A DNA stretch of 64,000 bases from Halanaerobium hydrogeniformans. GTDB taxonomy: Bacteria; Bacillota; Halanaerobiia; Halanaerobiales; Halanaerobiaceae. A model generated the notes under the pieces. The model was not told the origin of the DNA, made no database searches, and saw only the letters and a list, made by a program, of their open reading frames with translations. The position numbers were made by a program, and so were the translations under genes. Each line of letters begins with the position of its first letter. Position 1 is the first letter of the stretch. The stretch is from the NCBI RefSeq assembly GCF_000166415.1, contig NC_014654.1, positions 620,001-684,000 on the forward strand, read 5' to 3'. Below, piece by piece: positions 1 to 64,000 of this stretch.

Positions 1-1
1 G

Positions 2-412
2 ATAGTTTTGTTTGGTTATGGTCCTTCTGGAGCAATCACCGAATATTTTGAATACAAACTTAGAACTTGCTCAGATAATTTTGTTATTTCCTTATTAGAT
101 GAAACTTCACTATTATCTGTAATTGATGATAATACTTTACTGGTTATCTTTACAGCTACAGGAACATTTCGCTCATTTGAACCGATTTATAAAAAAGCTA
201 AAAAACAAGGTGCTAATGTGGCAATAGTTGTTGAAGAGTATAATACCAGGCTATTTAACCAGTGTGATCGAATTTTCTGGTTATCAAAGTTCAATCAGCC
301 TGATTATTTAGAGCCATATCAAAAGACCAGAACGATATTTTTTATATTTATGGAAGAGGTTATAAATAAGATAATATTGAGTGAAAAGAATATAAAACAG
401 GAAGATAAATAG
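2..412 (+). CDS. RpiR-family regulator, C-terminal SIS domain (5' truncated by window edge)
   Basis: The reading frame is open from base 2, before any start codon, so only the C-terminal part of the gene is present. The fragment begins with the glycine-rich sugar-phosphate-binding loop of an SIS domain (GYGPSGAITEY) and continues with the strand 'LLVIFTATGTF', which corresponds to the usual 'ISxSGxT' segment of SIS domains. RpiR-type regulators join an N-terminal helix-turn-helix to such a C-terminal SIS domain that senses a phosphosugar. The missing N-terminus means a non-regulatory SIS protein cannot be excluded. A bidirectional hairpin terminator follows directly. Confidence 0.65.
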   Translation: MVLFGYGPSGAITEYFEYKLRTCSDNFVISLLDETSLLSVIDDNTLLVIFTATGTFRSFEPIYKKAKKQGANVAIVVEEYNTRLFNQCDRIFWLSKFNQPDYLEPYQKTRTIFFIFMEEVINKIILSEKNIKQEDK

Positions 413-437
413 AAAAAAGCCCGAAAGGGCTTTTTTT
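413..437. terminator. Bidirectional Rho-independent terminator
   Basis: The sequence aaaaaaGCCCgaaaGGGCttttttt is a short GC stem with a GAAA loop, an A-tract on the left and a T-tract on the right. It therefore works on both strands and separates the convergent SIS-domain gene (+) and the PAS-GGDEF pseudogene (-). Confidence 0.9.
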
Positions 438-1341
438 AATATGAAATCATATTTTTATTGGCATTTTTGGCTTTATAAAGCATTTTATCTGCTTTGGCAA
501 CAAAATTATCTGCATCTTCTCCATCAAATTGATAGAGACCAGCACTCATTGTAATCTTAGCATCATTAATATCTATTTTTCTAACCTCATCTAATATTCT
601 TTCGGCAACTATTTTTGCTTCTTCTAAGCTTGTATCAGGAAAAACAATTAAAAATTCATCTCCACCATGGCGGCCTGCAATATCCATTTCTCTGATATTT
701 TCATCGATTTTTTTTGCAAATGCAGCTAAAACTTTATCTCCAATTACATGGCCGTGGTTATTATTAACATTTGTAAAATCATCAATATCAAGCATCATTA
801 TTGTTAGCTTATCATTACCATGACTTGCTCTATTGATTTCAGCTTTAAGTCTCTGCATTATCTCACCATAGTTATACAACCCTGTCAAATCATCGATCAA
901 TGCCTTTATTTTTAATATTTCATTCATTTGAATTAATTCTTCTTCCTGTTTTTTCATTTTTGTAATATCAATTACATAGGTAACTTTTTTATATTTACCA
1001 TCTGGACCAAGAACTCTGGCTGCACTGGCAGAAATGGTCTTTTCTTCTCCATTTTTTGTTTTTACCTTCCATTCTTTACTGAGTTCACAACCTTATTCTA
1101 TGAATTCATCATGCAGTTTAGTTAAAGTTTCTCTATTTTCTTCAGTTGTAACTATTGAGAAGTGTTTGCCAATAAGTTCATCACGGCTGTAACCATATAT
1201 TTTTGAATAATGAGAATTAACAGTTTCGAAAATTCCCTTTTCATTAGTAATACAAAAGCCAATTGGAACTGCATTTACTATTGTTTCATTGATATTAAGT
1301 AATGCTATTAATTCCTCTTTACTCAAATTATCGTAATTCAC
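436..1341 (-). pseudogene. PAS-GGDEF diguanylate cyclase, interrupted by an in-frame TAA
   Basis: Read on the minus strand from GTG 1341 (ribosome binding site AGGGGT just upstream), the frame encodes a PAS domain for 82 codons and then meets TAA at 1095-1093. The same frame stays open after the stop, completing the PAS domain (KEWKVKTKNGEEKTIS..., ending in YVIDIT) and a whole GGDEF domain with start motif DDLTGLYN, active-site GGDEF and an inhibitory-site REMD five residues before it. An ATG at 957 could restart translation but has no ribosome binding site. The full protein would be about 300 residues, a soluble PAS-sensing c-di-GMP synthase. A single base change (or sequencing error) explains the break. 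Confidence 0.85.
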
Positions 1342-1499
1342 TTATATCTACCCCTATTTTTGTAATTTTATATGATGATTTTAGAAAATAATAATTTTGA
1401 TATTTATCATTACACATCATTTAAGAGTAAAAATTCAAATATCATTATAGCATAAGAGATATTTCTAAGCAAGAAATGAGAATATTGAGGAGTTTGTTT

Positions 1500-1528
1500 T
1501 TGTAGCTGTTTTTCTCTTATGTTATAAT
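1500..1528 (+). promoter_or_regulatory. Candidate sigma-A promoter for the patatin-like gene
   Basis: TTGTAG, 17 bp, then a perfect TATAAT at 1523-1528, 59 bp before the start codon at 1588. The -35 box matches only its first three bases, so the call rests on the -10 and the spacing. Confidence 0.5.
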
Positions 1529-1587
1529 TATAGTTGCTTGATTTGTAAATTAACGCTAAATAATAGATATAGGCGGGGTGAATAATA

Positions 1588-2448
1588 TTGAAGATTAAAG
1601 ATTGTGCTTTTGTACTTGAAGGTGGAGGTATGAGAGGTGCTTTTACGGCCGGAATTATAGATTATCTATTGCAAAATAATATATATTTTGAGCAGCTATA
1701 TGGTGTTTCAGCTGGAGCTAATAATGCTGCTAATTACTGCAGCAGGCAGAGGGTGAGAAATAAGAAGCTCTTTACTGAACTTGTGGAAGATAAAAGATAT
1801 ATGGGAATTAAAAATTTAATTAAAAATGGCAGCTATTTTGGGATGGATTTTCTCTTTCATAAACTTCCCCGGGAGGTACTTCCTTTTGATTATCAGGCTT
1901 TTAAAAATTCTTCCAGCAATCTAAAAGTAGCTGTTACTGCCTGTGAAAGTGGGGAAGTAGAATATTTTTCTCCTCAAAAATTTGAGAGTAATGAAAAAAT
2001 AGATAAACTATTTAAGGCTTCAAGCAGTTTGCCTTTGATGGCAAGTCCGGTAGAGATTGAAGGAAAAGCCTATCTAGATGGTGGAATAAAAGACTCAATT
2101 CCTGTTAAAAAGGCTTTGGCTGATGGTTATAAAAAGGTTTTTGTAATCTTAACCAGACCTAAAGATTACCGTAAATCACCTCTTAAAGCTAAATTCATAT
2201 TAGATCTTTTCTTAAAAAAGTATCCTAATTTAGTTGAAGGCTTAAAAACAAGACATCTTAATTATAATAAAACTTTAGAATTAATTGAGGAGAAAGAAGA
2301 TAAAGGTGAATTTTTTGTATTTAGACCTAAAGACTTAGAGATTGATCGCTTTACTAAAGATGTAGATCAGCTTAAAGATCTTTATAGTAGAGGCCATGAT
2401 TTAGCACTAGAAAAAGCAGAAGAATTAAAGAATTGGCTTAAAATTTAA
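1588..2448 (+). CDS. Patatin-like phospholipase (YjjU type)
   Basis: A cytoplasmic lipid acyl hydrolase of the patatin fold that uses a Ser-Asp dyad. Visible motifs are the oxyanion loop GGGMRGAF (residues about 12-19), the nucleophile elbow GVSAG (about 40-44, Ser at its centre) and the catalytic Asp in YLDGGIKD (about 166-173). At 286 residues it matches the compact bacterial YjjU-like family; no signal peptide or membrane segment is visible. The start is TTG at 1588, chosen because AGGCGGGGTG sits about 8 bp upstream and the protein begins just before the first patatin strand. It stands alone between the PAS-GGDEF pseudogene and the amylase. The physiological substrate is unknown. Confidence 0.88.
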   Translation: MKIKDCAFVLEGGGMRGAFTAGIIDYLLQNNIYFEQLYGVSAGANNAANYCSRQRVRNKKLFTELVEDKRYMGIKNLIKNGSYFGMDFLFHKLPREVLPFDYQAFKNSSSNLKVAVTACESGEVEYFSPQKFESNEKIDKLFKASSSLPLMASPVEIEGKAYLDGGIKDSIPVKKALADGYKKVFVILTRPKDYRKSPLKAKFILDLFLKKYPNLVEGLKTRHLNYNKTLELIEEKEDKGEFFVFRPKDLEIDRFTKDVDQLKDLYSRGHDLALEKAEELKNWLKI

Positions 2449-2590
2449 CTAAGCAATCTTTGTGTTATCTGTCTATTTGTGAAAATACAGGTAAAATTGT
2501 GTGTTTAATTCTAAAATATGTTATAATTAAGTAAGAATAGAAATTAATATTCACAAATAAATGATAGATCTAACAGGAGATAAAAAAAAT

Positions 2591-3688
2591 ATGGTAATAT
2601 TACAGGCTTTTCATTGGAATTGTTTGAATGACTGGTGGAAAGAAATTAGTGCAATTGCTGAAGAGATTTCTATAAAAGGTTTTGATGCAGTCTGGCTGCC
2701 ACCTCCTTCAAAAGGAATGGCGGGAGATAATTCTATGGGATATGATATTAAAGAACATTACAACTTGAATTCAAAATTTGGAGATAAGAAATCGCTGAAA
2801 GAACTGATAAATAAACTGCATAAAAATGATGTCGAAGTGATGGCTGATCTAGTTTTAGGCCATATGTTGGGTGAAAAAAAAGAATGGAATCCATATTTTA
2901 AGAAAAAAACATATACTAAATTTGAGGAAAGACACTTCCCGAAAAATTACGAGCATTTCTGTCACGAATGTGGTAACTGTCAGAGCAGAAACAGTTTTGG
3001 GGAAACGGTTTGCTATTATTCAGATAATGCATATATGAAAGATGGACTTATCGATTGGGCTAAATGGTTAAAATATGAAATAGGTTTTGATAGTTTTAGG
3101 CTTGATAATTTAAAAGATATGCGCTGGGATTTTTCAAAGGATTTTGCAGCTGAATTTATAGATCATACTTTTATGGTGGGTGAATACTGGTCTGGTGATG
3201 ATGAATATTTAAATGGTTTTATTAATCATACCAATTTAAATGTTTTTAATTTCCCTCTCTATTATAATATTAAAGAGATGTGTATGAACCCCTTATTTTC
3301 AATGCGAAATTTAGAAAAAACATCTAAAAAGAATAAAATTAACTTTTTATCCAATCATGATATTGAGAGAGATGAAAGAGATTTCAATAAAGATGCTATT
3401 ATTACAAATAAAGAGCTGGGTTATGCTTATATACTATTTCAGGATAATCCGGCAGTCATTTACTGGAATGACTATTTTAAATATGCTCTGAGAGAAAAAC
3501 TGGATGAATTGATCAATCTTAGAAAAAATTCAATTGATAAAAAACTGGAATTAATAACTTTAAATGATGATATTTATCATGCCCGTCGGGGAAGATACAA
3601 TATAATTATAAATAACGGTTATGATAGTTATAATTACTCAGGACTGGATGTTAAGGGTAGAGACTATGAGATCTTCATCCAGGATTAA
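2591..3688 (+). CDS. Compact cytoplasmic GH13 alpha-amylase family protein with a Cys cluster
   Basis: Glycoside hydrolase family 13 barrel of 365 residues, no signal peptide, so it acts on alpha-glucans inside the cell. Conserved regions appear in order: ADLVLGH (region I), FDSFRLDNL (region II, nucleophile Asp), VGEYWSGD (region III, acid/base Glu) and LSNHDIER (region IV, transition-state Asp). I chose ATG 2591 rather than the upstream in-frame ATG 2561 because AGGAGA lies 10 bp before 2591 and nothing precedes 2561. The usual C-terminal beta domain is very short. Unusually, four cysteines (C124-x2-C127-x2-C130-x10-C141) cluster in the region where amylases often carry a metal-binding insert; this may be a metal knuckle (inference). 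A TATAAT at 2522 could be its -10. Confidence 0.88.
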   Translation: MVILQAFHWNCLNDWWKEISAIAEEISIKGFDAVWLPPPSKGMAGDNSMGYDIKEHYNLNSKFGDKKSLKELINKLHKNDVEVMADLVLGHMLGEKKEWNPYFKKKTYTKFEERHFPKNYEHFCHECGNCQSRNSFGETVCYYSDNAYMKDGLIDWAKWLKYEIGFDSFRLDNLKDMRWDFSKDFAAEFIDHTFMVGEYWSGDDEYLNGFINHTNLNVFNFPLYYNIKEMCMNPLFSMRNLEKTSKKNKINFLSNHDIERDERDFNKDAIITNKELGYAYILFQDNPAVIYWNDYFKYALREKLDELINLRKNSIDKKLELITLNDDIYHARRGRYNIIINNGYDSYNYSGLDVKGRDYEIFIQD

Positions 3689-3724
3689 TGCTAAACTAAT
3701 TTCTTTAATAAGGGAGCGACCTTA

Positions 3725-6700
3725 ATGAAAAAAATCTTTATAATATTTGCATGTTTTCTGTTTTTATTTCTTTTAGCTGATGGAAGCCATGCAAATAATG
3801 ATATTAGAGAATTTGAAAATCAGACCTGGGAATATATCCCTGGTGATCTTCCAAGTGGAAGAGATAATATATATAATTTTGATTTAGCAGAAGGCTGGCA
3901 GTCCTATCAGCCTGGAGATACAATTGAACAATCTACCGATTATAGTTATATCTGGCTTAGAGTAAAGCTGCCAGATTATGATATCGATAATCCTACGCTT
4001 TATTTGCCAGGAGTTCTAGCCATAGAATATCCTTTCCCCTATCAATTATATCTTAATGGTGATCAAATTTATGAAAATGGCAGTTTAGAAGGAAAACTCA
4101 GGCTGCCAGAAAATTATCATTCTCTGGTTTCTTTACCTCAAAACTGGCAGGATAAATATCTTTATTTCCGTTTTTACAATAATAATCGTCAATTTACTAT
4201 TGGAGAAGAGATTATTGCTTCGATTTCTTCATACCAGAATCTAATTGATGATTTATTTTCTCGAGCTCCAATCGGGCTTATTTTCGCTTTAATTTATCTT
4301 TTGCTTGGGATCTTTGCAGGAATTATTTATTTTTTTAGACTAAATGAAAAAATTTACTTATATTTAGCTCTTTTTTTATTGGCAACTTCTATTTATACAA
4401 TACTCTATAACCAAATTTTTTCGGTAGTATTTAATCAATGGAATTATAGTTTTTATTTAATTTATTATTTTAGTATTTTTGTTTTAGCCGGTAGTTTCAG
4501 TTTTTTAATTAGTCAGATTATAAGCTCAAAAGAATTTTTATATAAAGCAATTGGTTATTCATATTTGATTACACTGGTTTTAGCTGTATTTTCTTATCTA
4601 CTTCACCCACCATCTATGTTTACATTTTTAAAATTTTATAATATTTCGATTATTATTTTTTCTATATTTACTTTTGCCCAGATATTAAAGATCTTTCTGG
4701 TAGATAAAGAAGAGTTAAGTAAAGAGATTCTGATTTTATTAACTACAATTTCTTTTTTGGGAATAATTGCACTAATACTTGTTTTCGATATGTTAGCGGT
4801 TCAATATGATATTCAAATTTTTAGAGATCAATTTGATTTGCTTTCCTATAATCTTTTGTCATATGGAATATTCTTCGTTGTCCTCTCATTGCTCTTTATA
4901 GTCGGCAGGCGTTTTTCTGCTGTATATACCGACCTAGTTCAATATTCAGAAAAACTGGAAGAGGCTAACAAAAATTTAAGCAAATTAGACCACTTTAAAG
5001 ATAAATTTATTACTACTACTTTAAAAGAATTTAAACTACCCTTATATAATATTATTTCAGCTGCAGAGTCGGTAATTAGGAATAATGTTAAAGCCCTAAC
5101 AGTAGATTCTAAAAAAGATTTAGCCGGTATAATTAAAGGAGGTCAGGGTTTAAATTACCTTTTTGACAGTTTTATTGATTATGCAGATATTAAAAAGGGA
5201 ACTATTGAATCAGAAACTGAAGATTTAGAGCTTAATCAGATTATTGATTATATAATAGAGTTTTTTAAGCCCATGCTTTCTGAAAAAGATATTAAGGTAG
5301 AAAATAATATTGAGAAAGAAAAGTTTATTATTGTTGCTGATAAAGGTCAGCTGATTCAAGCGATTTACAATCTTTTAGAATATGTCACAGTTTCTATCGA
5401 TTCAGCGGAGATCTCATTTATGGCAGAAAAAGCTAATAATAAAATTAAAATAAAGCTAAAAATCGAAGCAAATAAAATTTTATTTAAATATAAGTCAGAC
5501 ATTCTTGATATTGAAGGTGATTCTTTATTTATTACTGATTTAAATGATTTAAGACAGTTTATTATTCAGCAGCTGATTAAAAAACAGGGAGGAGATTTTG
5601 AGGTCGAAAAGCTGGCCAATAGGTCACTGCTTTTTACTATTTCGCTTCCGGGTTTAAGTTATGATAATTATCAAGAAGTTCCTGAAATTGTTGATTCAAT
5701 TAGATCAGAAACAATTGAAAAAGAAAATAAATTAAAATATTCACCTAACAATAGTAAAGAAACTATTTTGATTATAGGAGAAAAATCAAGTGATATTGAA
5801 TTCTTAAAAAATATTTTAATAGTTGAAGATTATAATATTCAGTTTGTAGATAAAAAAGAAGATATTAAAGATATATTAAATGAGGAAGTTGCTTTGATTA
5901 TAATTAATTTATTTTCTTTAGATCAATCAACTCTGAAATTATGCAAAATAATTAGAGATGATTATATGCTGTTTGAGCTTCCTATATTAGTGGTTTTAGC
6001 CAGAAGTGAACCCGATTATTTAATTCAGGGCTTTGAAATAGGCATTAATGACTTTATTCAAAAGCCTTTTACCAGCAGTGAATTAAAGGCAAAAGTAAGA
6101 AACATGGTTATTTTAAAAGAAAAAGTAAAAGATAGTATCCAGCAAAAGCAGAATTTTCTTAGAGCCCAAATCAAGCCTCACTTTTTATATAATACCCTGG
6201 GTGCCATTGCTTATTTATGTGAAAATAATCCAGCAAAAGCCAGCAAATTAGTGTTAGAACTTTCAAGTTATCTCCGTTATAGCTTTGATTTTGACAGTTT
6301 AAATAAGCAGGTTTCCATCAAAAAAGAGTTAGAACTTATTGATTTTTATTTAAACATTCAAAAAGCTCGTTTTGGTGATAAGATAACAGTAAAATATAAT
6401 CTAGCTGCAGATTTAATATTTACGGTACCACCTTTAATAATTCAGCCTTTAGTTGAAAATGCAGTTAAACATGGACTTTTAAGCAGAGAAAATGGAGGTA
6501 ATTTAGAAATTTGCATAAGCGAGTTAAAAGATTATTTTGAAATTAAAGTCATTGATGATGGGCCGGGTATGAGTGAAGAAGAATTGAAGCATTATCTGTT
6601 AAAAAATGATAATAAGGAAAGAGAAAAAGTAGGGCTTAAAAATATCAATCATCGTTTAAAAAGGATTTATAATCAACAATTAGAAGTAGAAAACACTAAA

Positions 6701-6745
6701 AGAGCTGGCACAACTATAAAATTTAAAATACCGAAGCAGGGTTAG
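3725..6745 (+). CDS. 7TMR-DISM multi-module sensor kinase with LytS-type catalytic module
   Basis: A 1006-residue membrane sensor. Order: signal peptide (1-23), 7TMR-DISM extracellular domain (about 30-170), seven membrane helices (about 180-395), coiled coil, a HisKA-like region, an ATPase-like region, a receiver-like domain (about 680-795), then a LytS-type kinase (about 800-1006). Only the last module looks active: IKPHFLYNT carries phospho-acceptor His819, with N-box QPLVENAVKHG and G1 box DDGPGM. The first HisKA has Lys434 where the His should be (LKEFKLPL against HELRTPL). The receiver has Asn728 at the phospho-Asp position and lacks the acidic pair, but keeps the Lys-Pro (QKPF). It begins an operon with a diguanylate cyclase (4 bp gap) and a response regulator, its likely partner. 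Confidence 0.88.
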   Translation: MKKIFIIFACFLFLFLLADGSHANNDIREFENQTWEYIPGDLPSGRDNIYNFDLAEGWQSYQPGDTIEQSTDYSYIWLRVKLPDYDIDNPTLYLPGVLAIEYPFPYQLYLNGDQIYENGSLEGKLRLPENYHSLVSLPQNWQDKYLYFRFYNNNRQFTIGEEIIASISSYQNLIDDLFSRAPIGLIFALIYLLLGIFAGIIYFFRLNEKIYLYLALFLLATSIYTILYNQIFSVVFNQWNYSFYLIYYFSIFVLAGSFSFLISQIISSKEFLYKAIGYSYLITLVLAVFSYLLHPPSMFTFLKFYNISIIIFSIFTFAQILKIFLVDKEELSKEILILLTTISFLGIIALILVFDMLAVQYDIQIFRDQFDLLSYNLLSYGIFFVVLSLLFIVGRRFSAVYTDLVQYSEKLEEANKNLSKLDHFKDKFITTTLKEFKLPLYNIISAAESVIRNNVKALTVDSKKDLAGIIKGGQGLNYLFDSFIDYADIKKGTIESETEDLELNQIIDYIIEFFKPMLSEKDIKVENNIEKEKFIIVADKGQLIQAIYNLLEYVTVSIDSAEISFMAEKANNKIKIKLKIEANKILFKYKSDILDIEGDSLFITDLNDLRQFIIQQLIKKQGGDFEVEKLANRSLLFTISLPGLSYDNYQEVPEIVDSIRSETIEKENKLKYSPNNSKETILIIGEKSSDIEFLKNILIVEDYNIQFVDKKEDIKDILNEEVALIIINLFSLDQSTLKLCKIIRDDYMLFELPILVVLARSEPDYLIQGFEIGINDFIQKPFTSSELKAKVRNMVILKEKVKDSIQQKQNFLRAQIKPHFLYNTLGAIAYLCENNPAKASKLVLELSSYLRYSFDFDSLNKQVSIKKELELIDFYLNIQKARFGDKITVKYNLAADLIFTVPPLIIQPLVENAVKHGLLSRENGGNLEICISELKDYFEIKVIDDGPGMSEEELKHYLLKNDNKEREKVGLKNINHRLKRIYNQQLEVENTKRAGTTIKFKIPKQG

Positions 6746-6749
6746 AGGG

Positions 6750-8273
6750 GTGAGGCAAAGATTGAATAATTTTTTTATAAAGTATAAATTTCTTTTTATT
6801 ATTTTATTAACTTTAGTGATAATGTTCATTTCTTATAATAATTATCAGAGAAGCAATGTCTTAATAGAAAATAATTATGAGAAACGTCAGAAACTGGTGG
6901 AAAGAAATATAGTAGATTCTATTATTCATGTTGATCAAAGTTTAAAAATTGCTGATAATCAATTAAACATGGAGATGCGTAAATATTCTCAGGTTTTATT
7001 AGATAAATATAAAGATAATCCTAATGTGAAAGAATGGAATTTAGAAGAATTAAAAAAGGAGTTTGTTGATTATGAAATCTTTATTGTTAATAGTGATTTA
7101 AAAGTCACAGCAACAACTTATGCTCCTGATTTAGGATTGGATTTTAATCGCTTTCCCAGCTTCGCTGAATCATTAAGGCAGCGATTAAAAGGTGATTCAT
7201 TAGTTATTGATAGACTTGATTTATCGATAAACACGGGTGAATTTAAAAAATATAGTTATCAGCCAACCCCTGATAATCAGTATTTATTAGAATTAAGTGT
7301 TGATATCCTGAAAAGATTTCCTGCGTTAAAGGATTTGAAATTATTTAGAGATGTAGATAATTTAATTGCAGAATATGAAATTGTAGAAGACATCGGACTT
7401 TATAGAGTTGATGCTCTCCAGGGAAATGTTAGTAGGTTAAGTAATGAAGAACCCTTTTTATATTCTGAGATACCTGAATATGAGGCTGAATTAGCCAGCA
7501 ATGCTGCTCAAAGCAATCAGATGCAGTCAAGAAATATTCAAGCAAATGGAAGTAATTATATCCATAATTTTTTTCCAGCTATAGTTGAAGACTCTCTGGA
7601 AAGCAGCCAGGGCTGGGCTTCATATATTGTAGGTATTCAGTATAACGAGTCTGTAATGCAGGCTGACATTAATTTTAATAGAAACTTATTTTTAATTAAC
7701 AGTATGATTATGTTTGTAATTCTTTTAATTTTCATCGGTATTGTAATATATTTATTACAAAATTTAGAGAATCAGGCTTATCATGATCAGCTTACCGGTT
7801 TGGCTAATCGTGATTTAGTTGTTAAATCATTTTCTGATTTAAAAGAAAAAGCTAAAAACAGGCAGAAAAAAATTGGAATATTATTTTTAGATATAGATAA
7901 TTTCAAAGAAATTAATGATAATTACGGGCATGATGTTGGTGATAAAGTTTTAAAAGAAGTAGCTGATTTGTTAAGTAGCAGTTTGCGAAGTAATGATAAA
8001 TTGTTTCGGCTTGGTGGTGACGAATTTGTGATTACGGTTACTGCTATTAATTCCATGGAGGAGATAAAACAGGTGGCTAAAAGAATTGTCGATGCTTTCA
8101 AAGAACCACTGATAGTTGATCAAAGCAACTTTTTTATAAGTGTTAGTTTAGGTATCAGTATTTATCCTGAACATGGGCAGGATCTCAGTGAACTTTTAAA
8201 AAATGCTGATAATGCAATGTACAGGGCAAAACAGCAAAAAGAAGATTATATTTTATATGAAGATTTCGAATAA
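6750..8273 (+). CDS. Membrane-anchored diguanylate cyclase with periplasmic sensor region
   Basis: Synthesises c-di-GMP. Two membrane helices (about residues 10-28 and 308-332) bracket a roughly 280-residue extracytoplasmic region that is probably a Cache-like ligand sensor (fold inferred from layout). The C-terminal GGDEF domain starts at DQLTGLANRD, carries DIDNFKEIND, an intact GGDEF active site and an inhibitory site RSND exactly five residues before it, so it should be active and product-inhibited. The GTG start lies 4 bp after the kinase stop, with GAGGGG overlapping the end of that gene, implying translational coupling. Its position between kinase and response regulator suggests a shared stimulus. 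Confidence 0.88.
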   Translation: MRQRLNNFFIKYKFLFIILLTLVIMFISYNNYQRSNVLIENNYEKRQKLVERNIVDSIIHVDQSLKIADNQLNMEMRKYSQVLLDKYKDNPNVKEWNLEELKKEFVDYEIFIVNSDLKVTATTYAPDLGLDFNRFPSFAESLRQRLKGDSLVIDRLDLSINTGEFKKYSYQPTPDNQYLLELSVDILKRFPALKDLKLFRDVDNLIAEYEIVEDIGLYRVDALQGNVSRLSNEEPFLYSEIPEYEAELASNAAQSNQMQSRNIQANGSNYIHNFFPAIVEDSLESSQGWASYIVGIQYNESVMQADINFNRNLFLINSMIMFVILLIFIGIVIYLLQNLENQAYHDQLTGLANRDLVVKSFSDLKEKAKNRQKKIGILFLDIDNFKEINDNYGHDVGDKVLKEVADLLSSSLRSNDKLFRLGGDEFVITVTAINSMEEIKQVAKRIVDAFKEPLIVDQSNFFISVSLGISIYPEHGQDLSELLKNADNAMYRAKQQKEDYILYEDFE

Positions 8274-8314
8274 AGATAGAAACTTTTTAAATAGCTTAGA
8301 TGAGGAGGTCGGAT

Positions 8315-9409
8315 ATGTTAAATGCAATAATAGTAGATGATGAAATACATGCTTTAGAAAGAATGAAAGATTTTGTAATTAAATCTGACAGCTTAAATCT
8401 ACTTGGCAGTTACAGTCAGGCAGAAAAGTGTCTTAAAGAATTAGAGCAGGGTAAGTTGCCTGATGTAGTATTTTTAGATATTCAAATGCCTGGAGTTAAT
8501 GGTTTAGAACTGGCCCAAAAGATCCAAGATATTGATGAAAATCTTGATGTGGTATTTATTACCGCTTATGATAATTATGCAGTTGACGCTTTTGAGTTAA
8601 ATGCTCTAGATTATTTATTAAAACCGATTTCTAAACAGCGATTTAAAAAAACAGTTCAGAGATTAAAAGAAAAGCAAGGTTTAGTAGAAGAAAAATCTGA
8701 AAAAATAAAGGTCAATTCTTTTGGTCAATTAGACTTAAGCTATCAGGAAGAAAAACTAAATATTAAATGGCCGACCTTAAAATCTCAAGAATTATTTTTA
8801 TTATTGCTTGATCATAAAGGTAATCTTGTAGCAATTAATAAATTAGCAGGAAAGTTGTGGCCGGACAAAACACAGCAGAAAGCCAATAATATTTTATATA
8901 CTACCATTTATAGTTTAAGAAAGGCTTTTAGAGAGATAGGTTTCAAAAAAATTATTACCAGTAAAAGGGGTTATTACAGACTTAATTTAGATAACTTCGA
9001 TTTAGCTTTATTAGAATTTGAAACTCTAATTACTAAAATAAAATCTAATTCTGCTTTTTCTTCTGAAGAAATTGAGCAGTTGATAAAAGTTTATCAGGGC
9101 CCTTATCTTGAAGATGTAGATTATGAATGGGCCTATAATTATAAAGCCAAACTTGAAAAAGAATATAAAGATGCTCTTTTAAAAGCAGCAGATAACTATT
9201 ATAAACAGCAAAAATTTCAAAAGTCAGAGCAGCTTCTAAAAACTATTTTAGAGCTTGATTTTTTATTTGATCCAGCTCAGAAAAAGCTTATAAAACTTTT
9301 AAAATTTCAGGCTAAAGAAGAATTAGCAAGAATGCAATATAATCAGTATAGGATGACCTTAAGCAGGGATTTAGGTATTGAGCTTAAAATCAGTTATGAT
9401 GACATTTAA
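8315..9409 (+). CDS. Response regulator: receiver + winged helix + BTAD (SARP-like)
   Basis: A DNA-binding response regulator of 364 residues. The receiver has the acidic pair in IIVDDE (Asp8, Asp9), phospho-acceptor Asp55 in FLDIQMPG and the conserved Lys in LLKPIS. A winged-helix (OmpR/Trans_reg_C type) follows at about 130-225, ending in SKRGYYRL, then a helical bacterial transcriptional activator domain (BTAD) to the C-terminus. I chose ATG 8315 over ATG 8300 because the ribosome binding site GAGGAGG at 8302-8308 overlaps the latter and sits 6 bp before the former. It is the last gene of the kinase operon and is followed by a terminator. Targets are unknown; the downstream surface-protein genes are plausible candidates. 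Confidence 0.88.
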   Translation: MLNAIIVDDEIHALERMKDFVIKSDSLNLLGSYSQAEKCLKELEQGKLPDVVFLDIQMPGVNGLELAQKIQDIDENLDVVFITAYDNYAVDAFELNALDYLLKPISKQRFKKTVQRLKEKQGLVEEKSEKIKVNSFGQLDLSYQEEKLNIKWPTLKSQELFLLLLDHKGNLVAINKLAGKLWPDKTQQKANNILYTTIYSLRKAFREIGFKKIITSKRGYYRLNLDNFDLALLEFETLITKIKSNSAFSSEEIEQLIKVYQGPYLEDVDYEWAYNYKAKLEKEYKDALLKAADNYYKQQKFQKSEQLLKTILELDFLFDPAQKKLIKLLKFQAKEELARMQYNQYRMTLSRDLGIELKISYDDI

Positions 9410-9448
9410 TCAAGTGAATTTTAAAAATAAAATATTTTAATCAAGATG

Positions 9449-9488
9449 ATTCCAGGTTGTTTTTAGCAGACAATCTGGGATTTTTTTA
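9449..9488 (+). terminator. Rho-independent terminator of the sensor-kinase operon
   Basis: attccaggttg and caatctgggat form an 11-bp stem (with G-U pairs) around a loop of about 10 bases, followed by seven T residues. It lies 40 bp after the response regulator stop. Confidence 0.8.
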
Positions 9489-9588
9489 TGGAGTGAATTA
9501 TTTTTGATTGCCAGTTTTAGATTACTTTTAGATTTCTATGCTATGCTGTAAATATAATACAAAATTAGCAGTTTAGAAGGGAGAACTT

Positions 9589-9951
9589 ATGTTCAACACA
9601 GTGATAATTAATGATAATGCCAACTATTTTAAAGAAATAACAAGCTTGATTTCTCAAAATAAAGAATTAAATTTGATAGCAAATTATGAAAATCCTATCA
9701 GATGTTTAACTGAATTAAAAAAAGATAAAAGAGAACTTAAAGTAGTAATTATGACCACTAATATTATGGGATATAGTGGTTTAGAGGTAGCAAAACAAAT
9801 TCATCACTTGGACAAGAAGATTAAAATTATCTTTATTGCTGATAATCATGATTATGCAGTTGAAGCTTTTGACGTAGGCGCATTTGACTATCTTTTATGG
9901 CCGGTTGAGGAAAAGAGATTTAGAGAAACCATTAATCGCCTGGAAGAATAG
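9589..9951 (+). CDS. Stand-alone degenerate receiver (pseudo-receiver)
   Basis: A single receiver-fold domain of 120 residues with no output domain. It aligns along its whole length with the receiver of the preceding response regulator (for example DYAVEAFDVGAFDYLL against NYAVDAFELNALDYLL), so it is a paralogue. Every catalytic position has changed: the acidic pair is Asn-Asp (IINDN), the phospho-Asp position is Thr56 (IMTTNIMG) and the conserved Lys is Trp (LLWPVE). It cannot be phosphorylated in the normal way and probably acts by binding a partner (inference). GAAGGGAGAA precedes the ATG. The next gene, an outer-membrane barrel, begins 58 bp downstream in the same direction. Confidence 0.85.
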   Translation: MFNTVIINDNANYFKEITSLISQNKELNLIANYENPIRCLTELKKDKRELKVVIMTTNIMGYSGLEVAKQIHHLDKKIKIIFIADNHDYAVEAFDVGAFDYLLWPVEEKRFRETINRLEE

Positions 9952-10009
9952 TGATTTATTAGAGCTTATTTTTATAATTACAACAAAAAAAGATTAAGGG
10001 GGAGCAGTT

Positions 10010-12658
10010 GTGAAAATTTTGAAAACTAATTTTTCTTTTATATTTATATTTTTCATATTTTTCTTATTAGCATTAACTCTTATTTATTCAGCAGACATTA
10101 AAGCAGAAGAAGGCAATTCATTTTATCAGGGAGAATTTTTTGTAGGACTGGCCGAATTATATTATGGAAATAATTCTATAAAAAGCGAAATTGAGCTGGT
10201 AGATGATAGTGATCAATTTGCAGAGGAAGTAGATATAGGAAGGATCGCCTTTTATCTTAGAGGGAAAATACAGGGTAAGTATTTAATTACCGCCTGGTTA
10301 GATACCGGAGAAGAAAAAATTGATGAAATTTTTAAAAATATAACTGATAAGAAAAAGACTACACCTTTTGAAAAAATAGATGCAGAAAAATACTATCCGG
10401 TTTATGGTGATGATTCTAAAATATATTCTGAAGTTGATACAGCAGGCAAATTTTATCTTGCATTAGAATCAGAAACCTTTAAAGCCTTATGGGGTAATTA
10501 TCGGGTTAATTATGATCAGAACTCTTTAATTAACCTCAGAAAAACTATTTATGGTCTCAATTTAAGCTATGATAAGCGATTTTTTGCAGATGCTTTTCTG
10601 CAGCAGCCTTTTACCATCAGAGCTCAGGATGAATTGGAACTTACTGGAGGCTCACTATATTATTTAAGAAATGATGATATTACAGCAGGTAGTGAAAGTA
10701 TAACTTTAGAATTAAAAGATGCAGTAACTGGTAGGGTGATTGAAACAAAGAATTTAGCAGCAGGTAGAGACTATGAAATCAACTATCTACAGGGAAGGCT
10801 GATCTTAAAAAATAGGCGAGAACTTATCGCTGATAGAAATTTAATTGAAGATGCAAGTGGTGAAGATAAATACTACATAATAGTAAATTATGAAGTTGAC
10901 TATGATTCTGCAGCAGATAGCTATGATAATTATGGTCTGGAAGCAGGGCTTAAATTGAGTGAAGATCTAAGCATAAGTTTACAGCAGGCAGAAGAAGTTA
11001 ATATAAATGATGATGATTACAAAATTAGAGGTGTAAATTTAGAATATAGTCCTTCTTCAACGAGGAATATATTAATTGAATGGGCAAAAAGCAATGAACT
11101 TGCTGCTGGCAGGTATTTTTCTGATGATGGGGGCTTAAATTACAGAGAACTTAATTTAACTTCTCAAGCAGAGGCAGAAGCCTTTAATTTTGAATTCAAA
11201 GAACAGCTGACCGAAAAGATTTATCTTGATGGTTATTACAGTGATAAAGAAGCAGGTTTTAATTCAAGCAGCAGTTTTTTAGAAGAAGACAGGACTGATT
11301 ATGGATTAAAGACAATCTATAGTGGAGTTAAATATGAAAATAGTTTAAGTTATGATAAAAGCAGTAGAGGTTATAGAGATACTGAGATGATTACTTTAGC
11401 TTCTAAAATGGATTACAGTCAGAAAACAGATATAAGGGTAGAACTAAAAAATAAATATGAGCAGGAAGAAAGTAAAGAAAGTGAAAATACCTTAACCGGA
11501 GCCTTAGGTTTAGATTATATATTAAGTGAAAACAGAAGTATTTATGCCAAACAGCAGCTTACTTTAAGTGGGGACAATGATGATTATAATATCACAACTT
11601 TAGGTGGCAGGGCTGACTTTGATAAGTGGAGCTTTAATGCTCAAGCTGAAGCTGGAGATAAGCAAAGCTTGAGTCTGGGTACAGCTTACAGGATAAATGA
11701 AAAAAGTGAGCTTTATACAGAGCTTAAAAGAGATATTACTGAAGAAAAAGATACAGCGGTATTTGGCAGCAGCTCAAGTCTGAATGATAAAACAGATATA
11801 TACGGAGAGTATAGAATCGAAGCTCAAAATCAGGGTAGAGAAAATACTAATATTATAGGTATAGATTATTCACCTTTAGAAGGATTATTGTTGAGTCTTG
11901 ATTACAGCCGTAGTGATGTGATTAGAGATGATCGGGATGATTTTAAAAGAGATATAATTGGTTTTGGTACTAGTTACAGAAGAAACAATCTCAATAGTTC
12001 AGCTCGTTTAGAATACAGAGAAGATGGAGGTAGTGAAGATTTAGAGCAGTTTTTCTATAAATCTGATTTAAGCTGGAACTACAGTCCTGCTTTAACTTTA
12101 GTCTCAGGAATAGAATATTCAAGAGAAAAAAGTGAGGAAGAGGATGAATATTTAGATGCTAGTTTAGGTTTTGCTTACAGGCCGGTAAAAAATGATAGAC
12201 TTAATTTACTCGGTAAGTACACATATTTAAAAAAGGATAATTATCTAACTGATGATGATTTTGGCAGTTTTCCGGCTGAACGATCGCAGATATTTGCTCT
12301 AGATTTTATTTTTGAGATAAGTCCAAAATGGCAGCTTACAGAAAAGATAGCCTATAAAAACGGAGAAGTAAAGCTTAATTCTTTGAGTGATGAATGGACT
12401 TCAAGCGAAACCTATCTCTGGGTTAATAGATTAAATTATCAGTTAAGAGAAGATATAGAACTATTTGGAGAATACAGAATTTTAGAGAACAAACTGGCTC
12501 AAGATAGAAAGAGCGGCTTTTTACTGGGAGGTTATAAGAGATTTGAGAATGATTTAAAACTTGGAATTGGCTATAATTTTACCGATTTCAATGATGATCT
12601 GAGTGATTTGAGTTATGAGTCAGAAGGCTGGTTTGTTAATATTATAAAAGCATGGTGA
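10010..12658 (+). CDS. Outer-membrane beta-barrel protein, partner of the DUF11 surface protein
   Basis: An 882-residue exported protein: signal peptide to about residue 33 (cleavage after IKAEE-like region), a domain of about 250 residues, then a long run of alternating amphipathic strands with short acidic turns typical of a beta-barrel, ending in an aromatic residue (IIKAW). Residues about 210-300 (SLYYLRNDDI, AGRDYEINYLQGRLILK) match a motif I know from barrels that accompany or follow DUF11-repeat proteins in Gram-negative bacteria. GTG start with AAGGGGGAG upstream. It lies between the pseudo-receiver and the giant DUF11 protein, likely one transcript. Function unproven; a secretion or anchoring role for its neighbour is an inference. 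Confidence 0.72.
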   Translation: MKILKTNFSFIFIFFIFFLLALTLIYSADIKAEEGNSFYQGEFFVGLAELYYGNNSIKSEIELVDDSDQFAEEVDIGRIAFYLRGKIQGKYLITAWLDTGEEKIDEIFKNITDKKKTTPFEKIDAEKYYPVYGDDSKIYSEVDTAGKFYLALESETFKALWGNYRVNYDQNSLINLRKTIYGLNLSYDKRFFADAFLQQPFTIRAQDELELTGGSLYYLRNDDITAGSESITLELKDAVTGRVIETKNLAAGRDYEINYLQGRLILKNRRELIADRNLIEDASGEDKYYIIVNYEVDYDSAADSYDNYGLEAGLKLSEDLSISLQQAEEVNINDDDYKIRGVNLEYSPSSTRNILIEWAKSNELAAGRYFSDDGGLNYRELNLTSQAEAEAFNFEFKEQLTEKIYLDGYYSDKEAGFNSSSSFLEEDRTDYGLKTIYSGVKYENSLSYDKSSRGYRDTEMITLASKMDYSQKTDIRVELKNKYEQEESKESENTLTGALGLDYILSENRSIYAKQQLTLSGDNDDYNITTLGGRADFDKWSFNAQAEAGDKQSLSLGTAYRINEKSELYTELKRDITEEKDTAVFGSSSSLNDKTDIYGEYRIEAQNQGRENTNIIGIDYSPLEGLLLSLDYSRSDVIRDDRDDFKRDIIGFGTSYRRNNLNSSARLEYREDGGSEDLEQFFYKSDLSWNYSPALTLVSGIEYSREKSEEEDEYLDASLGFAYRPVKNDRLNLLGKYTYLKKDNYLTDDDFGSFPAERSQIFALDFIFEISPKWQLTEKIAYKNGEVKLNSLSDEWTSSETYLWVNRLNYQLREDIELFGEYRILENKLAQDRKSGFLLGGYKRFENDLKLGIGYNFTDFNDDLSDLSYESEGWFVNIIKAW

Positions 12659-12724
12659 GCTTTAATATAGTTGAGTTAATGGTAAAATTTTGATTTATAA
12701 GGAGATAATCCGGGAGGGAATATA

Positions 12725-15700
12725 ATGAAGATAAAAGCACATAAAACTAATAAATTATATTACATTTTCTTTTTTGCTTTGATGTGTTTATTATTTATCG
12801 GTATTACTAATACAACCCCTGCTTATGCCAGGGGTGGTTCAGGGGATTTTCGAGTTTCAAATTATGCAAGTGGGTTTCAACTCAATAATTTTTTATGGCG
12901 TGGTTATGCATTTACAGTTTCTCGAGAAGTTGAGGTTACACATTTATGGGGTGGTGGTGGGCCAACTGCAACTGGTGGATTTCAAGGTGGTATATATGAA
13001 ACCTCCTGGACTGGGGATACAATTGGGGATGGAAATCCAAGACTTGACAAACTTTTGAGTGGAGTTGTATTTGACCATACACGAGATGTTGTAGTTGGTG
13101 GTGACTCAGGTCAAGAAGAGATGGTAAAATTAGGCAAAAGTGTTACTCTATATCCCGGGCAAACATACTTTATTGCTCAAGGGAGAGTAAGTACAGGTAG
13201 TGGAACTCACTACGCAGCTGACAGCATTGATTATGAAAATATTGAAATCGGAAGTCCGATTATTGATCAGTGGTGGCCGCAGGCAAACATGGCTTATCAA
13301 CCAGGAGGTGATGGAACAGCTGTGGACGCTGTTGGGAGAACAGCATTGAGTGAGACACCTATACGTGTCATGATGGGATTTAGATATATAACAGATGTCA
13401 ATGAACCAAGTTTAGGACCTGAAGCAGAAACAGGTGCTATGTCTACAGGAAAATATGAGGCTGTCCTGGAAGGTGTATTAAGTGATTCTGGAGCTGCTAA
13501 TGATGAGCCTACAACCTTATATTTTGAATACAGCACTAACTCAGATCTAAGTAATTCGACCCTAGTTGCTGCTTCCCCTCATACTATTGAAGGTCCAGCT
13601 ACAGATGTAGGTTTTTCTCGTCAGATTACTGGCCTTAACGATGGTACTACATATTATTATAGGGCGGTTGCAATTAATGAAGCAGGCAGATCTAATGGTG
13701 ATATTGTTAGTTTTGTCCATGATAGTGTGAATTTTGCCAGGACATTAACAGCAGAAGTATTAGGTTCGGGAGGAACGGTTATTCCAGAGACCAGAGCTGT
13801 TCCTATTGGTGAGAGTACAACTTTTGAACTTAGACCAGATAGTGATTATGAGCGATCTGACAATGTTGTAATTTCTTCAGAACACTCTTTTGATAGTGAG
13901 GGTTCTTGGAATGGAAATGTTTTTACAACGGGAGTGATTGCTGAAGGAAGTGAAGAGAACATTACTTTGACATTTTCTTTTCTTAAAGAACAAGCTATCA
14001 CCTTTGAAGCAGGTGATTGGCAAAGCAAGACATATGGAGACGATAATTTTGTTCTTGAGGCAACTGCATCTTCAGGCTTAGATGTTTTCTATGAGAGTTC
14101 AAATCCAGATGTAGCAAGTATTGATGGTAATACAGTAAACATTCATAATGCTGGAACAACTACAATAATTGCTTTACAGGATGGTAATGTATCTTATCTA
14201 CCAGCAGATAATGTAGAGCGCTCACTTACAGTTGAGAAAAAAGCAATAACAATTGCAGCAGATGATATATCAAAATATGAGGGTACAGATGATCCAGAAC
14301 TGAGCTATCAGATAACAGAAGGAAATCTCGAAAGTGGAGATAGCTTAGCTGTAGAATTAAACCGTGAAGACGGAGAAGAACCAGGAAATTATGCTATTGA
14401 ACTAAATACATTAGATAATCCCAATTACGATATAACTTGTGAAAATGCAAATTTCACTATTAAACCAGCTTACAGTGTGAGTATTGATCAAGAAATTATT
14501 AACTCTAACAATGAAGAAAATATATCTTTTAAATTTGCAGATGGAGATGTAGGTGCAGATTATGATTACATTATAGTTGATGAAAATGAGAACACAGTAG
14601 AAGGAAATGGAGAAATAACTGAAACTGTTCAAACAATTTCTGGAATAAATGTTAGCAGTTTAAGTGATGGAATTTTAACATTAACTGTGACCTTAACAGA
14701 TTCTGCCGGTAATACTGGTAATGAGGTAACAGACCAAATTGATAAAGAGACTTCTATTCCTACCTTAGATACTGTAAATATAGAATCAGATAATGATAAT
14801 AATGATCATGCAAAAGTAGGAGATAAAATAACATTAAACTTTATATCAAGTAAAGACATAACTGAACTGAGTATAACCATAGCTGATAATCAAGTCTCCG
14901 CAACAGACTTAGAAGATAATGATGCTACCACCTGGCAGGCCGAATATACCATGACAGATGAGGATACAGAAGGCGAAGTTGTTTTTGTAATCAATTATGA
15001 AGATATGGCAGGAAATTCAGGACAGGAAATAAATCAAACAACAGATAATAGTTCAGTTTTCTTTAGCAAAACTGCACCTGAAAACTACTATATTGATGAA
15101 AATAGTATTAATTTTGAAAAAGAAACCGGCCTTTACTTTGATATAAAAAATGCAGAAATAGATAGTTCCTACAATTCAATTATTAGAGATCAAAATGGCA
15201 GAGAAATTAATGAAAACGGAGTAGTCAGTTCAGAAACTCAGCAAATCACTTTTGCTGAAGATAAGCTTGATAGATTAGATGCAGGTGATTGGACAATAGA
15301 AATACAGCTTACAGATCAGGCAGGTAATATTGGTGAGAAAATTAGTCATACTATAGAACGCCCAGAAATTAAGGCTGAATTAACTGCAGACTATGATGGA
15401 AACACTTTAAGTTCTGGTGCAGAAATAACTTACAGCCTGGAAATAGAAAATATCGGGGCAGGATTACTCAAAGACATAGAAGTTTATGCTCCAATACCTG
15501 CAGGTAGTGAGTATATTGCTGGATCAACAATAGTTAATGGCAAAAATATAGATGACATTAATAATAGCCTTCCACTTTTAGATGGGCTTAATATAGCAAA
15601 TCTGGCCAATGAAGATGGTAATTTAGAAAGTGGCAAAAATATAGAGATAAGCTATAAAGTAAAAACCATGGATAATCTAATAAGTGGAACTGAAGTAATA

Positions 15701-18123
15701 AATCAGGCTGAAGTAAGTGGTAAAGATGATCTTAACTATCAGCTGAAAGATAAATTAAGTGATGATCCAAGAACAACAGGATTAGAGGATCCCCTTAAAC
15801 TTAGAATAGGTGATGTGATAGTGCAGTACTTGATATTGAAAAAGAAATAACTAAAATTGATATAAACGAAACTGAAATTAATTCTGGAGATGAACTAGAA
15901 ATTAAAACAACAATTAAAAATATTGGTGGAGCATCAGCATTAAAGGTTAACTTAAGTGATTTAATACCAGACAATACTAGTTTAATTGAAGAAAGTATAG
16001 AAATAAACCAGATTCAAAAACAGGCATTTTTAGGAGTTAGACTATTTGAATTTGCATTAAATAAATATTTCAATAATACAGTTGAAGCTTCAGAGTTTGG
16101 AAGCTATAGTATAGTCGACAATCAAGTGGTTTTTGATTTGGGTGATTTAGAAGCTGGTGCAGAAATTGAAATCAAATATCAGGTCAAGGTTAATGAAGGA
16201 GTTGACAATGGAGAAATAATAAACAGTAGAGCAGATCTTTCTTCAGAGAATAGTAGTACAGTTAAGAGGAGTAAAGATGTGACTGTAGGAAGTACTCCAG
16301 TTATCCGGGCAGAGATAGAAGTTAATGATATTAATGGTGGAAAAATCGAAGTTGGAGATACTCTGGAATATATCTTCACATTAGAAAATATAGGTAAAAA
16401 TACAGCCTATAATCTTAATCTAAGTGCTCAAAATCCAGAATCTCTTAGTTATATAAAAGAAAGCACAAAAGTTGATGGTAGGACAATAGATGATGAAAAT
16501 GACGAATCAATCTTCTTTAATGGATTAAGCTTTAACGAAATAGCTCCAGAAATAGCTCCAGGAGAAAGAAAAGAAATCAAGTACAGAGCCAAAGTAGAAT
16601 CAGCCGAAAAAATTACTGTAAAAATTGATTATTTTGCTTCAAAAAATAATTATGATCCCTTAAGCGGAAGTGTAGAAAAAACTATAACAGCAGGTGTTTT
16701 AAACAGCCAGGCAAATCTGAAGTTTGAACTCAACAGCAGTATATTTAATGACTTTAGCGGCTGGTATTTAGATATCAGAGCTGAAAATGGAGAAGAAATC
16801 TACAATGACCATAAAGTTCTAAGTGCAGCTGAAAGTGGACAGTTAAGTCTGCCATCTGCTGATAGAAACTACACAGCTTTAATTAAGAATCAGGACAAAA
16901 CAACATTTGCTAAGATAGAAATTACTGCAGATGAAATATCAAATGGTAATCTGACAATTAAAACTGAAGAGATTGATCCTGAAGGTATAGTTTACAACTC
17001 AATTACAAGAGAAGCTGTTGCAGGGGTAGTGCTCTATCTGCTGGATGAAGATGGCAATAAAGTTGACCCAGGACTTTTAGAAACAGGACAACAGGGTCAG
17101 GTAACTGATGCAAGTGGAAGCTATCAATTTATAGTAACAGCAGAAGGGAAATATCAGATTGCAGCTGAAAAAGACGGTTATGATCTGACCCCATCTGAAG
17201 TATTATCACCAGAGTCAACTGAATATATTAGACCTACTGATATCACTGATGCAGATCCATCAACTACTGGGGTTCAGGTTGTAGATTATAGTAGACCACC
17301 GAAACTGAATGAAGATGCTTTATATTATCTCAATTTTGATTTGCAGACAGGTGATCCAGATGTTTTCAATAACCATATTCCAATTGATCCAATTCAGGAA
17401 AACCTGCTCAAAATAAATAAAGAAGCATCGGCCAAAACAACAGCAGTCGGAGAATTTATCAGCTATCAGATTAGAGTAGAAAATGATGGTGAAAATGATG
17501 TTGAAGACTTTAAACTCTATGATAAGCTACCTAATTTCTTTAAATACACAGCTGATTCAGCCTTAATAGAAAGAAATGGTACTAAAGAACTCTTTGAGCC
17601 AGAAGGAGAAAGACTATTAAGCTGGGAGATTTCTGAATTAAAAGCTGGAGAAAGCTTAAAGCTAAGCTATACATTAGTGGTTGGAAGTGGAACTCAAACT
17701 GGTATAGAATATCTAAATGAAGCTTATCTAATGAAAGCTAATACATTGATTTCAGATAAAGTAGAAGCTGCAGTATTGGTCAGTAAAGATCCTGTCTTTG
17801 ATTTATCAACAATAATCGGAAAAGTCTACCATGATAAAAATGAAAATGGTGTACAGGATGAAGGAGAAGCAGGAATAGCAGGAGTGGAGATTATTTCAAT
17901 CACTGGAGAAATAATAGAGGTTGATAACCAGGGAAGATATCATTTTGTGTTTGACCCTGATAGTAACACTGTGGTTGGAGAAACTCTTGTCTTAAAGATT
18001 AACGAAGCTAGCCTGCCCGAAGGTGCAGAGATAATAAGTCAAAATCCGTTGATTATAAAGGTTAGACCTGGGTTAATGGACAAGGCTAACTTCAGAATTA
18101 GACTTCAAGATTGCAATGATTAA
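12725..18123 (+). pseudogene. Giant DUF11/MBG/Ig-like surface protein, split by one frameshift
   Basis: One long adhesin-like gene read in two frames. The first part (12725-15850, ATG with GGGAGGG upstream) has a signal peptide ending near AYA, a DUF4082-like N-terminal domain (GYAFTVSREVEVTHLWGGG), a fibronectin-III-like domain (GLNDGTTYYYRAVA), an MBG-type repeat (SKTYGDDNFVLEA), Ig-like repeats and a first DUF11 domain. The second part continues without pause in another frame from about 15814 (AVLDIEKEITK...), with further DUF11 domains (PAGSEY-type and KLPNFFKYT-type), a carboxypeptidase-regulatory-like domain and an SdrD-B-like domain (GKVYHDKNENGVQDEGE). Loss of one base near 15817 explains the break; rejoined length is about 1,800 residues. 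No slippery heptamer is present there. Terminator follows. Confidence 0.82.
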
Positions 18124-18162
18124 AACAAGTAACATGATAAAATAAAATAGAAAATCAAGCTG

Positions 18163-18213
18163 ATTATACACTCCTGATGGTTTTTAATTAGGGGTGTATA
18201 ATTATATTTTTTT
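18163..18213 (+). terminator. Rho-independent terminator after the DUF11 gene
   Basis: attatacactcc pairs with ggggtgtataat across a loop of about 16 bases, followed by a T-rich tract. It ends the barrel/DUF11 transcription unit. Confidence 0.85.
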
Positions 18214-18286
18214 ACTAATTTTGAATATTGTAGTATAATAAAGATTATTAATACTATTAAATTAATTATTGCAAGGAGTGCTGAGA

Positions 18287-19678
18287 ATGAAAAAAATATT
18301 TAAGGTTTTTTTCTTTTTATTTATATTGTTTATATTTTCTTTTCCAGTAAGTGCTTCACAGCCAGAATGGCCTCTGGATTTTGAAAGTAATATTTCAATA
18401 TATGGTGAAACTTTAGAAGTTGTTGTCAGAGATGGAAAAGTTGTTGAAGCTGGATTTAGATTAAATAAATCAATGTTTGAAAACAGTCGATATAAAGTAG
18501 TACCTGATTTAATTGATATTTCTCAGACTCCAACTGATGTCCAGGAACTTCATAACAATTATGAAACCTGGTATTATATGGATGAAAAAAATTATGCTAA
18601 CTATCAAGAACTTGAAACTGATGGGGAAATGATAATTTCTGATGATTTAACTCTTATGGAATTTGCTATTCTTGGTGCAGCAGGATATCATCCAGCAATT
18701 ATTATAGAAAATTATCATATTGAGCAAATTAGTTATCGACAAGGGGTTCTAGAAATTAGTGTAAATAAACATGAAGAAATAAGATATACGCGTTTTGAAA
18801 TAGAAGGATATCCTGATAAGATGCTCGAAGGCTCTGTTACTGATACAATCAAATATCGTTTTTTGAATAGAGCGGAAACAAGCAGAAATTTAAGAGAAAA
18901 TCAGGCAGATTGGGACGTGGAGAAAAAAGTTGACCGCTATATTGATGTCTTTAAGTTAAAAAATCACTATAGTCATTATCTTGGTCATAGAAATCTTGGT
19001 AGTTTTAAAGAAGAATATGAGATTGAAAATACTCGAATGCGTCTTTCAAACCTGGGAAATACGGTAAAAGAAGAAGCAGATAGGTTTGATGCTGCAGGAA
19101 GTATTTCATATGTTTATGGTATAGTTGAGATAAAAAAATTGGGTAGTGATGAATGGGTTAATGCTAAACAGCAAGATCAATTAATACCTGGTGACCGTAT
19201 TAGAACGGGAAGAGCATCACATGTAGAAATTGTTCATGAAAAGGCTCAGAAAATAATAAGTCTTAACCCAAACTCTGACGTAGAGTTTAAAGAAGAGCTC
19301 AAAGCGAGAAGTAAATGGTCAGAAGCTTTGAGAATGTTTTTTGGTTTTATTTATATAAATGGTAAAGAAACCGAAGGTGAGTTAAATGTTCATACACCAA
19401 AAGCAATATGTGGGAGTAGAGGCACAATATATTCAATTGAAGTAGATGATGAGCAGGGTGTTGAAACTTTTAGTGTCTATCAAGGCACTATTGTTATAGC
19501 AGCAGCTGAAAATATTGATAATTACGAAGAAATAGATAACGAAAAATTAGATGAGATTGGAACATTTTTGGAAGCAGGTCAAAGAATAAAAATTGATCAA
19601 GACGGTAATATTTCCAGCATTGAAAACTTAAGTGATGCAGAGATAAAAGAAGGAATAAAAAATTCTGAAGCGAATTAA
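18287..19678 (+). CDS. Exported FecR-domain protein
   Basis: A 463-residue exported protein. Signal peptide: basic MKKIFK, hydrophobic stretch, cleavage near VSAS. The middle region (about 30-200) is not recognised. The C-terminal half is a FecR domain (about 275-420): GSISYVYGIVEIKK, then PGDRIRTGRASHVEI, then VHTPKAICGSRGTIYSI, the typical order of the FecR fold. In many bacteria such proteins are periplasmic or surface-exposed, acting as a regulator or a carbohydrate-contacting domain; here no sigma factor is adjacent, so a FecI/FecR system is not supported. ATG 18287 is chosen over TTG 18269 because AAGGAG lies 8 bp before it. Monocistronic. Confidence 0.8.
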   Translation: MKKIFKVFFFLFILFIFSFPVSASQPEWPLDFESNISIYGETLEVVVRDGKVVEAGFRLNKSMFENSRYKVVPDLIDISQTPTDVQELHNNYETWYYMDEKNYANYQELETDGEMIISDDLTLMEFAILGAAGYHPAIIIENYHIEQISYRQGVLEISVNKHEEIRYTRFEIEGYPDKMLEGSVTDTIKYRFLNRAETSRNLRENQADWDVEKKVDRYIDVFKLKNHYSHYLGHRNLGSFKEEYEIENTRMRLSNLGNTVKEEADRFDAAGSISYVYGIVEIKKLGSDEWVNAKQQDQLIPGDRIRTGRASHVEIVHEKAQKIISLNPNSDVEFKEELKARSKWSEALRMFFGFIYINGKETEGELNVHTPKAICGSRGTIYSIEVDDEQGVETFSVYQGTIVIAAAENIDNYEEIDNEKLDEIGTFLEAGQRIKIDQDGNISSIENLSDAEIKEGIKNSEAN

Positions 19679-19841
19679 TAAGCTGCTAATTATTTTTATT
19701 TCTTTTTCGATATAAATTAAAATTTAGCAAATAAAGGAATTATCTGCTCTTTAACTAATTATAGAGTAGACAACCATTAAGCATTTAAAAATTCACTTAA
19801 AGCAGATAAATATAACTTTGTTGTATATGAGGAGGTTGAAA

Positions 19842-22568
19842 ATGGGAAAGCCAAAATCTGATTTTATAAAAAAGAAAAGAAAAAGAGAGCAGATAGATTT
19901 CCTCTCTATAACCTTAAATTCAATTGGTGATGGTGTTATAGTCACCGATAAAAAGGGAAAGATAATTAAGATAAATAAAGTTGCTCAAAATATAGCTAGA
20001 TTTAGTCAGAAAAAAGCAAAAAGAAGCCATATTAGTGAAGTATTTAAAATGATCAATTCTAAAACTGGTAAAATTATTAAGAATCCTCTTAAAAAAATTA
20101 TCAGAGAAGGTAAACATCTTAACCTGGCAAATGATATAAAATTAATTACTAAAACTAAGCAGGAAGATTACATTGTAGATATTGCTGCTAATATTAAAGA
20201 TGAAGCAGGAGAAATTTGCGGGATTGTTTTTGTTTTAAGAAATGTAAAAGAAAAATGTAAAATGAGACAAGAAATAAAGAATAAATCAGAGCTTTTTACT
20301 AATGCAGTTGAAGAATCTCCATTCTCGATAATGCTTCACAATGATAATGGTGAGGTTTTAAAAGTCAATCAAACCTGGCAGGAGTTAACTGGTTATTCTG
20401 AAGCTGAATTACCTACAATTGATAAATGGCTGGAAAAGGCATATGGGAAAAATTTAGATAACAAAGATTTAAAAGAAGTTTATAATAATATCAAAAACGT
20501 AAGTAGTGGAGAATTTAAAATAAGCACTAAGAAGAATGAGCAAATAATCTGGGATATAAAAAATGCATATCTTGGCTTGGATGAAGATGACAATAAGTTA
20601 TTTATCTCAATGGCAGTAGATGTAACAGAAAAAAAACAGCTGGATAAGAAAATAGAAATTTTCAATCGTATTTATCAAAGCTTGAGTTCAATTAACCAAT
20701 TAATCGTAAATGAGAATTCTTTAGATCGTTTGCTCAAAAAAGCTGTTCAGATTATGACAAATGTAGCTAAGTATGATACTGCCTGGATTGCAGAGTTGTC
20801 AGATAATAAAGAGTTATTAAATGTAAAAGCTTTGGCTGGCTATCAATGCAGCTTTTTGAATGAGAGAAAAGTTAAGCTTAATTATGGAAAAGATGATTTA
20901 AATATTTATAAAAATGCAATTTTAAAGGAAGAAGCTGTTATTATAGATGTTGATACAGAAAAAGAACTAAAAGGTAAAAACTGTGGTTCAACAGGTATTT
21001 TTGTTTTAAAAGTATTTGATAAAATCTGGGGACTTTTGGTTTTTTGTTCACAAGAAGAAAACCGTTTTGATGATAAAGAATATGCTCTATTAGAAGAGTT
21101 GACAACAGATATTTCATTTGGAATAGAAAAAATAATTTCAAATAGTAAACAAAAGGAATATGAGGCTAAGCTGACAAAAAGTGAAAAAGAATATAGACAG
21201 TTAGTGCAAGAATCACCAATTGGGATCTATAAAACAAATTTCAGCGGTAAAGTTTTATTTATTAACTCTGCAATAGTTAATATGCTGGGATTTAATAATG
21301 CTGAAGATCTTTATGTTCATTATAAAGATGATTTAAAAAATAATTTTTATGTTAATCCCAATAAACGCAGAGAATTTCTAAATAGGCTGCAGCAGAATGG
21401 TGTGATAAAAGGTTTTGTGTGTCAAGTTTATGATAAAAATAATAATATAAAATGGATAGAAAACAATGCGAGAATCAGCTCCGAAAAGCAGGAGGGAAGT
21501 ACTGTTATTGAGGGTTTTATTTCCGATATTACAGAACGAAAAAAACGTCAAGAAAAAATAGCCTATCTTAGTTTACACGATGATTTAACAGGACTTTATA
21601 ATAGAAGCTATTTAGAAGATATGATGAAAAGAATTGACACCAAAAGGAACTTGCCGATCAGTATAATAATGGTTGATATCAATAATTTCAAAATAATAAA
21701 TGATACATATAGTCATTCTAAAGGTGATGAATTATTAAAGAAAACTGCTGAATTATTGAACGATCTTTGTAGACAGGAAGATGTTGTTGCCAGGTGGGGT
21801 GGAGATGAGTTCGTTATTTTACTTCCAGATACTAGTTTAGAACAGAGCGAAACAATAATTGAAAGAATTAATGTTAAATCAACTTTTGTTTACAAAGATA
21901 TTCCAATATCTTTAGCTCTTGGAGCAGCTACAAAAACTGAAGATGAGGAGGACCTTATTGAATTATTAAACACAGCAGAAGATAGAATGTATACCAATAA
22001 ACTGGCCAAAAGATCAGGTGGTAGAAGCATGGTAGTTTCTAGTTTCTTAAATACATTGAAAGAAAAAAGCCATGAAACTGAAGAACATGTAAATAGAATG
22101 AGTATAATAGCTGAGAAGTTTGCAAAAAGGCTTAATCTTTCTAAAGAGAAAATTGATAGACTGGCTTTATTATCTCTTCTACATGATATCGGTAAAGTTT
22201 CTGTTCCAGAAAAAATACTAAATAAAGTAGAAAAATTAACTGATGAAGAATGGGAAATAATAAAGTCTCATCCTGAGGCAGGTTATAGGATTTTAGTTAG
22301 TATTCCTAAATTTTCACATATAGCAAAAGATGTATTATATCACCATGAGCGTTGGGACGGAAGTGGCTATCCTGAAGGACTAAAAGGTAAAAAAACCCCA
22401 CTACTTTCAAGAGTATTAACTATTATTGATTCTTATGATGTTATGGTTAGTGGTAGACCATATAAAAAAGCTATGAGCCAGAGCGAAGCCCTTGCAGAGA
22501 TTAAAAGATGTTCTGGAACTCAGTTTGATCCTGAACTAGCTCAAGAGTTTATAAAAATGTTAAGTTAA
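19842..22568 (+). CDS. PAS-PAS-GAF-PAS-GGDEF-HD-GYP bifunctional c-di-GMP enzyme
   Basis: A 908-residue cytoplasmic protein with sensory and catalytic modules in tandem: PAS (about 15-115), PAS (about 145-255), GAF (about 285-430), PAS (about 445-565), GGDEF (about 570-725) and HD-GYP (about 740-905). The GGDEF domain has DDLTGLYNR, the intact active site in RWGGDEF and inhibitory site RQED. The HD-GYP domain has LLHDIGKVSVP and HHERWDGSGYP. Both halves look catalytically competent, so it could make or break c-di-GMP according to signal. No membrane segments. ATG 19842 is chosen because GAGGAGG (19829-19835) lies 6 bp before it; upstream TTG 19818 has none. Confidence 0.9.
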   Translation: MGKPKSDFIKKKRKREQIDFLSITLNSIGDGVIVTDKKGKIIKINKVAQNIARFSQKKAKRSHISEVFKMINSKTGKIIKNPLKKIIREGKHLNLANDIKLITKTKQEDYIVDIAANIKDEAGEICGIVFVLRNVKEKCKMRQEIKNKSELFTNAVEESPFSIMLHNDNGEVLKVNQTWQELTGYSEAELPTIDKWLEKAYGKNLDNKDLKEVYNNIKNVSSGEFKISTKKNEQIIWDIKNAYLGLDEDDNKLFISMAVDVTEKKQLDKKIEIFNRIYQSLSSINQLIVNENSLDRLLKKAVQIMTNVAKYDTAWIAELSDNKELLNVKALAGYQCSFLNERKVKLNYGKDDLNIYKNAILKEEAVIIDVDTEKELKGKNCGSTGIFVLKVFDKIWGLLVFCSQEENRFDDKEYALLEELTTDISFGIEKIISNSKQKEYEAKLTKSEKEYRQLVQESPIGIYKTNFSGKVLFINSAIVNMLGFNNAEDLYVHYKDDLKNNFYVNPNKRREFLNRLQQNGVIKGFVCQVYDKNNNIKWIENNARISSEKQEGSTVIEGFISDITERKKRQEKIAYLSLHDDLTGLYNRSYLEDMMKRIDTKRNLPISIIMVDINNFKIINDTYSHSKGDELLKKTAELLNDLCRQEDVVARWGGDEFVILLPDTSLEQSETIIERINVKSTFVYKDIPISLALGAATKTEDEEDLIELLNTAEDRMYTNKLAKRSGGRSMVVSSFLNTLKEKSHETEEHVNRMSIIAEKFAKRLNLSKEKIDRLALLSLLHDIGKVSVPEKILNKVEKLTDEEWEIIKSHPEAGYRILVSIPKFSHIAKDVLYHHERWDGSGYPEGLKGKKTPLLSRVLTIIDSYDVMVSGRPYKKAMSQSEALAEIKRCSGTQFDPELAQEFIKMLS

Positions 22569-22619
22569 TATTTTCAAGACTATTTGACTTCTCTATGTTA
22601 GAAACTTAAGGGGGAAAAA

Positions 22620-22799
22620 ATGGGAAAAGTAATAGCTGTTATTATTATTTTGTTTGTTTTAATGGTGATTTTAACTTTATCTTCCTATATTTCAGCAGCA
22701 GACTTTGATAGTGCAGCAAGAATCAATCTTAGAGAGATAACTGAAGATGATTTTATTGTTATCTATCAAATTAATCCATTAGAAAAAGATAAATATTAA
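22620..22799 (+). pseudogene. N-terminal stub of an inverse-autotransporter-like gene
   Basis: A 59-codon ORF (AGGGGG upstream of the ATG) encoding a signal peptide followed by DFDSAARINLREITEDDFI. This matches the N-terminus of the 972-residue adhesin at 32674 (EFDRAARINLRGITGDDFI), after which homology stops and the frame closes. It is best read as the leftover 5' end of a paralogue, although a short secreted peptide cannot be excluded. Confidence 0.75.
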
Positions 22800-22835
22800 T
22801 CAAAATAAATAAAAAAGTATACATAATATTGGCAG

Positions 22836-22876
22836 AGCATGGGGGAGAATGTTATCTCTTCCATGCTTTTATTATT
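22836..22876 (+). terminator. Rho-independent terminator
   Basis: agcatgggggaga pairs with tctcttccatgct around a short loop, followed by TTTATTATTT. It follows the adhesin stub. Confidence 0.75.
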
Positions 22877-22972
22877 TAAAATACAATTTAGAAAAATAAT
22901 GTTTATAATTCAATAAGTATTAACAAAACAAAAATTTACAATTAAGATCCATTTTTTTATACAAAAGAATTA

Positions 22973-23090
22973 TTTTAGTGAAGGTGGACAATTACAGAAA
23001 AAGCAAATATTATACTTTCGTGTAATATCTAAAAGCGACTCAAATTGTTATAATTAACTATATATAATTTTATACTATATGAAAACTATG
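22973..23090 (+). repeat. Upstream-region repeat R1 (homologue of 32543-32660)
   Basis: About 115 bp closely resemble the region directly upstream of the adhesin gene at 32674. Shared blocks include tattatactttcg, gtaatatctaaaa, aattgttata and tatatataat. In the 32.6-kb copy this leads to the ribosome binding site of the adhesin; here homology ends near 23090 and an unrelated sequence follows, so R1 is an orphaned promoter/leader. The 22800-23193 interval otherwise has no gene. Confidence 0.8.
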
Positions 23091-23193
23091 TTTTTTAACA
23101 TATTGGATAGGGTTAAAATATTCTTGACTCAGCCATCCTGCAACTTTCTTCTGCCTGAATCACCCATATGTGGGCTTAAGAAGGTGTGAAAAC

Positions 23194-23520
23194 TTGTTAA
23201 TAGATATTGCCGAGCACTATTTATTATTTAGCAAGCTCCTTCCAAATCTTTTTTATGATTTGGTGGGAGAAGATGACCAGGGTAGCTATAAGTTAAAAAT
23301 AGTTAAAGATGGCTTTCCTGAAAGCTATTGCAACAATAATCTAGAGCTGGAGATTGCCAGAGAACAATGGCTTGAAGGCCTTGAAAATACAGACGAATAT
23401 AGTAAGGTCTTTAATGGTAAATGGTACTATTTTAAGTTCCCCAAAAACAGCAGTAATAAAATAAGCTCAATGTGGATTCCAGAAACTATAGTGTTAGAAG
23501 TCTTTAAAACCGAAAGTTAA
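23194..23520 (+). CDS. Hypothetical protein of about 108 residues
   Basis: I do not recognise this gene. The protein is soluble, acidic and without signal peptide; it starts IDIAEHYLLFSKLLPNLFYD and ends EVFKTES, with aromatic-rich segments (NGKWYYFKF). TTG 23194 is preferred because AAGAAGG at 23178-23184 lies 9 bp before it; a GTG at 23170 in the same frame has no ribosome binding site. It lies directly before a lipoprotein gene whose own start is unclear, suggesting either coupling or a junction formed by rearrangement downstream of R1. Confidence 0.5.
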   Translation: MLIDIAEHYLLFSKLLPNLFYDLVGEDDQGSYKLKIVKDGFPESYCNNNLELEIAREQWLEGLENTDEYSKVFNGKWYYFKFPKNSSNKISSMWIPETIVLEVFKTES

Positions 23521-24108
23521 GTTATTTTTTGTTTTTACTATTGGTGCTGTCTTTATTTGTCATAACAGCCTGCGGAAGTTCTTCGGGAAGTAGTGATGTT
23601 AGCAGTGGAGACTATATTGTTGCAGAGTTTGAGGTATTGGTGCTCGATTCAAACCAGGATCCTGTTGAAAACGCAGAGGTTTCTTTGGATCAAAAAACCC
23701 ATTCTACAAACAGTCAGGGTGTTGTAGTCTTTAACGACATACAATCTGGGAGCTATACATTAAACGCTCAGGCAAGCGACCATGAAGAGCACAACGAAAG
23801 TATTATTATTGGAGAAGATTATCAAGCTCATAAGGTAAATTTAATGCCGGTTTTAGATCCTATGGTGCTGGTGGAGTCTGGCACTACTTTACCTGATAAC
23901 GGGTCTGTAAGTGTTCACGAACATTTTTATCTGGGTAGATACAATGTTACACAGAAAGAATATGAAACTCTCATGAGTAAATATTATGATAGCGATGATT
24001 ATGTTTCAAACAACTCTCCCTTTTCAGACGAGCCAGACAGTTCTAATAGACCTGTTGAAAGCATAAGGTGGATCGATGCTGTAATGTATGCTGGATTGTC
24101 AATACTTT

Positions 24109-24906
24109 TTACAACAATTTTTTATCGAACATTAAATATCTATATTCAACAGGTGTTAGGTAATCTAACGACCCGTGGATTCTGTGGTTATTATACCAGT
24201 TAACATAGTCAAATAGCTCATATTCCAGCTCTTCAAAGCTGTTAAATATTCTGTCATAAGCAAATTCAGTCTTAACTACTTTAAAGGCTGCTTCTGCCAC
24301 TGCATTATCATATGGGCATCCTTTATTGCTTAAAGAACGCTCAATATCAAACCTGACTAAAATATCATCGATAGCTTTATTTTTGAATTCATTACCTCTA
24401 TCAGTATGTAAAATATTAATTTGATTTAGTGGTCTTTTAATACTTTTAAAAGCCTCAGTTACTAATTCGGCATTTTTCTTTTTACCTGCTGCATAACCAA
24501 CAAATTCACGGTTGAAGAGATCTATGATCAGACAGACATAGTTCCATTTTCCTTTTACATTAACATAGGTTAAATCACTGACAACAACGTCTAGAGCTTC
24601 TTCTTTGTTAAATTCTCTGTTTACAATATTAGCAATTTTATCTTCATTACAGCTTGGAGAATGAACTTTGTATTGTTTTTTAGTATAAGTAGAAACTAGA
24701 TTATATTTTTTCATTATTTTACCTATTCTTCGCTTGGACACCTGATAACCTTTTTTAGCTAATTCTCTTTTGATTTTTCTGGTTCCATAGTGATTTCTAC
24801 TTGCTTTGTAAATGGAAATCACTTCGCTTTCTAGTTCAACATCAACCTGTTTTTCTTTAGGGGTATAATAGATCATACCCCTTGATATATTGAGTGCTCT
24901 GCACAT
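24109..24906 (-). CDS. IS3-family OrfB, DDE transposase (copy A)
   Basis: Catalytic part, 265 residues from the ATG, with an HTH_21-like N-terminus (YGTRKIKRELAKKGYQVSKRRI) and an rve DDE core: Asp in VVSDLTYV, Asp in HTDRGNEF and Glu in DNAVAEAAFK, then the IS3-typical YNNHRIHGSLDYLTPVEY. The frame extends upstream of the ATG to the slippery site in orfA, so the main product is expected to be an OrfAB fusion of about 375 residues. It is intact and identical in sequence to the other two copies. Confidence 0.93.
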   Translation of the reverse strand: MCRALNISRGMIYYTPKEKQVDVELESEVISIYKASRNHYGTRKIKRELAKKGYQVSKRRIGKIMKKYNLVSTYTKKQYKVHSPSCNEDKIANIVNREFNKEEALDVVVSDLTYVNVKGKWNYVCLIIDLFNREFVGYAAGKKKNAELVTEAFKSIKRPLNQINILHTDRGNEFKNKAIDDILVRFDIERSLSNKGCPYDNAVAEAAFKVVKTEFAYDRIFNSFEELEYELFDYVNWYNNHRIHGSLDYLTPVEYRYLMFDKKLL

Positions 24907-24947
24907 GGCGCTAATACTGTATTTATCCCTGTTTGCCTTAATAACTG

Positions 24948-25235
24948 CTACTTTCGTCCCATTATCAGCGCCGCTTGCTTTAAAATATCATTCTCCATTT
25001 TTAACTGCTTGTTTTCTTTTTGTAATTTAATTAATTCTTTTTCTTTATCAGATCTATTATCTTTAGCGCTGAATGAACCTGAGTTATTATAGTCTTTTAT
25101 CCATTTATGAAGTGTGGACCTTGCCATTCCATATTCATTGAGTATTTCAGTTTGATTTTTACCATTATTGGCCAGAGCAACAACTTTTCTTTTGATTTCT
25201 TCAGGATATTTTGTAGGCATGATATTTTCCTCCAT
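24948..25235 (-). CDS. IS3-family OrfA (copy A)
   Basis: A 95-residue DNA-binding subunit: helix-turn-helix (KYPEEIKRKVVALANNGKN...YGMARSTLHKWIKDY) followed by a leucine-zipper coiled coil (EKELIKLQKENKQLKMEND). The identical protein is encoded by copies B and C. A T TTA AAG slippery heptamer at 24984-24978 lies near the 3' end, where a -1 shift would enter the OrfB frame and give the fused transposase. Confidence 0.93.
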   Translation of the reverse strand: MEENIMPTKYPEEIKRKVVALANNGKNQTEILNEYGMARSTLHKWIKDYNNSGSFSAKDNRSDKEKELIKLQKENKQLKMENDILKQAALIMGRK

Positions 25236-25777
25236 TTTAGTTTGTTATTATCTTATTATATCATGTCCGAGAAAAAACTGTTTAATTAATTATACCCGAT
25301 CCATGCCAACGCCTTAAGCCAGGAGGAAGGTTTTGATGTCTATTATAATATAGACCTGGAAGAAGAAACACTATCAAGAAACGAGAATGCTGACGGATAT
25401 CGACTTCCCACCTCACTAGAGCATGAATATGCCGCAAGAGGCGGAGCAGACGGCGATGCCACAGTCTATCCTGGTAGTGATAATATAGATAAAGTTGCCT
25501 GGTATAATGCTAATTCGAACAACGAAACTCATCGGGTTGGCTTAAAAGCCCCTAATGAATTAGGGTTGTTTGATATGGGAGGTAATGTAGCAGATTGGGT
25601 AGATGACGGGAGATCATTTGATGAACCAGTAACATATAGAGGTGGAGGCTATACTTCTGGTGCCACAAATATAGAGGTAGGAAGTACAACAAATGAGGTA
25701 GAAAATGTTCGTCTTGTACTCTCATACACAGGCTTTCGTTTAGCAAGACCGTCCCCAGTTTTATAAAAAGTTTTTAA

Positions 25778-25981
25778 GAATTTAATAGGGTTGATTTTAG
25801 TGTTAAACAAAGAGTAATTTTCTATCGGAGACTAAATTTATATTATGAGATTGATAGAGTTTTTGAAGATGGTGTAGAAACAGATACATCTCAACTTCCT
25901 TCCGAAATAAAAGACCTATTTTCAGGCGACATTGACCTAGATGGTTTTAAGATAACAGTAGGGCTGTCATATAGTTTTTAA
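25778..25981 (+). pseudogene. C-terminal remnant of an outer-membrane barrel protein
   Basis: An open frame without start codon that encodes amphipathic strands (DFSVKQRVIFYRRLNLYYEI, then GFKITVGLSYSF) and ends in Phe, the signature of a final barrel strand recognised by the outer-membrane assembly machinery. It begins just after the FGE pseudogene, so its upstream part has been lost. It is followed by a terminator. Confidence 0.6.
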
Positions 25982-26009
25982 CTTTAACAATATATAAATA
26001 TAACCTAAT

Positions 26010-26040
26010 AAGCTCAGGATTTCTCTGGGCTTATTTTTTT
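26010..26040 (+). terminator. Rho-independent terminator
   Basis: aagctcag pairs with ctgggctt (one G-U) around a 7-base loop, followed by ATTTTTTT. It closes the barrel remnant unit. Confidence 0.85.
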
Positions 26041-26823
26041 GTCTAAATACTGCTATCATTTAATAACTCAATCGGTGAATATTTTCCTATTAAATTTAAA
26101 ACAAAAACAATTTTCGATGAACATTAAATATTTGCAGGACTTTATTAGTTCAAAATATATATCTTCTGGATATGCAAATATTATAGTTGCTATCGATTAA
26201 AAGGGATAAGTTGACTCTTTCCCTATCTGTATCAAAATTTTTGGCTTCTATAGGCACTCTTTTAGGTAGATTGTTGCCTTCTATTGTTTGTGAATGATTA
26301 AATCACTAATAAAAGTATATCTCCTCATCTTATTCTGATATAGGAAGCAAAACCTGATTAATACTTATTAGTGATAGTTTGAATTTTTAAAAGAATAGCA
26401 AATCACAGGTTATTAACCAACATTAATATTTGTAGACTTTAATTTTAGAACAGCAGATTAATTTACTAATAATATAAGATAAATGTTTCTAAAACTGTTA
26501 CCAGCAGCAACCCAGCAGATTTTTCCTTCTATATAGAGCTCCCCTCCCCCTGTCAGGGTATCCCAGCAACAAGTATTTCTCAAATAAACTGCTAGTTGAG
26601 CAAGTAAATTAGCAAGAATTGAGCAGAAAAATTTAACACATTAAGACACCCTTAAACGATGCTATATAGGCTTTAGGAGGTCTCTATTGCTTATCATGTA
26701 ATATGCATAGTTTAAATAATCCTCTTTGCAGCCACCCTGAGAGCCTGTTATAACCAATTTAATGCCCAATACATTTAATCTATCTTTTTGCTAAGCATAT
26801 TTTTAAAGATATAATATAGCCTT
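26041..26823. other. Non-coding, AT-rich interval of about 780 bp
   Basis: No supportable gene, RNA or strong promoter was seen on either strand. It separates the barrel remnant terminator from the 3' end of the flagellin pseudogene, and short unrelated open frames only are present. Confidence 0.6.
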
Positions 26824-28506
26824 TTAATTTATTAATTGCATTATCCCTTGAGGAATTTGATTTGCTTGAGCTAATATAGCTGTTCCAGCCTGAGATAGTA
26901 TCTGCTGTTTACTCATTGAAACCATTTCTTTTGCTATATCTGCATCTTCAATTAATTCCACATTAAAATGCTCTCCTGGATTAGGACCTATCTGTAAAGT
27001 AAGCGAAGTATCTTCTATTTCTTTAAGTTCTTCAGGATCAGGTTCTATTGGATCTTGGTCCTCAGGTGGGTCAGGATCTACTGGATCTGAATCATCAATT
27101 GGCTCATAACCTTCTTGAGAAATTTTAATTACATCAGAATACCGACTAGTTATATATAAATTTCCTTCATTGTCAATATCTATATCCGATATATCAAAAC
27201 TTAATTCATGTTCCCATAACAATTCACCGCCTGAATCATATTTGTACAATGTATCATTATCTGATTCACTAGTATAAATATTGCCTCTATCATCAACTAG
27301 TAATCCTCTAAATGATGAATCTGATGTTGTTTCTATATTCCAAATTTTATTACCATCTGAATCATACATATATAAATTTTTATTTTCATTTATTGCATAA
27401 ACATTTCCATCATTATCAACTTCCACTTCATTAAAATTAATATATTCTTCATCGCCCCCAAATTCTATAGACCATTCTTTTTCTCCCTCAGAATTTAACT
27501 TAATTAGACCTTTTCCTTCAACAACTGCATACAATTAATTGTTTTCATCGCTTACAATATCAAGAGTACCTATAGCTTCACTAGGTAAAGAATATCTCCA
27601 TATCTCATCGCCAGAAGAATTTTTTTTTCTAATTGTATCATAATTTCCTGGACCAGCTCTGCTTCCAGTTATAATATTATTATTATTATCAATGGCTAAT
27701 CCTTTTACATGGTCATAATGGTCATTAAAAACCCATAAAGTATTCTGATCAGGATCTAGCTTTTTTACAGTTTCATCATTACTAGTTATAACAATATTAT
27801 CATTTAAAGAAATTTCGATTTCATTTATCATGGCATTATCAGCTGCTTTAAAATTAAAAATTTCATCACCATTACTATTAAGCTTTATAATAGTGCCATC
27901 ATAATAACCAACATAACTATTTCCTTCTGAATCCACTGAGATTGCATTAGTCCATTGTCCATATTCATTATAAACCCATTCTCCAACAGGTTCTACTTTT
28001 TGGGATTCCTCAGTACCTTGAGTTTCTTCAGTACTTCCAGTCTCATCCGTGCCATTTACAGAATCCACCTCAGTTACTGACTCGATTTTAACATTCAACA
28101 GCTTTTGCGTATTAAACTCAGTATTATTAGCAATATCATCGATACTATTTTTCATTTCATCAAACTCATTCTGCATAGCTTTTCTATCATTTTCTGTGTA
28201 TGTATCGTTAGCAGCCTGTAGGGCAAGTTCTCTCATTCTCTGCAGAGGCGGATCTTGGATTTCAGCTAACCCACCTTCAGCAGTTTGCAGCAAAGAAATA
28301 CCGTCCTGAACATTTCTTTGCGCTTGAGCGGTACCTCTAACTTGACCATTCATTTTTTGAGAAATAGCTAGACCAGCTGCATCGTCTGCAGCCTTATTGA
28401 TTCTTTTGCCAGAAGATAATCTTTCTAAAGAAGATCTTAGATTCTTTTGAAATTTATTAACTTTATTATATGTATTTAAAGCTGTAGCATTTGTGTTAAT
28501 TATCAA
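26824..28506 (-). pseudogene. Flagellin with a seven-repeat propeller-like insert, interrupted by TAA
   Basis: Minus-strand flagellin of 560 codons. The N-terminus (IINTNATALNTYNKV, LSSGKRINKAADDAAGLAIS, LQRMRELALQAANDTYT) is a normal D0/D1. The variable domain (about codons 175-469) consists of seven repeats of about 40 residues with pattern D-x-x-GN-x-Y ... K-x-x-x-x-G-x-x-x-W, for example VDSEGNSYVGYYDGTIIKLN and VDNDGNVYAINENKNLYMYD, as in NHL/PQQ-type beta-propellers. A proline/acidic linker follows, then LTLQIGPNPGEHF and the D0 end KEMVSMSKQQILSQAGTAIL. Codon 324 (27537-27535), in the fourth repeat, is TAA, with the frame open on both sides. The long C-terminal D1 helix that normally precedes EDADIAKEM is also missing. 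TTG 28506 start follows AAGGTGGG. Confidence 0.87.
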
Positions 28507-28873
28507 CAAAATCCCACCTTAATAATTCTATGTATTTTGAGTTTATAGACTCATAATTTGCCCTTAAAATATTTACGATTTTATGTTTAATATTCAATAT
28601 ATATTATCATGCTATTTAAATAATTATTAAACAAGTACAACAGTGATTAAAAGTTCTAAGCTCTCTATAAATAGAACATACTTCAATTATTGGCAAGATA
28701 TGTCTAATTTAAAGTAATTTTAAAAAATAAATGGCAAAGTTTGTTCGGATTATTTTATTTGTTATATTTTCTTAGATATACAAATCAAGATATTCCATTA
28801 GGCGATTTGAAAAATTGGTTTTTGAATGAGCGATCCAGGTAATAGTTATAGAAAGGTTTAAGTCTTTCGAGCC

Positions 28874-28904
28874 CCCACCCCTAATTTAAGGGGTGTTTTT
28901 TTAT
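28874..28904 (+). terminator. Hairpin terminator immediately upstream of the group II intron
   Basis: cacccct pairs with aggggtg around aattta, followed by TTTTTTTAT. No plus-strand gene now precedes it. The intron begins two bases after the T-tract region. Confidence 0.8.
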
Positions 28905-28905
28905 G

Positions 28906-30819
28906 GTTTGCCTGGCATGAATATTTGCTAATCAGTGAAAGTCTGATGTGGGGGTTGATAGTGCCAACCACTAGCTGAAGACAAGGGTGTCCATCGTAAG
29001 GTGGAATCTGAAGGAAGTTGGAGGCAAAGCTTCGGTCTGAGGGATACGAACTGTATAAAAGGCACAATCCTGTGGATGAGTTTGCCATACAAAACAAAGT
29101 CCAAAACTATTCAAGACAGGAAGTGTAAATACAGCAGATAGATGGAGTGAAAGCAAATATTCTTAACCAGGGAAGGTCTGACAGTAAATTGTGAGGATGA
29201 ATTTCTAAGCAATAAACTCTGCAGTAATGCAAGAACTGAACTGTCAGAATGCAGCAGAAGTCATAGTAGATTGGTGGATATATACACTAATTGAAGGATG
29301 AAACATTAGGAGGTTTCTTAAATTTGAACAACTCGACGGAAACACATAGAAAGCAGACAACTTCATATGAAGGCTGCTCTCAGGAGGAGAGGCTGGAAGC
29401 TGGAAGTAATGAGAGAGTGCAGAGTGTTTCTGCGGCGTTGCCGAAGAAAAGAAACGGTGAAAAGGCAGACTCCAGTAATCTGATGGAGAAAATTCTTGCA
29501 GCTCCAAACCTGAATAAGGCATATAAAAGAGTTGTAGGAAATAAAGGCAGCCATGGTATTGATGGGATGAGTGTAGATGAACTTCTACCCCTCCTTAAAA
29601 GAAACGGCAGTCAACTTCTGAAAGATATACTGGAAGGTAATTACAAACCACAGGCAGTAAGAAGGGTAGAAATACCTAAGCCTGGTGGTGGAGTAAGACT
29701 ACTTGGTATTCCAACAGTAATAGATAGAATGATTCAACAGGCAATAACACAACAGCTGACGCCAATATTTGACCCAGGATTTTCAGAATACAGTTATGGA
29801 TTCAGACCTGGAAGAAATGCACATCAGGCAGTAAATAAAGCTAAAGAATATATCAATGATGGTTATACATGGGTGGTCGATATCGACCTTGAAAAGTATT
29901 TTGATACTGTTCAACATGATAAACTAATGTCTTTAGTAGCCAGGAAAGTGCAAGATAAAAGGGTACTGAAACTAATAAGAGCTTATCTTAACGCAGGAGT
30001 AATGATTGATGGTTTAATTAAGAAAACAGATGAAGGTTGTCCACAGGGCGGGCCTTTAAGTCCGTTACTTAGTAACATAATGCTGGATGAACTGGATAAA
30101 GAACTGGAAAAACGCAATCATAAATTCTGCCGCTATGCTGATGATAGTCAGATCTATGTCAAAAGCAGAAAAGCGGCCAAAAGAGTTATGAAGAGCTTGA
30201 CGGTATTCATTGAAAAGAAACTGAAACTCAAAGTCAATGCAACAAAAAGTGCAGTCGGCAGACCCTGGAGAAGAAAATTCCTGGGGTTTTCATTCTACAA
30301 TAGTAAAGGTGAAGTAAGGGTTAGAGTCCACCCAAAATCAATCAAGAAAATTAAAGCAAAAATAAGAGCACTCACATCAAGAAGTAAGCCCTGGACAATG
30401 AAATATCGTTTTAAGAAGTTAAAGCAGACGATTACAGGCTGGGTCAGCTACTATAAAATAGCTGATATGAAAAGTAATATGAGAACTCTTGACCAGTGGG
30501 TAAGACGAAGAATAAGAATGTGCTACTGGAAACGGTGGAAGAGAATCAAAACTCGTTTTAGGATGCTCAGGAAACTGGGTATTAAAGAAACCAAAGCTTG
30601 GGAATATGCTAACACAAGAAAAGGCTACTGGAGAATATCCAATAGCCCAATACTTGCAAGAACCTTTACTAACCAGTTCTTAAAGAAACTGGGATACTTT
30701 AGTTTTACAGAAAGATATGCACAAGTAATTAATTCTTAATGAACCGCCCAGTACCGAACGGTAAGCTGTGGTGGTGTGAGAGGACGGGAAATAAATTAAT
30801 TATTTCCCTCCTACTCGAT
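28906..30819 (+). mobile_element. Group II intron (about 1914 bp) carrying a maturase/RT gene
   Basis: The 5' end is placed at GTTTGCCTGGCATGA, a variant of the GTGYG intron start, followed by domain I motifs well known from bacterial introns (GTGCCAACCACTAGCTGAAG, GGGTGTCCATCG). The 3' end carries domain V (GAACCGCCC ... GTGGTGTGAGAGGACGG, from 30740) and domain VI ending in CTACTCGAT, with the branch-point A at 30813, seven bases from the end. It sits directly downstream of a terminator hairpin, the known target preference of class C introns; class itself is not proven. Exact ends could shift by a few bases. Confidence 0.88.
29324..30739 (+). CDS. ltrA: Group II intron reverse transcriptase/maturase
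   Basis: A 471-residue intron-encoded protein needed for splicing and retrohoming. Reverse transcriptase motifs are present in order: GIDGMSVDEL, KPGGGVRLLGIPTVIDRMIQ, YGFRPGRNAHQAV, DIDLEKYFDTVQHDKL, GCPQGGPLSPLLSN and catalytic CRYADDSQIY. The maturase (GIIM) domain follows (FKKLKQTITGWVSYYKIADM...WKRWKRIKTRFRML). No HNH endonuclease domain is visible at the C-terminus. TTG 29324 is preferred to TTG 29291 because AGGAGG lies 10 bp before it. The frame is intact, so the intron may be active. Confidence 0.92.
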   Translation: MNNSTETHRKQTTSYEGCSQEERLEAGSNERVQSVSAALPKKRNGEKADSSNLMEKILAAPNLNKAYKRVVGNKGSHGIDGMSVDELLPLLKRNGSQLLKDILEGNYKPQAVRRVEIPKPGGGVRLLGIPTVIDRMIQQAITQQLTPIFDPGFSEYSYGFRPGRNAHQAVNKAKEYINDGYTWVVDIDLEKYFDTVQHDKLMSLVARKVQDKRVLKLIRAYLNAGVMIDGLIKKTDEGCPQGGPLSPLLSNIMLDELDKELEKRNHKFCRYADDSQIYVKSRKAAKRVMKSLTVFIEKKLKLKVNATKSAVGRPWRRKFLGFSFYNSKGEVRVRVHPKSIKKIKAKIRALTSRSKPWTMKYRFKKLKQTITGWVSYYKIADMKSNMRTLDQWVRRRIRMCYWKRWKRIKTRFRMLRKLGIKETKAWEYANTRKGYWRISNSPILARTFTNQFLKKLGYFSFTERYAQVINS

Positions 30820-30845
30820 TCTAAATTAAAGAGGGAGTGAGATAA

Positions 30846-31031
30846 ATGGGAAAATTTAAATTTGATGTTAACTGGATGGAAAGACACGGTGGTAGTTTGG
30901 TGGTCGAGGCTGATAGTAAGGAGGAAGCTCTTAATTTACTGAAGGCTGACGAGAATAGATTACTTGAGATTATGGTGGACAAATATGGTGTTGAGACTTT
31001 TGTTTATGTAAGTGGAGTTACTATTGTTTAA
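30846..31031 (+). CDS. Small hypothetical protein (61 residues)
   Basis: Begins 26 bp after the intron's 3' end with a good ribosome binding site (AGGGAG). The protein is FKFDVNWMERHGGSLVVEAD then SKEEALNLL, a beta-alpha pattern often seen in small phage and plasmid proteins, but I do not recognise a family. It is followed by the ArdC-like and Gam-like remnants, so it probably belongs to the same mobile-element relic. Confidence 0.55.
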   Translation: MGKFKFDVNWMERHGGSLVVEADSKEEALNLLKADENRLLEIMVDKYGVETFVYVSGVTIV

Positions 31032-31162
31032 GGTGAGGTTGTTGGTGATTCTATTGTAGATCTTACTAATAATATGTATAAAGCTGAAATTGATTTGTCT
31101 TGATGTGAGATGGTTCTTTTGTTAGGCTCTGTCTTTTTAAAACTCTTACTTCTCATCTTAAT

Positions 31163-31201
31163 GAGAGGACCTGGTTAACTTGTGGTCCTCTCTTCTTTTT
31201 T
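31163..31201 (+). terminator. Rho-independent terminator
   Basis: gagaggacc pairs perfectly with ggtcctctc around a 12-base loop, followed by TTCTTTTTT. It ends the unit of the 61-residue gene. Confidence 0.88.
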
Positions 31202-31235
31202 ATTAGTGGTATTAAAAACGAAAGGATATTCTATT

Positions 31236-31835
31236 ATGTCAAAAAAGAAAACAGCTAAACTTTTAGAAAAGCTAAATGAAAAAATTGATCAGGTTCAAGG
31301 CTCTGAAGAATTTAAGGAGATACTTGCTTTCTTTTCTAAGTTCCACAATTACTCTTATCATAATAGCCTGTTGATTTTGACGCAGAAATCTGAAACTATA
31401 TTTGTGGCAGGATATAAACAGTGGTAGAAAAAGTTTGATCACCACGTAAAAAAGGTGAAAAAGTAATAGCTATATTAGCTCCTTTTACCTACAAGAAAAA
31501 AGTTAAAAAGACTAATCTTAACTCTACCCCTGATGATGAAGAACGCTAACGACACTGAAAAAGCCTGCATATTAGCCCATGAAATTGCTCATGAGCTCCT
31601 TCATATTAAGGATAATAAAAATAAATCAAAGCTTACTAAAGAAGTTCGAGAAATGGAAGCAGAAGCAGTCTCTTTTGTGGTGATTGATTGCTTTGGTATA
31701 GAAACTAAATCCGAAAAATATCTTGCTTTATACAAAAAAATCTATGACCTGATGAATAGTTTAAAAAAGATCAGCAAGATGAGTGAAAAAATGATCGACT
31801 ATATTTTAGAGCAGCTCAAATTAAAAGAGAAATGA
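31236..31835 (+). pseudogene. Decayed ArdC-like (ssDNA-binding / M78-like peptidase) gene
   Basis: The 5' part encodes the start of an ArdC-type N-terminal domain (FHNYSYHNSLLILTQ, ending at GYKQW) and then TAG at 31425. The family's next motif continues after the stop (KKFDHHV) but shifts frame in an A-run at 31448-31453, giving KKGEKVIAILAPF. A further frame change near 31530 leads to the zinc-peptidase-like part with HEIAHELLH and EMEAEAVSFVVIDCFGIET. The middle is also shorter than usual. With one nonsense codon and two frameshifts the gene is dead. ArdC-like proteins are typical of plasmids, ICEs and phages, where they protect incoming DNA. Confidence 0.78.
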
Positions 31836-31889
31836 ATCCAACCAGCTGATTATTTTATTAGTGAATTAGAATTCAAAAAGGAGGAAATT

Positions 31890-32446
31890 ATGAATAACAA
31901 CGTAAAGAAACTGGAAACCAATGAGCAGCAAGAAAAAAATGAAGGCTTTGTAGTGGATAATGACAATAAAGCTATCTGGTGTCTTAGGAAGATAAGGCAT
32001 TTCAAAAGTAAGCAGCAGAAAAATAAAGAGCTAGCACAAAAACAGATTGAAGAAATAGAAAAAGAAATCAGAAAGGTGGAAGAATGGTTAGAAGGTGAGA
32101 ATTCTAAACTGGACAACAGCATCGAGTTTATGAAAACAAAACTTTTTGCTTATGCTCAAACTTTGAAAGAAGATAATCCAGAGCTAAAAACCCACAAGCT
32201 ACCTTTTGGTCAGCTGCAGTTTAGAAAGAAACGCCCGAAATGGAAGTATGATAACGATAAGCTGTTGGAGTTTGCAGAGAAAAGTCTTAAGGATACTGTT
32301 AAAATCAAGAAGTTGTGGATAAGAGGAAGTTGAAAAAGAAGGTGAAAGTGGTAGACAGCCTTGCTGTGGTAGAGAAAACTGGAGAAGTCGTGGAAGGAGT
32401 AGAGATTATAGAAAGACCAGAAGAATTTAAGGTAAAAGTTAAGTAA
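31890..32446 (+). pseudogene. Phage Gam/Gp157-like host-nuclease inhibitor, frameshifted
   Basis: The first frame encodes 147 residues: a coiled coil (QIEEIEKEIRKVEEWLEGEN, a Gam/Gp157-type pattern), KLPFGQLQFRKKRPKWKYDN and then a short out-of-frame tail to a stop at 32333. The continuation is in a different frame: KLKKKVKVVDSLAVVEKTGE then VEGVEIIERPEEFKVKVK, the expected C-terminus of this family (TGE-V-VEGV-E). Loss of one A near 32310 (caagaag) explains the break. Good ribosome binding site AAGGAGG. Third gene of the phage/plasmid-like relic after the intron. Confidence 0.7.
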
Positions 32447-32542
32447 GATAACTACCAGGCAGCTTGTAGCGGGGTTGCTCTGGTTTTAATAGATATTTTT
32501 CTTTGCTTCAATTAACTTTCATTCTTTTTATGCAAAAAACTC

Positions 32543-32660
32543 TTTTAGTGAATGGGAATCAATTAAAGAAAAAAATATTATACTTTCGGGTAATATCTAA
32601 AAACAACTTAAATTGTTATACTTAAATATATATAATCTTATACCATATGACAACATATGA
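32543..32660 (+). promoter_or_regulatory. Upstream region R2 of the adhesin gene (homologue of R1)
   Basis: Near-duplicate of 22973-23090. It includes TATAAT at about 32630, with a poor -35 (TTAAAT) 17 bp upstream, and ends at the adhesin's ribosome binding site. Conservation between the two copies in a non-coding stretch suggests a promoter or leader with regulatory function. Confidence 0.5.
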
Positions 32661-32673
32661 AGGGAGAGAAAAA

Positions 32674-35592
32674 ATGAAATATGTATCAACTATAATCATT
32701 GCTTTATTAATTTTATTAATTTTTTTAACATTAGCTTCCCCTATTTTAGCAGAAGAGTTTGATAGAGCAGCAAGAATTAATCTAAGGGGAATTACTGGAG
32801 ATGATTTTATTGCTCAAGCAGGAGTGCTTTACCCCTTTAGGAATAGGGAGGATTCTCTCTGGTATTCTGATGTGAGGTATCGGTTTAGTGATGATGATAT
32901 TGACGAATGGAATTTGGGTTTAGGCTATAGAAGAAAGTTAGATAATTATGATAACAGATTAGCAGGAGCTTATATATTTAGAGACAGGCGAAATGAGTTC
33001 GATCACTACTGGGATATGTGGACCTTAGGTGGAGAAATTCTAACAGATCAGTGGGATTTTAGGTTAAATGCCTATATAAGTGATGATGATGAAGTATTAG
33101 CACCTGGTAGTACTGTTGGTGGCGGTGGATTGGATGTAAATGATAATCAAGAATTAATTTTGACTTTAGGTAATGAGCTATATTATAAGTCGATGGATGG
33201 GTTAGATCTTGAATTTGGTAGAAGATTTACAGAAACAGATTCAATATTTAGAAATGTCGGTGTTTATGGTAGGTTATTTAGATTTTCTGAAAGTGATACT
33301 CCTACTATAACAGGTAGGCAGATAAGAATAGATAAGCAGTTTGGAGATGTAAATAAAACCAACTGGAAATTAGGTGCCATGTGGAGAGATGATAATGTGA
33401 GAGATAGCAAAGTAGAAGCTACTTTTGCAGTATCTATTCCTTTTGGAAGAAGCACAGCAGCAGAAGTAGAAAAAGAAGATAAAACAAAAGCAGATATTTT
33501 GGAAGCCAGAATGACAGAACAGCCAGAAAGGGATTTAGATATTGTAGTAGGAAAAGCAGTTGTTGAGAATGGTATGGCTGGAGAAGTAATAGTAGTTGAA
33601 AATCCTGTTTTAAAAGGTGAATCTATAAGAGTATGGTATGTAACAGGTGATGGGGAGTATTTTGCTTCAGGCTCAAAAGATGATCCGATTAGAATAGAAA
33701 GAATTGAATATACTGGAGATGCTCCTAAAGAAGGAGATATTATAGTTTTAAGTGGTGCAAGTGGAGATATATTGTTGAATTCAGGTAATATTACAACATT
33801 AGGAATACCTGATCTGGATTTTATAGAACTTAAAGACTATCAGCAGTTGATTTCTAAAAGAGGTTATGCTGTAGTGAAAACTGAAGTTTCAGGTGAATTA
33901 AAAGAATTTGAATTCAGACCAAATGTAGAGCAGGCAACTTTAAAAATTAATGGTGGTTTTACTGGTGATGGTGCTATAATACTAAATCAATACAATACTG
34001 TTTCAGGATTAGATATAGTTAATAATAGCTTAGAAATATATGATAACAATACCGAGACAGATATATATAAAGGTATTTATCAGCAAACATTAGATGTTAA
34101 TAATGCTCCTGATATCAGAGATAATAAAATAGAAAACTTTGATATTGGTATATTCTTTGAAGAAATAGCGGGATCCAATAACCAAGATAAGATAGATAAT
34201 TTGAGAACATTTGATACAGAATACGAAAAAATGAATGAAATAACTGGAGCAAAGATTGTAGCTGTCCATGACCATTTAATAAGAGACTGGTATGATTTAA
34301 ATTCAGTGAGATACAACTTAGCTGGAGTTTATATAATGAAAGGTAATTTAGATTCTGATACAGCTGGATATGATCAGTTAGCCAGTGAAAATGCTAATGA
34401 AAACAAGGGATGGGAACCTTTAGGAGATGATAATGAAAAGTTTTCTGGACATTTTGATGGGCAAGTTTATGAGATAAGTAATCTATATATCAGTAGAACA
34501 ACAGAACGCGAAGTTGGTTTATTTGGATATATTGAAAGTGGTTCTTTTATTGAGAATGTGGGCTTAATAAATGTTGATGTCGAAGGTGGAGATTATAACG
34601 TAGGTTCACTAGTTGGCCGTAATGATGATGGAAAGATAGCAAACAGCTATGCAGCAGGTAATGTTGCAGGAGATAATAATGCAGGTGGACTGGTTGGACG
34701 GAATAATGGAATTATAGTAAACAGCTATGCAGAAGTTGATATTACAGGAAATGACCTTGTAGGCGGACTGGTTGGTTATAATTTTGATGGGGCAATAGAT
34801 AACAGTTATGCAGCAGGTGATGTTAAAGGAAGACAAGAAGTAGGTGGACTGGCAGGCTGGAGTTATAAGGGAACGATAGATAACAGCTATGCAGTAGGTG
34901 ATGTCACAGGAAATGAACGTGTAGGTGGACTGATTGGACGGAATGATGGTGGAACGATAAAAGAAAGCTATGCAACTGGTAATGTTATTACAGGAACAAA
35001 TACTTATTCAGCTCATTTAGGTGGATTGGTTGGAGACAACGAAAATGGAGCGATAGTAAAAAGTTATGCTGAAGGTGATGTTACAGGAATGAATGATGTG
35101 GGTGGACTAGTTGGACGGAATAAGGATGGACTGATAAAAGAAAGCTATGCAACAGGTAATATTGAAGGAGAACGTAGAGTAGGTGGACTGGTTGGATGGA
35201 ATAGAGATAATGCAACGTTAGAGAACAGCTATGCAACAGGCAATGTTACAGGAACGGTTGAAGATGTAGGTGGATTGGTTGGATACAATTATTTAGGAAC
35301 AATAGAAAACAGCTATGCAGCAGGTAATGTTACAGGAGATAATAATGTAGGTGGATTGATTGGACGGAATAATGATGATGAACAAACAAATAACAGTTAT
35401 TGGGATATTAATTCTTCAGGCCAAAAAACATCAGCTGGTGGAGAAGGTAGAACTATAGAAGAAATGATACAACAAGATACATTTGAACCAGAATGGGATT
35501 TTGAGGATAATTGGGTTATAATTGATGGAGAAAGTTATCCATATCTTCAATGGCAGGGAGAGGAAAATATTCCTTATCCACCTGCTGGCTAA
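32674..35592 (+). CDS. Inverse-autotransporter-like adhesin with GLUG-repeat passenger
   Basis: A 972-residue exported protein: signal peptide (1-25), then an N-terminal barrel of about 260 residues (AARINLRGITGDDFIAQAGV, WNLGLGYRRKLDN, LAGAYIFRDRR, ATFAVSIPFG) with the alternating amphipathic pattern of the intimin/invasin inverse-autotransporter domain. A beta-helix-like linker follows (about 300-560), then GWEPLGDDNEKFSGHFDG leading into ten GLUG repeats (about 643-915) and a short tail ending LQWQGEE. This order means the barrel holds the passenger outside the cell. ATG 32674 is chosen for AGGGAGAG upstream rather than ATG 32647. A 5' stub of a paralogue lies at 22620. Intact. Confidence 0.8.
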   Translation: MKYVSTIIIALLILLIFLTLASPILAEEFDRAARINLRGITGDDFIAQAGVLYPFRNREDSLWYSDVRYRFSDDDIDEWNLGLGYRRKLDNYDNRLAGAYIFRDRRNEFDHYWDMWTLGGEILTDQWDFRLNAYISDDDEVLAPGSTVGGGGLDVNDNQELILTLGNELYYKSMDGLDLEFGRRFTETDSIFRNVGVYGRLFRFSESDTPTITGRQIRIDKQFGDVNKTNWKLGAMWRDDNVRDSKVEATFAVSIPFGRSTAAEVEKEDKTKADILEARMTEQPERDLDIVVGKAVVENGMAGEVIVVENPVLKGESIRVWYVTGDGEYFASGSKDDPIRIERIEYTGDAPKEGDIIVLSGASGDILLNSGNITTLGIPDLDFIELKDYQQLISKRGYAVVKTEVSGELKEFEFRPNVEQATLKINGGFTGDGAIILNQYNTVSGLDIVNNSLEIYDNNTETDIYKGIYQQTLDVNNAPDIRDNKIENFDIGIFFEEIAGSNNQDKIDNLRTFDTEYEKMNEITGAKIVAVHDHLIRDWYDLNSVRYNLAGVYIMKGNLDSDTAGYDQLASENANENKGWEPLGDDNEKFSGHFDGQVYEISNLYISRTTEREVGLFGYIESGSFIENVGLINVDVEGGDYNVGSLVGRNDDGKIANSYAAGNVAGDNNAGGLVGRNNGIIVNSYAEVDITGNDLVGGLVGYNFDGAIDNSYAAGDVKGRQEVGGLAGWSYKGTIDNSYAVGDVTGNERVGGLIGRNDGGTIKESYATGNVITGTNTYSAHLGGLVGDNENGAIVKSYAEGDVTGMNDVGGLVGRNKDGLIKESYATGNIEGERRVGGLVGWNRDNATLENSYATGNVTGTVEDVGGLVGYNYLGTIENSYAAGNVTGDNNVGGLIGRNNDDEQTNNSYWDINSSGQKTSAGGEGRTIEEMIQQDTFEPEWDFEDNWVIIDGESYPYLQWQGEENIPYPPAG
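34600..35420 (+). repeat. Ten tandem GLUG repeats (about 78-96 bp each)
   Basis: Degenerate repeat encoding the unit VGGLVGRNxxGxIxNSYAxG plus DVTG, with core SYAxGxVxG and GLVG conserved in each copy; period about 26-32 residues. Typical of secreted adhesins; variable copy number is possible. Confidence 0.88.
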
Positions 35593-35643
35593 AAAAAAAG
35601 AAAACCCTACTAAAGAAATATTAATTATCATTTATAGTAGGGT
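35592..35643 (-). terminator. Hairpin terminator, oriented for minus-strand transcription
   Basis: accctacta (35604-35612) pairs perfectly with tagtagggt (35635-35643). On the minus strand the stem is followed by TTTTCTTTTTTTTT, so it stops transcripts coming from the right, i.e. the BY-kinase operon now separated from it by IS copy B. On the plus strand it may still act weakly for the adhesin gene. Confidence 0.7.
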
Positions 35644-35728
35644 GACCGTTAGGTTATTTGTGGATCGGGTATAATTAATTAAACAGTTTTTTCTCGGACA
35701 TGATATAATAAGATAATAACAAACTAAA

Positions 35729-36016
35729 ATGGAGGAAAATATCATGCCTACAAAATATCCTGAAGAAATCAAAAGAAAAGTTGTTGCTCTGGCCAATAAT
35801 GGTAAAAATCAAACTGAAATACTCAATGAATATGGAATGGCAAGGTCCACACTTCATAAATGGATAAAAGACTATAATAACTCAGGTTCATTCAGCGCTA
35901 AAGATAATAGATCTGATAAAGAAAAAGAATTAATTAAATTACAAAAAGAAAACAAGCAGTTAAAAATGGAGAATGATATTTTAAAGCAAGCGGCGCTGAT
36001 AATGGGACGAAAGTAG
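35729..36016 (+). CDS. IS3-family OrfA (copy B)
   Basis: 95-residue HTH plus leucine-zipper protein, identical to the copy A and C products. Slippery heptamer T TTA AAG at 35980-35986 lies in the overlap where the -1 frame (...FKASGADNGTKVAVIK...) is open into orfB. GGAGG precedes the ATG. Confidence 0.93.
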   Translation: MEENIMPTKYPEEIKRKVVALANNGKNQTEILNEYGMARSTLHKWIKDYNNSGSFSAKDNRSDKEKELIKLQKENKQLKMENDILKQAALIMGRK

Positions 36017-36057
36017 CAGTTATTAAGGCAAACAGGGATAAATACAGTATTAGCGCC

Positions 36058-36855
36058 ATGTGCAGAGCACTCAATATATCAAGGGGTATGATCTATTATA
36101 CCCCTAAAGAAAAACAGGTTGATGTTGAACTAGAAAGCGAAGTGATTTCCATTTACAAAGCAAGTAGAAATCACTATGGAACCAGAAAAATCAAAAGAGA
36201 ATTAGCTAAAAAAGGTTATCAGGTGTCCAAGCGAAGAATAGGTAAAATAATGAAAAAATATAATCTAGTTTCTACTTATACTAAAAAACAATACAAAGTT
36301 CATTCTCCAAGCTGTAATGAAGATAAAATTGCCAATATTGTAAACAGAGAATTTAACAAAGAAGAAGCTCTAGACGTTGTTGTCAGTGATTTAACCTATG
36401 TTAATGTAAAAGGAAAATGGAACTATGTCTGTCTGATCATAGATCTCTTCAACCGTGAATTTGTTGGTTATGCAGCAGGTAAAAAGAAAAATGCCGAATT
36501 AGTAACTGAGGCTTTTAAAAGTATTAAAAGACCACTAAATCAAATTAATATTTTACATACTGATAGAGGTAATGAATTCAAAAATAAAGCTATCGATGAT
36601 ATTTTAGTCAGGTTTGATATTGAGCGTTCTTTAAGCAATAAAGGATGCCCATATGATAATGCAGTGGCAGAAGCAGCCTTTAAAGTAGTTAAGACTGAAT
36701 TTGCTTATGACAGAATATTTAACAGCTTTGAAGAGCTGGAATATGAGCTATTTGACTATGTTAACTGGTATAATAACCACAGAATCCACGGGTCGTTAGA
36801 TTACCTAACACCTGTTGAATATAGATATTTAATGTTCGATAAAAAATTGTTGTAA
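36058..36855 (+). CDS. IS3-family OrfB, DDE transposase (copy B)
   Basis: 265-residue catalytic part identical to copies A and C, with DDE residues in SDLTY, HTDRGNEF and AVAEAAF. Expected to be made mainly as a frameshifted OrfAB fusion because the ATG has no good ribosome binding site. Confidence 0.93.
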   Translation: MCRALNISRGMIYYTPKEKQVDVELESEVISIYKASRNHYGTRKIKRELAKKGYQVSKRRIGKIMKKYNLVSTYTKKQYKVHSPSCNEDKIANIVNREFNKEEALDVVVSDLTYVNVKGKWNYVCLIIDLFNREFVGYAAGKKKNAELVTEAFKSIKRPLNQINILHTDRGNEFKNKAIDDILVRFDIERSLSNKGCPYDNAVAEAAFKVVKTEFAYDRIFNSFEELEYELFDYVNWYNNHRIHGSLDYLTPVEYRYLMFDKKLL

Positions 36856-36886
36856 AAAGTATTGACAATCCATTTGATTTTAATAA

Positions 36887-37600
36887 TTATTCTTCACCAT
36901 AATAGTAATAGTTTTCATAAGTATAATAAGAGCTTTTATTGACAGGATATTTATTTAATATAGTACCTAAGATATTTGCTTCTACCTGCTCTAAACGCTG
37001 TTGAGCTTTTTGAAACACATCTTTGCGGGTTTCATTACATTCAGCTGTAATAATAACTCCATCAACTTTTTGTGATAAAAGCACTGCATCTGTAACAGGT
37101 AAGATTGGTGGAGCATCAATTATTATAATATCTGCTTTTTCTTGTAAATTTTCTAATACTTTACTCATTCTTTTTGAACCAAGCATTTCAGCTGGATTCG
37201 GTGGGATAGGACCGGCAGGTAATATATAAAGCCCGCTTTGATCACATTTAGCAGTTAATTCCTCAAGATTTTCTTTTTCACCAGAAAGATAAGAGCTTAA
37301 TCCCTGAAAATTGGGAAGACCAAATAATTGGTGCAGCATTGGTCTTCTCAAATCTGTATCAAGCAAATAAGTTGTATTACCTGTCATTGCAAATGTTATA
37401 GCTAGATTAGAAGCCATAGTTGACTTACCAACACTTTTTTCCGCTCCAGTTATCATTATGATTTTAAGATCTTCATCTGGACTCATGAATTGAAGATTAG
37501 TCCTTATAGTTCTAAAGGCCTCTGTGGCTGGTGATTTAATATGGTGGAGAGCGACCAGTTTGTCACTGTTTAATTCACTTTTTTTATTTTTCTTTTTCAT
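36887..37600 (-). CDS. Bacterial tyrosine kinase (CpsD/CapB/YwqD type)
   Basis: A cytoplasmic BY-kinase that autophosphorylates a C-terminal tyrosine cluster and controls polysaccharide chain assembly together with its membrane activator Wzz. Seen: Walker A GAEKSVGKST, Walker A' LLDTDLRRP, Walker B IIIIDAPP, and the Tyr-rich tail SSYYTYENYYYYGEE. 237 residues. The start ATG 37600 overlaps the end of the Wzz gene by 17 bp; the ORF could begin at 37615, but that ATG overlaps the GAGGAGG ribosome binding site. Last gene of a four-gene minus-strand operon. Confidence 0.92.
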   Translation of the reverse strand: MKKKNKKSELNSDKLVALHHIKSPATEAFRTIRTNLQFMSPDEDLKIIMITGAEKSVGKSTMASNLAITFAMTGNTTYLLDTDLRRPMLHQLFGLPNFQGLSSYLSGEKENLEELTAKCDQSGLYILPAGPIPPNPAEMLGSKRMSKVLENLQEKADIIIIDAPPILPVTDAVLLSQKVDGVIITAECNETRKDVFQKAQQRLEQVEANILGTILNKYPVNKSSYYTYENYYYYGEE

Positions 37601-39047
37601 CTTGATCCTCCTCACCGTAATTTTTATGGTGATCTATCTCATCTAAATCAGGTATTATTCCAAGTACTGGAAGGTCTGAAATGTTTTCCAGATCATTTTC
37701 ATTTTTGATTCTATTATTTAAGAACTCGAGCATGAAGATAATAAATACTGCTAACATTAAAGCAAGTACAGCTGCAATTGCTATATTTAAAGTTAAATTA
37801 GGTCTAACAGGGTTTGTAGGTAAATGAGCAGCATCAATAACAAATATGTCTGAGGTCTGCATTGCCTGTTGGATACTTATTTCTTCTTTTCTGTTTCTTA
37901 ATAGTAGATAAATTTCTTCAGTAATATTTTTTTCTCGCTGAAGTCTTAAATAATGAAGTTCTGCTGCTGGAAAAGCTGCTAATTCTTCTTCTACTTCAGC
38001 TGCTAGATCTCTATAGGAATTCACTTTTGCTTCTGATGTGACCATCTGCACTTCAAGATTGATAAGCTGGTTGTTAAAATCGCTATATAATGGATCAGTT
38101 CTTTCTATTCTACCAGCCATAATTTCTTCTGTCTTTTCCCTGAGTCTCGCTTCAAGAGAATCTATTCTTGCCTGGATATTTAGTACTTCTGGATGTTTTT
38201 TAGTATATTTTGTTTTAAGTCCTTCAAGTTCAGTATAAAGAGTATTTAGTTGGGATTGTATTTCAGTAATTTCAGGATTGCGGTTTAAAGATTCATCTCT
38301 ATCTACTGATTCAAGGGTATTATTAATTTCATTGATGCTTAACTGGGCTTCCTCTTGCATAATTTCAGCTTCCAGCAATTTAGCTTCTAGTTCTGTAGAA
38401 CGACTTAAAAGGCTCTGTGCTTGAGTTTCTGGCATTAGAATCTCATTGTTTTCTCTATAATCTAAAAGTTCATCTTCTAAATCTAAGAGCCTATGCTGAG
38501 TATTTTCAAGCTGAGAATCTATAAATTCATTTGCTGCTCGCAAAGAAGCTTGATTTAATTCTCTGATCTCATACTGCATGTTCTCGACCAGAGAATCAGC
38601 TATTTTTTGAGCAATTGCTGGATCATTATATTCAACCTCAATGGTCATTAGATCAGATTCTCCACCTGACTGAATAGAGATATTCCCTCGTAAAGCACCT
38701 GCTGATATATATTCTCCAGCTTCATTTTTTAGTTCCACATCTCTAATTACTTTGTCTAAAATGAGGCGGCTGGTAAATATTCTGCTATAAGTGTTAATGG
38801 TTTTTTCATTACGACCTCCAAAAGCAAGTTGTTCTTCAAAGAGACTAGCTGCTCCACTGTCAGTTTGTACCATAACTAAAGTTGAAGTCTGATAAATTCT
38901 TTCCATCTGTTGAGTTAAAAAAAATGAAGCAATTATTGCGATAGCTACTAAGGCAATAATTAGCCATTTTTTGTGCCAGATTATCATAAGATATTCTCTT
39001 AAGTCTATTTCGTAAATTTCCTCGTTATTTATGTAGTCATCCTGCAT
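37584..39047 (-). CDS. Wzz/chain-length-determinant polysaccharide co-polymerase
   Basis: A 487-residue inner-membrane protein: short cytoplasmic N-terminus (EEIYEIDLREYLMIIWHKKW), first membrane helix (about 29-45), a long periplasmic coiled-coil region, and a second helix near the C-terminus (IAIAAVLALMLAVFIIF) preceded by a proline-rich PTNPVRPN motif. It sets the length of exported polysaccharide and activates the downstream BY-kinase. ATG 39047 has AAGGAG 8 bp before it and lies 11 bp after the Wza stop; the ORF's upstream start at 39065 would overlap that gene. The C-terminal tail is acidic. Confidence 0.9.
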   Translation of the reverse strand: MQDDYINNEEIYEIDLREYLMIIWHKKWLIIALVAIAIIASFFLTQQMERIYQTSTLVMVQTDSGAASLFEEQLAFGGRNEKTINTYSRIFTSRLILDKVIRDVELKNEAGEYISAGALRGNISIQSGGESDLMTIEVEYNDPAIAQKIADSLVENMQYEIRELNQASLRAANEFIDSQLENTQHRLLDLEDELLDYRENNEILMPETQAQSLLSRSTELEAKLLEAEIMQEEAQLSINEINNTLESVDRDESLNRNPEITEIQSQLNTLYTELEGLKTKYTKKHPEVLNIQARIDSLEARLREKTEEIMAGRIERTDPLYSDFNNQLINLEVQMVTSEAKVNSYRDLAAEVEEELAAFPAAELHYLRLQREKNITEEIYLLLRNRKEEISIQQAMQTSDIFVIDAAHLPTNPVRPNLTLNIAIAAVLALMLAVFIIFMLEFLNNRIKNENDLENISDLPVLGIIPDLDEIDHHKNYGEEDQDEKEK

Positions 39048-39058
39048 TTTATCGCTCC

Positions 39059-40177
39059 TTACCAACTTATATCAAAAAAGTCTTTGATATTATTAAAGCC
39101 GCTAAACATAAAGAATACGCGTGACCAGTTTATTGAGTCTTCTTCTCCGATAAGAACCAGGTCACCAGGTTCTAAGACAGGATTTGCTGCGAGATTATTA
39201 TTTTCAAAGAAGTCTTCTATATTAATTTCTCTCATTTCTCCTTCTTTGTGAATCAATCTTATTTTCTCTAAATTAGCTCTATCTGAAGTATTACCTGCCT
39301 GAGCTATTAAGTTGGCAAGTCTCATATCTTCATTCCATTCATAGCTACCTGGACTTGATATTTCTCCTAGTATTGTTACCTGCTCTACAGCAGAAGGAAT
39401 ATATACAGCATCCCCTGCTTTTACAACAGGATTCGAATCACTTTTTGCAGCTAAAGTATCTTCTAATTCAAACTCTATCGGCTCACCATCTGAGATCAAA
39501 CGTATTATATCTCCAGAATTTTCGGTAACACTACCTGCTTGAGCTAAAAATTCATTGAGGCGTATTTCCTGTTCGTGTTTAAGCTCATATTGACCAGGGT
39601 TTCTTACCTCGCCCTGAATCGAAGCATTAAGTATTTCTCTTTCTGGAACAAAAATTTGATCACCATCTTCAAGTTGATAGTTATCTTCCTGGTTATTGCC
39701 TCTTAATAGTTCTTTTAAATTAATTGGAATCTTCTGGTCATTTCGCTGCAAATTTGTTTCTTCTGCAGCTGCATTTTCTCTTATTCCACCGGCAAGAGAG
39801 ATAACATCAAGCAATTTATTATCAGCTCTAACCTCAAAACTGCCTTCGTTTCTGACTGCCCCCATTACTATTATTTCTAATTTTCTATGAGATAAGATAC
39901 TGACATTGACTTCAGGATTTATTATATATTCTGCAAGTGAAACTTTAAGTTCTTCTTTAAGTTCATTTATACTTTTACCTTCAGCTTCAATTGTTCCCAC
40001 CAGGGGATAAGAAATTCTTCCATCTGGATCTATAGTTGATTCTCTAGTTAAATCCTGATGACCCCAAACAGAAATAGAAATCCTATCACCAACATTTAGC
40101 TCATACTGTTGGCTTAAAACTGGAGTTGTTATTAACAATATTATAATCGTTGTTAATAATATTCGTTTTATTTGCAA
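39059..40177 (-). CDS. Wza-type polysaccharide export protein with SLBB domains
   Basis: A 372-residue exported protein: signal peptide (about 1-22, TTPVLSQQ), Poly_export domain (ELNVGDRISISVWGHQDLTR, STIDPDGRISYPLVGTI), then three SLBB beta-grasp domains (IVMGAVRNEGSFEV, SIQGEVRNPGQYEL, ILGEISSPGSYEW). It forms the periplasmic/outer-membrane channel for capsule or exopolysaccharide, which supports a two-membrane envelope. There is no lipobox cysteine, and the C-terminus (NWSRVFFMFSGFNNIKDFF) is longer than a simple SLBB end. AGGAGGAGT precedes the ATG. Second gene of the operon, 15 bp after the PHP phosphatase. Confidence 0.9.
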   Translation of the reverse strand: MQIKRILLTTIIILLITTPVLSQQYELNVGDRISISVWGHQDLTRESTIDPDGRISYPLVGTIEAEGKSINELKEELKVSLAEYIINPEVNVSILSHRKLEIIVMGAVRNEGSFEVRADNKLLDVISLAGGIRENAAAEETNLQRNDQKIPINLKELLRGNNQEDNYQLEDGDQIFVPEREILNASIQGEVRNPGQYELKHEQEIRLNEFLAQAGSVTENSGDIIRLISDGEPIEFELEDTLAAKSDSNPVVKAGDAVYIPSAVEQVTILGEISSPGSYEWNEDMRLANLIAQAGNTSDRANLEKIRLIHKEGEMREINIEDFFENNNLAANPVLEPGDLVLIGEEDSINWSRVFFMFSGFNNIKDFFDISW

Positions 40178-40192
40178 AGATACTCCTCCTTT

Positions 40193-40969
40193 TTAGATCA
40201 AAAAAGAAAAAATATTATTCAATATGCTTTTTTCTTCTCTTTGAATTCTAAAGTTTTTTAATTCTTTATTATTTAGAACAGACTGAGCATTAGCTTTAAA
40301 TATTTTTGAACTACCGTTTTTTATTTCTTCCGCTCTTTTAAGTCCCTGATCAAGGGTAAATGATCTTTTAATTAAACCATGGGTATCTGAGGCCATAAGA
40401 TGGCCTAAACCCAGTCTCAATAATTTTTCAGCCGTTGCTTGGGCTTTTTGGCCATGATGCCCCAAAAATGAAGAGCTGTTAAAGATTAATTTTAAATCAT
40501 ATTCTTCCAGCCATTTGTATAAAATGGTGTAATCTTTTTGGACATAGTGGTATCTTTCGGGATGAGCTATTATTATCTTAGCTCCCATTGCTTTTAAATC
40601 ATGAATCACATCAAAAAAATATTTCGGATATCTGTTGAGTGATGTTTCTAACAAGAGATAATCCGAATGACCGATAGATATTAATTTGTTGTTATAATAT
40701 AGTTCTGCTGTATTTTGGCTTATAAGTATTTCTGATGCTTTTATTAATTTTATATTAAGGTCAGCTGCTCGAATTTTTTCTTGCAATAGTTTAAATTTAT
40801 TGTTTATTTCACTTTTATAATTATCATATTTATAAATTGGGAAGTGTGAAGATAATGCTACTTTTGTTACTCCTCTTTTTTCCATAGTTTTTAAGATTGC
40901 CAGAGATTCTTCAAGAGTGGATGCTCCATCATCTATCCCTTGTAGTAAGTGAGTATGTAAATCTATCAT
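40193..40969 (-). CDS. PHP-family protein tyrosine phosphatase (CapC/YwqE type)
   Basis: Metal-dependent phosphatase that removes phosphate from the BY-kinase, resetting the chain-length cycle. Seen: MIDLHTHLLQGIDDGA (metal-binding H-x-H and the family DDG), SSHFP, HPERY and SDTHG. About 258 residues, cytoplasmic. ATG 40969 with AGGTGAT upstream is chosen; a GTG three codons earlier overlaps that ribosome binding site. First gene of the minus-strand operon PHP-Wza-Wzz-BY-kinase. Confidence 0.9.
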   Translation of the reverse strand: MIDLHTHLLQGIDDGASTLEESLAILKTMEKRGVTKVALSSHFPIYKYDNYKSEINNKFKLLQEKIRAADLNIKLIKASEILISQNTAELYYNNKLISIGHSDYLLLETSLNRYPKYFFDVIHDLKAMGAKIIIAHPERYHYVQKDYTILYKWLEEYDLKLIFNSSSFLGHHGQKAQATAEKLLRLGLGHLMASDTHGLIKRSFTLDQGLKRAEEIKNGSSKIFKANAQSVLNNKELKNFRIQREEKSILNNIFSFLI

Positions 40970-41059
40970 CTTTATCACCTAATTCCTATAAATTCCATAT
41001 TAATTATAGCATAAGCCATTTAAGTTAACAAGAGCTTTTATATAATTTTACTTTCTTTG

Positions 41060-41236
41060 TTAAATTATAGTCATTTAGCTAAACGAGAGTGGCTTGTGGA
41101 GTTCCTTGTTAATAATCATAATATTGATGAAAATAGGCTTCAGCCCTATGGTGTTGGTCCACTTGCTCCTCAGGCTACCAATGAGACAGAAGAGGGAAGA
41201 CAGCAAAATCGGCGGGTGGAACTGGTTAAACCTTGA
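41060..41236 (+). pseudogene. C-terminal remnant of an OmpA-family (peptidoglycan-binding) protein
   Basis: An open frame without start that encodes LNYSHLAKREWLVEFLVN, then NRLQPYGVGPLAPQATNETE and GRQQNRRVELVKP: the last third of an OmpA-like domain, including the hallmark N-x-T-x-x-GR-x-x-NRRVE. The rest of the gene is absent, replaced by the upstream region of the PHP operon. Its own terminator survives downstream. Confidence 0.85.
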
Positions 41237-41255
41237 GCTGAAAAAGATGATATAC

Positions 41256-41286
41256 AACCCTCCGGGCTTAACTGGAGGGTTTTTTG
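41256..41286 (+). terminator. Rho-independent terminator of the OmpA remnant
   Basis: aaccctcc pairs with ggagggtt around gggcttaact, followed by TTTTTG. Perfect 8-bp stem. Confidence 0.9.
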
Positions 41287-41393
41287 ATGGAAATTATGTT
41301 TTTATTTAATTATAAATGTTATAATAAAGAAAAAGTGAAAATATTTAATTTTAGAAGGGAAAATTTTATCAGCTTTATAGGAGGATTGGGATT

Positions 41394-42545
41394 ATGAAGC
41401 AAAATAACTTAAAACAATTTTTATCATCTTTAACTAAAAAAGACCTAACTGAAATCAGACAGTATTGGCAGTTTGGAGGAATCAGTCAGCTAAATAAAGC
41501 GGAATTAATTGAAGCATTAGATGAAAGAATCAAATTAAACCTTAAAGATTGCTTAAATTATCAACTTTCAAGAAATATTGAATTTATAGAAAAAGTAATT
41601 GCAGAGCAAAAAAGCAACAATCGAGTTGAAGTTAACTTTAGAGATATTTTACCACCTACCCTTTATAATTTTTATTACAGAGGGATAATAGATCTAAAAG
41701 ATAATGAAGAAGAAAGCTCAGTCAGAATTCCGGCTGATTTAGTCAAAGAGATTAAAGAGATCATTAGTGAACCTGAGTTTAAAGAACAAATCAAAGAAAA
41801 CGAAGAAATTATGACTTTTGTTCGCGGTTTATTAGTTTATTATGGAGCGTTAAGTGGAAGTCAAATTTATGATTTTTATGAAAAATACTATAATAATAAA
41901 GAAAAAACATATTCTTATATTCATCTATTAAACTTAGTAGAAGAAACATATTTCTCAAGTTATGATATTGAACGCCATAATTATTATTATCTTGACCCCG
42001 GAGTTTTGAATCCAAAAAATATAATTGATGAAATAGAGATGAGACCGAGCATCGATTATTATCTGCCGCACAAAAAAGAAATACTCTATGCAGGAAGCAA
42101 TGAAATAGAGAAACTTAATTTTGTGCAGCGCAAATTCAAAAAAATGCTTAAAAAGGATTTTCCAATTAACGATGATACAGCAGAGGATATTCTCTGGGAA
42201 ATGATGCTTGACATAAAAAATGATTTAAATTCAATAATAACCTTTCAAAAATTTGCTGACCAATATAGTTTTAAAAGTGAAGAGCAGACAGACGAGTTTT
42301 TGCGGCAGTTAAATGAGCTGCACAATAATACCAGGATGTGGATTCTTAAAGGTCATAGCCCAGCCGATATTTTTGAAGAAGAAAGAAAACATTTAAAACC
42401 TCTGCCTAAAAAGAAATATAATTCTGGCTCAGTTGGAAGTCAGACCGTTGTTAAAGGCGAAAAGGTTGGCAGAAATGATCCCTGTCCCTGTGGCAGTGGA
42501 GAAAAATATAAAAAATGCTGTCTGGGAAAAGATAATAACAGATAA
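41394..42545 (+). CDS. SEC-C zinc-motif protein of unknown function
   Basis: A 383-residue soluble protein ending in a SEC-C motif (GRNDPCPCGSGEKYKKCC), the zinc-binding tail found on SecA and on many uncharacterised proteins. The N-terminus (LSSLTKKDLTEIRQYWQFGG...LNKAELIEAL) resembles a SAP/Rho-N-like helical motif. The middle is all-helical with no recognised active site. Good ribosome binding site AGGAGG. Single gene; no functional clue from neighbours. Confidence 0.75.
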   Translation: MKQNNLKQFLSSLTKKDLTEIRQYWQFGGISQLNKAELIEALDERIKLNLKDCLNYQLSRNIEFIEKVIAEQKSNNRVEVNFRDILPPTLYNFYYRGIIDLKDNEEESSVRIPADLVKEIKEIISEPEFKEQIKENEEIMTFVRGLLVYYGALSGSQIYDFYEKYYNNKEKTYSYIHLLNLVEETYFSSYDIERHNYYYLDPGVLNPKNIIDEIEMRPSIDYYLPHKKEILYAGSNEIEKLNFVQRKFKKMLKKDFPINDDTAEDILWEMMLDIKNDLNSIITFQKFADQYSFKSEEQTDEFLRQLNELHNNTRMWILKGHSPADIFEEERKHLKPLPKKKYNSGSVGSQTVVKGEKVGRNDPCPCGSGEKYKKCCLGKDNNR

Positions 42546-42674
42546 TAATTTAAGATTTAAGTTTTTTTCATTGTTTTAATCCTTTTTTTGGTATATAATA
42601 TAACTGTTAGTTAGTACAGATTTTATATTTAATTTTCACTATGGAAACCCGGGAGAAAGGAATGGTGAGATTAA

Positions 42675-43181
42675 TTGGCTGAAGATAAGGCTTTAGATCA
42701 AATCCTTTCTAAAATGGAAAATATGGATAATAAAATGGAGAAAATGGATTCAAAGCTAGAAAGTTTAGATTCTAAGGTAAGTAGTCTTGATTCTAGGGTA
42801 GAAAAGATGGATTCTAAAGTAAGCAGCATGGATTCTAAAGTAGGCAGTCTTGATTCTAGGGTAGAAAAGATGGATTCTAAAGTAAGCAGCATGGATTCTA
42901 AAGTAGGTAGTCTTGATTCTAAATTTGACGGAATCGAAAATATATTATCTAACTTCAGAAATGAATTTGATGACTTTAGAGAACAAACTGATGAGACACT
43001 TGCTCGAATTGAACATAGAGCAGATGCTACTTTTGAACAAACTGGCATGCTGAGTGAATTCAGGACTGAAACTCTATCAGGAATTGATGATCTAAAAGAT
43101 GATATTAATTTTTTTATCAACAAAGAAGCTGAAAATGAAAAAGAGATATATAAATTGAAGCAGAAAATAATAAATAACTAA
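42675..43181 (+). CDS. Coiled-coil repeat protein
   Basis: A 168-residue soluble protein that is nearly all coiled coil. Heptad-like units MDSKVSS, LDSRVEK and MDSKVGS repeat through residues 15-85, then a non-repeated helix (FRNEFDDFREQTDETLARIE) and a Lys-rich end. TTG start preceded by GGTGAG. No catalytic motif. Similar proteins in Firmicutes are annotated only as hypothetical; I infer an oligomeric scaffold at most. Confidence 0.65.
   Translation: MAEDKALDQILSKMENMDNKMEKMDSKLESLDSKVSSLDSRVEKMDSKVSSMDSKVGSLDSRVEKMDSKVSSMDSKVGSLDSKFDGIENILSNFRNEFDDFREQTDETLARIEHRADATFEQTGMLSEFRTETLSGIDDLKDDINFFINKEAENEKEIYKLKQKIINN
42783..42923 (+). repeat. 63-bp tandem repeat inside the coiled-coil gene
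   Basis: The unit starting agtcttgattctagggtaga occurs at 42783 and 42846, almost base-for-base identical, with a partial third unit at 42909. It adds 21 residues (three heptads) per copy and keeps frame. Confidence 0.9.
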
Positions 43182-43202
43182 ATATGATTAGTCTAAAAAT
43201 CG

Positions 43203-43231
43203 ACCCTCTGGTGCTCAACCAGGGGGTTTAA
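43203..43231 (+). terminator. Hairpin terminator after the coiled-coil gene
   Basis: accctctggt pairs with accagggggt around gctca; the following T-tract (TTTAATTA) is weak. Confidence 0.7.
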
Positions 43232-43376
43232 TTATCTGTTACAGATATTAAAATGCTTACAAACATTTAAAATTATAAAAAATCGCTGTTTGGAAAAGGA
43301 TAATATGCTATAATATAAATAAATTATTTAAAAATTTAGATAAAACAATATATTTAATATTTTTGGAGGTATTTTA

Positions 43377-45302
43377 ATGAAACATAATATAGCGTTTATT
43401 GCTCCTTATAAAAAAATGGGTGAGGTTTTTAATGAAGTAGCTAAAGAATTAAATCTTAAAATACCAATCTATATTGGTGATTTAGAAGAAGGTGCTGCAA
43501 TAGCTGTTAAACTTGAAGAAGAGGGAACAGATGTTATTATAAGCAGAGGTGGAACTGCATTAAGCATTGAAAGTAAGGTTATGGATGTACCAGTAGTAGG
43601 AGTTAATGTAAGTGGTTTTGATTTGATTAGAATAATTTATCAGGCTAAAGAAGAGACTGATAAAATAGCTGTGGTTGGTTTTGACCCCTTTACTTCGGGT
43701 ATCAAACAGTTAGGTAATATTTTAGACATTGAGCTTGAAGTATTAACTATTGAACCGCGATGGTCTAATCAACCTTATTATATCGAAAATAAATTAAATG
43801 AATTAAAAGCTAAAAATTTTAATTGGGTTGTTGGAGATAATATTTCAGTAAAAATAGCTAAAAAACTAAATATGAATGCTCTTTTAATTAGATCGGGGAA
43901 AGAGGCCTTTGCTCAGTCTATAAAAAAAGCTCAAGACATTGCTGAAGTTAGAAATAAAGAAAAGAAAAGAGCCCAGAAAAACAAAAGTATTATAAATTAT
44001 GCCTATGAAGGAATAATTAGTATTGATCAAAATGGTATAATAAATACTTTCAATCCTCAGGCTGCAAAGATTTTAAATAGAAAAATATATAAAGTGCTTG
44101 GTGAAAATATTAAAAATGTTTTCCCAGATTTTGAACTCGAAAAATATATTTCTCTTAAAACAAGAGAAGAAAATAAAATTTTAACTGTTAATAAAATAAA
44201 AATAGTTGCAAATATTATCCCAGTAACTATTAATAAAGAGCTTTCAAATATAGTAATTACCTTTCAAAAAGGTAAAAATATTAAAATTGCCGAAAAGAAA
44301 CTGAGAGAAGATTTAAATTATAAGGGTTATACAGTCAAAAATAAATTTTCAGATATTATTGGTAAAAGTAATGTATTAAAAAGAATAAAAGAAGAAGCCA
44401 AAGATTACGCTCAGGTTGACCTTCCTTTATTGTTATTTGGTGAAACAGGTACGGGTAAAGAACTATTTGCACAATCAATTCATAATCATTCTCCAAGGCG
44501 TAATCAACCATTTGTAGCCTTCAACTGTGCTGCGCTGCCCGAAAAATTAATTGTAAGTGAATTATTTGGTTATGTTAGTGGGGCATTTACTGGTGCAAAA
44601 AAAGAGGGTAAAGAGGGTTTGTTAGAACAGGGTAATGAAGGTACTATTTTTTTAGATGAGATTCAGGAAACTTCTTTAAAAATTCAGGCCAGATTACTAC
44701 GCTTTCTTGAAGAAAGAAAGATTAGAAAAATTGGAGATAATAAATTGACACCTGTTGATGTAAGAATAATTTTAGCTACAAATAAAGATCTTGAAGAAAT
44801 GGTAGAAAACAAAGAATTTAGAGAGGATTTTTATTATAGAATCAATGTTTTAAATTTAAACCTTCCTCCTTTAAGGGAGCGTAAAGAAGATATTGCAGAA
44901 CTGGTAGAGTTTTTTATAAAAAAGGTTAATGCAAAGGTAAATATGAATATTAAAGGCATAACTGAAGAAGGAATTGAAATTCTAAAAAAATATCACTGGC
45001 CTGGTAATGTAAGGCAATTAGAAAATGTAATAGAAAAACTGGTCATTCGTTCTAAATCAGATTATATTCTAACTGATATGGTCAGAAAAACTGTTGCTGA
45101 ATTAAAAATGCCACAAAAAAAGAAAAACAAGCTTAGCGGAAATAGAAATATTATTGATCTAAATAGAAGTTTAAAAGAGATTGAGAAAGAAATTATTTTA
45201 AAAGTTCTGGCAGAAGAGAATGGTAATAAAACAGAAACAGCTAAAAGACTGGATATTGGTAGGACAACAATTTGGAGACATTTAAAAAATGAAGTTAATT
45301 AA
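43377..45302 (+). CDS. PrpR-type sigma-54-dependent activator
   Basis: A 641-residue enhancer-binding protein. N-terminal PrpR_N sensor (about 1-185; DVIISRGGTALSIES and VVGVNVSGFDLIRI), a PAS domain (about 205-310), an AAA+ sigma-54 activation domain (about 325-560) with Walker A GETGTGKE, the sigma-54-contacting GAFTGA and arginine-bearing LPPLRERKED, then a Fis-type helix-turn-helix (TETAKRLDIGRTTIWRHLKN). Such proteins bind upstream elements and open -24/-12 promoters in response to a ligand of the PrpR_N domain. The gene is immediately upstream of a sigma-54 promoter and the acid-sugar operon, which is almost certainly its target. Ribosome binding site TGGAGG. Confidence 0.93.
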   Translation: MKHNIAFIAPYKKMGEVFNEVAKELNLKIPIYIGDLEEGAAIAVKLEEEGTDVIISRGGTALSIESKVMDVPVVGVNVSGFDLIRIIYQAKEETDKIAVVGFDPFTSGIKQLGNILDIELEVLTIEPRWSNQPYYIENKLNELKAKNFNWVVGDNISVKIAKKLNMNALLIRSGKEAFAQSIKKAQDIAEVRNKEKKRAQKNKSIINYAYEGIISIDQNGIINTFNPQAAKILNRKIYKVLGENIKNVFPDFELEKYISLKTREENKILTVNKIKIVANIIPVTINKELSNIVITFQKGKNIKIAEKKLREDLNYKGYTVKNKFSDIIGKSNVLKRIKEEAKDYAQVDLPLLLFGETGTGKELFAQSIHNHSPRRNQPFVAFNCAALPEKLIVSELFGYVSGAFTGAKKEGKEGLLEQGNEGTIFLDEIQETSLKIQARLLRFLEERKIRKIGDNKLTPVDVRIILATNKDLEEMVENKEFREDFYYRINVLNLNLPPLRERKEDIAELVEFFIKKVNAKVNMNIKGITEEGIEILKKYHWPGNVRQLENVIEKLVIRSKSDYILTDMVRKTVAELKMPQKKKNKLSGNRNIIDLNRSLKEIEKEIILKVLAEENGNKTETAKRLDIGRTTIWRHLKNEVN

Positions 45303-45322
45303 TGTTTCAAAAATAAACTATA

Positions 45323-45371
45323 TTTCATAATGAAACACCAATTCGGTTCATTTTGAATCGAATTGGTGTTT
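45323..45371. promoter_or_regulatory. Inverted repeats between activator and operon: candidate enhancer site and/or terminator
   Basis: Two overlapping signals. (1) TTCA-N3-TGAA palindromes centred at 45329 (tttcataatgaaa) and 45352 (ttcattttgaa), 23 bp apart, about 150-180 bp upstream of the -24 box: a layout expected for an activator binding site. (2) A perfect 13-bp inverted repeat aaacaccaattcg/cgaattggtgttt (45333-45371) that could fold as the activator gene's terminator, though the T-tract is poor. Confidence 0.55.
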
Positions 45372-45504
45372 AACTTATTTTTAGAGTTTGAAAAAAGAAT
45401 AAATTTGCTAAATTATTTAATTTAAAATATTTTTCTCCTGCTATTTGGCTTCAAAACCATAATTTAATGCATAAAATAAGAAATTTTCTAAAAAATCTGC
45501 CTTT

Positions 45505-45521
45505 TGGCATAAATAATGCAT
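45505..45521 (+). promoter_or_regulatory. Sigma-54 (-24/-12) promoter of the acid-sugar operon
   Basis: TTGGCATAAATAATGCA has GG at 45507-45508 and GC at 45519-45520, separated by exactly 10 bp as in consensus TGGCAC-N5-TTGC. It lies about 42 bp before the first operon gene and just after a sigma-54 activator gene. Confidence 0.9.
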
Positions 45522-45562
45522 TTTAACTTTAGTAAGTAAATATTTTTCGGAGGTGATAAAAA

Positions 45563-46870
45563 TTGATATACATAATTGCTGATGACCTTACTGGAGCAAA
45601 TGATACTGGAGTACAGTTCCATAAACAGGGTTATGAAGTGAAGGTATTAATAGAAGATTTAACAGAAATAGATCTTTTTAATGAAAAGCCAGAAAAAAAG
45701 GTAGGTGTTATTGATACAGAAACTAGGGAAAATAATTTGACCGAAAGTAATGTCAAATTAAATAGATTATTTAAAGATTTGAAATTCAAAAAAGAGGATA
45801 TTATATATAAAAAAATTGATTCTACATTAAGAGGTAATATAGGTTCAGAAATAGAATTAATTATGAATTTTGCTAATAAGGATTTAACAATGTTGACTCC
45901 AAGTTTTCCTCAAAATAAAAGATTTACTATTGGTGGTAATTTAATTGTAAATGATGAACCTTTAGGTAGCAGTGAATATAGCCAAAGAAATATTGATGCT
46001 GGTGAAGCTTCATATATACCATCAATTATAAATTTGCAAACTGATTTAGCAGTTGGGAAAGTTGAATTAAAAGATATAATCAAAGGTAGAGAAAAAATAT
46101 TAGAAGAAGTAAAAAAATTATATGATCAGGGAAAGAGAATTATTGTTTTAGATTCTATTACAGAAGAACATTTAAATGAAATATTATCAGCTGGTGAAAA
46201 TTTAGATAAAAATGTTTTATATTCAGGTTCTGCTGGGTTTGCCAATATTATTGCTAAAAGATATTCATTGGATAACAAAAAAAATAATTTTTCTTTAAAT
46301 GCCTCTCCTTTTTTAATAATTAATGGCTCGAGGAACAGTATTGCTAATCAACAAATAAATTATTTGAGCAAAAATAAAGAACTTTTTATTTATGAACTTG
46401 ATGTTGAGAAAATACTGAGCAATAAAGAGGCAAGCAGTTTCTTTTATGATGAAATTATTCAAAAATATGAGAATCAAAATTACATAGTAATTAGACCAGA
46501 TCCTTATTATATGGATGAAAAGATAATCAAATCTCTATTAAAAGAAAAAGATATTTCTTTCCGTTATTTAGGAGAAAAAATTAGAGATAGTCTCGGTAGT
46601 TTAGCTAAAAGGATAATAAAAGAATATGAGATTAAAAACTTAATGGTTACTGGTGGAGATACTCTAATAGGTTTATGTAAATTATTGAAGATTAATAAAA
46701 TGAAAATACTTGCTGAAATTAGTGAAGGTATACCGATGGTTGAGCCAATAACATTAGATATAGAAAACAATTTTAAAATAATCAGTAAAGCTGGAGGTTT
46801 CGGTGAAGTTGAGACAATAGATAAAGTCATTAATAAAATGTTGAGGAGGATGAAATCAGAAAATGAATAA
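45563..46870 (+). CDS. Four-carbon acid sugar kinase family protein (DUF1537; DtnK/OtnK-like)
   Basis: ATP-dependent kinase of the DUF1537 family, whose characterised members phosphorylate D-threonate or 3-oxo-tetronates at the 4-position. Seen: N-terminal IADDLTGANDTGVQF substrate loop, YKKIDSTLRGNIGSEIE, and C-terminal nucleotide-binding segment (MVTGGDTLIGLCK, ITKAGGFG-like SKAGGFGE). 435 residues, full length, cytoplasmic. TTG start with GGAGGTGAT upstream. First gene after the sigma-54 promoter and overlapping the next gene by 8 bp. Pairing with a PdxA2-like enzyme points to a D-threonate/D-erythronate type pathway; exact substrate not decidable from sequence. Confidence 0.87.
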   Translation: MIYIIADDLTGANDTGVQFHKQGYEVKVLIEDLTEIDLFNEKPEKKVGVIDTETRENNLTESNVKLNRLFKDLKFKKEDIIYKKIDSTLRGNIGSEIELIMNFANKDLTMLTPSFPQNKRFTIGGNLIVNDEPLGSSEYSQRNIDAGEASYIPSIINLQTDLAVGKVELKDIIKGREKILEEVKKLYDQGKRIIVLDSITEEHLNEILSAGENLDKNVLYSGSAGFANIIAKRYSLDNKKNNFSLNASPFLIINGSRNSIANQQINYLSKNKELFIYELDVEKILSNKEASSFFYDEIIQKYENQNYIVIRPDPYYMDEKIIKSLLKEKDISFRYLGEKIRDSLGSLAKRIIKEYEIKNLMVTGGDTLIGLCKLLKINKMKILAEISEGIPMVEPITLDIENNFKIISKAGGFGEVETIDKVINKMLRRMKSENE

Positions 46871-47885
46871 AGCCATTATAGCAATTACAATGGGTGATCC
46901 TGCAGGAATTGGAGCAGAAATAATAGTAAAAGCTTTAAACAATAAAGATATTTATGAGAAAGCTAATCCAGTGGTGGTTGGAAGCTCTAATTTCTTAAAA
47001 GATGCAGTGAACTTAATTCCATCTAACTTAAAAATTAATCCTGTCGAATCTGTAGATGATATTAAGGGAGAATATGGGACAATAGATGTAATGGATTTAG
47101 AAAATATCCAATTAAGTGATATACAATATGGTGTTGTAGATAAAAAAGCTGGAAAAGCTGCAGTAGAATATATTTTTAAGGCAATAGAACTAGCAAAAGA
47201 GAAAAAAATTGATGCTGTAGTAACTGGTCCCATAAATAAAGAAGCTATAAATGCTGCTGGTTTTCATTATTCAGGCCATACAGAGATTTTTGCTGAAAAA
47301 ACTGAGACAGATGACTATGCAATGATGCTGGCAGATGATGAGATGAAAGTTATTCATGTATCCACTCATGTTTCACTTCGTGAAGCCTGTGATTTAGTTA
47401 AAAAAGAAAGAATTTTAACCGTAATAAATCTGGCCGACCAGGCATTAAAAAGTCTGAGTATTAAGGAACCTAAAATAGCAGTTGCTGGACTTAATCCGCA
47501 CTGTGGGGAACAGGGATTATTTGGTAGTGAAGAAGCGCGCGAAATATCCCCTGCTGTTAAAGAGGCACAAAAAGCTGGCATTAATGCTGAAGGTCCTATT
47601 TCTCCAGATACGATTTTTTCTAAGGTTAGAGGTGGTCAGTATGATATTGCAGTTGTAATGTATCATGATCAAGGGCATATACCAATGAAGGTAATAGGCT
47701 TTCAATATAATCAAAAATTAGAAAAATGGGAATCGGTAAGTGGTGTTAATATTACAGTTGGTCTACCAATTATTAGAACTTCAGTTGATCATGGTACAGC
47801 TTTTGAAATTGCAGGTGAAGGAAAAGCAAATCAGGAGAGTATGATCGAGGCTATAGAAATGGCAATTCAATTTACAGAAAATTAA
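46863..47885 (+). CDS. PdxA2-like 4-phospho-threonate/erythronate dehydrogenase
   Basis: NAD-dependent, metal-requiring oxidative decarboxylase of the PdxA family. Metal ligands are visible in HYSGHTEIF, STHVSLREA and YHDQGHIPMK; N-terminal ITMGDPAGIGAEI is the family start. 340 residues. In B6 synthesis PdxA oxidises 4-phosphohydroxythreonine, but the PdxA2 branch next to a DUF1537 kinase converts 4-phospho-D-threonate or -erythronate to dihydroxyacetone phosphate and CO2. The operon context (kinase overlap of 8 bp, TRAP transporter) supports the catabolic role and not vitamin B6 synthesis. Confidence 0.88.
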   Translation: MNKAIIAITMGDPAGIGAEIIVKALNNKDIYEKANPVVVGSSNFLKDAVNLIPSNLKINPVESVDDIKGEYGTIDVMDLENIQLSDIQYGVVDKKAGKAAVEYIFKAIELAKEKKIDAVVTGPINKEAINAAGFHYSGHTEIFAEKTETDDYAMMLADDEMKVIHVSTHVSLREACDLVKKERILTVINLADQALKSLSIKEPKIAVAGLNPHCGEQGLFGSEEAREISPAVKEAQKAGINAEGPISPDTIFSKVRGGQYDIAVVMYHDQGHIPMKVIGFQYNQKLEKWESVSGVNITVGLPIIRTSVDHGTAFEIAGEGKANQESMIEAIEMAIQFTEN

Positions 47886-47901
47886 TAGGGAGGTTTTAAA
47901 A

Positions 47902-48759
47902 ATGGAGCAAAAAGAAATTTTGAAGGGGATTATTCCCCCAATGATTACTCCTTTAAATAAAGATTTTAAAATAGATAGAAAATCTACTGAAAAACTTGTT
48001 GATTACTTAATTGATGGTGGTATTCATACTCTTTTTATACTTGGCACAACAGGAGAAGGCCCATTAATATCTAAAGCAGAGCAGTTTAAATTAGCAAAAT
48101 TTGTTGTTGAATATACAGAAGGTAGAGTCCCTGTTATTGCAGGTGTTTCAGCTCCTTCTAGCCTAGAGGTCTTAAAAAATATTGAAAATTTAAATGAGAG
48201 TGGACTTGATGGCTATGTCAGTACTTTACCGTTTTATGATAAAACTAATCTAAAAGAAGAGATCAAACACTTTGAGATTTTAGCAGCTGAATCCGAGTTG
48301 CCGATAATTATTTATGACATTCCGGTAAAAGTTGGACAGAGATTGAGCGAAAAAGCTTTAGAAAATTTGGTAGAGGTTGATAATATTATAGGTTTAAAAG
48401 ATTCTTCTAGTAATTTAAGAAATTTTAGGGAAAGAGTAGAGAAATTCAGACATAAAAAGGACTTTTCTTTTGCTTTAGGACATTCAGATATGATCGATAT
48501 TTCTATTTATTTAGGTGCAGATGGTGTAGTACCTTCTGATGTTCATCTTTTTCCTGAATTGTGTGTAGAAATCTATAATAATGCTCAGAAAGAAGATTGG
48601 ATTAAAGCCAGAAAGCTGCAATCTGAATTAAATAAAAAAAGAATAGAACTTTATAACAGCTTTCCAGCTCAAAGCAGAGCAAATAATAAGGTGTGTAAAA
48701 AACATCTTAAAGCAAAGGGAATAATAGCTTCTGATTATATAATGGCTCCCTATATATAA
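47902..48759 (+). CDS. DapA-family (DHDPS/NAL) aldolase or lyase
   Basis: A class I pyruvate-type aldolase superfamily member, 285 residues. Seen: GIIPPMITPLNKD, substrate loop GTTGEGPLIS, the Tyr in IIIYDIPVKVG and Schiff-base Lys in GLKDSSSN. The family includes dihydrodipicolinate synthase, N-acetylneuraminate lyase and 2-keto-3-deoxy-sugar-acid aldolases. Its place in an acid-sugar operon suggests cleavage or dehydration of a keto-deoxy sugar acid; lysine biosynthesis is unlikely. AGGGAGG precedes the ATG, 16 bp after the PdxA gene. Confidence 0.85.
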   Translation: MEQKEILKGIIPPMITPLNKDFKIDRKSTEKLVDYLIDGGIHTLFILGTTGEGPLISKAEQFKLAKFVVEYTEGRVPVIAGVSAPSSLEVLKNIENLNESGLDGYVSTLPFYDKTNLKEEIKHFEILAAESELPIIIYDIPVKVGQRLSEKALENLVEVDNIIGLKDSSSNLRNFRERVEKFRHKKDFSFALGHSDMIDISIYLGADGVVPSDVHLFPELCVEIYNNAQKEDWIKARKLQSELNKKRIELYNSFPAQSRANNKVCKKHLKAKGIIASDYIMAPYI

Positions 48760-48782
48760 ACACTCATACTTAAATAAAAGAG

Positions 48783-49946
48783 GTGATAGCAATTAAAGAT
48801 TTAGATTTTAAGATTCCAAAAGAAATTAAAATTGGTTATGATAAGAGAAATCATTTGTCAGAATATCTAAAAGAGCTTAAAATAGATAAAGTTTTAGTAG
48901 TTATTGATAAAATACTTGAAGAACTGGGACTTTTAGATAATATTTGGTCAGAGTTTGATAAAAATAACATACAATATAGTATATATGACGAGATTAAGGG
49001 CGAACCAGGTATAAAGGATATAGATAATGCTTTAAAAGAATTAAAAGTTGATAGGAATTTTACAGGGGTTATTGGTATCGGTGGTGGTAGTGTAATGGAT
49101 ACTGCAAAAGTTTTAGCAGCAGCTGGAGAAATAAAAGGTTCAATAGTTAATTATATAGGTACAGATACAATTCAAAAAAAAGCTCTGCCTATGATAATGA
49201 TACCTTCTACAGCCGGAACTGGCTCAGAAGCAACTCCAAACTCAATTGTCAAAAATGAAGAAGTAGAGAGCAAACAGGGTATAGTTAGTTCATATTTGAT
49301 TCCAGATTTAGTTGTCTTAGATCCAGCTTTAACCCTCTCTCTACCTGCCAGAGTAACAGCAGAAACAGGTATGGATGCTTTTACCCATGCAGTTGAATGT
49401 TTTATTTGCAATAAATCAAATGAGATGAGTGATCTCTATGCATTAAAGGCGGTTGAATATATAAGCAAATATATCAGAAGAGCTGTTAAAAATAAAGAAG
49501 ATAAAGAGGCTAGATATTATATGCTGTTGGCAAGTTTTATGGGAGGAGTAGCTATAACTAATTCTGGCACAGGTGGAGTTCATGCTTTATCATATCCGCT
49601 AGGTGGTAAATATGGAATTAGTCATGGTTTATCTAATTCTATATTACTACCTGCTGTAATGGACTTTAATTCCCAGGCAGTACCAGATAAATTTATTCAG
49701 ATAGCTGAGGCAATGGCTCTAGATACTGATGGCTTATCAGAGGAGCAGATAGTCACTAAAGCAGTTCAAGAAATTCAGAAATTGATTGAAGATTTAGAGA
49801 TTCAACTTGAAGATTTTAAAATAACTGAAGAATTAATTGATGATTTAGCAGAAAATGCAATGCAGGTAGAAAGATTACTCAATAATAATCCTATTGAGAT
49901 TAAATATGAAGATGCAGTAAATATATATAATACAGCTTTGAAATAA
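48783..49946 (+). CDS. Iron-containing alcohol dehydrogenase
   Basis: A group III metal-dependent alcohol dehydrogenase, 387 residues. Seen: NAD-binding GIGGGSVMDTAK, PSTAGTGSEATPNSI, and metal ligands in MDAFTHAVE and KYGISHGLSNS. It probably reduces or oxidises an aldehyde made in the pathway (for example an aldolase product). The start is odd: GTG 48783 lies inside the only ribosome binding site (GAGGTGAT), so translation may really begin at ATT 48792 (IKDLDFKIPKEI). Spacing to the previous gene is 23 bp, same operon. Confidence 0.87.
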   Translation: MIAIKDLDFKIPKEIKIGYDKRNHLSEYLKELKIDKVLVVIDKILEELGLLDNIWSEFDKNNIQYSIYDEIKGEPGIKDIDNALKELKVDRNFTGVIGIGGGSVMDTAKVLAAAGEIKGSIVNYIGTDTIQKKALPMIMIPSTAGTGSEATPNSIVKNEEVESKQGIVSSYLIPDLVVLDPALTLSLPARVTAETGMDAFTHAVECFICNKSNEMSDLYALKAVEYISKYIRRAVKNKEDKEARYYMLLASFMGGVAITNSGTGGVHALSYPLGGKYGISHGLSNSILLPAVMDFNSQAVPDKFIQIAEAMALDTDGLSEEQIVTKAVQEIQKLIEDLEIQLEDFKITEELIDDLAENAMQVERLLNNNPIEIKYEDAVNIYNTALK

Positions 49947-50025
49947 AAGGAGGTGAGGTAATCAAAATAATTTAAGACTTGCTGGTATTTTCTTAACATT
50001 CAAAAAATAAGAGGAGGAAAATTTA

Positions 50026-51030
50026 ATGTTAAAAAAGTTTAAAATTAAAAAAATGACTTTATTAGTATTGGCAGTATTTTTAATCACAGGGATTTTTGCT
50101 AGTAGTATGAGTGCGGCAGAAGTAAACTTAATTGCAGCAACTATTAATCGAGGAGATCATATTCATACTAGAACCTTAAATTATTTGGCAGAACTAGTTG
50201 AAGAAAGAAGTGATGGAAGATTAACAATGACAGTTTATCCAGATGCTCAACTTGGTGGAGCCGCGGAACTTTATGAAGGAACCATCGAAGGTGCAATAGA
50301 CTTAGTAAGTCTTGATCCAGGCTGGTTTGCTGAGCACCATGAAGATTTTGATATTTTGGATTCCTTCTACCTATTTAGAGATGGTGAACATTATAAAGAA
50401 ATAATGAATGAGCCCGGAAGATTATCATATTTTGAAGATCTTTTAAGAGAAAATCCTGGTTTAGAAACTATTTATTATGTTGGTGGTTTTGAAAGAAATA
50501 TCTTAAGTACATTTGCTATCAATTCGATTGAAGATCTCGATGGACAAAACTTTAGAAGTAGAGAAGTTGCAGCAGAGATGGATTGGTGGTCTGCTTTAGG
50601 TGCAAACCCTATCCCAATAGCATATGAAGAAGTCTATACTGCTATTCAGACTGGTACAGTTGAAGGCTCCCAAAGTAGTATAAATGCTATTTTAGAAATG
50701 GGATTTGCTGAAGTAGCGGGCTATCTGGCTCGTACTCAGCATGTATTTAATATTAATCTTGGTGTTATGAATATGGATACTTATAATAATATGGATCCAG
50801 AGTTACAAGATATTTTAAAAGAATCAGCAAGAGAAGCACAGATGAGATTTATTGATGAAGCAATGGGAGAGCAAGATGATTTATTAGACCAGCTTGTTGC
50901 AGAATATGATGTAACAGTTACTTACCCAGATACTGCTCCTTTTGTAAATGCTTCTCAGGGCTTAGTTGTAGACAAAGCAGTAGAATTAGGGATTGAAGAT
51001 GTTGTTGCTGAGATTTTTGATATTCAATAA
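50026..51030 (+). CDS. dctP: TRAP transporter solute-binding protein (DctP family)
   Basis: Exported periplasmic binding protein, 334 residues, with basic N-terminus, hydrophobic core and cleavage near SMSAAE. Family features: IHTRTLNYLAELVEERSDGR, VYPDAQLGG, LDGQNFRSREVAAEM (conserved Arg that binds the carboxylate of the ligand), AIQTGTVEGSQSSI. It delivers an organic acid or acid sugar to the DctQM permease, fitting the catabolic operon. GAGGAGG precedes the ATG. Two strong inverted repeats follow it, probably boosting its mRNA level relative to the permease genes. Confidence 0.92.
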   Translation: MLKKFKIKKMTLLVLAVFLITGIFASSMSAAEVNLIAATINRGDHIHTRTLNYLAELVEERSDGRLTMTVYPDAQLGGAAELYEGTIEGAIDLVSLDPGWFAEHHEDFDILDSFYLFRDGEHYKEIMNEPGRLSYFEDLLRENPGLETIYYVGGFERNILSTFAINSIEDLDGQNFRSREVAAEMDWWSALGANPIPIAYEEVYTAIQTGTVEGSQSSINAILEMGFAEVAGYLARTQHVFNINLGVMNMDTYNNMDPELQDILKESAREAQMRFIDEAMGEQDDLLDQLVAEYDVTVTYPDTAPFVNASQGLVVDKAVELGIEDVVAEIFDIQ

Positions 51031-51101
51031 TTATTATATTTTAAAATATAATAATTAAAAATACACTGCTCATATGTGTGTTTTTAAGCACGCATATGAG
51101 C
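51029..51101 (+). promoter_or_regulatory. Two hairpins between dctP and dctQ
   Basis: A perfect 28-bp palindrome aattattatatttt/aaaatataataatt (51029-51056) overlaps the dctP stop; a second stem gctcatatgtgtg/cacgcatatgagc follows (51068-51101). There is no U-tract after either, so they look like mRNA-stabilising or partial attenuating structures that favour binding-protein expression. Confidence 0.65.
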
Positions 51102-51148
51102 TTATAATACCCGTAACATAAAGTTTGATTTTAAAGGGGTGATTATTT

Positions 51149-51709
51149 GTGGCCAGTAAAGACAATAGGAAAAATCAAAGCATTTTAATTTCTATTGAAA
51201 AAATAATTAATAAAATTACAGATTACCTTGGTTATTTTGTAGCTTTTTTAATAGTTTTTATGACTACAGTTATGTTTGCTCAGGTAATTTTAAGATATGT
51301 TTTTGGTACTTCAATTCGACAACTCACAATATTAGTTCGTTTTTCTATTTCCTGGATGACTTTTGTAGGTTCTGCAATTGCATTGAAAACACAGGATCAT
51401 TTAGAAATCGAAATTTTTCCTGAGTCTACACCAAAAATTATTCTAAAAATAAGAAATTTTATTGTAGATATTGTAACTTTTTTTGTAATTTTTATTTTGC
51501 TCCGGGTAGGTCATCATGCTTTTAACTTAGGTTTTGCTAAAGCAGAATTGGTTGATAGAAGAATTACTCAGGGCTATTATTATAGTTCTCTATTTATCGG
51601 TGCAATTTTGATGTTAATATTTTTTACATGGCATTTAGTTAAAAGATATATTATCAAAAATGAAAATTTGTTAGAAGAACATCAGGATAGAAGTTGTAAT
51701 ATTAAATAA
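51149..51709 (+). CDS. dctQ: TRAP transporter small permease subunit (DctQ family)
   Basis: A 186-residue inner-membrane protein with four predicted helices (for example YFVAFLIVFMTTVMFAQVIL and FIVDIVTFFVIFILL), the family motif RYVFGTSI and the segment SWMTFVGSAIALKTQDHLEI between helices two and three. It works with DctM and the DctP binding protein as a Na+-coupled secondary transporter. GTG start with AAAGGGGTGAT upstream. Confidence 0.9.
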   Translation: MASKDNRKNQSILISIEKIINKITDYLGYFVAFLIVFMTTVMFAQVILRYVFGTSIRQLTILVRFSISWMTFVGSAIALKTQDHLEIEIFPESTPKIILKIRNFIVDIVTFFVIFILLRVGHHAFNLGFAKAELVDRRITQGYYYSSLFIGAILMLIFFTWHLVKRYIIKNENLLEEHQDRSCNIK

Positions 51710-51743
51710 TCAAAATAGCTATAATATAGAAAGGAGAGATTTA

Positions 51744-53030
51744 ATGATTTTAGGTGCTGTTGTGGGAATTTTTCTTGTCAGCCTATTATTAAAAGTACCA
51801 GTTGCCTTTAGTCTTATTCTGGCATCTTCCATTCCTGTTTTTTTAGATCCGGGAGTAAGAATTGCGATGATGACCTCCAGATTTTTTGCTCAGATGAGAA
51901 GTTTTCCTTTATTGGCAATACCACTTTTTATTTTATGTGGTAAGCTACTTGGAGCAGGTGGGGCAACAGATGATTTAGTATATATATCAAAGGTTTTGGT
52001 CTGGAGATTGAGAGGTGCCATGGCACAGGTTAATGTTGTGGCAAGTATATTTTTTGCTGGTATCTCTGGTTCATCAGTAGCGGATGTTTGTTCTATAGGT
52101 ACAGTATTAATCCCAGGTATGAAAGAAGAGGGTTATAGTGCAGAATTCAGTGCTTCTATTACTGCTGCTTCTGCTGCCATAGGCAATATAATACCTCCAA
52201 GTATATTGATGATAGTTTATGGAGCAATAGCTCAAACTTCTATTGCTGCTTTGTTTTTGGGTGGTATAATTCCTGGTATATTAATTGGACTTATGCAGAT
52301 GATTTACTGTTATTATTATGCTAGAACAAGAAATGTTGGTGGAGGAGAGTATAATAAGAAACCTACTATTGAGATGAAGAAAAAAGCTCTTAAAAAAGCT
52401 ATATTTCCTGCTTCAATTTTTTTGATAATTATTGTAGGTATAACTAGTGGAGTATTTACTCCATCTGAAGCTGGAGCATTTGCGGTTATTTATTCTTTTG
52501 TTATAATCTTTTTTGTTTACAAAAAACGAAATATAAAAACTTATATAAATGTAGCCAGGCAGTCAGCGATTGATACGGCAACAATTTATATACTAATATG
52601 TGGAGCTTCATTTTTTGCCTGGGTTCTTACATATTACAGGGCAATGATGCCAATTGTTAACTTAGTACAAGGAGCTGGAGTTGGTCAGGTACCTTTTTTA
52701 ATAACAATTGCAATTCTTTATGTAATTTTAGGAACTTTTATGGAGCCTGCTTCAGCAATGCTAATATTTGTGCCATTACTTAGGCCTATAGTAACATATT
52801 TGGCTATTAATCCAGTTGCATTGGGGATTATCACTGTAATGTCAATCAGAGTGGGAACTATTACTCCACCTTATGGATTATCAACACTTATGGCTGCAAA
52901 AATAGCAGAGGTTAGTGTGCCTAAGATGATGAAACATATTCTGATTTTACTTGGCTTTTATATGTTTGTAGTTTTTGTATTAATTTTCTTCCAGGATATT
53001 ATCTTATTTTTACCTAATATCTTTCTTTAA
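51744..53030 (+). CDS. dctM: TRAP transporter large permease subunit (DctM family)
   Basis: A 428-residue polytopic membrane protein with about 12 helices; family segments include KVPVAFSLILASSIPVF, FPLLAIPLFILCGKLLGAGG, AASAAIGNIIPPSILMIVYG and VGTITPPYGLSTLMAAKIA. It forms the ion-coupled channel of the TRAP system. GGAGAG precedes the ATG, 34 bp after dctQ. Confidence 0.92.
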   Translation: MILGAVVGIFLVSLLLKVPVAFSLILASSIPVFLDPGVRIAMMTSRFFAQMRSFPLLAIPLFILCGKLLGAGGATDDLVYISKVLVWRLRGAMAQVNVVASIFFAGISGSSVADVCSIGTVLIPGMKEEGYSAEFSASITAASAAIGNIIPPSILMIVYGAIAQTSIAALFLGGIIPGILIGLMQMIYCYYYARTRNVGGGEYNKKPTIEMKKKALKKAIFPASIFLIIIVGITSGVFTPSEAGAFAVIYSFVIIFFVYKKRNIKTYINVARQSAIDTATIYILICGASFFAWVLTYYRAMMPIVNLVQGAGVGQVPFLITIAILYVILGTFMEPASAMLIFVPLLRPIVTYLAINPVALGIITVMSIRVGTITPPYGLSTLMAAKIAEVSVPKMMKHILILLGFYMFVVFVLIFFQDIILFLPNIFL

Positions 53031-53078
53031 TTAATAATTAGGTATAAATTAAAAGGCTTTTAAAAGTGAGTGATAAAT

Positions 53079-54293
53079 ATGATAGGCCAAAAATCAAAAA
53101 GTAAACTCGATTGGGGATTCTTATTATTACTTTCTTCTTCTTATTTTTCAGGTACAATTATATTACAGGGTCTCCAATCTTTAATGCCTTTTTTCCAAAG
53201 TGATTTTAATCTTAGTAGAGCTCAGGTAGGGCTTTATTCAACTGCTTTTTTTATTACCGCAACTATAGCAGCTATTTATAGTGGTCAGTTGGTAGATAAA
53301 ATAGGTAGCAAAAATGGAATGCTACTTTCTGGTTTGATGATGGGGATATTTGTTATTTTACATAGTTTAACATCAAGCTTTGCTATATTACTTGTTTTTG
53401 CTTCTTTTACAGGTTTGGGTTTTAGTGTAATTTCTCCTGCCTTAAACAAAGCGGTTATTGATGAAAGTCCACCTGATAAGGTAGGGCTGTCGATGGGTAT
53501 AATGCAGTCTGGTGGAGGAGTTGGAAGTTTTGTTGGTGCTAGTCTTCTACCTGTTCTTGCAGTAGCTTATGGATGGAGATTGGCAGTAATACTAGCCGGG
53601 TTAAATTCTATTTTAATCTTATTTTTGGTGAAATTTAAATTACCAGATGATTTTGGAGTAAGTAATTATCAAAATGAAGACCAGGGTAATTTGTCAGAAA
53701 AAGTTAAACTTTTATTTGCTAATAAATCAATGCTTTTAGTCTGTTTTTTGGGGTTGATTCTGGGTACTTCATCTGGAACAATTCCCAACCATTACACTCT
53801 TTATCTAACAATGGATTTAGGATTCACACCACAGATGGCAGGTTTAATGCTTGGAGTATTACAGATTGGTGGACTTTTTGGCAGGATATTTTGGGCCTGG
53901 TTGAGTGATAAATTACATAGAAACAAGAGGCATTTAAGCTTTTTATATTTAATTATTACTATCAGCTTATTATACATATTCTATAGTTACTTTATTTGGC
54001 GTGCAGCTGCTCTGACCTGGTTAATTTTTATCTTTTCTTTTTTCTTGGGTACAGCAGCTATGGGTTGGATGGGATTATATTTTACTGTTGTCGGTGAACG
54101 ATCAAGTTCAGAAATGACAGGTTTAGCAACGGGTTTATCTTTGATTTTTATTAGACTTGGAGTCTTAGTAAGCCCACCTGTTTTTGGTTTGATTGCAGAC
54201 CAATTTGATCATTATAATTATAGCTGGCTTGTATTAGCTATATTTACATTTGTAGGTGGAATGATATTATATTTTCAGGAAAGAAAGATTTAA
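53079..54293 (+). CDS. MFS transporter
   Basis: A major facilitator superfamily permease of about 404 residues with 12 predicted helices. The loop 2-3 motif GQLVDKIGSKNGMLLSG (Motif A) and the loop 8-9 motif WLSDKLHRNKR are recognisable. It resembles the oxalate/formate-anion or nitrate/hexuronate-type branches only loosely, so the substrate is unassigned. A second uptake or efflux route beside the TRAP system in one operon suggests two related substrates or product export. ATG 53079 or GTG 53070 could start; the ribosome binding site is weak for both. Confidence 0.83.
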   Translation: MIGQKSKSKLDWGFLLLLSSSYFSGTIILQGLQSLMPFFQSDFNLSRAQVGLYSTAFFITATIAAIYSGQLVDKIGSKNGMLLSGLMMGIFVILHSLTSSFAILLVFASFTGLGFSVISPALNKAVIDESPPDKVGLSMGIMQSGGGVGSFVGASLLPVLAVAYGWRLAVILAGLNSILILFLVKFKLPDDFGVSNYQNEDQGNLSEKVKLLFANKSMLLVCFLGLILGTSSGTIPNHYTLYLTMDLGFTPQMAGLMLGVLQIGGLFGRIFWAWLSDKLHRNKRHLSFLYLIITISLLYIFYSYFIWRAAALTWLIFIFSFFLGTAAMGWMGLYFTVVGERSSSEMTGLATGLSLIFIRLGVLVSPPVFGLIADQFDHYNYSWLVLAIFTFVGGMILYFQERKI

Positions 54294-54330
54294 TTTTAAA
54301 TCTAATATATTTTCTATGGGAGGTGTTTTT

Positions 54331-55077
54331 TTGCTGCTTGAAAACAAAACTGCTGTTGTTACTGGTGCAACAAGAGGTATAGGTCGAGAAATCGCCTTAA
54401 ACTTAGCAGAAGAAGGAGCAGATCTTGTTATCAATGGAAGAAATGAAAAGCTGCTTAAAGAAGTCAAAAGCAGCATTACTCAACTTGGTAGAGATTGTAT
54501 TTATATTGCTGGTGATATATCTGCACAAAAAACCAGCAAGTTAATTATAAAAAGAGCTATTGCGAAATTTTCTAAAATCGATATTTTGGTCAATAATGCT
54601 GGTATCATAATAAGAGATTCAACAGAAGAAATGGATTTAGCTGATTGGAATAAAGTTTTGGCTGTTAATCTAAATGGAACTCTTTATACAATATTAACTG
54701 TACTACCTCACATGAAAAAAAAGAAAGCTGGTAAAATTATCAATATTGCTTCGAGTGCTGCTAAAAAACCACATGCAAATGCTTCTCCCAGTTATGGAGC
54801 CTCTAAAGCAGGGGTTGTTTATTTAACCAGACATTTCGCAGCTGAAATGGCTAAATATGGTATTTATGTAAATGCGGTTTGTCCTGGACCAATTGAAACA
54901 GATATGTCAAAAGATTGGAGTAAAGAATATAAAGAAAGAGTAATTAATAAAATACCTTTAAATAAATTAGGCACTCCTAAAGATGTTGCCCAAGCTGTTC
55001 TGTTTTTGGCTTCAAATATGTCTGATTTTATTACAGGTGAGTCGCTAAATATTAATGGTGGTTCATTTATGGATTAG
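54331..55077 (+). CDS. Short-chain dehydrogenase/reductase
   Basis: A classical SDR of about 248 residues: NAD(P)-binding TGATRGIGREIA, NNAGIIIRD, catalytic Ser in NIASSAAK, YGASKAG (Tyr and Lys) and CPGPIETDM. It likely oxidises a sugar acid or its alcohol group in this operon. TTG 54331 is chosen because GGGAGGTG lies just before it; ATG 54316 overlaps that site. Lies 37 bp after the MFS gene. Confidence 0.87.
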   Translation: MLLENKTAVVTGATRGIGREIALNLAEEGADLVINGRNEKLLKEVKSSITQLGRDCIYIAGDISAQKTSKLIIKRAIAKFSKIDILVNNAGIIIRDSTEEMDLADWNKVLAVNLNGTLYTILTVLPHMKKKKAGKIINIASSAAKKPHANASPSYGASKAGVVYLTRHFAAEMAKYGIYVNAVCPGPIETDMSKDWSKEYKERVINKIPLNKLGTPKDVAQAVLFLASNMSDFITGESLNINGGSFMD

Positions 55078-55146
55078 TTTATCATTTTAAATAAAACTAA
55101 ATTATAGAAATCATATTCAAAATTAGCTATATAAGGAGTTTTAATC

Positions 55147-56220
55147 ATGAAAAATTATAAAATACCAAATAAATATCCTCATAATCATGCACCTAATCTA
55201 TTATTATTAAGTAATGGTGATTTATTGTGTACCTGGTTTGGTGGTAGCTGTGAAGGTAAGGCTGATATTTCAATTCACTACAGTCGTTTAAAAAAAGGAG
55301 AAGTTAGTTGGTCTAAAGCAGTAGTATTATCAGGTGATGAAAACAGATCTGAACAAAACCCCATCTTATATGAAGTTAAACCCGGTCACCTTTGGTTGCT
55401 GTATACCGCTCAAATTGGTGTACATCAAGAAACTGCAGTTGTACGAATTAGAAGATCAGATGATTATGGTCATAACTGGAGTAAGGCTGAAGATTTATTC
55501 GAAGATGAAGGATTATTTGTTCGAAATCCACCAATAAAGCTTGAAAATGACGATATATTATTACCAGCTTATTACTGTCAAAAATCTGAAACAGGATTTT
55601 TGGGGGATGATTATAGTGTTGTGAAACTTTCTTCAGACGGTGGATCTACCTGGAAAGAAGTATCTATCCCAGAAAGCAAAGGCCTTGTTCATATGTCTGC
55701 TGTAGAGCTTGATAATAAAGATATTGTTGGTTTTTTTCGCAATAGAAGAGCAGATTACATATATAGAACTTTTTCAAAAGATCAGGGGATAACTTGGTCG
55801 GTTCCAGAGCCATTGGAACTTCCAAATAATAATTCCTCTATCCAATGCCTTAAATTGAAGAGTGGAAAACTTGCATTAGTTTATGATGATGTTAATAAAC
55901 ATATTTCTCCGCCTACAGTCGATATGCCTCCCTGGTTTGATAAAAAAGATATGGAGAATGTAGGTGTTAAAGAAGTTGAAAAACCAAGTGCAGTTTGGGG
56001 AGTAAAAAGGAATCCCTTAGTAATATCTCTGTCAGATGATGGTGGTAGGACATGGCCGCAAAAAAAAGAATTAATGACAGATGAAGGTTTAGAAGGGGAG
56101 CCAGAATTTTCTTATCCATCTTTAGTGCAGGATGATACAGGACTTATTCATATAGCATACACATATTTAAGAGAATATATTAGATATGTAACTATAGAAG
56201 AGAGTGAAATATTAGACTAG
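55147..56220 (+). CDS. Cytoplasmic sialidase-like (BNR/Asp-box) beta-propeller protein
   Basis: A 357-residue protein of the BNR/sialidase fold with four clear Asp-boxes: SDDYGHNWS, SSDGGSTWK, SKDQGITWS and SDDGGRTWP. The N-terminus (NHAPNLLLLSNGDLLCTWFGG, a family-type start) and C-terminal EPEFSYPSLVQ fit the BNR_2 branch. There is no signal peptide, so it acts inside the cell. The GH33 sialidase arginine triad is not obvious. The fold also serves glycoside hydrolases and polysaccharide lyases that act on uronate-containing oligosaccharides, so a hydrolase or lyase that frees the acid sugar metabolised by the operon is a reasonable inference. Last gene before the terminator; AAGGAG precedes the ATG. 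Confidence 0.78.
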   Translation: MKNYKIPNKYPHNHAPNLLLLSNGDLLCTWFGGSCEGKADISIHYSRLKKGEVSWSKAVVLSGDENRSEQNPILYEVKPGHLWLLYTAQIGVHQETAVVRIRRSDDYGHNWSKAEDLFEDEGLFVRNPPIKLENDDILLPAYYCQKSETGFLGDDYSVVKLSSDGGSTWKEVSIPESKGLVHMSAVELDNKDIVGFFRNRRADYIYRTFSKDQGITWSVPEPLELPNNNSSIQCLKLKSGKLALVYDDVNKHISPPTVDMPPWFDKKDMENVGVKEVEKPSAVWGVKRNPLVISLSDDGGRTWPQKKELMTDEGLEGEPEFSYPSLVQDDTGLIHIAYTYLREYIRYVTIEESEILD

Positions 56221-56262
56221 ATTTTTCTGTTTAAAATGAACAAACAAAATATAAATTCTTTA

Positions 56263-56313
56263 AATAGCAATCCTTGGATGCTCATATGCAGCAATCAGGG
56301 GTTGTTATTTTAA
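56263..56313 (+). terminator. Terminator of the acid-sugar operon
   Basis: aatagcaatccttg pairs with caggggttgttatt (with G-U pairs) around a central region that itself contains gcatatgagc-like repeats, followed by TTTTAATT. It lies 43 bp after the last gene. Confidence 0.75.
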
Positions 56314-56487
56314 TTCATTCTATTAATTTTTAATTAATATATGAGCACCTAATTACAGAAAAAAGAGCATAATATCTGGTTGAGCATGCTTTTATAAGGA
56401 AATACTAGTAAAAACATTGATATTTTCTAGTAAATATTGTAAGATGATAATGTCTTCATATTATTTTTAAATTAGGAGCTGATATTT

Positions 56488-56604
56488 TTGACAGATAATG
56501 GTAATGGAGCACCGCAATATTATGATGAATACGAGATAGATTTAAGAGAGCTATATAGCCCCCTAACAGAATTGGAGAAAAAGTTTGAAAGTGATATACT
56601 CTAA
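56488..56604 (+). pseudogene. N-terminal stub of a Wzz-like gene
   Basis: TTG start with AGGAG upstream; the first 23 codons encode APQYYDEYEIDLRELY, resembling the N-terminus of the Wzz protein at 37584 (EEIYEIDLREYL). After about 56558 the sequence runs into an IS3-family element and the frame soon ends. The original gene continued into the polysaccharide cluster and has been cut off. Confidence 0.65.
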
Positions 56605-56623
56605 TTACAAGGGGGAAACACCA

Positions 56624-56935
56624 ATGGCAAACAGAAAATATTCCGATGAAACTAAAGAACAAATTGTAAAAGAATGTCGCGAAATAGGTAACACAGCTCT
56701 TGTAGCAAGACGACATAATATTTCTAAGCATACTGTTTACAGCTGGGTCAAAAAAGCTAAAGAAACAGGATCAGTTAGATCTCTTCCTAAAGATGAAAAA
56801 AAGCAAATGAAAGAGATAGAAAATAGATTAAGTAAAATGAGCGATGAAAATGATAAGCTCAAAAAAATTGTAGCAGAAAAAGAATTAGAATTAGCGATTT
56901 TAAGGGAGTTGAGAGATAAAGTAAACCCCCGATAG
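56624..56935 (+). CDS. IS3-family OrfA (copy D)
   Basis: A 103-residue protein with helix-turn-helix (ETKEQIVKECREIGN, ARRHNISKHTVYSWVKKA) and a coiled-coil tail. ATG 56624 has AAGGGGGAA upstream; an earlier ATG at 56585 lies in the IS end. Near its stop, A AAC CCC (56923-56929) is a possible -1 slippery site leading into orfB. Confidence 0.85.
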   Translation: MANRKYSDETKEQIVKECREIGNTALVARRHNISKHTVYSWVKKAKETGSVRSLPKDEKKQMKEIENRLSKMSDENDKLKKIVAEKELELAILRELRDKVNPR

Positions 56936-57891
56936 CCCTCAAAGTTCAGATTGCATCAAAGTGGATAAATAAAGGGTATAAAATCTCTATTGTTTTAGAC
57001 TTTGTTGGGCTTAATTCTTCCACTTACTACAGTAATATAAATAGAAAAACTGAGAGTGAAAGTACTAATAGCAGCAATTCCAATAATCCTCAAGGAAGAC
57101 CTGTCCCTGGGTATTCTCTAACTGAATCAGGTGAAAAAATATCTGATGAACAGATTAAAGAATGGCTCTTAGAACTGGTTGCAGGAGATGGCTTCCCTTA
57201 TGGTTACAGGAAACTTACAGTCTGTTTAAAAGAAGACTATAACTTGAAAATAAATAAGAAAAAAGTATACAGGTTATGCAAAGAACTGGATATATTAAGA
57301 TCGCAAAGAAAAATCAAAAAATTTAGACCTAAAAAGATTGCAAAACAGGAAGAAATTACAGAACCAAATCAACTCTGGCAGATGGATTTAAAATACGGCT
57401 ACATAAATGGAACAGATCAGTTCTTTTTCCAGATGTCAGTAATTGATGTCTTTGATAAGACTGTTATAGATTATCACCTGGGACTAAGCTGTAAAGCTAA
57501 AGATACCTGCAGGGTATTAAAGGCTGCTTTAAATAAAAGAAAGCTGTATAAAGGCATGAATTTGCCTAAAATTAGAACAGATAATGGACCACAATTTGTC
57601 TCTAAATTATTTGGAGACACCTGTGAAAAACTGGGGGTAGAGCATCAGAGAATTCCAGTTAGAACACCTAATATGAATGCTCATATAGAATCATTTCATT
57701 CGGTTTTAGAAAAAGATTGTTATTCAATTAATGAATTCAGTAGTTTTATTGACGCCTATAAAAAAGTCAGTGAGTATATGAATTATTATAACAACAGATA
57801 CCGTCATGGCAGTCTTAATGATATGCCTCCAGCAAAATTTTATAAACTGGCTAAAGCAGAAAAAATAGTTGCTGAACCAGTACTCGCCTAA
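56923..57891 (+). CDS. IS3-family OrfB, DDE transposase (copy D)
   Basis: The frame is open from the slippery site and has no good start codon of its own, so it is probably translated only as an OrfAB fusion. It encodes an HTH_21-like part (GFPYGYRKLTVCLKEDYNLK) and an rve core with Asp in LWQMDLKYG, Asp in RTDNGPQFV and Glu in NAHIESFHS, then YNNRYRHGSLNDMPPAKFY. Full length, no stops, possibly active. Confidence 0.85.
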   Translation, partial: KPPIALKVQIASKWINKGYKISIVLDFVGLNSSTYYSNINRKTESESTNSSNSNNPQGRPVPGYSLTESGEKISDEQIKEWLLELVAGDGFPYGYRKLTVCLKEDYNLKINKKKVYRLCKELDILRSQRKIKKFRPKKIAKQEEITEPNQLWQMDLKYGYINGTDQFFFQMSVIDVFDKTVIDYHLGLSCKAKDTCRVLKAALNKRKLYKGMNLPKIRTDNGPQFVSKLFGDTCEKLGVEHQRIPVRTPNMNAHIESFHSVLEKDCYSINEFSSFIDAYKKVSEYMNYYNNRYRHGSLNDMPPAKFYKLAKAEKIVAEPVLA

Positions 57892-57953
57892 ATCAAAAAA
57901 TGAGAAACTAAGAATGAGCGAGCTTAACAAACATATTTTCCATATTTAGGGGG

Positions 57954-58080
57954 TTGAACCGAGATGACTTATGCTGATGTTAAGGATTTAATTGAAGATG
58001 TTGGCTATAAACCTGAAACTCCTCTAAAAACTGGAGTTAAGAGGTTTATTGATTGGTACAGAGAGTATTATGGATTTTAA
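57954..58080 (+). pseudogene. C-terminal remnant of a UDP-glucuronate-epimerase-like gene
   Basis: From the IS edge the frame reads MTYADVKDLIEDVGYKPETP then GVKRFIDWYREYYGF and stops. This is the characteristic C-terminus of NAD-dependent UDP-sugar epimerases such as UDP-glucuronate 4-epimerase. The first about 300 residues are missing, cut away at the border of IS copy D. Confidence 0.85.
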
Positions 58081-58196
58081 TCACTTCAAAAAATAGCAAT
58101 AATTTCAAATATTTTAATCTCACTTATAAATTATCGCGTTGCATTATTAAAAATGTCTTAGTTTAAATTACAAAGTACATTTATTAGCTTTTTATT

Positions 58197-58226
58197 TTGA
58201 CAAATAACATAAAAAATCAAATTAAT
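58197..58226 (+). promoter_or_regulatory. Weak candidate promoter for the glycan gene cluster
   Basis: Perfect -35 TTGACA at 58197-58202, 18 bp, then ATTAAT (four of six matches to TATAAT). It lies about 115 bp upstream of the GT4 gene in an otherwise featureless stretch after the epimerase remnant. Confidence 0.35.
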
Positions 58227-58341
58227 TTAATATAGTATTTTTGAGTTATTATTTGCACTGCAGTGGAAAGAAATACAGTTAAAGTTTTTAAATCAGGCTT
58301 TGAAGACCCTATTGATTGATATAAGGAGAATCTATAATTTG

Positions 58342-59445
58342 ATGAAAAATAACAAAAAAAGAATTTTGATATTAGCTAATTCGGGTAGAGATATATATAT
58401 ATTTAGAGGAGAATTAGTATCGAGATTGATAAAAGAAGGATTTGAAGTATATTTTTCTGTCCCTCAAAAGAACTCTAACAAGAAAGTTGAAGTATTGGAA
58501 AATATGGGAGCAAAACATATTAAGACTTATATTAATAGGAGAGGAATAAATCCTTTAGAAGATTTAAAGCTTATCATTGATTATAAAAATATAGTAAAAA
58601 AAATATATCCAGATTTAATTTTAACTTATACAGTAAAGCCTAATATTTATGGTAACTGGGTTGCAAGTTACTATAATATCTCTTCAATCATGAACATAAC
58701 TGGGATTGGAACCTCTTTAAATTCAAAGTTAAAGTATTTTGTAAAACATTTATATAGTTCTGCTTGTAAAAGAACAGATATTGTATTTTTTCAAAACAAA
58801 TCTAATTTAACTTTATTTCTAGAAAAAAATATGGTATCAAAAAATAAAAGTGTTTTAATCCCTGGGTCAGGTGTTAATATTGATAAATTCAAACCACTAG
58901 AGAAAGAAAGTAATGATAATAAGATTAAGTTTCTATATATAGGAAGAGTGATGAAAGAAAAAGGAATAGAGGAATATATTGAAGCTTCAAAACTATTAAA
59001 AGAAAAATATTCAAATTTAGAGTTTCAAATTTTAGGTTCTTTTGAAGAAGATGAATATGAAGAAATAATTGAAAAAACCTCCTCGGTAAAATTTCTTGGT
59101 TATTCTCATGATGTAAGACAAGAAATAAAAGAAGCAGATTGTATAGTTAATCCATCTTATCATGAAGGTATGTCGAATATTTTGTTGGAGGGAGCTGCAA
59201 TGGCTAAACCTTTGATTGCTTCTAACATACCTGGATGCAAAGAGATTATTGAAAATAATATTAATGGTTTTTTATTTAAAGCCAAATCTTCTCTTCAACT
59301 ACAAAAAAGAATAATTCAATTTATTAGCTTAAGTCCAGCAGAGAGAACTAAAATGGGAGAAGAATCTAGGAAAAAAATTGAAAAAGAATTTGATAGAAAA
59401 ATTGTTACAAATGAATATTTAAAGAAAATAAATAAATTAATTTAA
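58342..59445 (+). CDS. GT4-family glycosyltransferase
   Basis: A GT-B fold retaining glycosyltransferase of about 367 residues. N-terminal acceptor domain begins KKRILILANSGRDIYIFRGE; C-terminal donor domain has YIGRVMKEKGIEEYIEA and the nucleotide-sugar Glu motif HEGMSNILLEGAAMAKPLIA. Paralogous to the truncated gene at 63136 (shared NFRG/IFRG start, NPFK/NPLED, AYTIKP/TYTVKP). Probably adds an early sugar in surface-glycan assembly. AAGGAG at 58323 serves ATG 58342 (or TTG 58339). Followed at 16 bp by the sugar transferase. Confidence 0.88.
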   Translation: MKNNKKRILILANSGRDIYIFRGELVSRLIKEGFEVYFSVPQKNSNKKVEVLENMGAKHIKTYINRRGINPLEDLKLIIDYKNIVKKIYPDLILTYTVKPNIYGNWVASYYNISSIMNITGIGTSLNSKLKYFVKHLYSSACKRTDIVFFQNKSNLTLFLEKNMVSKNKSVLIPGSGVNIDKFKPLEKESNDNKIKFLYIGRVMKEKGIEEYIEASKLLKEKYSNLEFQILGSFEEDEYEEIIEKTSSVKFLGYSHDVRQEIKEADCIVNPSYHEGMSNILLEGAAMAKPLIASNIPGCKEIIENNINGFLFKAKSSLQLQKRIIQFISLSPAERTKMGEESRKKIEKEFDRKIVTNEYLKKINKLI

Positions 59446-59461
59446 GAAGGGTAAGTTTTTA

Positions 59462-60079
59462 ATGAGTAAAAAGATTAGAATTTCAAAACGAGAAAAGTTA
59501 ATCAAACGATTTTTTGATTTTATAATTGCTAGTATTGGTTTAATTATTGTTTTGCCTATTATTTTAATAAGTTATTTAATTGCTTTAATTGAAACTAAAG
59601 AAAGTGGTTTTTTTACTCAAAAAAGAGTCGGTAAAAATGGGAAGATATTTAAAATAATAAAAGTTAAAACAATGAAATCTAATACTAAACATAATACTAA
59701 TGTAACTACAAAAAAGGATCCCAGGATAACGAATTCAGGAAAATTTTTTAGAAAAACTAAAATAGATGAATTACCACAGTTGATTAATATTGTCAAAGGA
59801 GAAATGAGTTTTGTTGGGCCAAGACCTGATGTGCCAGAGATAATAAATACAATGAACAAGGATGATAAAGATATTATTCTTTCAGTAAGACCTGGGATTA
59901 CCGGTCCTGCTTCTTTAAAATATGAAAATGAAGAAGAAGTATTAGCAGAAAAAGACAATCCGGAAAAGTATAATGAAGAGGTAATCTTTCCGAATAAGGT
60001 TAGGCTGAATAAAGAATATATAAGGAATTATTCTTTTTTTAAAGATATATATTATATTTTTAAGACAATATTTTTTTAA
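59462..60079 (+). CDS. Initiating sugar-phosphate transferase (WbaP/PglC type)
   Basis: A 205-residue membrane-bound polyprenyl-phosphate sugar-1-phosphate transferase that starts glycan synthesis on the undecaprenyl carrier. Seen: one N-terminal hydrophobic helix after KRFFDFIIASIG, FFTQKRVGKNGKIFKIIKVK, the catalytic-type DELPQLINIVKGEMSFVGPR and RPGITGPASLKY. It is the short, PglC-like form. Pairing with a DegT aminotransferase fits an amino-deoxy sugar such as bacillosamine as first sugar, but the acetyltransferase and dehydratase are not in the window. Confidence 0.92.
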   Translation: MSKKIRISKREKLIKRFFDFIIASIGLIIVLPIILISYLIALIETKESGFFTQKRVGKNGKIFKIIKVKTMKSNTKHNTNVTTKKDPRITNSGKFFRKTKIDELPQLINIVKGEMSFVGPRPDVPEIINTMNKDDKDIILSVRPGITGPASLKYENEEEVLAEKDNPEKYNEEVIFPNKVRLNKEYIRNYSFFKDIYYIFKTIFF

Positions 60080-60099
60080 TTTTAAAAAAGGGTGATATA

Positions 60100-61275
60100 A
60101 TGCCAGAAAAAAGATCAATCCCACTTTCAGTACCCAATCTATCTATGGATATAGTTGAAAATATAAAAGACACCATAGAATCAGGCTGGGTATCCACAGG
60201 TGGTAAATTTATAAAAGAATTCCAGGAAAAGATGGAAAAGTACTTAAAAGTAGACAGAGCAGTAGCAGTTCAGAGTGGAACAGCAGGTTTGCATCTTGCT
60301 ATGAGAGTTTTAGGAGTAGAACATAATGATGAAGTAATTGTTCCGACAGCTACCTTTATAGCAGCAGTAAATCCAGTTACTTATGTGGGAGCAGAACCTG
60401 TTTTTATGGACTGTGGAGATGATATTAACATAGATCCAGATAAATTAGAATCATTTTTAGCCAATCAATGTAAAATGGTCGATGGTAAAGTAATCAATCA
60501 GAAAACAGGTAGAGAGATTAAAGCTATAGTAGTAGTTCATGTCTTCGGTAACCCAGCTGATATGGAAAGAATAATGGAAGTTGCAGTTAAATATAATCTA
60601 AAAGTAGTAGAAGATGCAACAGAAGCACTGGGCTCATATTATACTACCGGTAAATATCAGGGGCAGCACTGTGGAACAATAGGAGACATCGGAGTTTATT
60701 CCTTTAATGCAAATAAGATAATTACTACTGGTGGTGGAGGACTGATGGTTTCCAACCACCCTGAGCTTTTAGAAAAAGCATCATTTTTAGGGGTTCAGGC
60801 TAAGACTGACCCTTTATATTATCAGCATGATGAAATAGGATATAATTACAGAATGACCAATATTCAAGCTGCTTATGGGACAGAACAGATAGACAGGCTG
60901 GAAGACTTTATAGTAACTAAAAAGAAAAACTATCAGCTTTATAAAAAAGCAATAGCTGAAATAGACGGTTTAAGTTTATTACCTTTTAATCAGGGAACAA
61001 GAGCTAACCACTGGTTTTATGCAGTAATGGTTGATCAGGATAAATACGGAATAGATAGAGATCAACTTTTAAGAAAGTTAAATGATGTTAATATTCAGGC
61101 CAGACCTCTCTGGGGACTGATTCATCAGCAGAAACCATATCTTGACAATCAGTCCTATCAGATAGAAAAGGCTCAATACTTTGTAGATAATTTAATTAAT
61201 ATTCCCTGTTCTTCTAATTTAACGACAGAAGAAGTGGATATTGTAGTTGAGTGGTTAAAAGAATTTAAAAAATAA
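60100..61275 (+). CDS. DegT/DnrJ/EryC1/StrS sugar aminotransferase
   Basis: PLP-dependent transaminase that makes a nucleotide-linked amino sugar, 391 residues. Seen: AVQSGTAGLHLAMRVLGV, VVPTATF-type (IVPTATFIAAVNPV), the aspartate in VVEDATEALGS and the PLP lysine in SFNANKIITTGGGG. It resembles LegC/PglE-type aminotransferases acting on UDP-4-keto sugars. GGGTGATATA precedes the ATG; 20 bp after the sugar transferase. Codon use is slightly different (more AGCA/CAG), but within local range. Confidence 0.92.
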   Translation: MPEKRSIPLSVPNLSMDIVENIKDTIESGWVSTGGKFIKEFQEKMEKYLKVDRAVAVQSGTAGLHLAMRVLGVEHNDEVIVPTATFIAAVNPVTYVGAEPVFMDCGDDINIDPDKLESFLANQCKMVDGKVINQKTGREIKAIVVVHVFGNPADMERIMEVAVKYNLKVVEDATEALGSYYTTGKYQGQHCGTIGDIGVYSFNANKIITTGGGGLMVSNHPELLEKASFLGVQAKTDPLYYQHDEIGYNYRMTNIQAAYGTEQIDRLEDFIVTKKKNYQLYKKAIAEIDGLSLLPFNQGTRANHWFYAVMVDQDKYGIDRDQLLRKLNDVNIQARPLWGLIHQQKPYLDNQSYQIEKAQYFVDNLINIPCSSNLTTEEVDIVVEWLKEFKK

Positions 61276-61799
61276 TAATGATACAGAAATTATTTCAGTT
61301 TTCTTAACTGAGTTAATAAAATTGAGTAACAACGATGAGTGCAGAAAGGTGTTTTTTTTGCAAACAAATTTCCGGTTTTTGCAATTTTATTAGTAGCTAC
61401 CCAATAGCGAAAAATTAAAATAAATTCTGGGCTCTTTTGAATGTCCAATAATATTTTACACTTTTCGTTAATTAAGATTTTACACCTAAGATTTTCTAAA
61501 AATGCTTTCTTTGTGATTTAGTCTGCAGTTGTAATAACCTGATCACCTAATATTTAACCCCACTTTGAGGTTCTCTTATTCGAGGTGATAATAATTGAGA
61601 TATGACCAAAAAGTTTTTTATCAACTGTGAAAACAGGAATTCAACCTATTTTTGCAGGAAATTTTTAATTAAAAGAGAAATAAGAAAACAGGTGTTTAGT
61701 TTAGGTTTTATTTTTAAATTTATAAATTGAAAATCTGATTACATTGAAGCTAGCTATGAGTAGAATTAAATCAGGAGTGGTTAAATGAATTGGGAAAAT
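61276..61799. other. Non-coding interval of about 525 bp before IS copy C
   Basis: AT-rich, with only short open frames lacking recognisable motifs. It may contain debris of older insertions, but nothing could be supported. The direct neighbour on the right is IS copy C without a target duplication, so this stretch and the sequence right of the IS were not originally adjacent. Confidence 0.5.
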
Positions 61800-61867
61800 T
61801 GGATCGGGTATAATTAATTAAACAGTTTTTTCTCGGACATGATATAATAAGATAATAACAAACTAAA

Positions 61868-62155
61868 ATGGAGGAAAATATCATGCCTACAAAATATCCT
61901 GAAGAAATCAAAAGAAAAGTTGTTGCTCTGGCCAATAATGGTAAAAATCAAACTGAAATACTCAATGAATATGGAATGGCAAGGTCCACACTTCATAAAT
62001 GGATAAAAGACTATAATAACTCAGGTTCATTCAGCGCTAAAGATAATAGATCTGATAAAGAAAAAGAATTAATTAAATTACAAAAAGAAAACAAGCAGTT
62101 AAAAATGGAGAATGATATTTTAAAGCAAGCGGCGCTGATAATGGGACGAAAGTAG
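61868..62155 (+). CDS. IS3-family OrfA (copy C)
   Basis: 95-residue HTH/leucine-zipper protein identical to copies A and B, with T TTA AAG slippery heptamer at 62119-62125. Confidence 0.93.
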   Translation: MEENIMPTKYPEEIKRKVVALANNGKNQTEILNEYGMARSTLHKWIKDYNNSGSFSAKDNRSDKEKELIKLQKENKQLKMENDILKQAALIMGRK

Positions 62156-62196
62156 CAGTTATTAAGGCAAACAGGGATAAATACAGTATTAGCGCC

Positions 62197-62994
62197 ATGT
62201 GCAGAGCACTCAATATATCAAGGGGTATGATCTATTATACCCCTAAAGAAAAACAGGTTGATGTTGAACTAGAAAGCGAAGTGATTTCCATTTACAAAGC
62301 AAGTAGAAATCACTATGGAACCAGAAAAATCAAAAGAGAATTAGCTAAAAAAGGTTATCAGGTGTCCAAGCGAAGAATAGGTAAAATAATGAAAAAATAT
62401 AATCTAGTTTCTACTTATACTAAAAAACAATACAAAGTTCATTCTCCAAGCTGTAATGAAGATAAAATTGCCAATATTGTAAACAGAGAATTTAACAAAG
62501 AAGAAGCTCTAGACGTTGTTGTCAGTGATTTAACCTATGTTAATGTAAAAGGAAAATGGAACTATGTCTGTCTGATCATAGATCTCTTCAACCGTGAATT
62601 TGTTGGTTATGCAGCAGGTAAAAAGAAAAATGCCGAATTAGTAACTGAGGCTTTTAAAAGTATTAAAAGACCACTAAATCAAATTAATATTTTACATACT
62701 GATAGAGGTAATGAATTCAAAAATAAAGCTATCGATGATATTTTAGTCAGGTTTGATATTGAGCGTTCTTTAAGCAATAAAGGATGCCCATATGATAATG
62801 CAGTGGCAGAAGCAGCCTTTAAAGTAGTTAAGACTGAATTTGCTTATGACAGAATATTTAACAGCTTTGAAGAGCTGGAATATGAGCTATTTGACTATGT
62901 TAACTGGTATAATAACCACAGAATCCACGGGTCGTTAGATTACCTAACACCTGTTGAATATAGATATTTAATGTTCGATAAAAAATTGTTGTAA
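62197..62994 (+). CDS. IS3-family OrfB, DDE transposase (copy C)
   Basis: 265-residue catalytic part, identical to copies A and B, all three DDE residues present and no stops, so the element is potentially active and can also supply transposase in trans. Confidence 0.93.
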   Translation: MCRALNISRGMIYYTPKEKQVDVELESEVISIYKASRNHYGTRKIKRELAKKGYQVSKRRIGKIMKKYNLVSTYTKKQYKVHSPSCNEDKIANIVNREFNKEEALDVVVSDLTYVNVKGKWNYVCLIIDLFNREFVGYAAGKKKNAELVTEAFKSIKRPLNQINILHTDRGNEFKNKAIDDILVRFDIERSLSNKGCPYDNAVAEAAFKVVKTEFAYDRIFNSFEELEYELFDYVNWYNNHRIHGSLDYLTPVEYRYLMFDKKLL

Positions 62995-63011
62995 AAAGTA
63001 TTGACAATCCA

Positions 63012-63146
63012 TATATTAATAAATATAATTTAGAATATTTAAACATTGATAATAATACTAAGTCAGACTTAAATGATAATATTGAATCTATAAATGAATT
63101 CATTAAAAATATGATGGAAACTCAGGAAGGTAATTATGAAAAATAA
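63012..63146 (+). pseudogene. Headless C-terminal gene fragment (44 codons)
   Basis: Open from the edge of IS copy C with no start codon: YINKYNLEYLNID, then NDNIESINEFIKNM and ETQEGNYEK, stop at 63144. The acidic, Asn-rich helix resembles no family I can name. It overlaps the start of the next gene by 11 bp, the typical spacing of an operon, so it is the 3' end of a lost upstream gene of the glycan cluster. Confidence 0.6.
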
Positions 63147-64000
63147 ATTAGTAATAATCTCTAACATTTCAACTTCTCTTATAAATTTCAGAGGGGATTT
63201 AATAAAAAAATGGATTGATTTAGATTATGAGGTCTATACCTTTGCTCCTAAATATAAAGCTGATCATCAAGAAATTTTAGAGGGCTGGGGAGCAAAAACA
63301 GTAGAATATAAATTAAATAGAAGTGGATTAAACCCTTTTAAAGGTATTAGTTCAATAATTGATTTAAAAAATAAATTAAAAAATATTGAACCTGACTATA
63401 TTTTTGCCTACACAATTAAACCAGTCATATTTACATCCTTAATAAGTAAAAGTTTTAATTTAAAAGGCATGTATTCTCTGATGCCAGGTCTTGGTTATAC
63501 TTTTAATAGTGGTGGAATTAAAAATAAAATAGTAAATAAAATAGCAGTTTTTTTATATAAACTTTCATTAAAGAATAACGATAAAGTATTCTTTCAGAAT
63601 CCAGATGATCAAAATTTATTTATTGATCTAAATTTAATCGATAAAGAAAAAACAGTCGTTGTAAATGGTTCAGGAGTAGATATAGAAGAATTTTATAATT
63701 CTGATCCCCAAACTGGAAAAATTTCATTTTTAATTATGGCCAGGTTACTTAAAAGTAAAGGCATAAAACAGTATATAGAAGCAGCAAGTATAATTAATAA
63801 AGAATACCCAGAAGCAGAATTTAATATTTTAGGTTCTCCGGGTTCAGGACCTGATGCAGTTTCTTTAGATTATGTAAAAAAAGCAGATCAGGATAATATA
63901 ATAAATTATCTTGGGCGAGTAGAGGATGTAAAACCATTTATAGCTCAAAATAGTGTTTATGTATTACCTTCCTATTATAGAGAAGGTACACCAAGATCTA
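63136..64000 (+). CDS. GT4-family glycosyltransferase (3' end beyond window)
   Basis: At least 288 residues from ATG 63136, with AGGAAGG five bases upstream. It begins KNKLVIISNISTSLINFRGD and contains FAYTIKPVIFTSL, VVNGSGVDIEEFYN and LLKSKGIKQYIEAASIINKE, homologous along its length to the GT4 at 58342. The window stops at LPSYYREGTPRS, just where the donor-binding Glu motif begins. Likely transfers a second sugar in the same surface glycan. Confidence 0.88.
   Translation, partial: MKNKLVIISNISTSLINFRGDLIKKWIDLDYEVYTFAPKYKADHQEILEGWGAKTVEYKLNRSGLNPFKGISSIIDLKNKLKNIEPDYIFAYTIKPVIFTSLISKSFNLKGMYSLMPGLGYTFNSGGIKNKIVNKIAVFLYKLSLKNNDKVFFQNPDDQNLFIDLNLIDKEKTVVVNGSGVDIEEFYNSDPQTGKISFLIMARLLKSKGIKQYIEAASIINKEYPEAEFNILGSPGSGPDAVSLDYVKKADQDNIINYLGRVEDVKPFIAQNSVYVLPSYYREGTPRS

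Follow-up and report, generated by a model that had tools for sequence, protein, structure and literature searches.

The protein encoded at positions 3725 to 6745 (forward strand, ATG start, 1006 aa) of the 64,000-nucleotide stretch of Halanaerobium hydrogeniformans DNA analysed here, the window, is a pseudo-hybrid LytS sensor kinase: a first kinase module of HisKA type and the receiver that follows it have lost catalytic residues, and a LytS-type kinase at the end of the chain has kept its own. The alignments show these losses, their sharing by the clade to which the protein belongs, and the intact residues of the LytS module and of the likely partner regulator. Because related proteins of the same class share the breakage, the protein has the look of a common type of signalling protein re-engineered long ago rather than of one broken by recent accident. 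We suggest, at a little under an even chance, that the outcome is a LytS sensor kinase derived from a sensor-HisKA kinase-receiver-LytS hybrid, gated mechanically through a receiver that works without phosphorylation, and with its output to the response regulator encoded at positions 8300 to 9409.

Modules and catalytic residues of the protein

The chain opens with a signal-peptide-like start, with a hydropathy peak at residue 4, and an extracellular sensor part (residues 1-180, positions 3725 to 4264), which resembles those of L029/L088 and L030/L089 (matches over residues 21-311 and 21-400). Seven hydrophobic segments of 7TMR-DISM-like character follow (residues 183-400, positions 4271 to 4924), starting by hydropathy at residues 183, 210, 245, 275, 307, 335 and 376; the Pfam model 7TMR-DISM_7TM matches 10 of the 13 members of alignment A1 and has no match in the window protein. 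In the HisKA-like region (residues 405-500, positions 4937 to 5224), Lys434 (codon AAA, 5024-5026) stands at the phospho-His position. The first HATPase (residues 501-668, positions 5225 to 5728) is degenerate, with Tyr553 in place of the N-box Asn and Ile580 and Lys584 in place of the G1 Asp and Gly. The receiver (residues 678-797, positions 5756 to 6115) has Gly685-Glu686 for the acidic pair, Asn728 (AAT, 5906-5908) for the phosphorylated Asp and Leu758 for Thr/Ser, and retains Lys780. The LytS-type phospho-acceptor region (residues 805-890, positions 6137 to 6394) carries His819 (CAC, 6179-6181), and the second HATPase (residues 895-1003, positions 6407 to 6733) has its motifs (VEN ending at 912, DDGPG at 944-948 and GLKN at 970-973). 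The original prediction, which had described an inactive HisKA with a degenerate ATPase, an inactive receiver and an LytS end with intact N and G boxes, was correct on each of these modules.

The His, N box and G1 expected of an active HisKA kinase are thus all replaced, and the active receiver's set of acidic pair, Asp, Thr/Ser and Lys is reduced to its Lys. A HisKA-like sequence without its phospho-His is a pseudo-histidine kinase, and a recognised receiver without key phosphotransfer residues is a pseudo-receiver in the sense used in the available part of PMC12632262. The same part of that survey reports loss of the HisKA His in 0.9% (722/76,471) and of the receiver Asp in 2.0% (3,111/152,269) across bacteria at large, and still calls the mechanisms of pseudo-receivers a mystery.

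Only Response_reg (residues 681-792, 37.2 bits against a cut-off of 30.2), His_kinase (810-887) and HATPase_c (905-1005) exceed Pfam cut-offs in the protein, and the HisKA and first HATPase stretch has no Pfam match. NCBIfam kinase models reach into it, far under their cut-offs: HrmK, spanning residues 404-789 (E 4.6e-19), and EpsF, with its best stretch at 417-578. Compared as a profile, this stretch from three clade members matches that of eight active relatives with a probability of 99.9. An AlphaFold2 model of residues 405-1006, made from the single sequence without an alignment, has a mean pLDDT of 33.5, too low to be informative on the folds.

Distribution, order and extent of the losses

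Homologues that have kinase 1, receiver and LytS within a single chain were matched with E values that begin at 3.4e-191 and end at the cut-offs; most matches span about residues 190-1005 or 400-1005 of the window protein. The module order of this protein is that of a hybrid kinase common in the phylum, which we take to be Bacillota. The two best candidates per genome were scored, and the window protein was aligned with 129 other full-length frames (130 rows); the counts leave out 24 partial rows (5 pieces of the same family, 2 with the sensor only and 17 matching the LytS part alone). A separate class of proteins with receiver and LytS only, sought among these partial rows, was rejected: L161, L128 and L158 continue upstream in another frame, and L139 is a degraded locus. 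Searches of viral contigs gave five LytS relatives with the whole-family alignment as query and no relatives with the alignment of module 1 and receiver. One scan of genome contigs gave a single weak match, over the receiver.

The LytS His is present in all 130 rows. The HisKA His is kept in 111 and missing in 19, which takes at least eight changes on the 85-row tree (rows more than 80% identical dropped; quick method with SH-aLRT support and no bootstrap); since sampling followed similarity to a query that itself has a dead module, this rate of loss is not a census. All 111 rows with the His also keep the N-box Asn, G1 Asp, acidic pair, receiver Asp, Thr/Ser and Lys, and they make up 111 of the 125 rows outside the window's clade. 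The remaining 14 lack the HisKA His and retain the receiver Asp, which is missing in only 3 of 130 rows, all inside the clade. Because the 14 His-less rows keep the Asp and the 111 His-bearing rows keep everything, we infer that the His went first, the chemistry of the first kinase having probably gone before the Asp of the receiver.

The clade consists of five rows of the window's class, from four families, on one side of a branch with an SH-aLRT value of 99. Their residues at the HisKA His position are K, Q, Q, Q and Q, none has an intact acidic pair or the receiver Thr/Ser, and the receiver Asp is kept in two (G051 and G020) and absent in three. The catalytic loss is therefore common to the clade, but neither Lys434 nor Asn728 is itself shared, so that the conservation of these two residues for which the original prediction had proposed to look is not found. 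Close homologues with both His and Asp restored, which by the same prediction would have pointed to a local loss, were not among the four other clade rows: none has the His, and the two with the Asp lack the acidic pair and Thr/Ser. The reading frame is open through both dead modules in all five; the stop codons within matches lie before the HisKA region in G049, at a break of the frame towards the end of the second ATPase in G051 and at the natural end in G020. The sensor parts vary from two to eight hydrophobic segments before the HisKA region, with two in G049, the closest relative. Arg813 and Gln879, clade-specific changes in the LytS part considered as a possible sign that the modules are dead, were discarded, as they occur in 10 and 5 of the 111 active rows, respectively.

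How far the dead modules have diverged was assessed by matching clade pairs, pair by pair, with active pairs of the same LytS identity, leaving out catalytic columns; the 10 clade pairs derive from 5 sequences. Identity falls to 27% in the clade against 46% in active relatives over the first ATPase, and to 31.2% against 53.0% over the first half of the receiver (678-740), whereas the second half (741-797) stands at 56.9% against 59.4%, or 57% against 57% when matching is by LytS identity range. The pair of the window protein and G020 departs from this, with 47% in the second half against 61% in its matched pairs. In blocks of 20 residues, with all columns in and LytS averaging zero by construction because it was matched on, the His-box, N-box and G2 blocks lie 36, 38 and 39 points below active relatives and the blocks over 745-784 lie 7 and 12 points below, catalytic columns included; block 785-804, which we take from general receiver topology to hold the last receiver helix and the linker, lies 8 points above. 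Two module-1 blocks, 445-464 and 485-504, have almost no deficit (-1 and -4). In a comparison resting on one sequence, module 1 of G020 is barely recognisable (probability 16.9 against active relatives). The earlier view that the inactive modules are not decaying at random is thus half borne out: it agrees with the second half of the receiver, and less well with the first kinase module and the first half of the receiver, which are less conserved than in active relatives. The near-normal conservation of that second half is in keeping with a part in contact or relay.

Neighbouring genes and possible modes of action

All neighbours described here lie on the forward strand. Four bases after the kinase gene begins that of a GGDEF protein (positions 6750 to 8273) with a hydrophobic N-terminal stretch and the RLGGDEF motif. 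The likely partner response regulator follows (8300 to 9409), with an intact Asp site in its receiver, a Trans_reg_C domain and a BTAD-like part just under the cut-off; LytTR has no match. Its receiver has the acidic pair, Asp, Thr and Lys in all five clade loci, and a frame resembling its C-terminal part is found at 91 of 127 loci. A terminator-like hairpin with a T run lies 3' of the regulator gene (9448 to 9482), in a region with five such sites against 1.7 expected from shuffles, and a single-domain pseudo-receiver (Asp to Thr, Lys to Trp) is encoded at 9589 to 9951; in G049 the residues are present in its counterpart at this position. A homologue of the GGDEF protein adjoins the kinase in four of the five clade loci, with only its first part on the contig in G020; none was seen at the G007 locus, where about 0.4 kb of contig follow the regulator. 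At the 123 other loci, flanks of 1.5 kb or of at least about 3 kb were covered, in many cases shorter ones where a contig ended; the N-terminal part of this protein lies beside none of these loci and some GGDEF domain beside seven. The same GGDEF family has matches in 21 of the 59 genomes of the class, and the five loci inspected, out of 10 for this family, have no such kinase or regulator in the flanks covered (one of them, L171, cut by a contig end on one side). An exclusive pairing of kinase and GGDEF protein was rejected on these grounds.

In the mechanism that we put forward, the sensor and 7TM part would alter the geometry of the dimer, the helices of the dead HisKA would serve as a stalk, and the dead receiver would couple without phosphorylation, as a block from which the last helix continues into the LytS helix. 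This coupling would set His819 autophosphorylation; from there the phosphoryl group would pass to the adjacent response regulator and so to transcription control. A single shared mechanical input is not obvious, because the sensor parts of the clade differ greatly. The main rival holds that the first kinase and the receiver merely space LytS from the membrane and are being lost by slow neutral erosion, which we regard as unlikely rather than far-fetched. The lowered conservation over module 1 and the first half of the receiver agrees with it, as do the state of module 1 in G020 and a relic locus in G694 with a truncated sensor frame, no module 1 match and receiver and LytS in a separate frame. 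Erosion accounts less well for frames that stay open across both modules in every clade row, for stop codons that all lie outside the dead modules, and for a receiver second half and linker conserved nearly as in active relatives.

The pseudo-receiver could instead sense a ligand, as in ShkA of Caulobacter, with c-di-GMP supplied by the neighbouring diguanylate cyclase. The position of the GGDEF gene in the clade and the absence of its N-terminal part beside the 123 other loci favour this reading, and the available portions of PMC7010744 and PMC12632262 provide the ShkA precedent; with two hydrophobic segments before HisKA in G049, the input may also not be extracellular. Yet the window protein has no recognisable c-di-GMP site, GGDEF domains also occur beside other loci, the GGDEF family is found without such a kinase, and the G007 flank, as far as it was covered, has none, so that we consider this distinctly doubtful. 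A composite reading seems to us a long shot: a dead receiver that gates LytS as a ligand or second-messenger sensor, a pseudo-receiver (9589 to 9951) that competes with the partner regulator, and, behind both, an ancient conversion of a His-Asp-His relay kinase into an allosteric device in one chain. Within it, c-di-GMP from the neighbouring cyclase would be the obvious candidate ligand. Action in trans or in a heteromer, with the receiver still working for a second kinase or the dead HisKA sensing or sequestering a further regulator in the manner of DivL, appears very improbable: G051 and G020 retain the receiver Asp, and DivL is recorded in the part of PMC4211667 at hand as a pseudo-kinase that has taken on input sensing, but no clade row has an intact acidic pair or the Thr/Ser, and the Asp itself is gone from the window protein. 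The chance of a local loss or sequencing error in one genome is negligible, as this is refuted by the four other clade rows, from other genomes, which lack the HisKA His and have differing replacements in the ATPase motifs. The conservation pattern directs attention to the last receiver helix and linker as a site for alteration.

Relation to known signalling proteins

A literature search on this architecture, on pseudo-kinases and on Halanaerobium kinases gave no such protein among the matches listed. The closest comparison is with the hybrid kinases of 7TM, HisKA, HATPase, receiver, LytS and HATPase modules, for which we found no family name. They are homologous to the window protein, have the same module order and in many cases about 1030 aa; most keep the HisKA His together with the other six features checked, a set that is incomplete in the window protein and its clade. 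Together they form a graded natural series within one architecture, from fully active through a dead HisKA with the receiver Asp to both dead, which makes the role of a receiver preceding a kinase directly testable.

Pseudo-kinases such as DivL and RcsD are familiar as kinase-like modules without a working His in a signalling protein, as here. In the accounts of them available to us they serve other proteins, whereas the window protein has a LytS kinase in the same chain. TodS and TmoS, in the accessible part of PMC4321377, are likewise of transmitter-receiver-transmitter order with output to a separate regulator; the window protein also has two kinase modules with a receiver between. TodS is described there as a His1-Asp1-His2-Asp2 phosphorelay with PAS domains and no membrane regions, and the window protein differs in having neither His1 nor Asp1 (K434, N728) and a second kinase of LytS type. 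In ShkA, as in the window protein, a pseudo-receiver sits inside the kinase chain; that of ShkA binds c-di-GMP, and according to the sections of PMC7010744 at our disposal ShkA autophosphorylates and passes the phosphate to its second receiver. BtsS and LytS combine a LytS-type kinase with a 7TM sensor in the available text of PMC10653868, as the window protein, with its seven hydrophobic segments, probably does. They pair with LytTR regulators, in contrast to the Trans_reg_C and BTAD-like regulator of the window. Plain LytS kinases have, to our knowledge, neither a HisKA module nor a receiver. The pseudo-kinase and pseudo-receiver themes are thus already known, and the window protein is a variation on both.

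Anatomy of the kinase and its relatives

The open frame at 3725-6745 (+) spans 1006 codons, and the residue calls of the original prediction were right: in this protein, residue 434 is Lys, 728 is Asn and 819 is His. Pfam places a receiver at residues 681-792, a LytS-type His_kinase region at 810-887 and the HATPase_c domain of the LytS part at 905-1005, and its search of the window protein gave no match in the stretch before the receiver. That this stretch is a HisKA/HATPase module (module 1) follows from NCBIfam kinase models that extend over 404-789, with scores below cut-off, and from a profile comparison of three clade members (the clade being the five full-length rows from the window's class) with eight active relatives, those keeping the HisKA His and the other catalytic features checked, which gave a probability of 99.9. 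The protein begins with a signal-peptide-like stretch, after which an extracellular part and then seven hydrophobic segments lead up to module 1. In module 1 the His is replaced by Lys434, the N-box Asn by Tyr553 and the G1 Asp by Ile580; in the receiver Gly685-Glu686 stand in for the acidic pair, Asn728 takes the place of the Asp and Leu758 that of the Thr/Ser, and Lys780 is retained.

Full-length relatives were found in five of 59 genomes examined from the class, the window's own included (G000, G049, G051, G007 and G020), with identities to the window protein of 51% over the kinase part for G049 and 44% for G051. In the G051 copy (L085:8659 region) the frame breaks within the second ATPase, close to query residues 955-965, which may be a sequencing error or mark a pseudogene. 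Two further genomes of the class carry the sensor part only, in one case fused to a GGDEF domain (L030/L089): the frame at L089:6265-8058 (G047) joins an extracellular/7TM sensor of the same kind (32% over residues 21-400) to this domain and not to a kinase. At L088:5172-7233 (G057), a 344 aa sensor-only frame is adjoined on the opposite strand by one of 313 aa, presumably a transposase, and an insertion may have interrupted this sensor. Farther afield, matches were found in 27 of 398 genomes of a phylum sample (E 1e-50 or better, one being sensor-only), in 66 of 299 of a second class (1e-60) and in 3 of 15 of a third; in the phylum sample and second class scoring was confined to the top two candidates of each genome, and so the residue sample is not a census. 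Most identities to the window protein fall in the range 25-33%. The alignment comprises the window protein and 129 full-length open frames from all fetched loci, with 24 partial rows excluded.

Loss of catalytic residues and conservation of the inactive modules

The LytS His is present in 130/130 rows, the receiver Asp in 127 and the HisKA His in 111, and wherever this His is kept (111 rows), so are the N-box Asn and the G1 Asp of the first ATPase and, in the receiver, the acidic pair (Asp or Glu), the Asp, the Thr/Ser and the Lys. None of the five clade rows has the HisKA His, the G1 Asp or the Thr/Ser, and in none is the acidic pair intact; the N-box Asn is absent in four of five, and the receiver Lys is kept in four. 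Neither Lys434 nor Asn728 is conserved as such, since residues vary at both positions (Lys, Gln, Gln, Gln, Gln at the first; Asn in place of Asp in only three of five at the second). The character common to the clade is the absence of the phospho-acceptor His.

Of the 125 rows that do not belong to the clade, 14 are without the HisKA His (L039, L068, L126, L130; L040, L074, L075, L080; L163, L118; L078; L124; L159; L160), with Q, R, Y, N, A or D in its place. They are useful intermediates, as all 14 keep the receiver Asp; Thr/Ser is kept in 13, Lys in 11 and the acidic pair in 8, and in the first ATPase the N-box Asn in 8 and the G1 Asp in 9. Because no sampled row keeps the His without the Asp, while these 14 keep the Asp without the His, we infer that HisKA chemistry was lost first and that of the receiver later. 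In a tree of 85 rows (receiver and LytS columns, five catalytic receiver columns omitted, quick method, no bootstrap), a branch with SH-aLRT 99 separates the five class members from all other rows, and their neighbours are six rows keeping all residues, joined with a support of only 80. On this tree, which is blind to gain versus loss, the HisKA His changed at least eight times; the receiver Asp changed at least three times, on each occasion inside the clade.

Clade pairs (10 from five rows, hence non-independent) were matched one by one on LytS identity with pairs of active relatives, omitting catalytic columns and splitting the receiver at 740, a cut of our own choice. Identity in clade versus active pairs was 31.2% versus 53.0% for receiver 678-740 and 56.9% versus 59.4% for receiver 741-797; it was 38.2% versus 61.1% for HisKA 405-450, 31.7% versus 42.1% for HisKA 455-500 and 27.2% versus 46.1% for the first ATPase. 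The most eroded module 1 is that of G020, hardly recognisable at a profile probability of 16.9 (one sequence); with G020 excluded, the values, in the same order, were 35.8/54.8, 59.7/60.4, 48.7/62.7, 38.8/45.3 and 33.7/47.2%. A second scan, unaffected by the cut at 740, used consecutive blocks of 20 residues at fixed positions and kept every column. Here clade pairs fell short of active pairs by 36-39 points at the His box, the N box and the G2 region of module 1 (by less or not at all in its other blocks), by 21-27 over 685-744 and by 7-12 over 745-784, and exceeded them by 8 at 785-804. LytS blocks ranged from -17 to +12, with a mean near zero because pairs were matched on LytS identity. By these comparisons, module 1 is eroding in the clade, and the LytS-adjacent part of the receiver is much less affected.

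Gene neighbourhood

The gene of a GGDEF protein (6750-8273, +) starts 4 bases past the kinase end and is followed by that of a response regulator (8300-9409, +), whose receiver is intact and which also carries Trans_reg_C and a BTAD-like part. The regulator adjoins the kinase or sits one gene off in 5/5 clade loci, with intact receiver residues in all five, and a frame resembling its C-terminal part occurs in 91/127 loci outside the window. In 4/5 clade loci the GGDEF gene lies right beside that of the kinase, the G020 contig including just its first part; outside the window its N-terminal part recurs in 3/127 loci, which all belong to the clade, and GGDEF domains of whatever kind occur in 9/127, seven of them non-clade. 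Since its family is matched in 21/59 genomes of the class, and the flanks of five such loci inspected showed no kinase or regulator of the kind found here, the GGDEF gene seems to have joined the kinase cluster, and its pairing with the kinase is not exclusive.

A terminator-like hairpin (9448-9482) lies 3' of the regulator gene. Beyond it, a single-domain pseudo-receiver (9589-9951, +; Asp to Thr, Lys to Trp) has a counterpart at the equivalent position of G049 (L084:5416-5931) with the full residue set, and so lost its chemistry separately from the kinase's receiver; the remaining three clade loci showed none, and one of these three stops shortly after the regulator. Two genes directly upstream of the kinase (1588-3688, +) we take to be patatin-like and alpha-amylase-like, the latter nearer and stopping 36 bases before the kinase start.

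A possible coupling role and its precedents

The anatomy, clade-wide loss and conservation pattern established here are best accounted for, as far as sequence can tell, by a LytS kinase in which the upstream kinase and receiver would couple sensor to LytS without phosphorylation, with output to the adjacent regulator. The sensor would act through the dead module 1 and dead receiver, the last helix of the latter (named after the general receiver topology) would pass the signal on to LytS, and the regulator at 8300-9409 would be the partner of the LytS kinase. Its chief rival is the gradual disappearance of parts that no longer serve a purpose, and a single observation separates this from phosphorylation-free coupling: the second half of the receiver is conserved almost as well as in active relatives. 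A bolder alternative, in which the pseudo-receiver would be a ligand sensor, draws on the cyclase gene adjoining the kinase and on the precedent of ShkA (PMC7010744; PMC12632262).

Pseudo-kinases, pseudo-receivers and kinase-receiver-kinase proteins are already on record (PMC12632262, PMC7010744 and PMC4321377 among the sources). Among the papers listed by searches on architecture, pseudo-kinases and Halanaerobium kinases, we did not meet a dead kinase and dead receiver ahead of an intact LytS in one chain, clade-wide, while related proteins commonly retain the active architecture. The component themes are known, and what appears to be new, judged by these searches, is their combination in one chain, a pseudo-kinase and a pseudo-receiver before an intact LytS, common to a clade.
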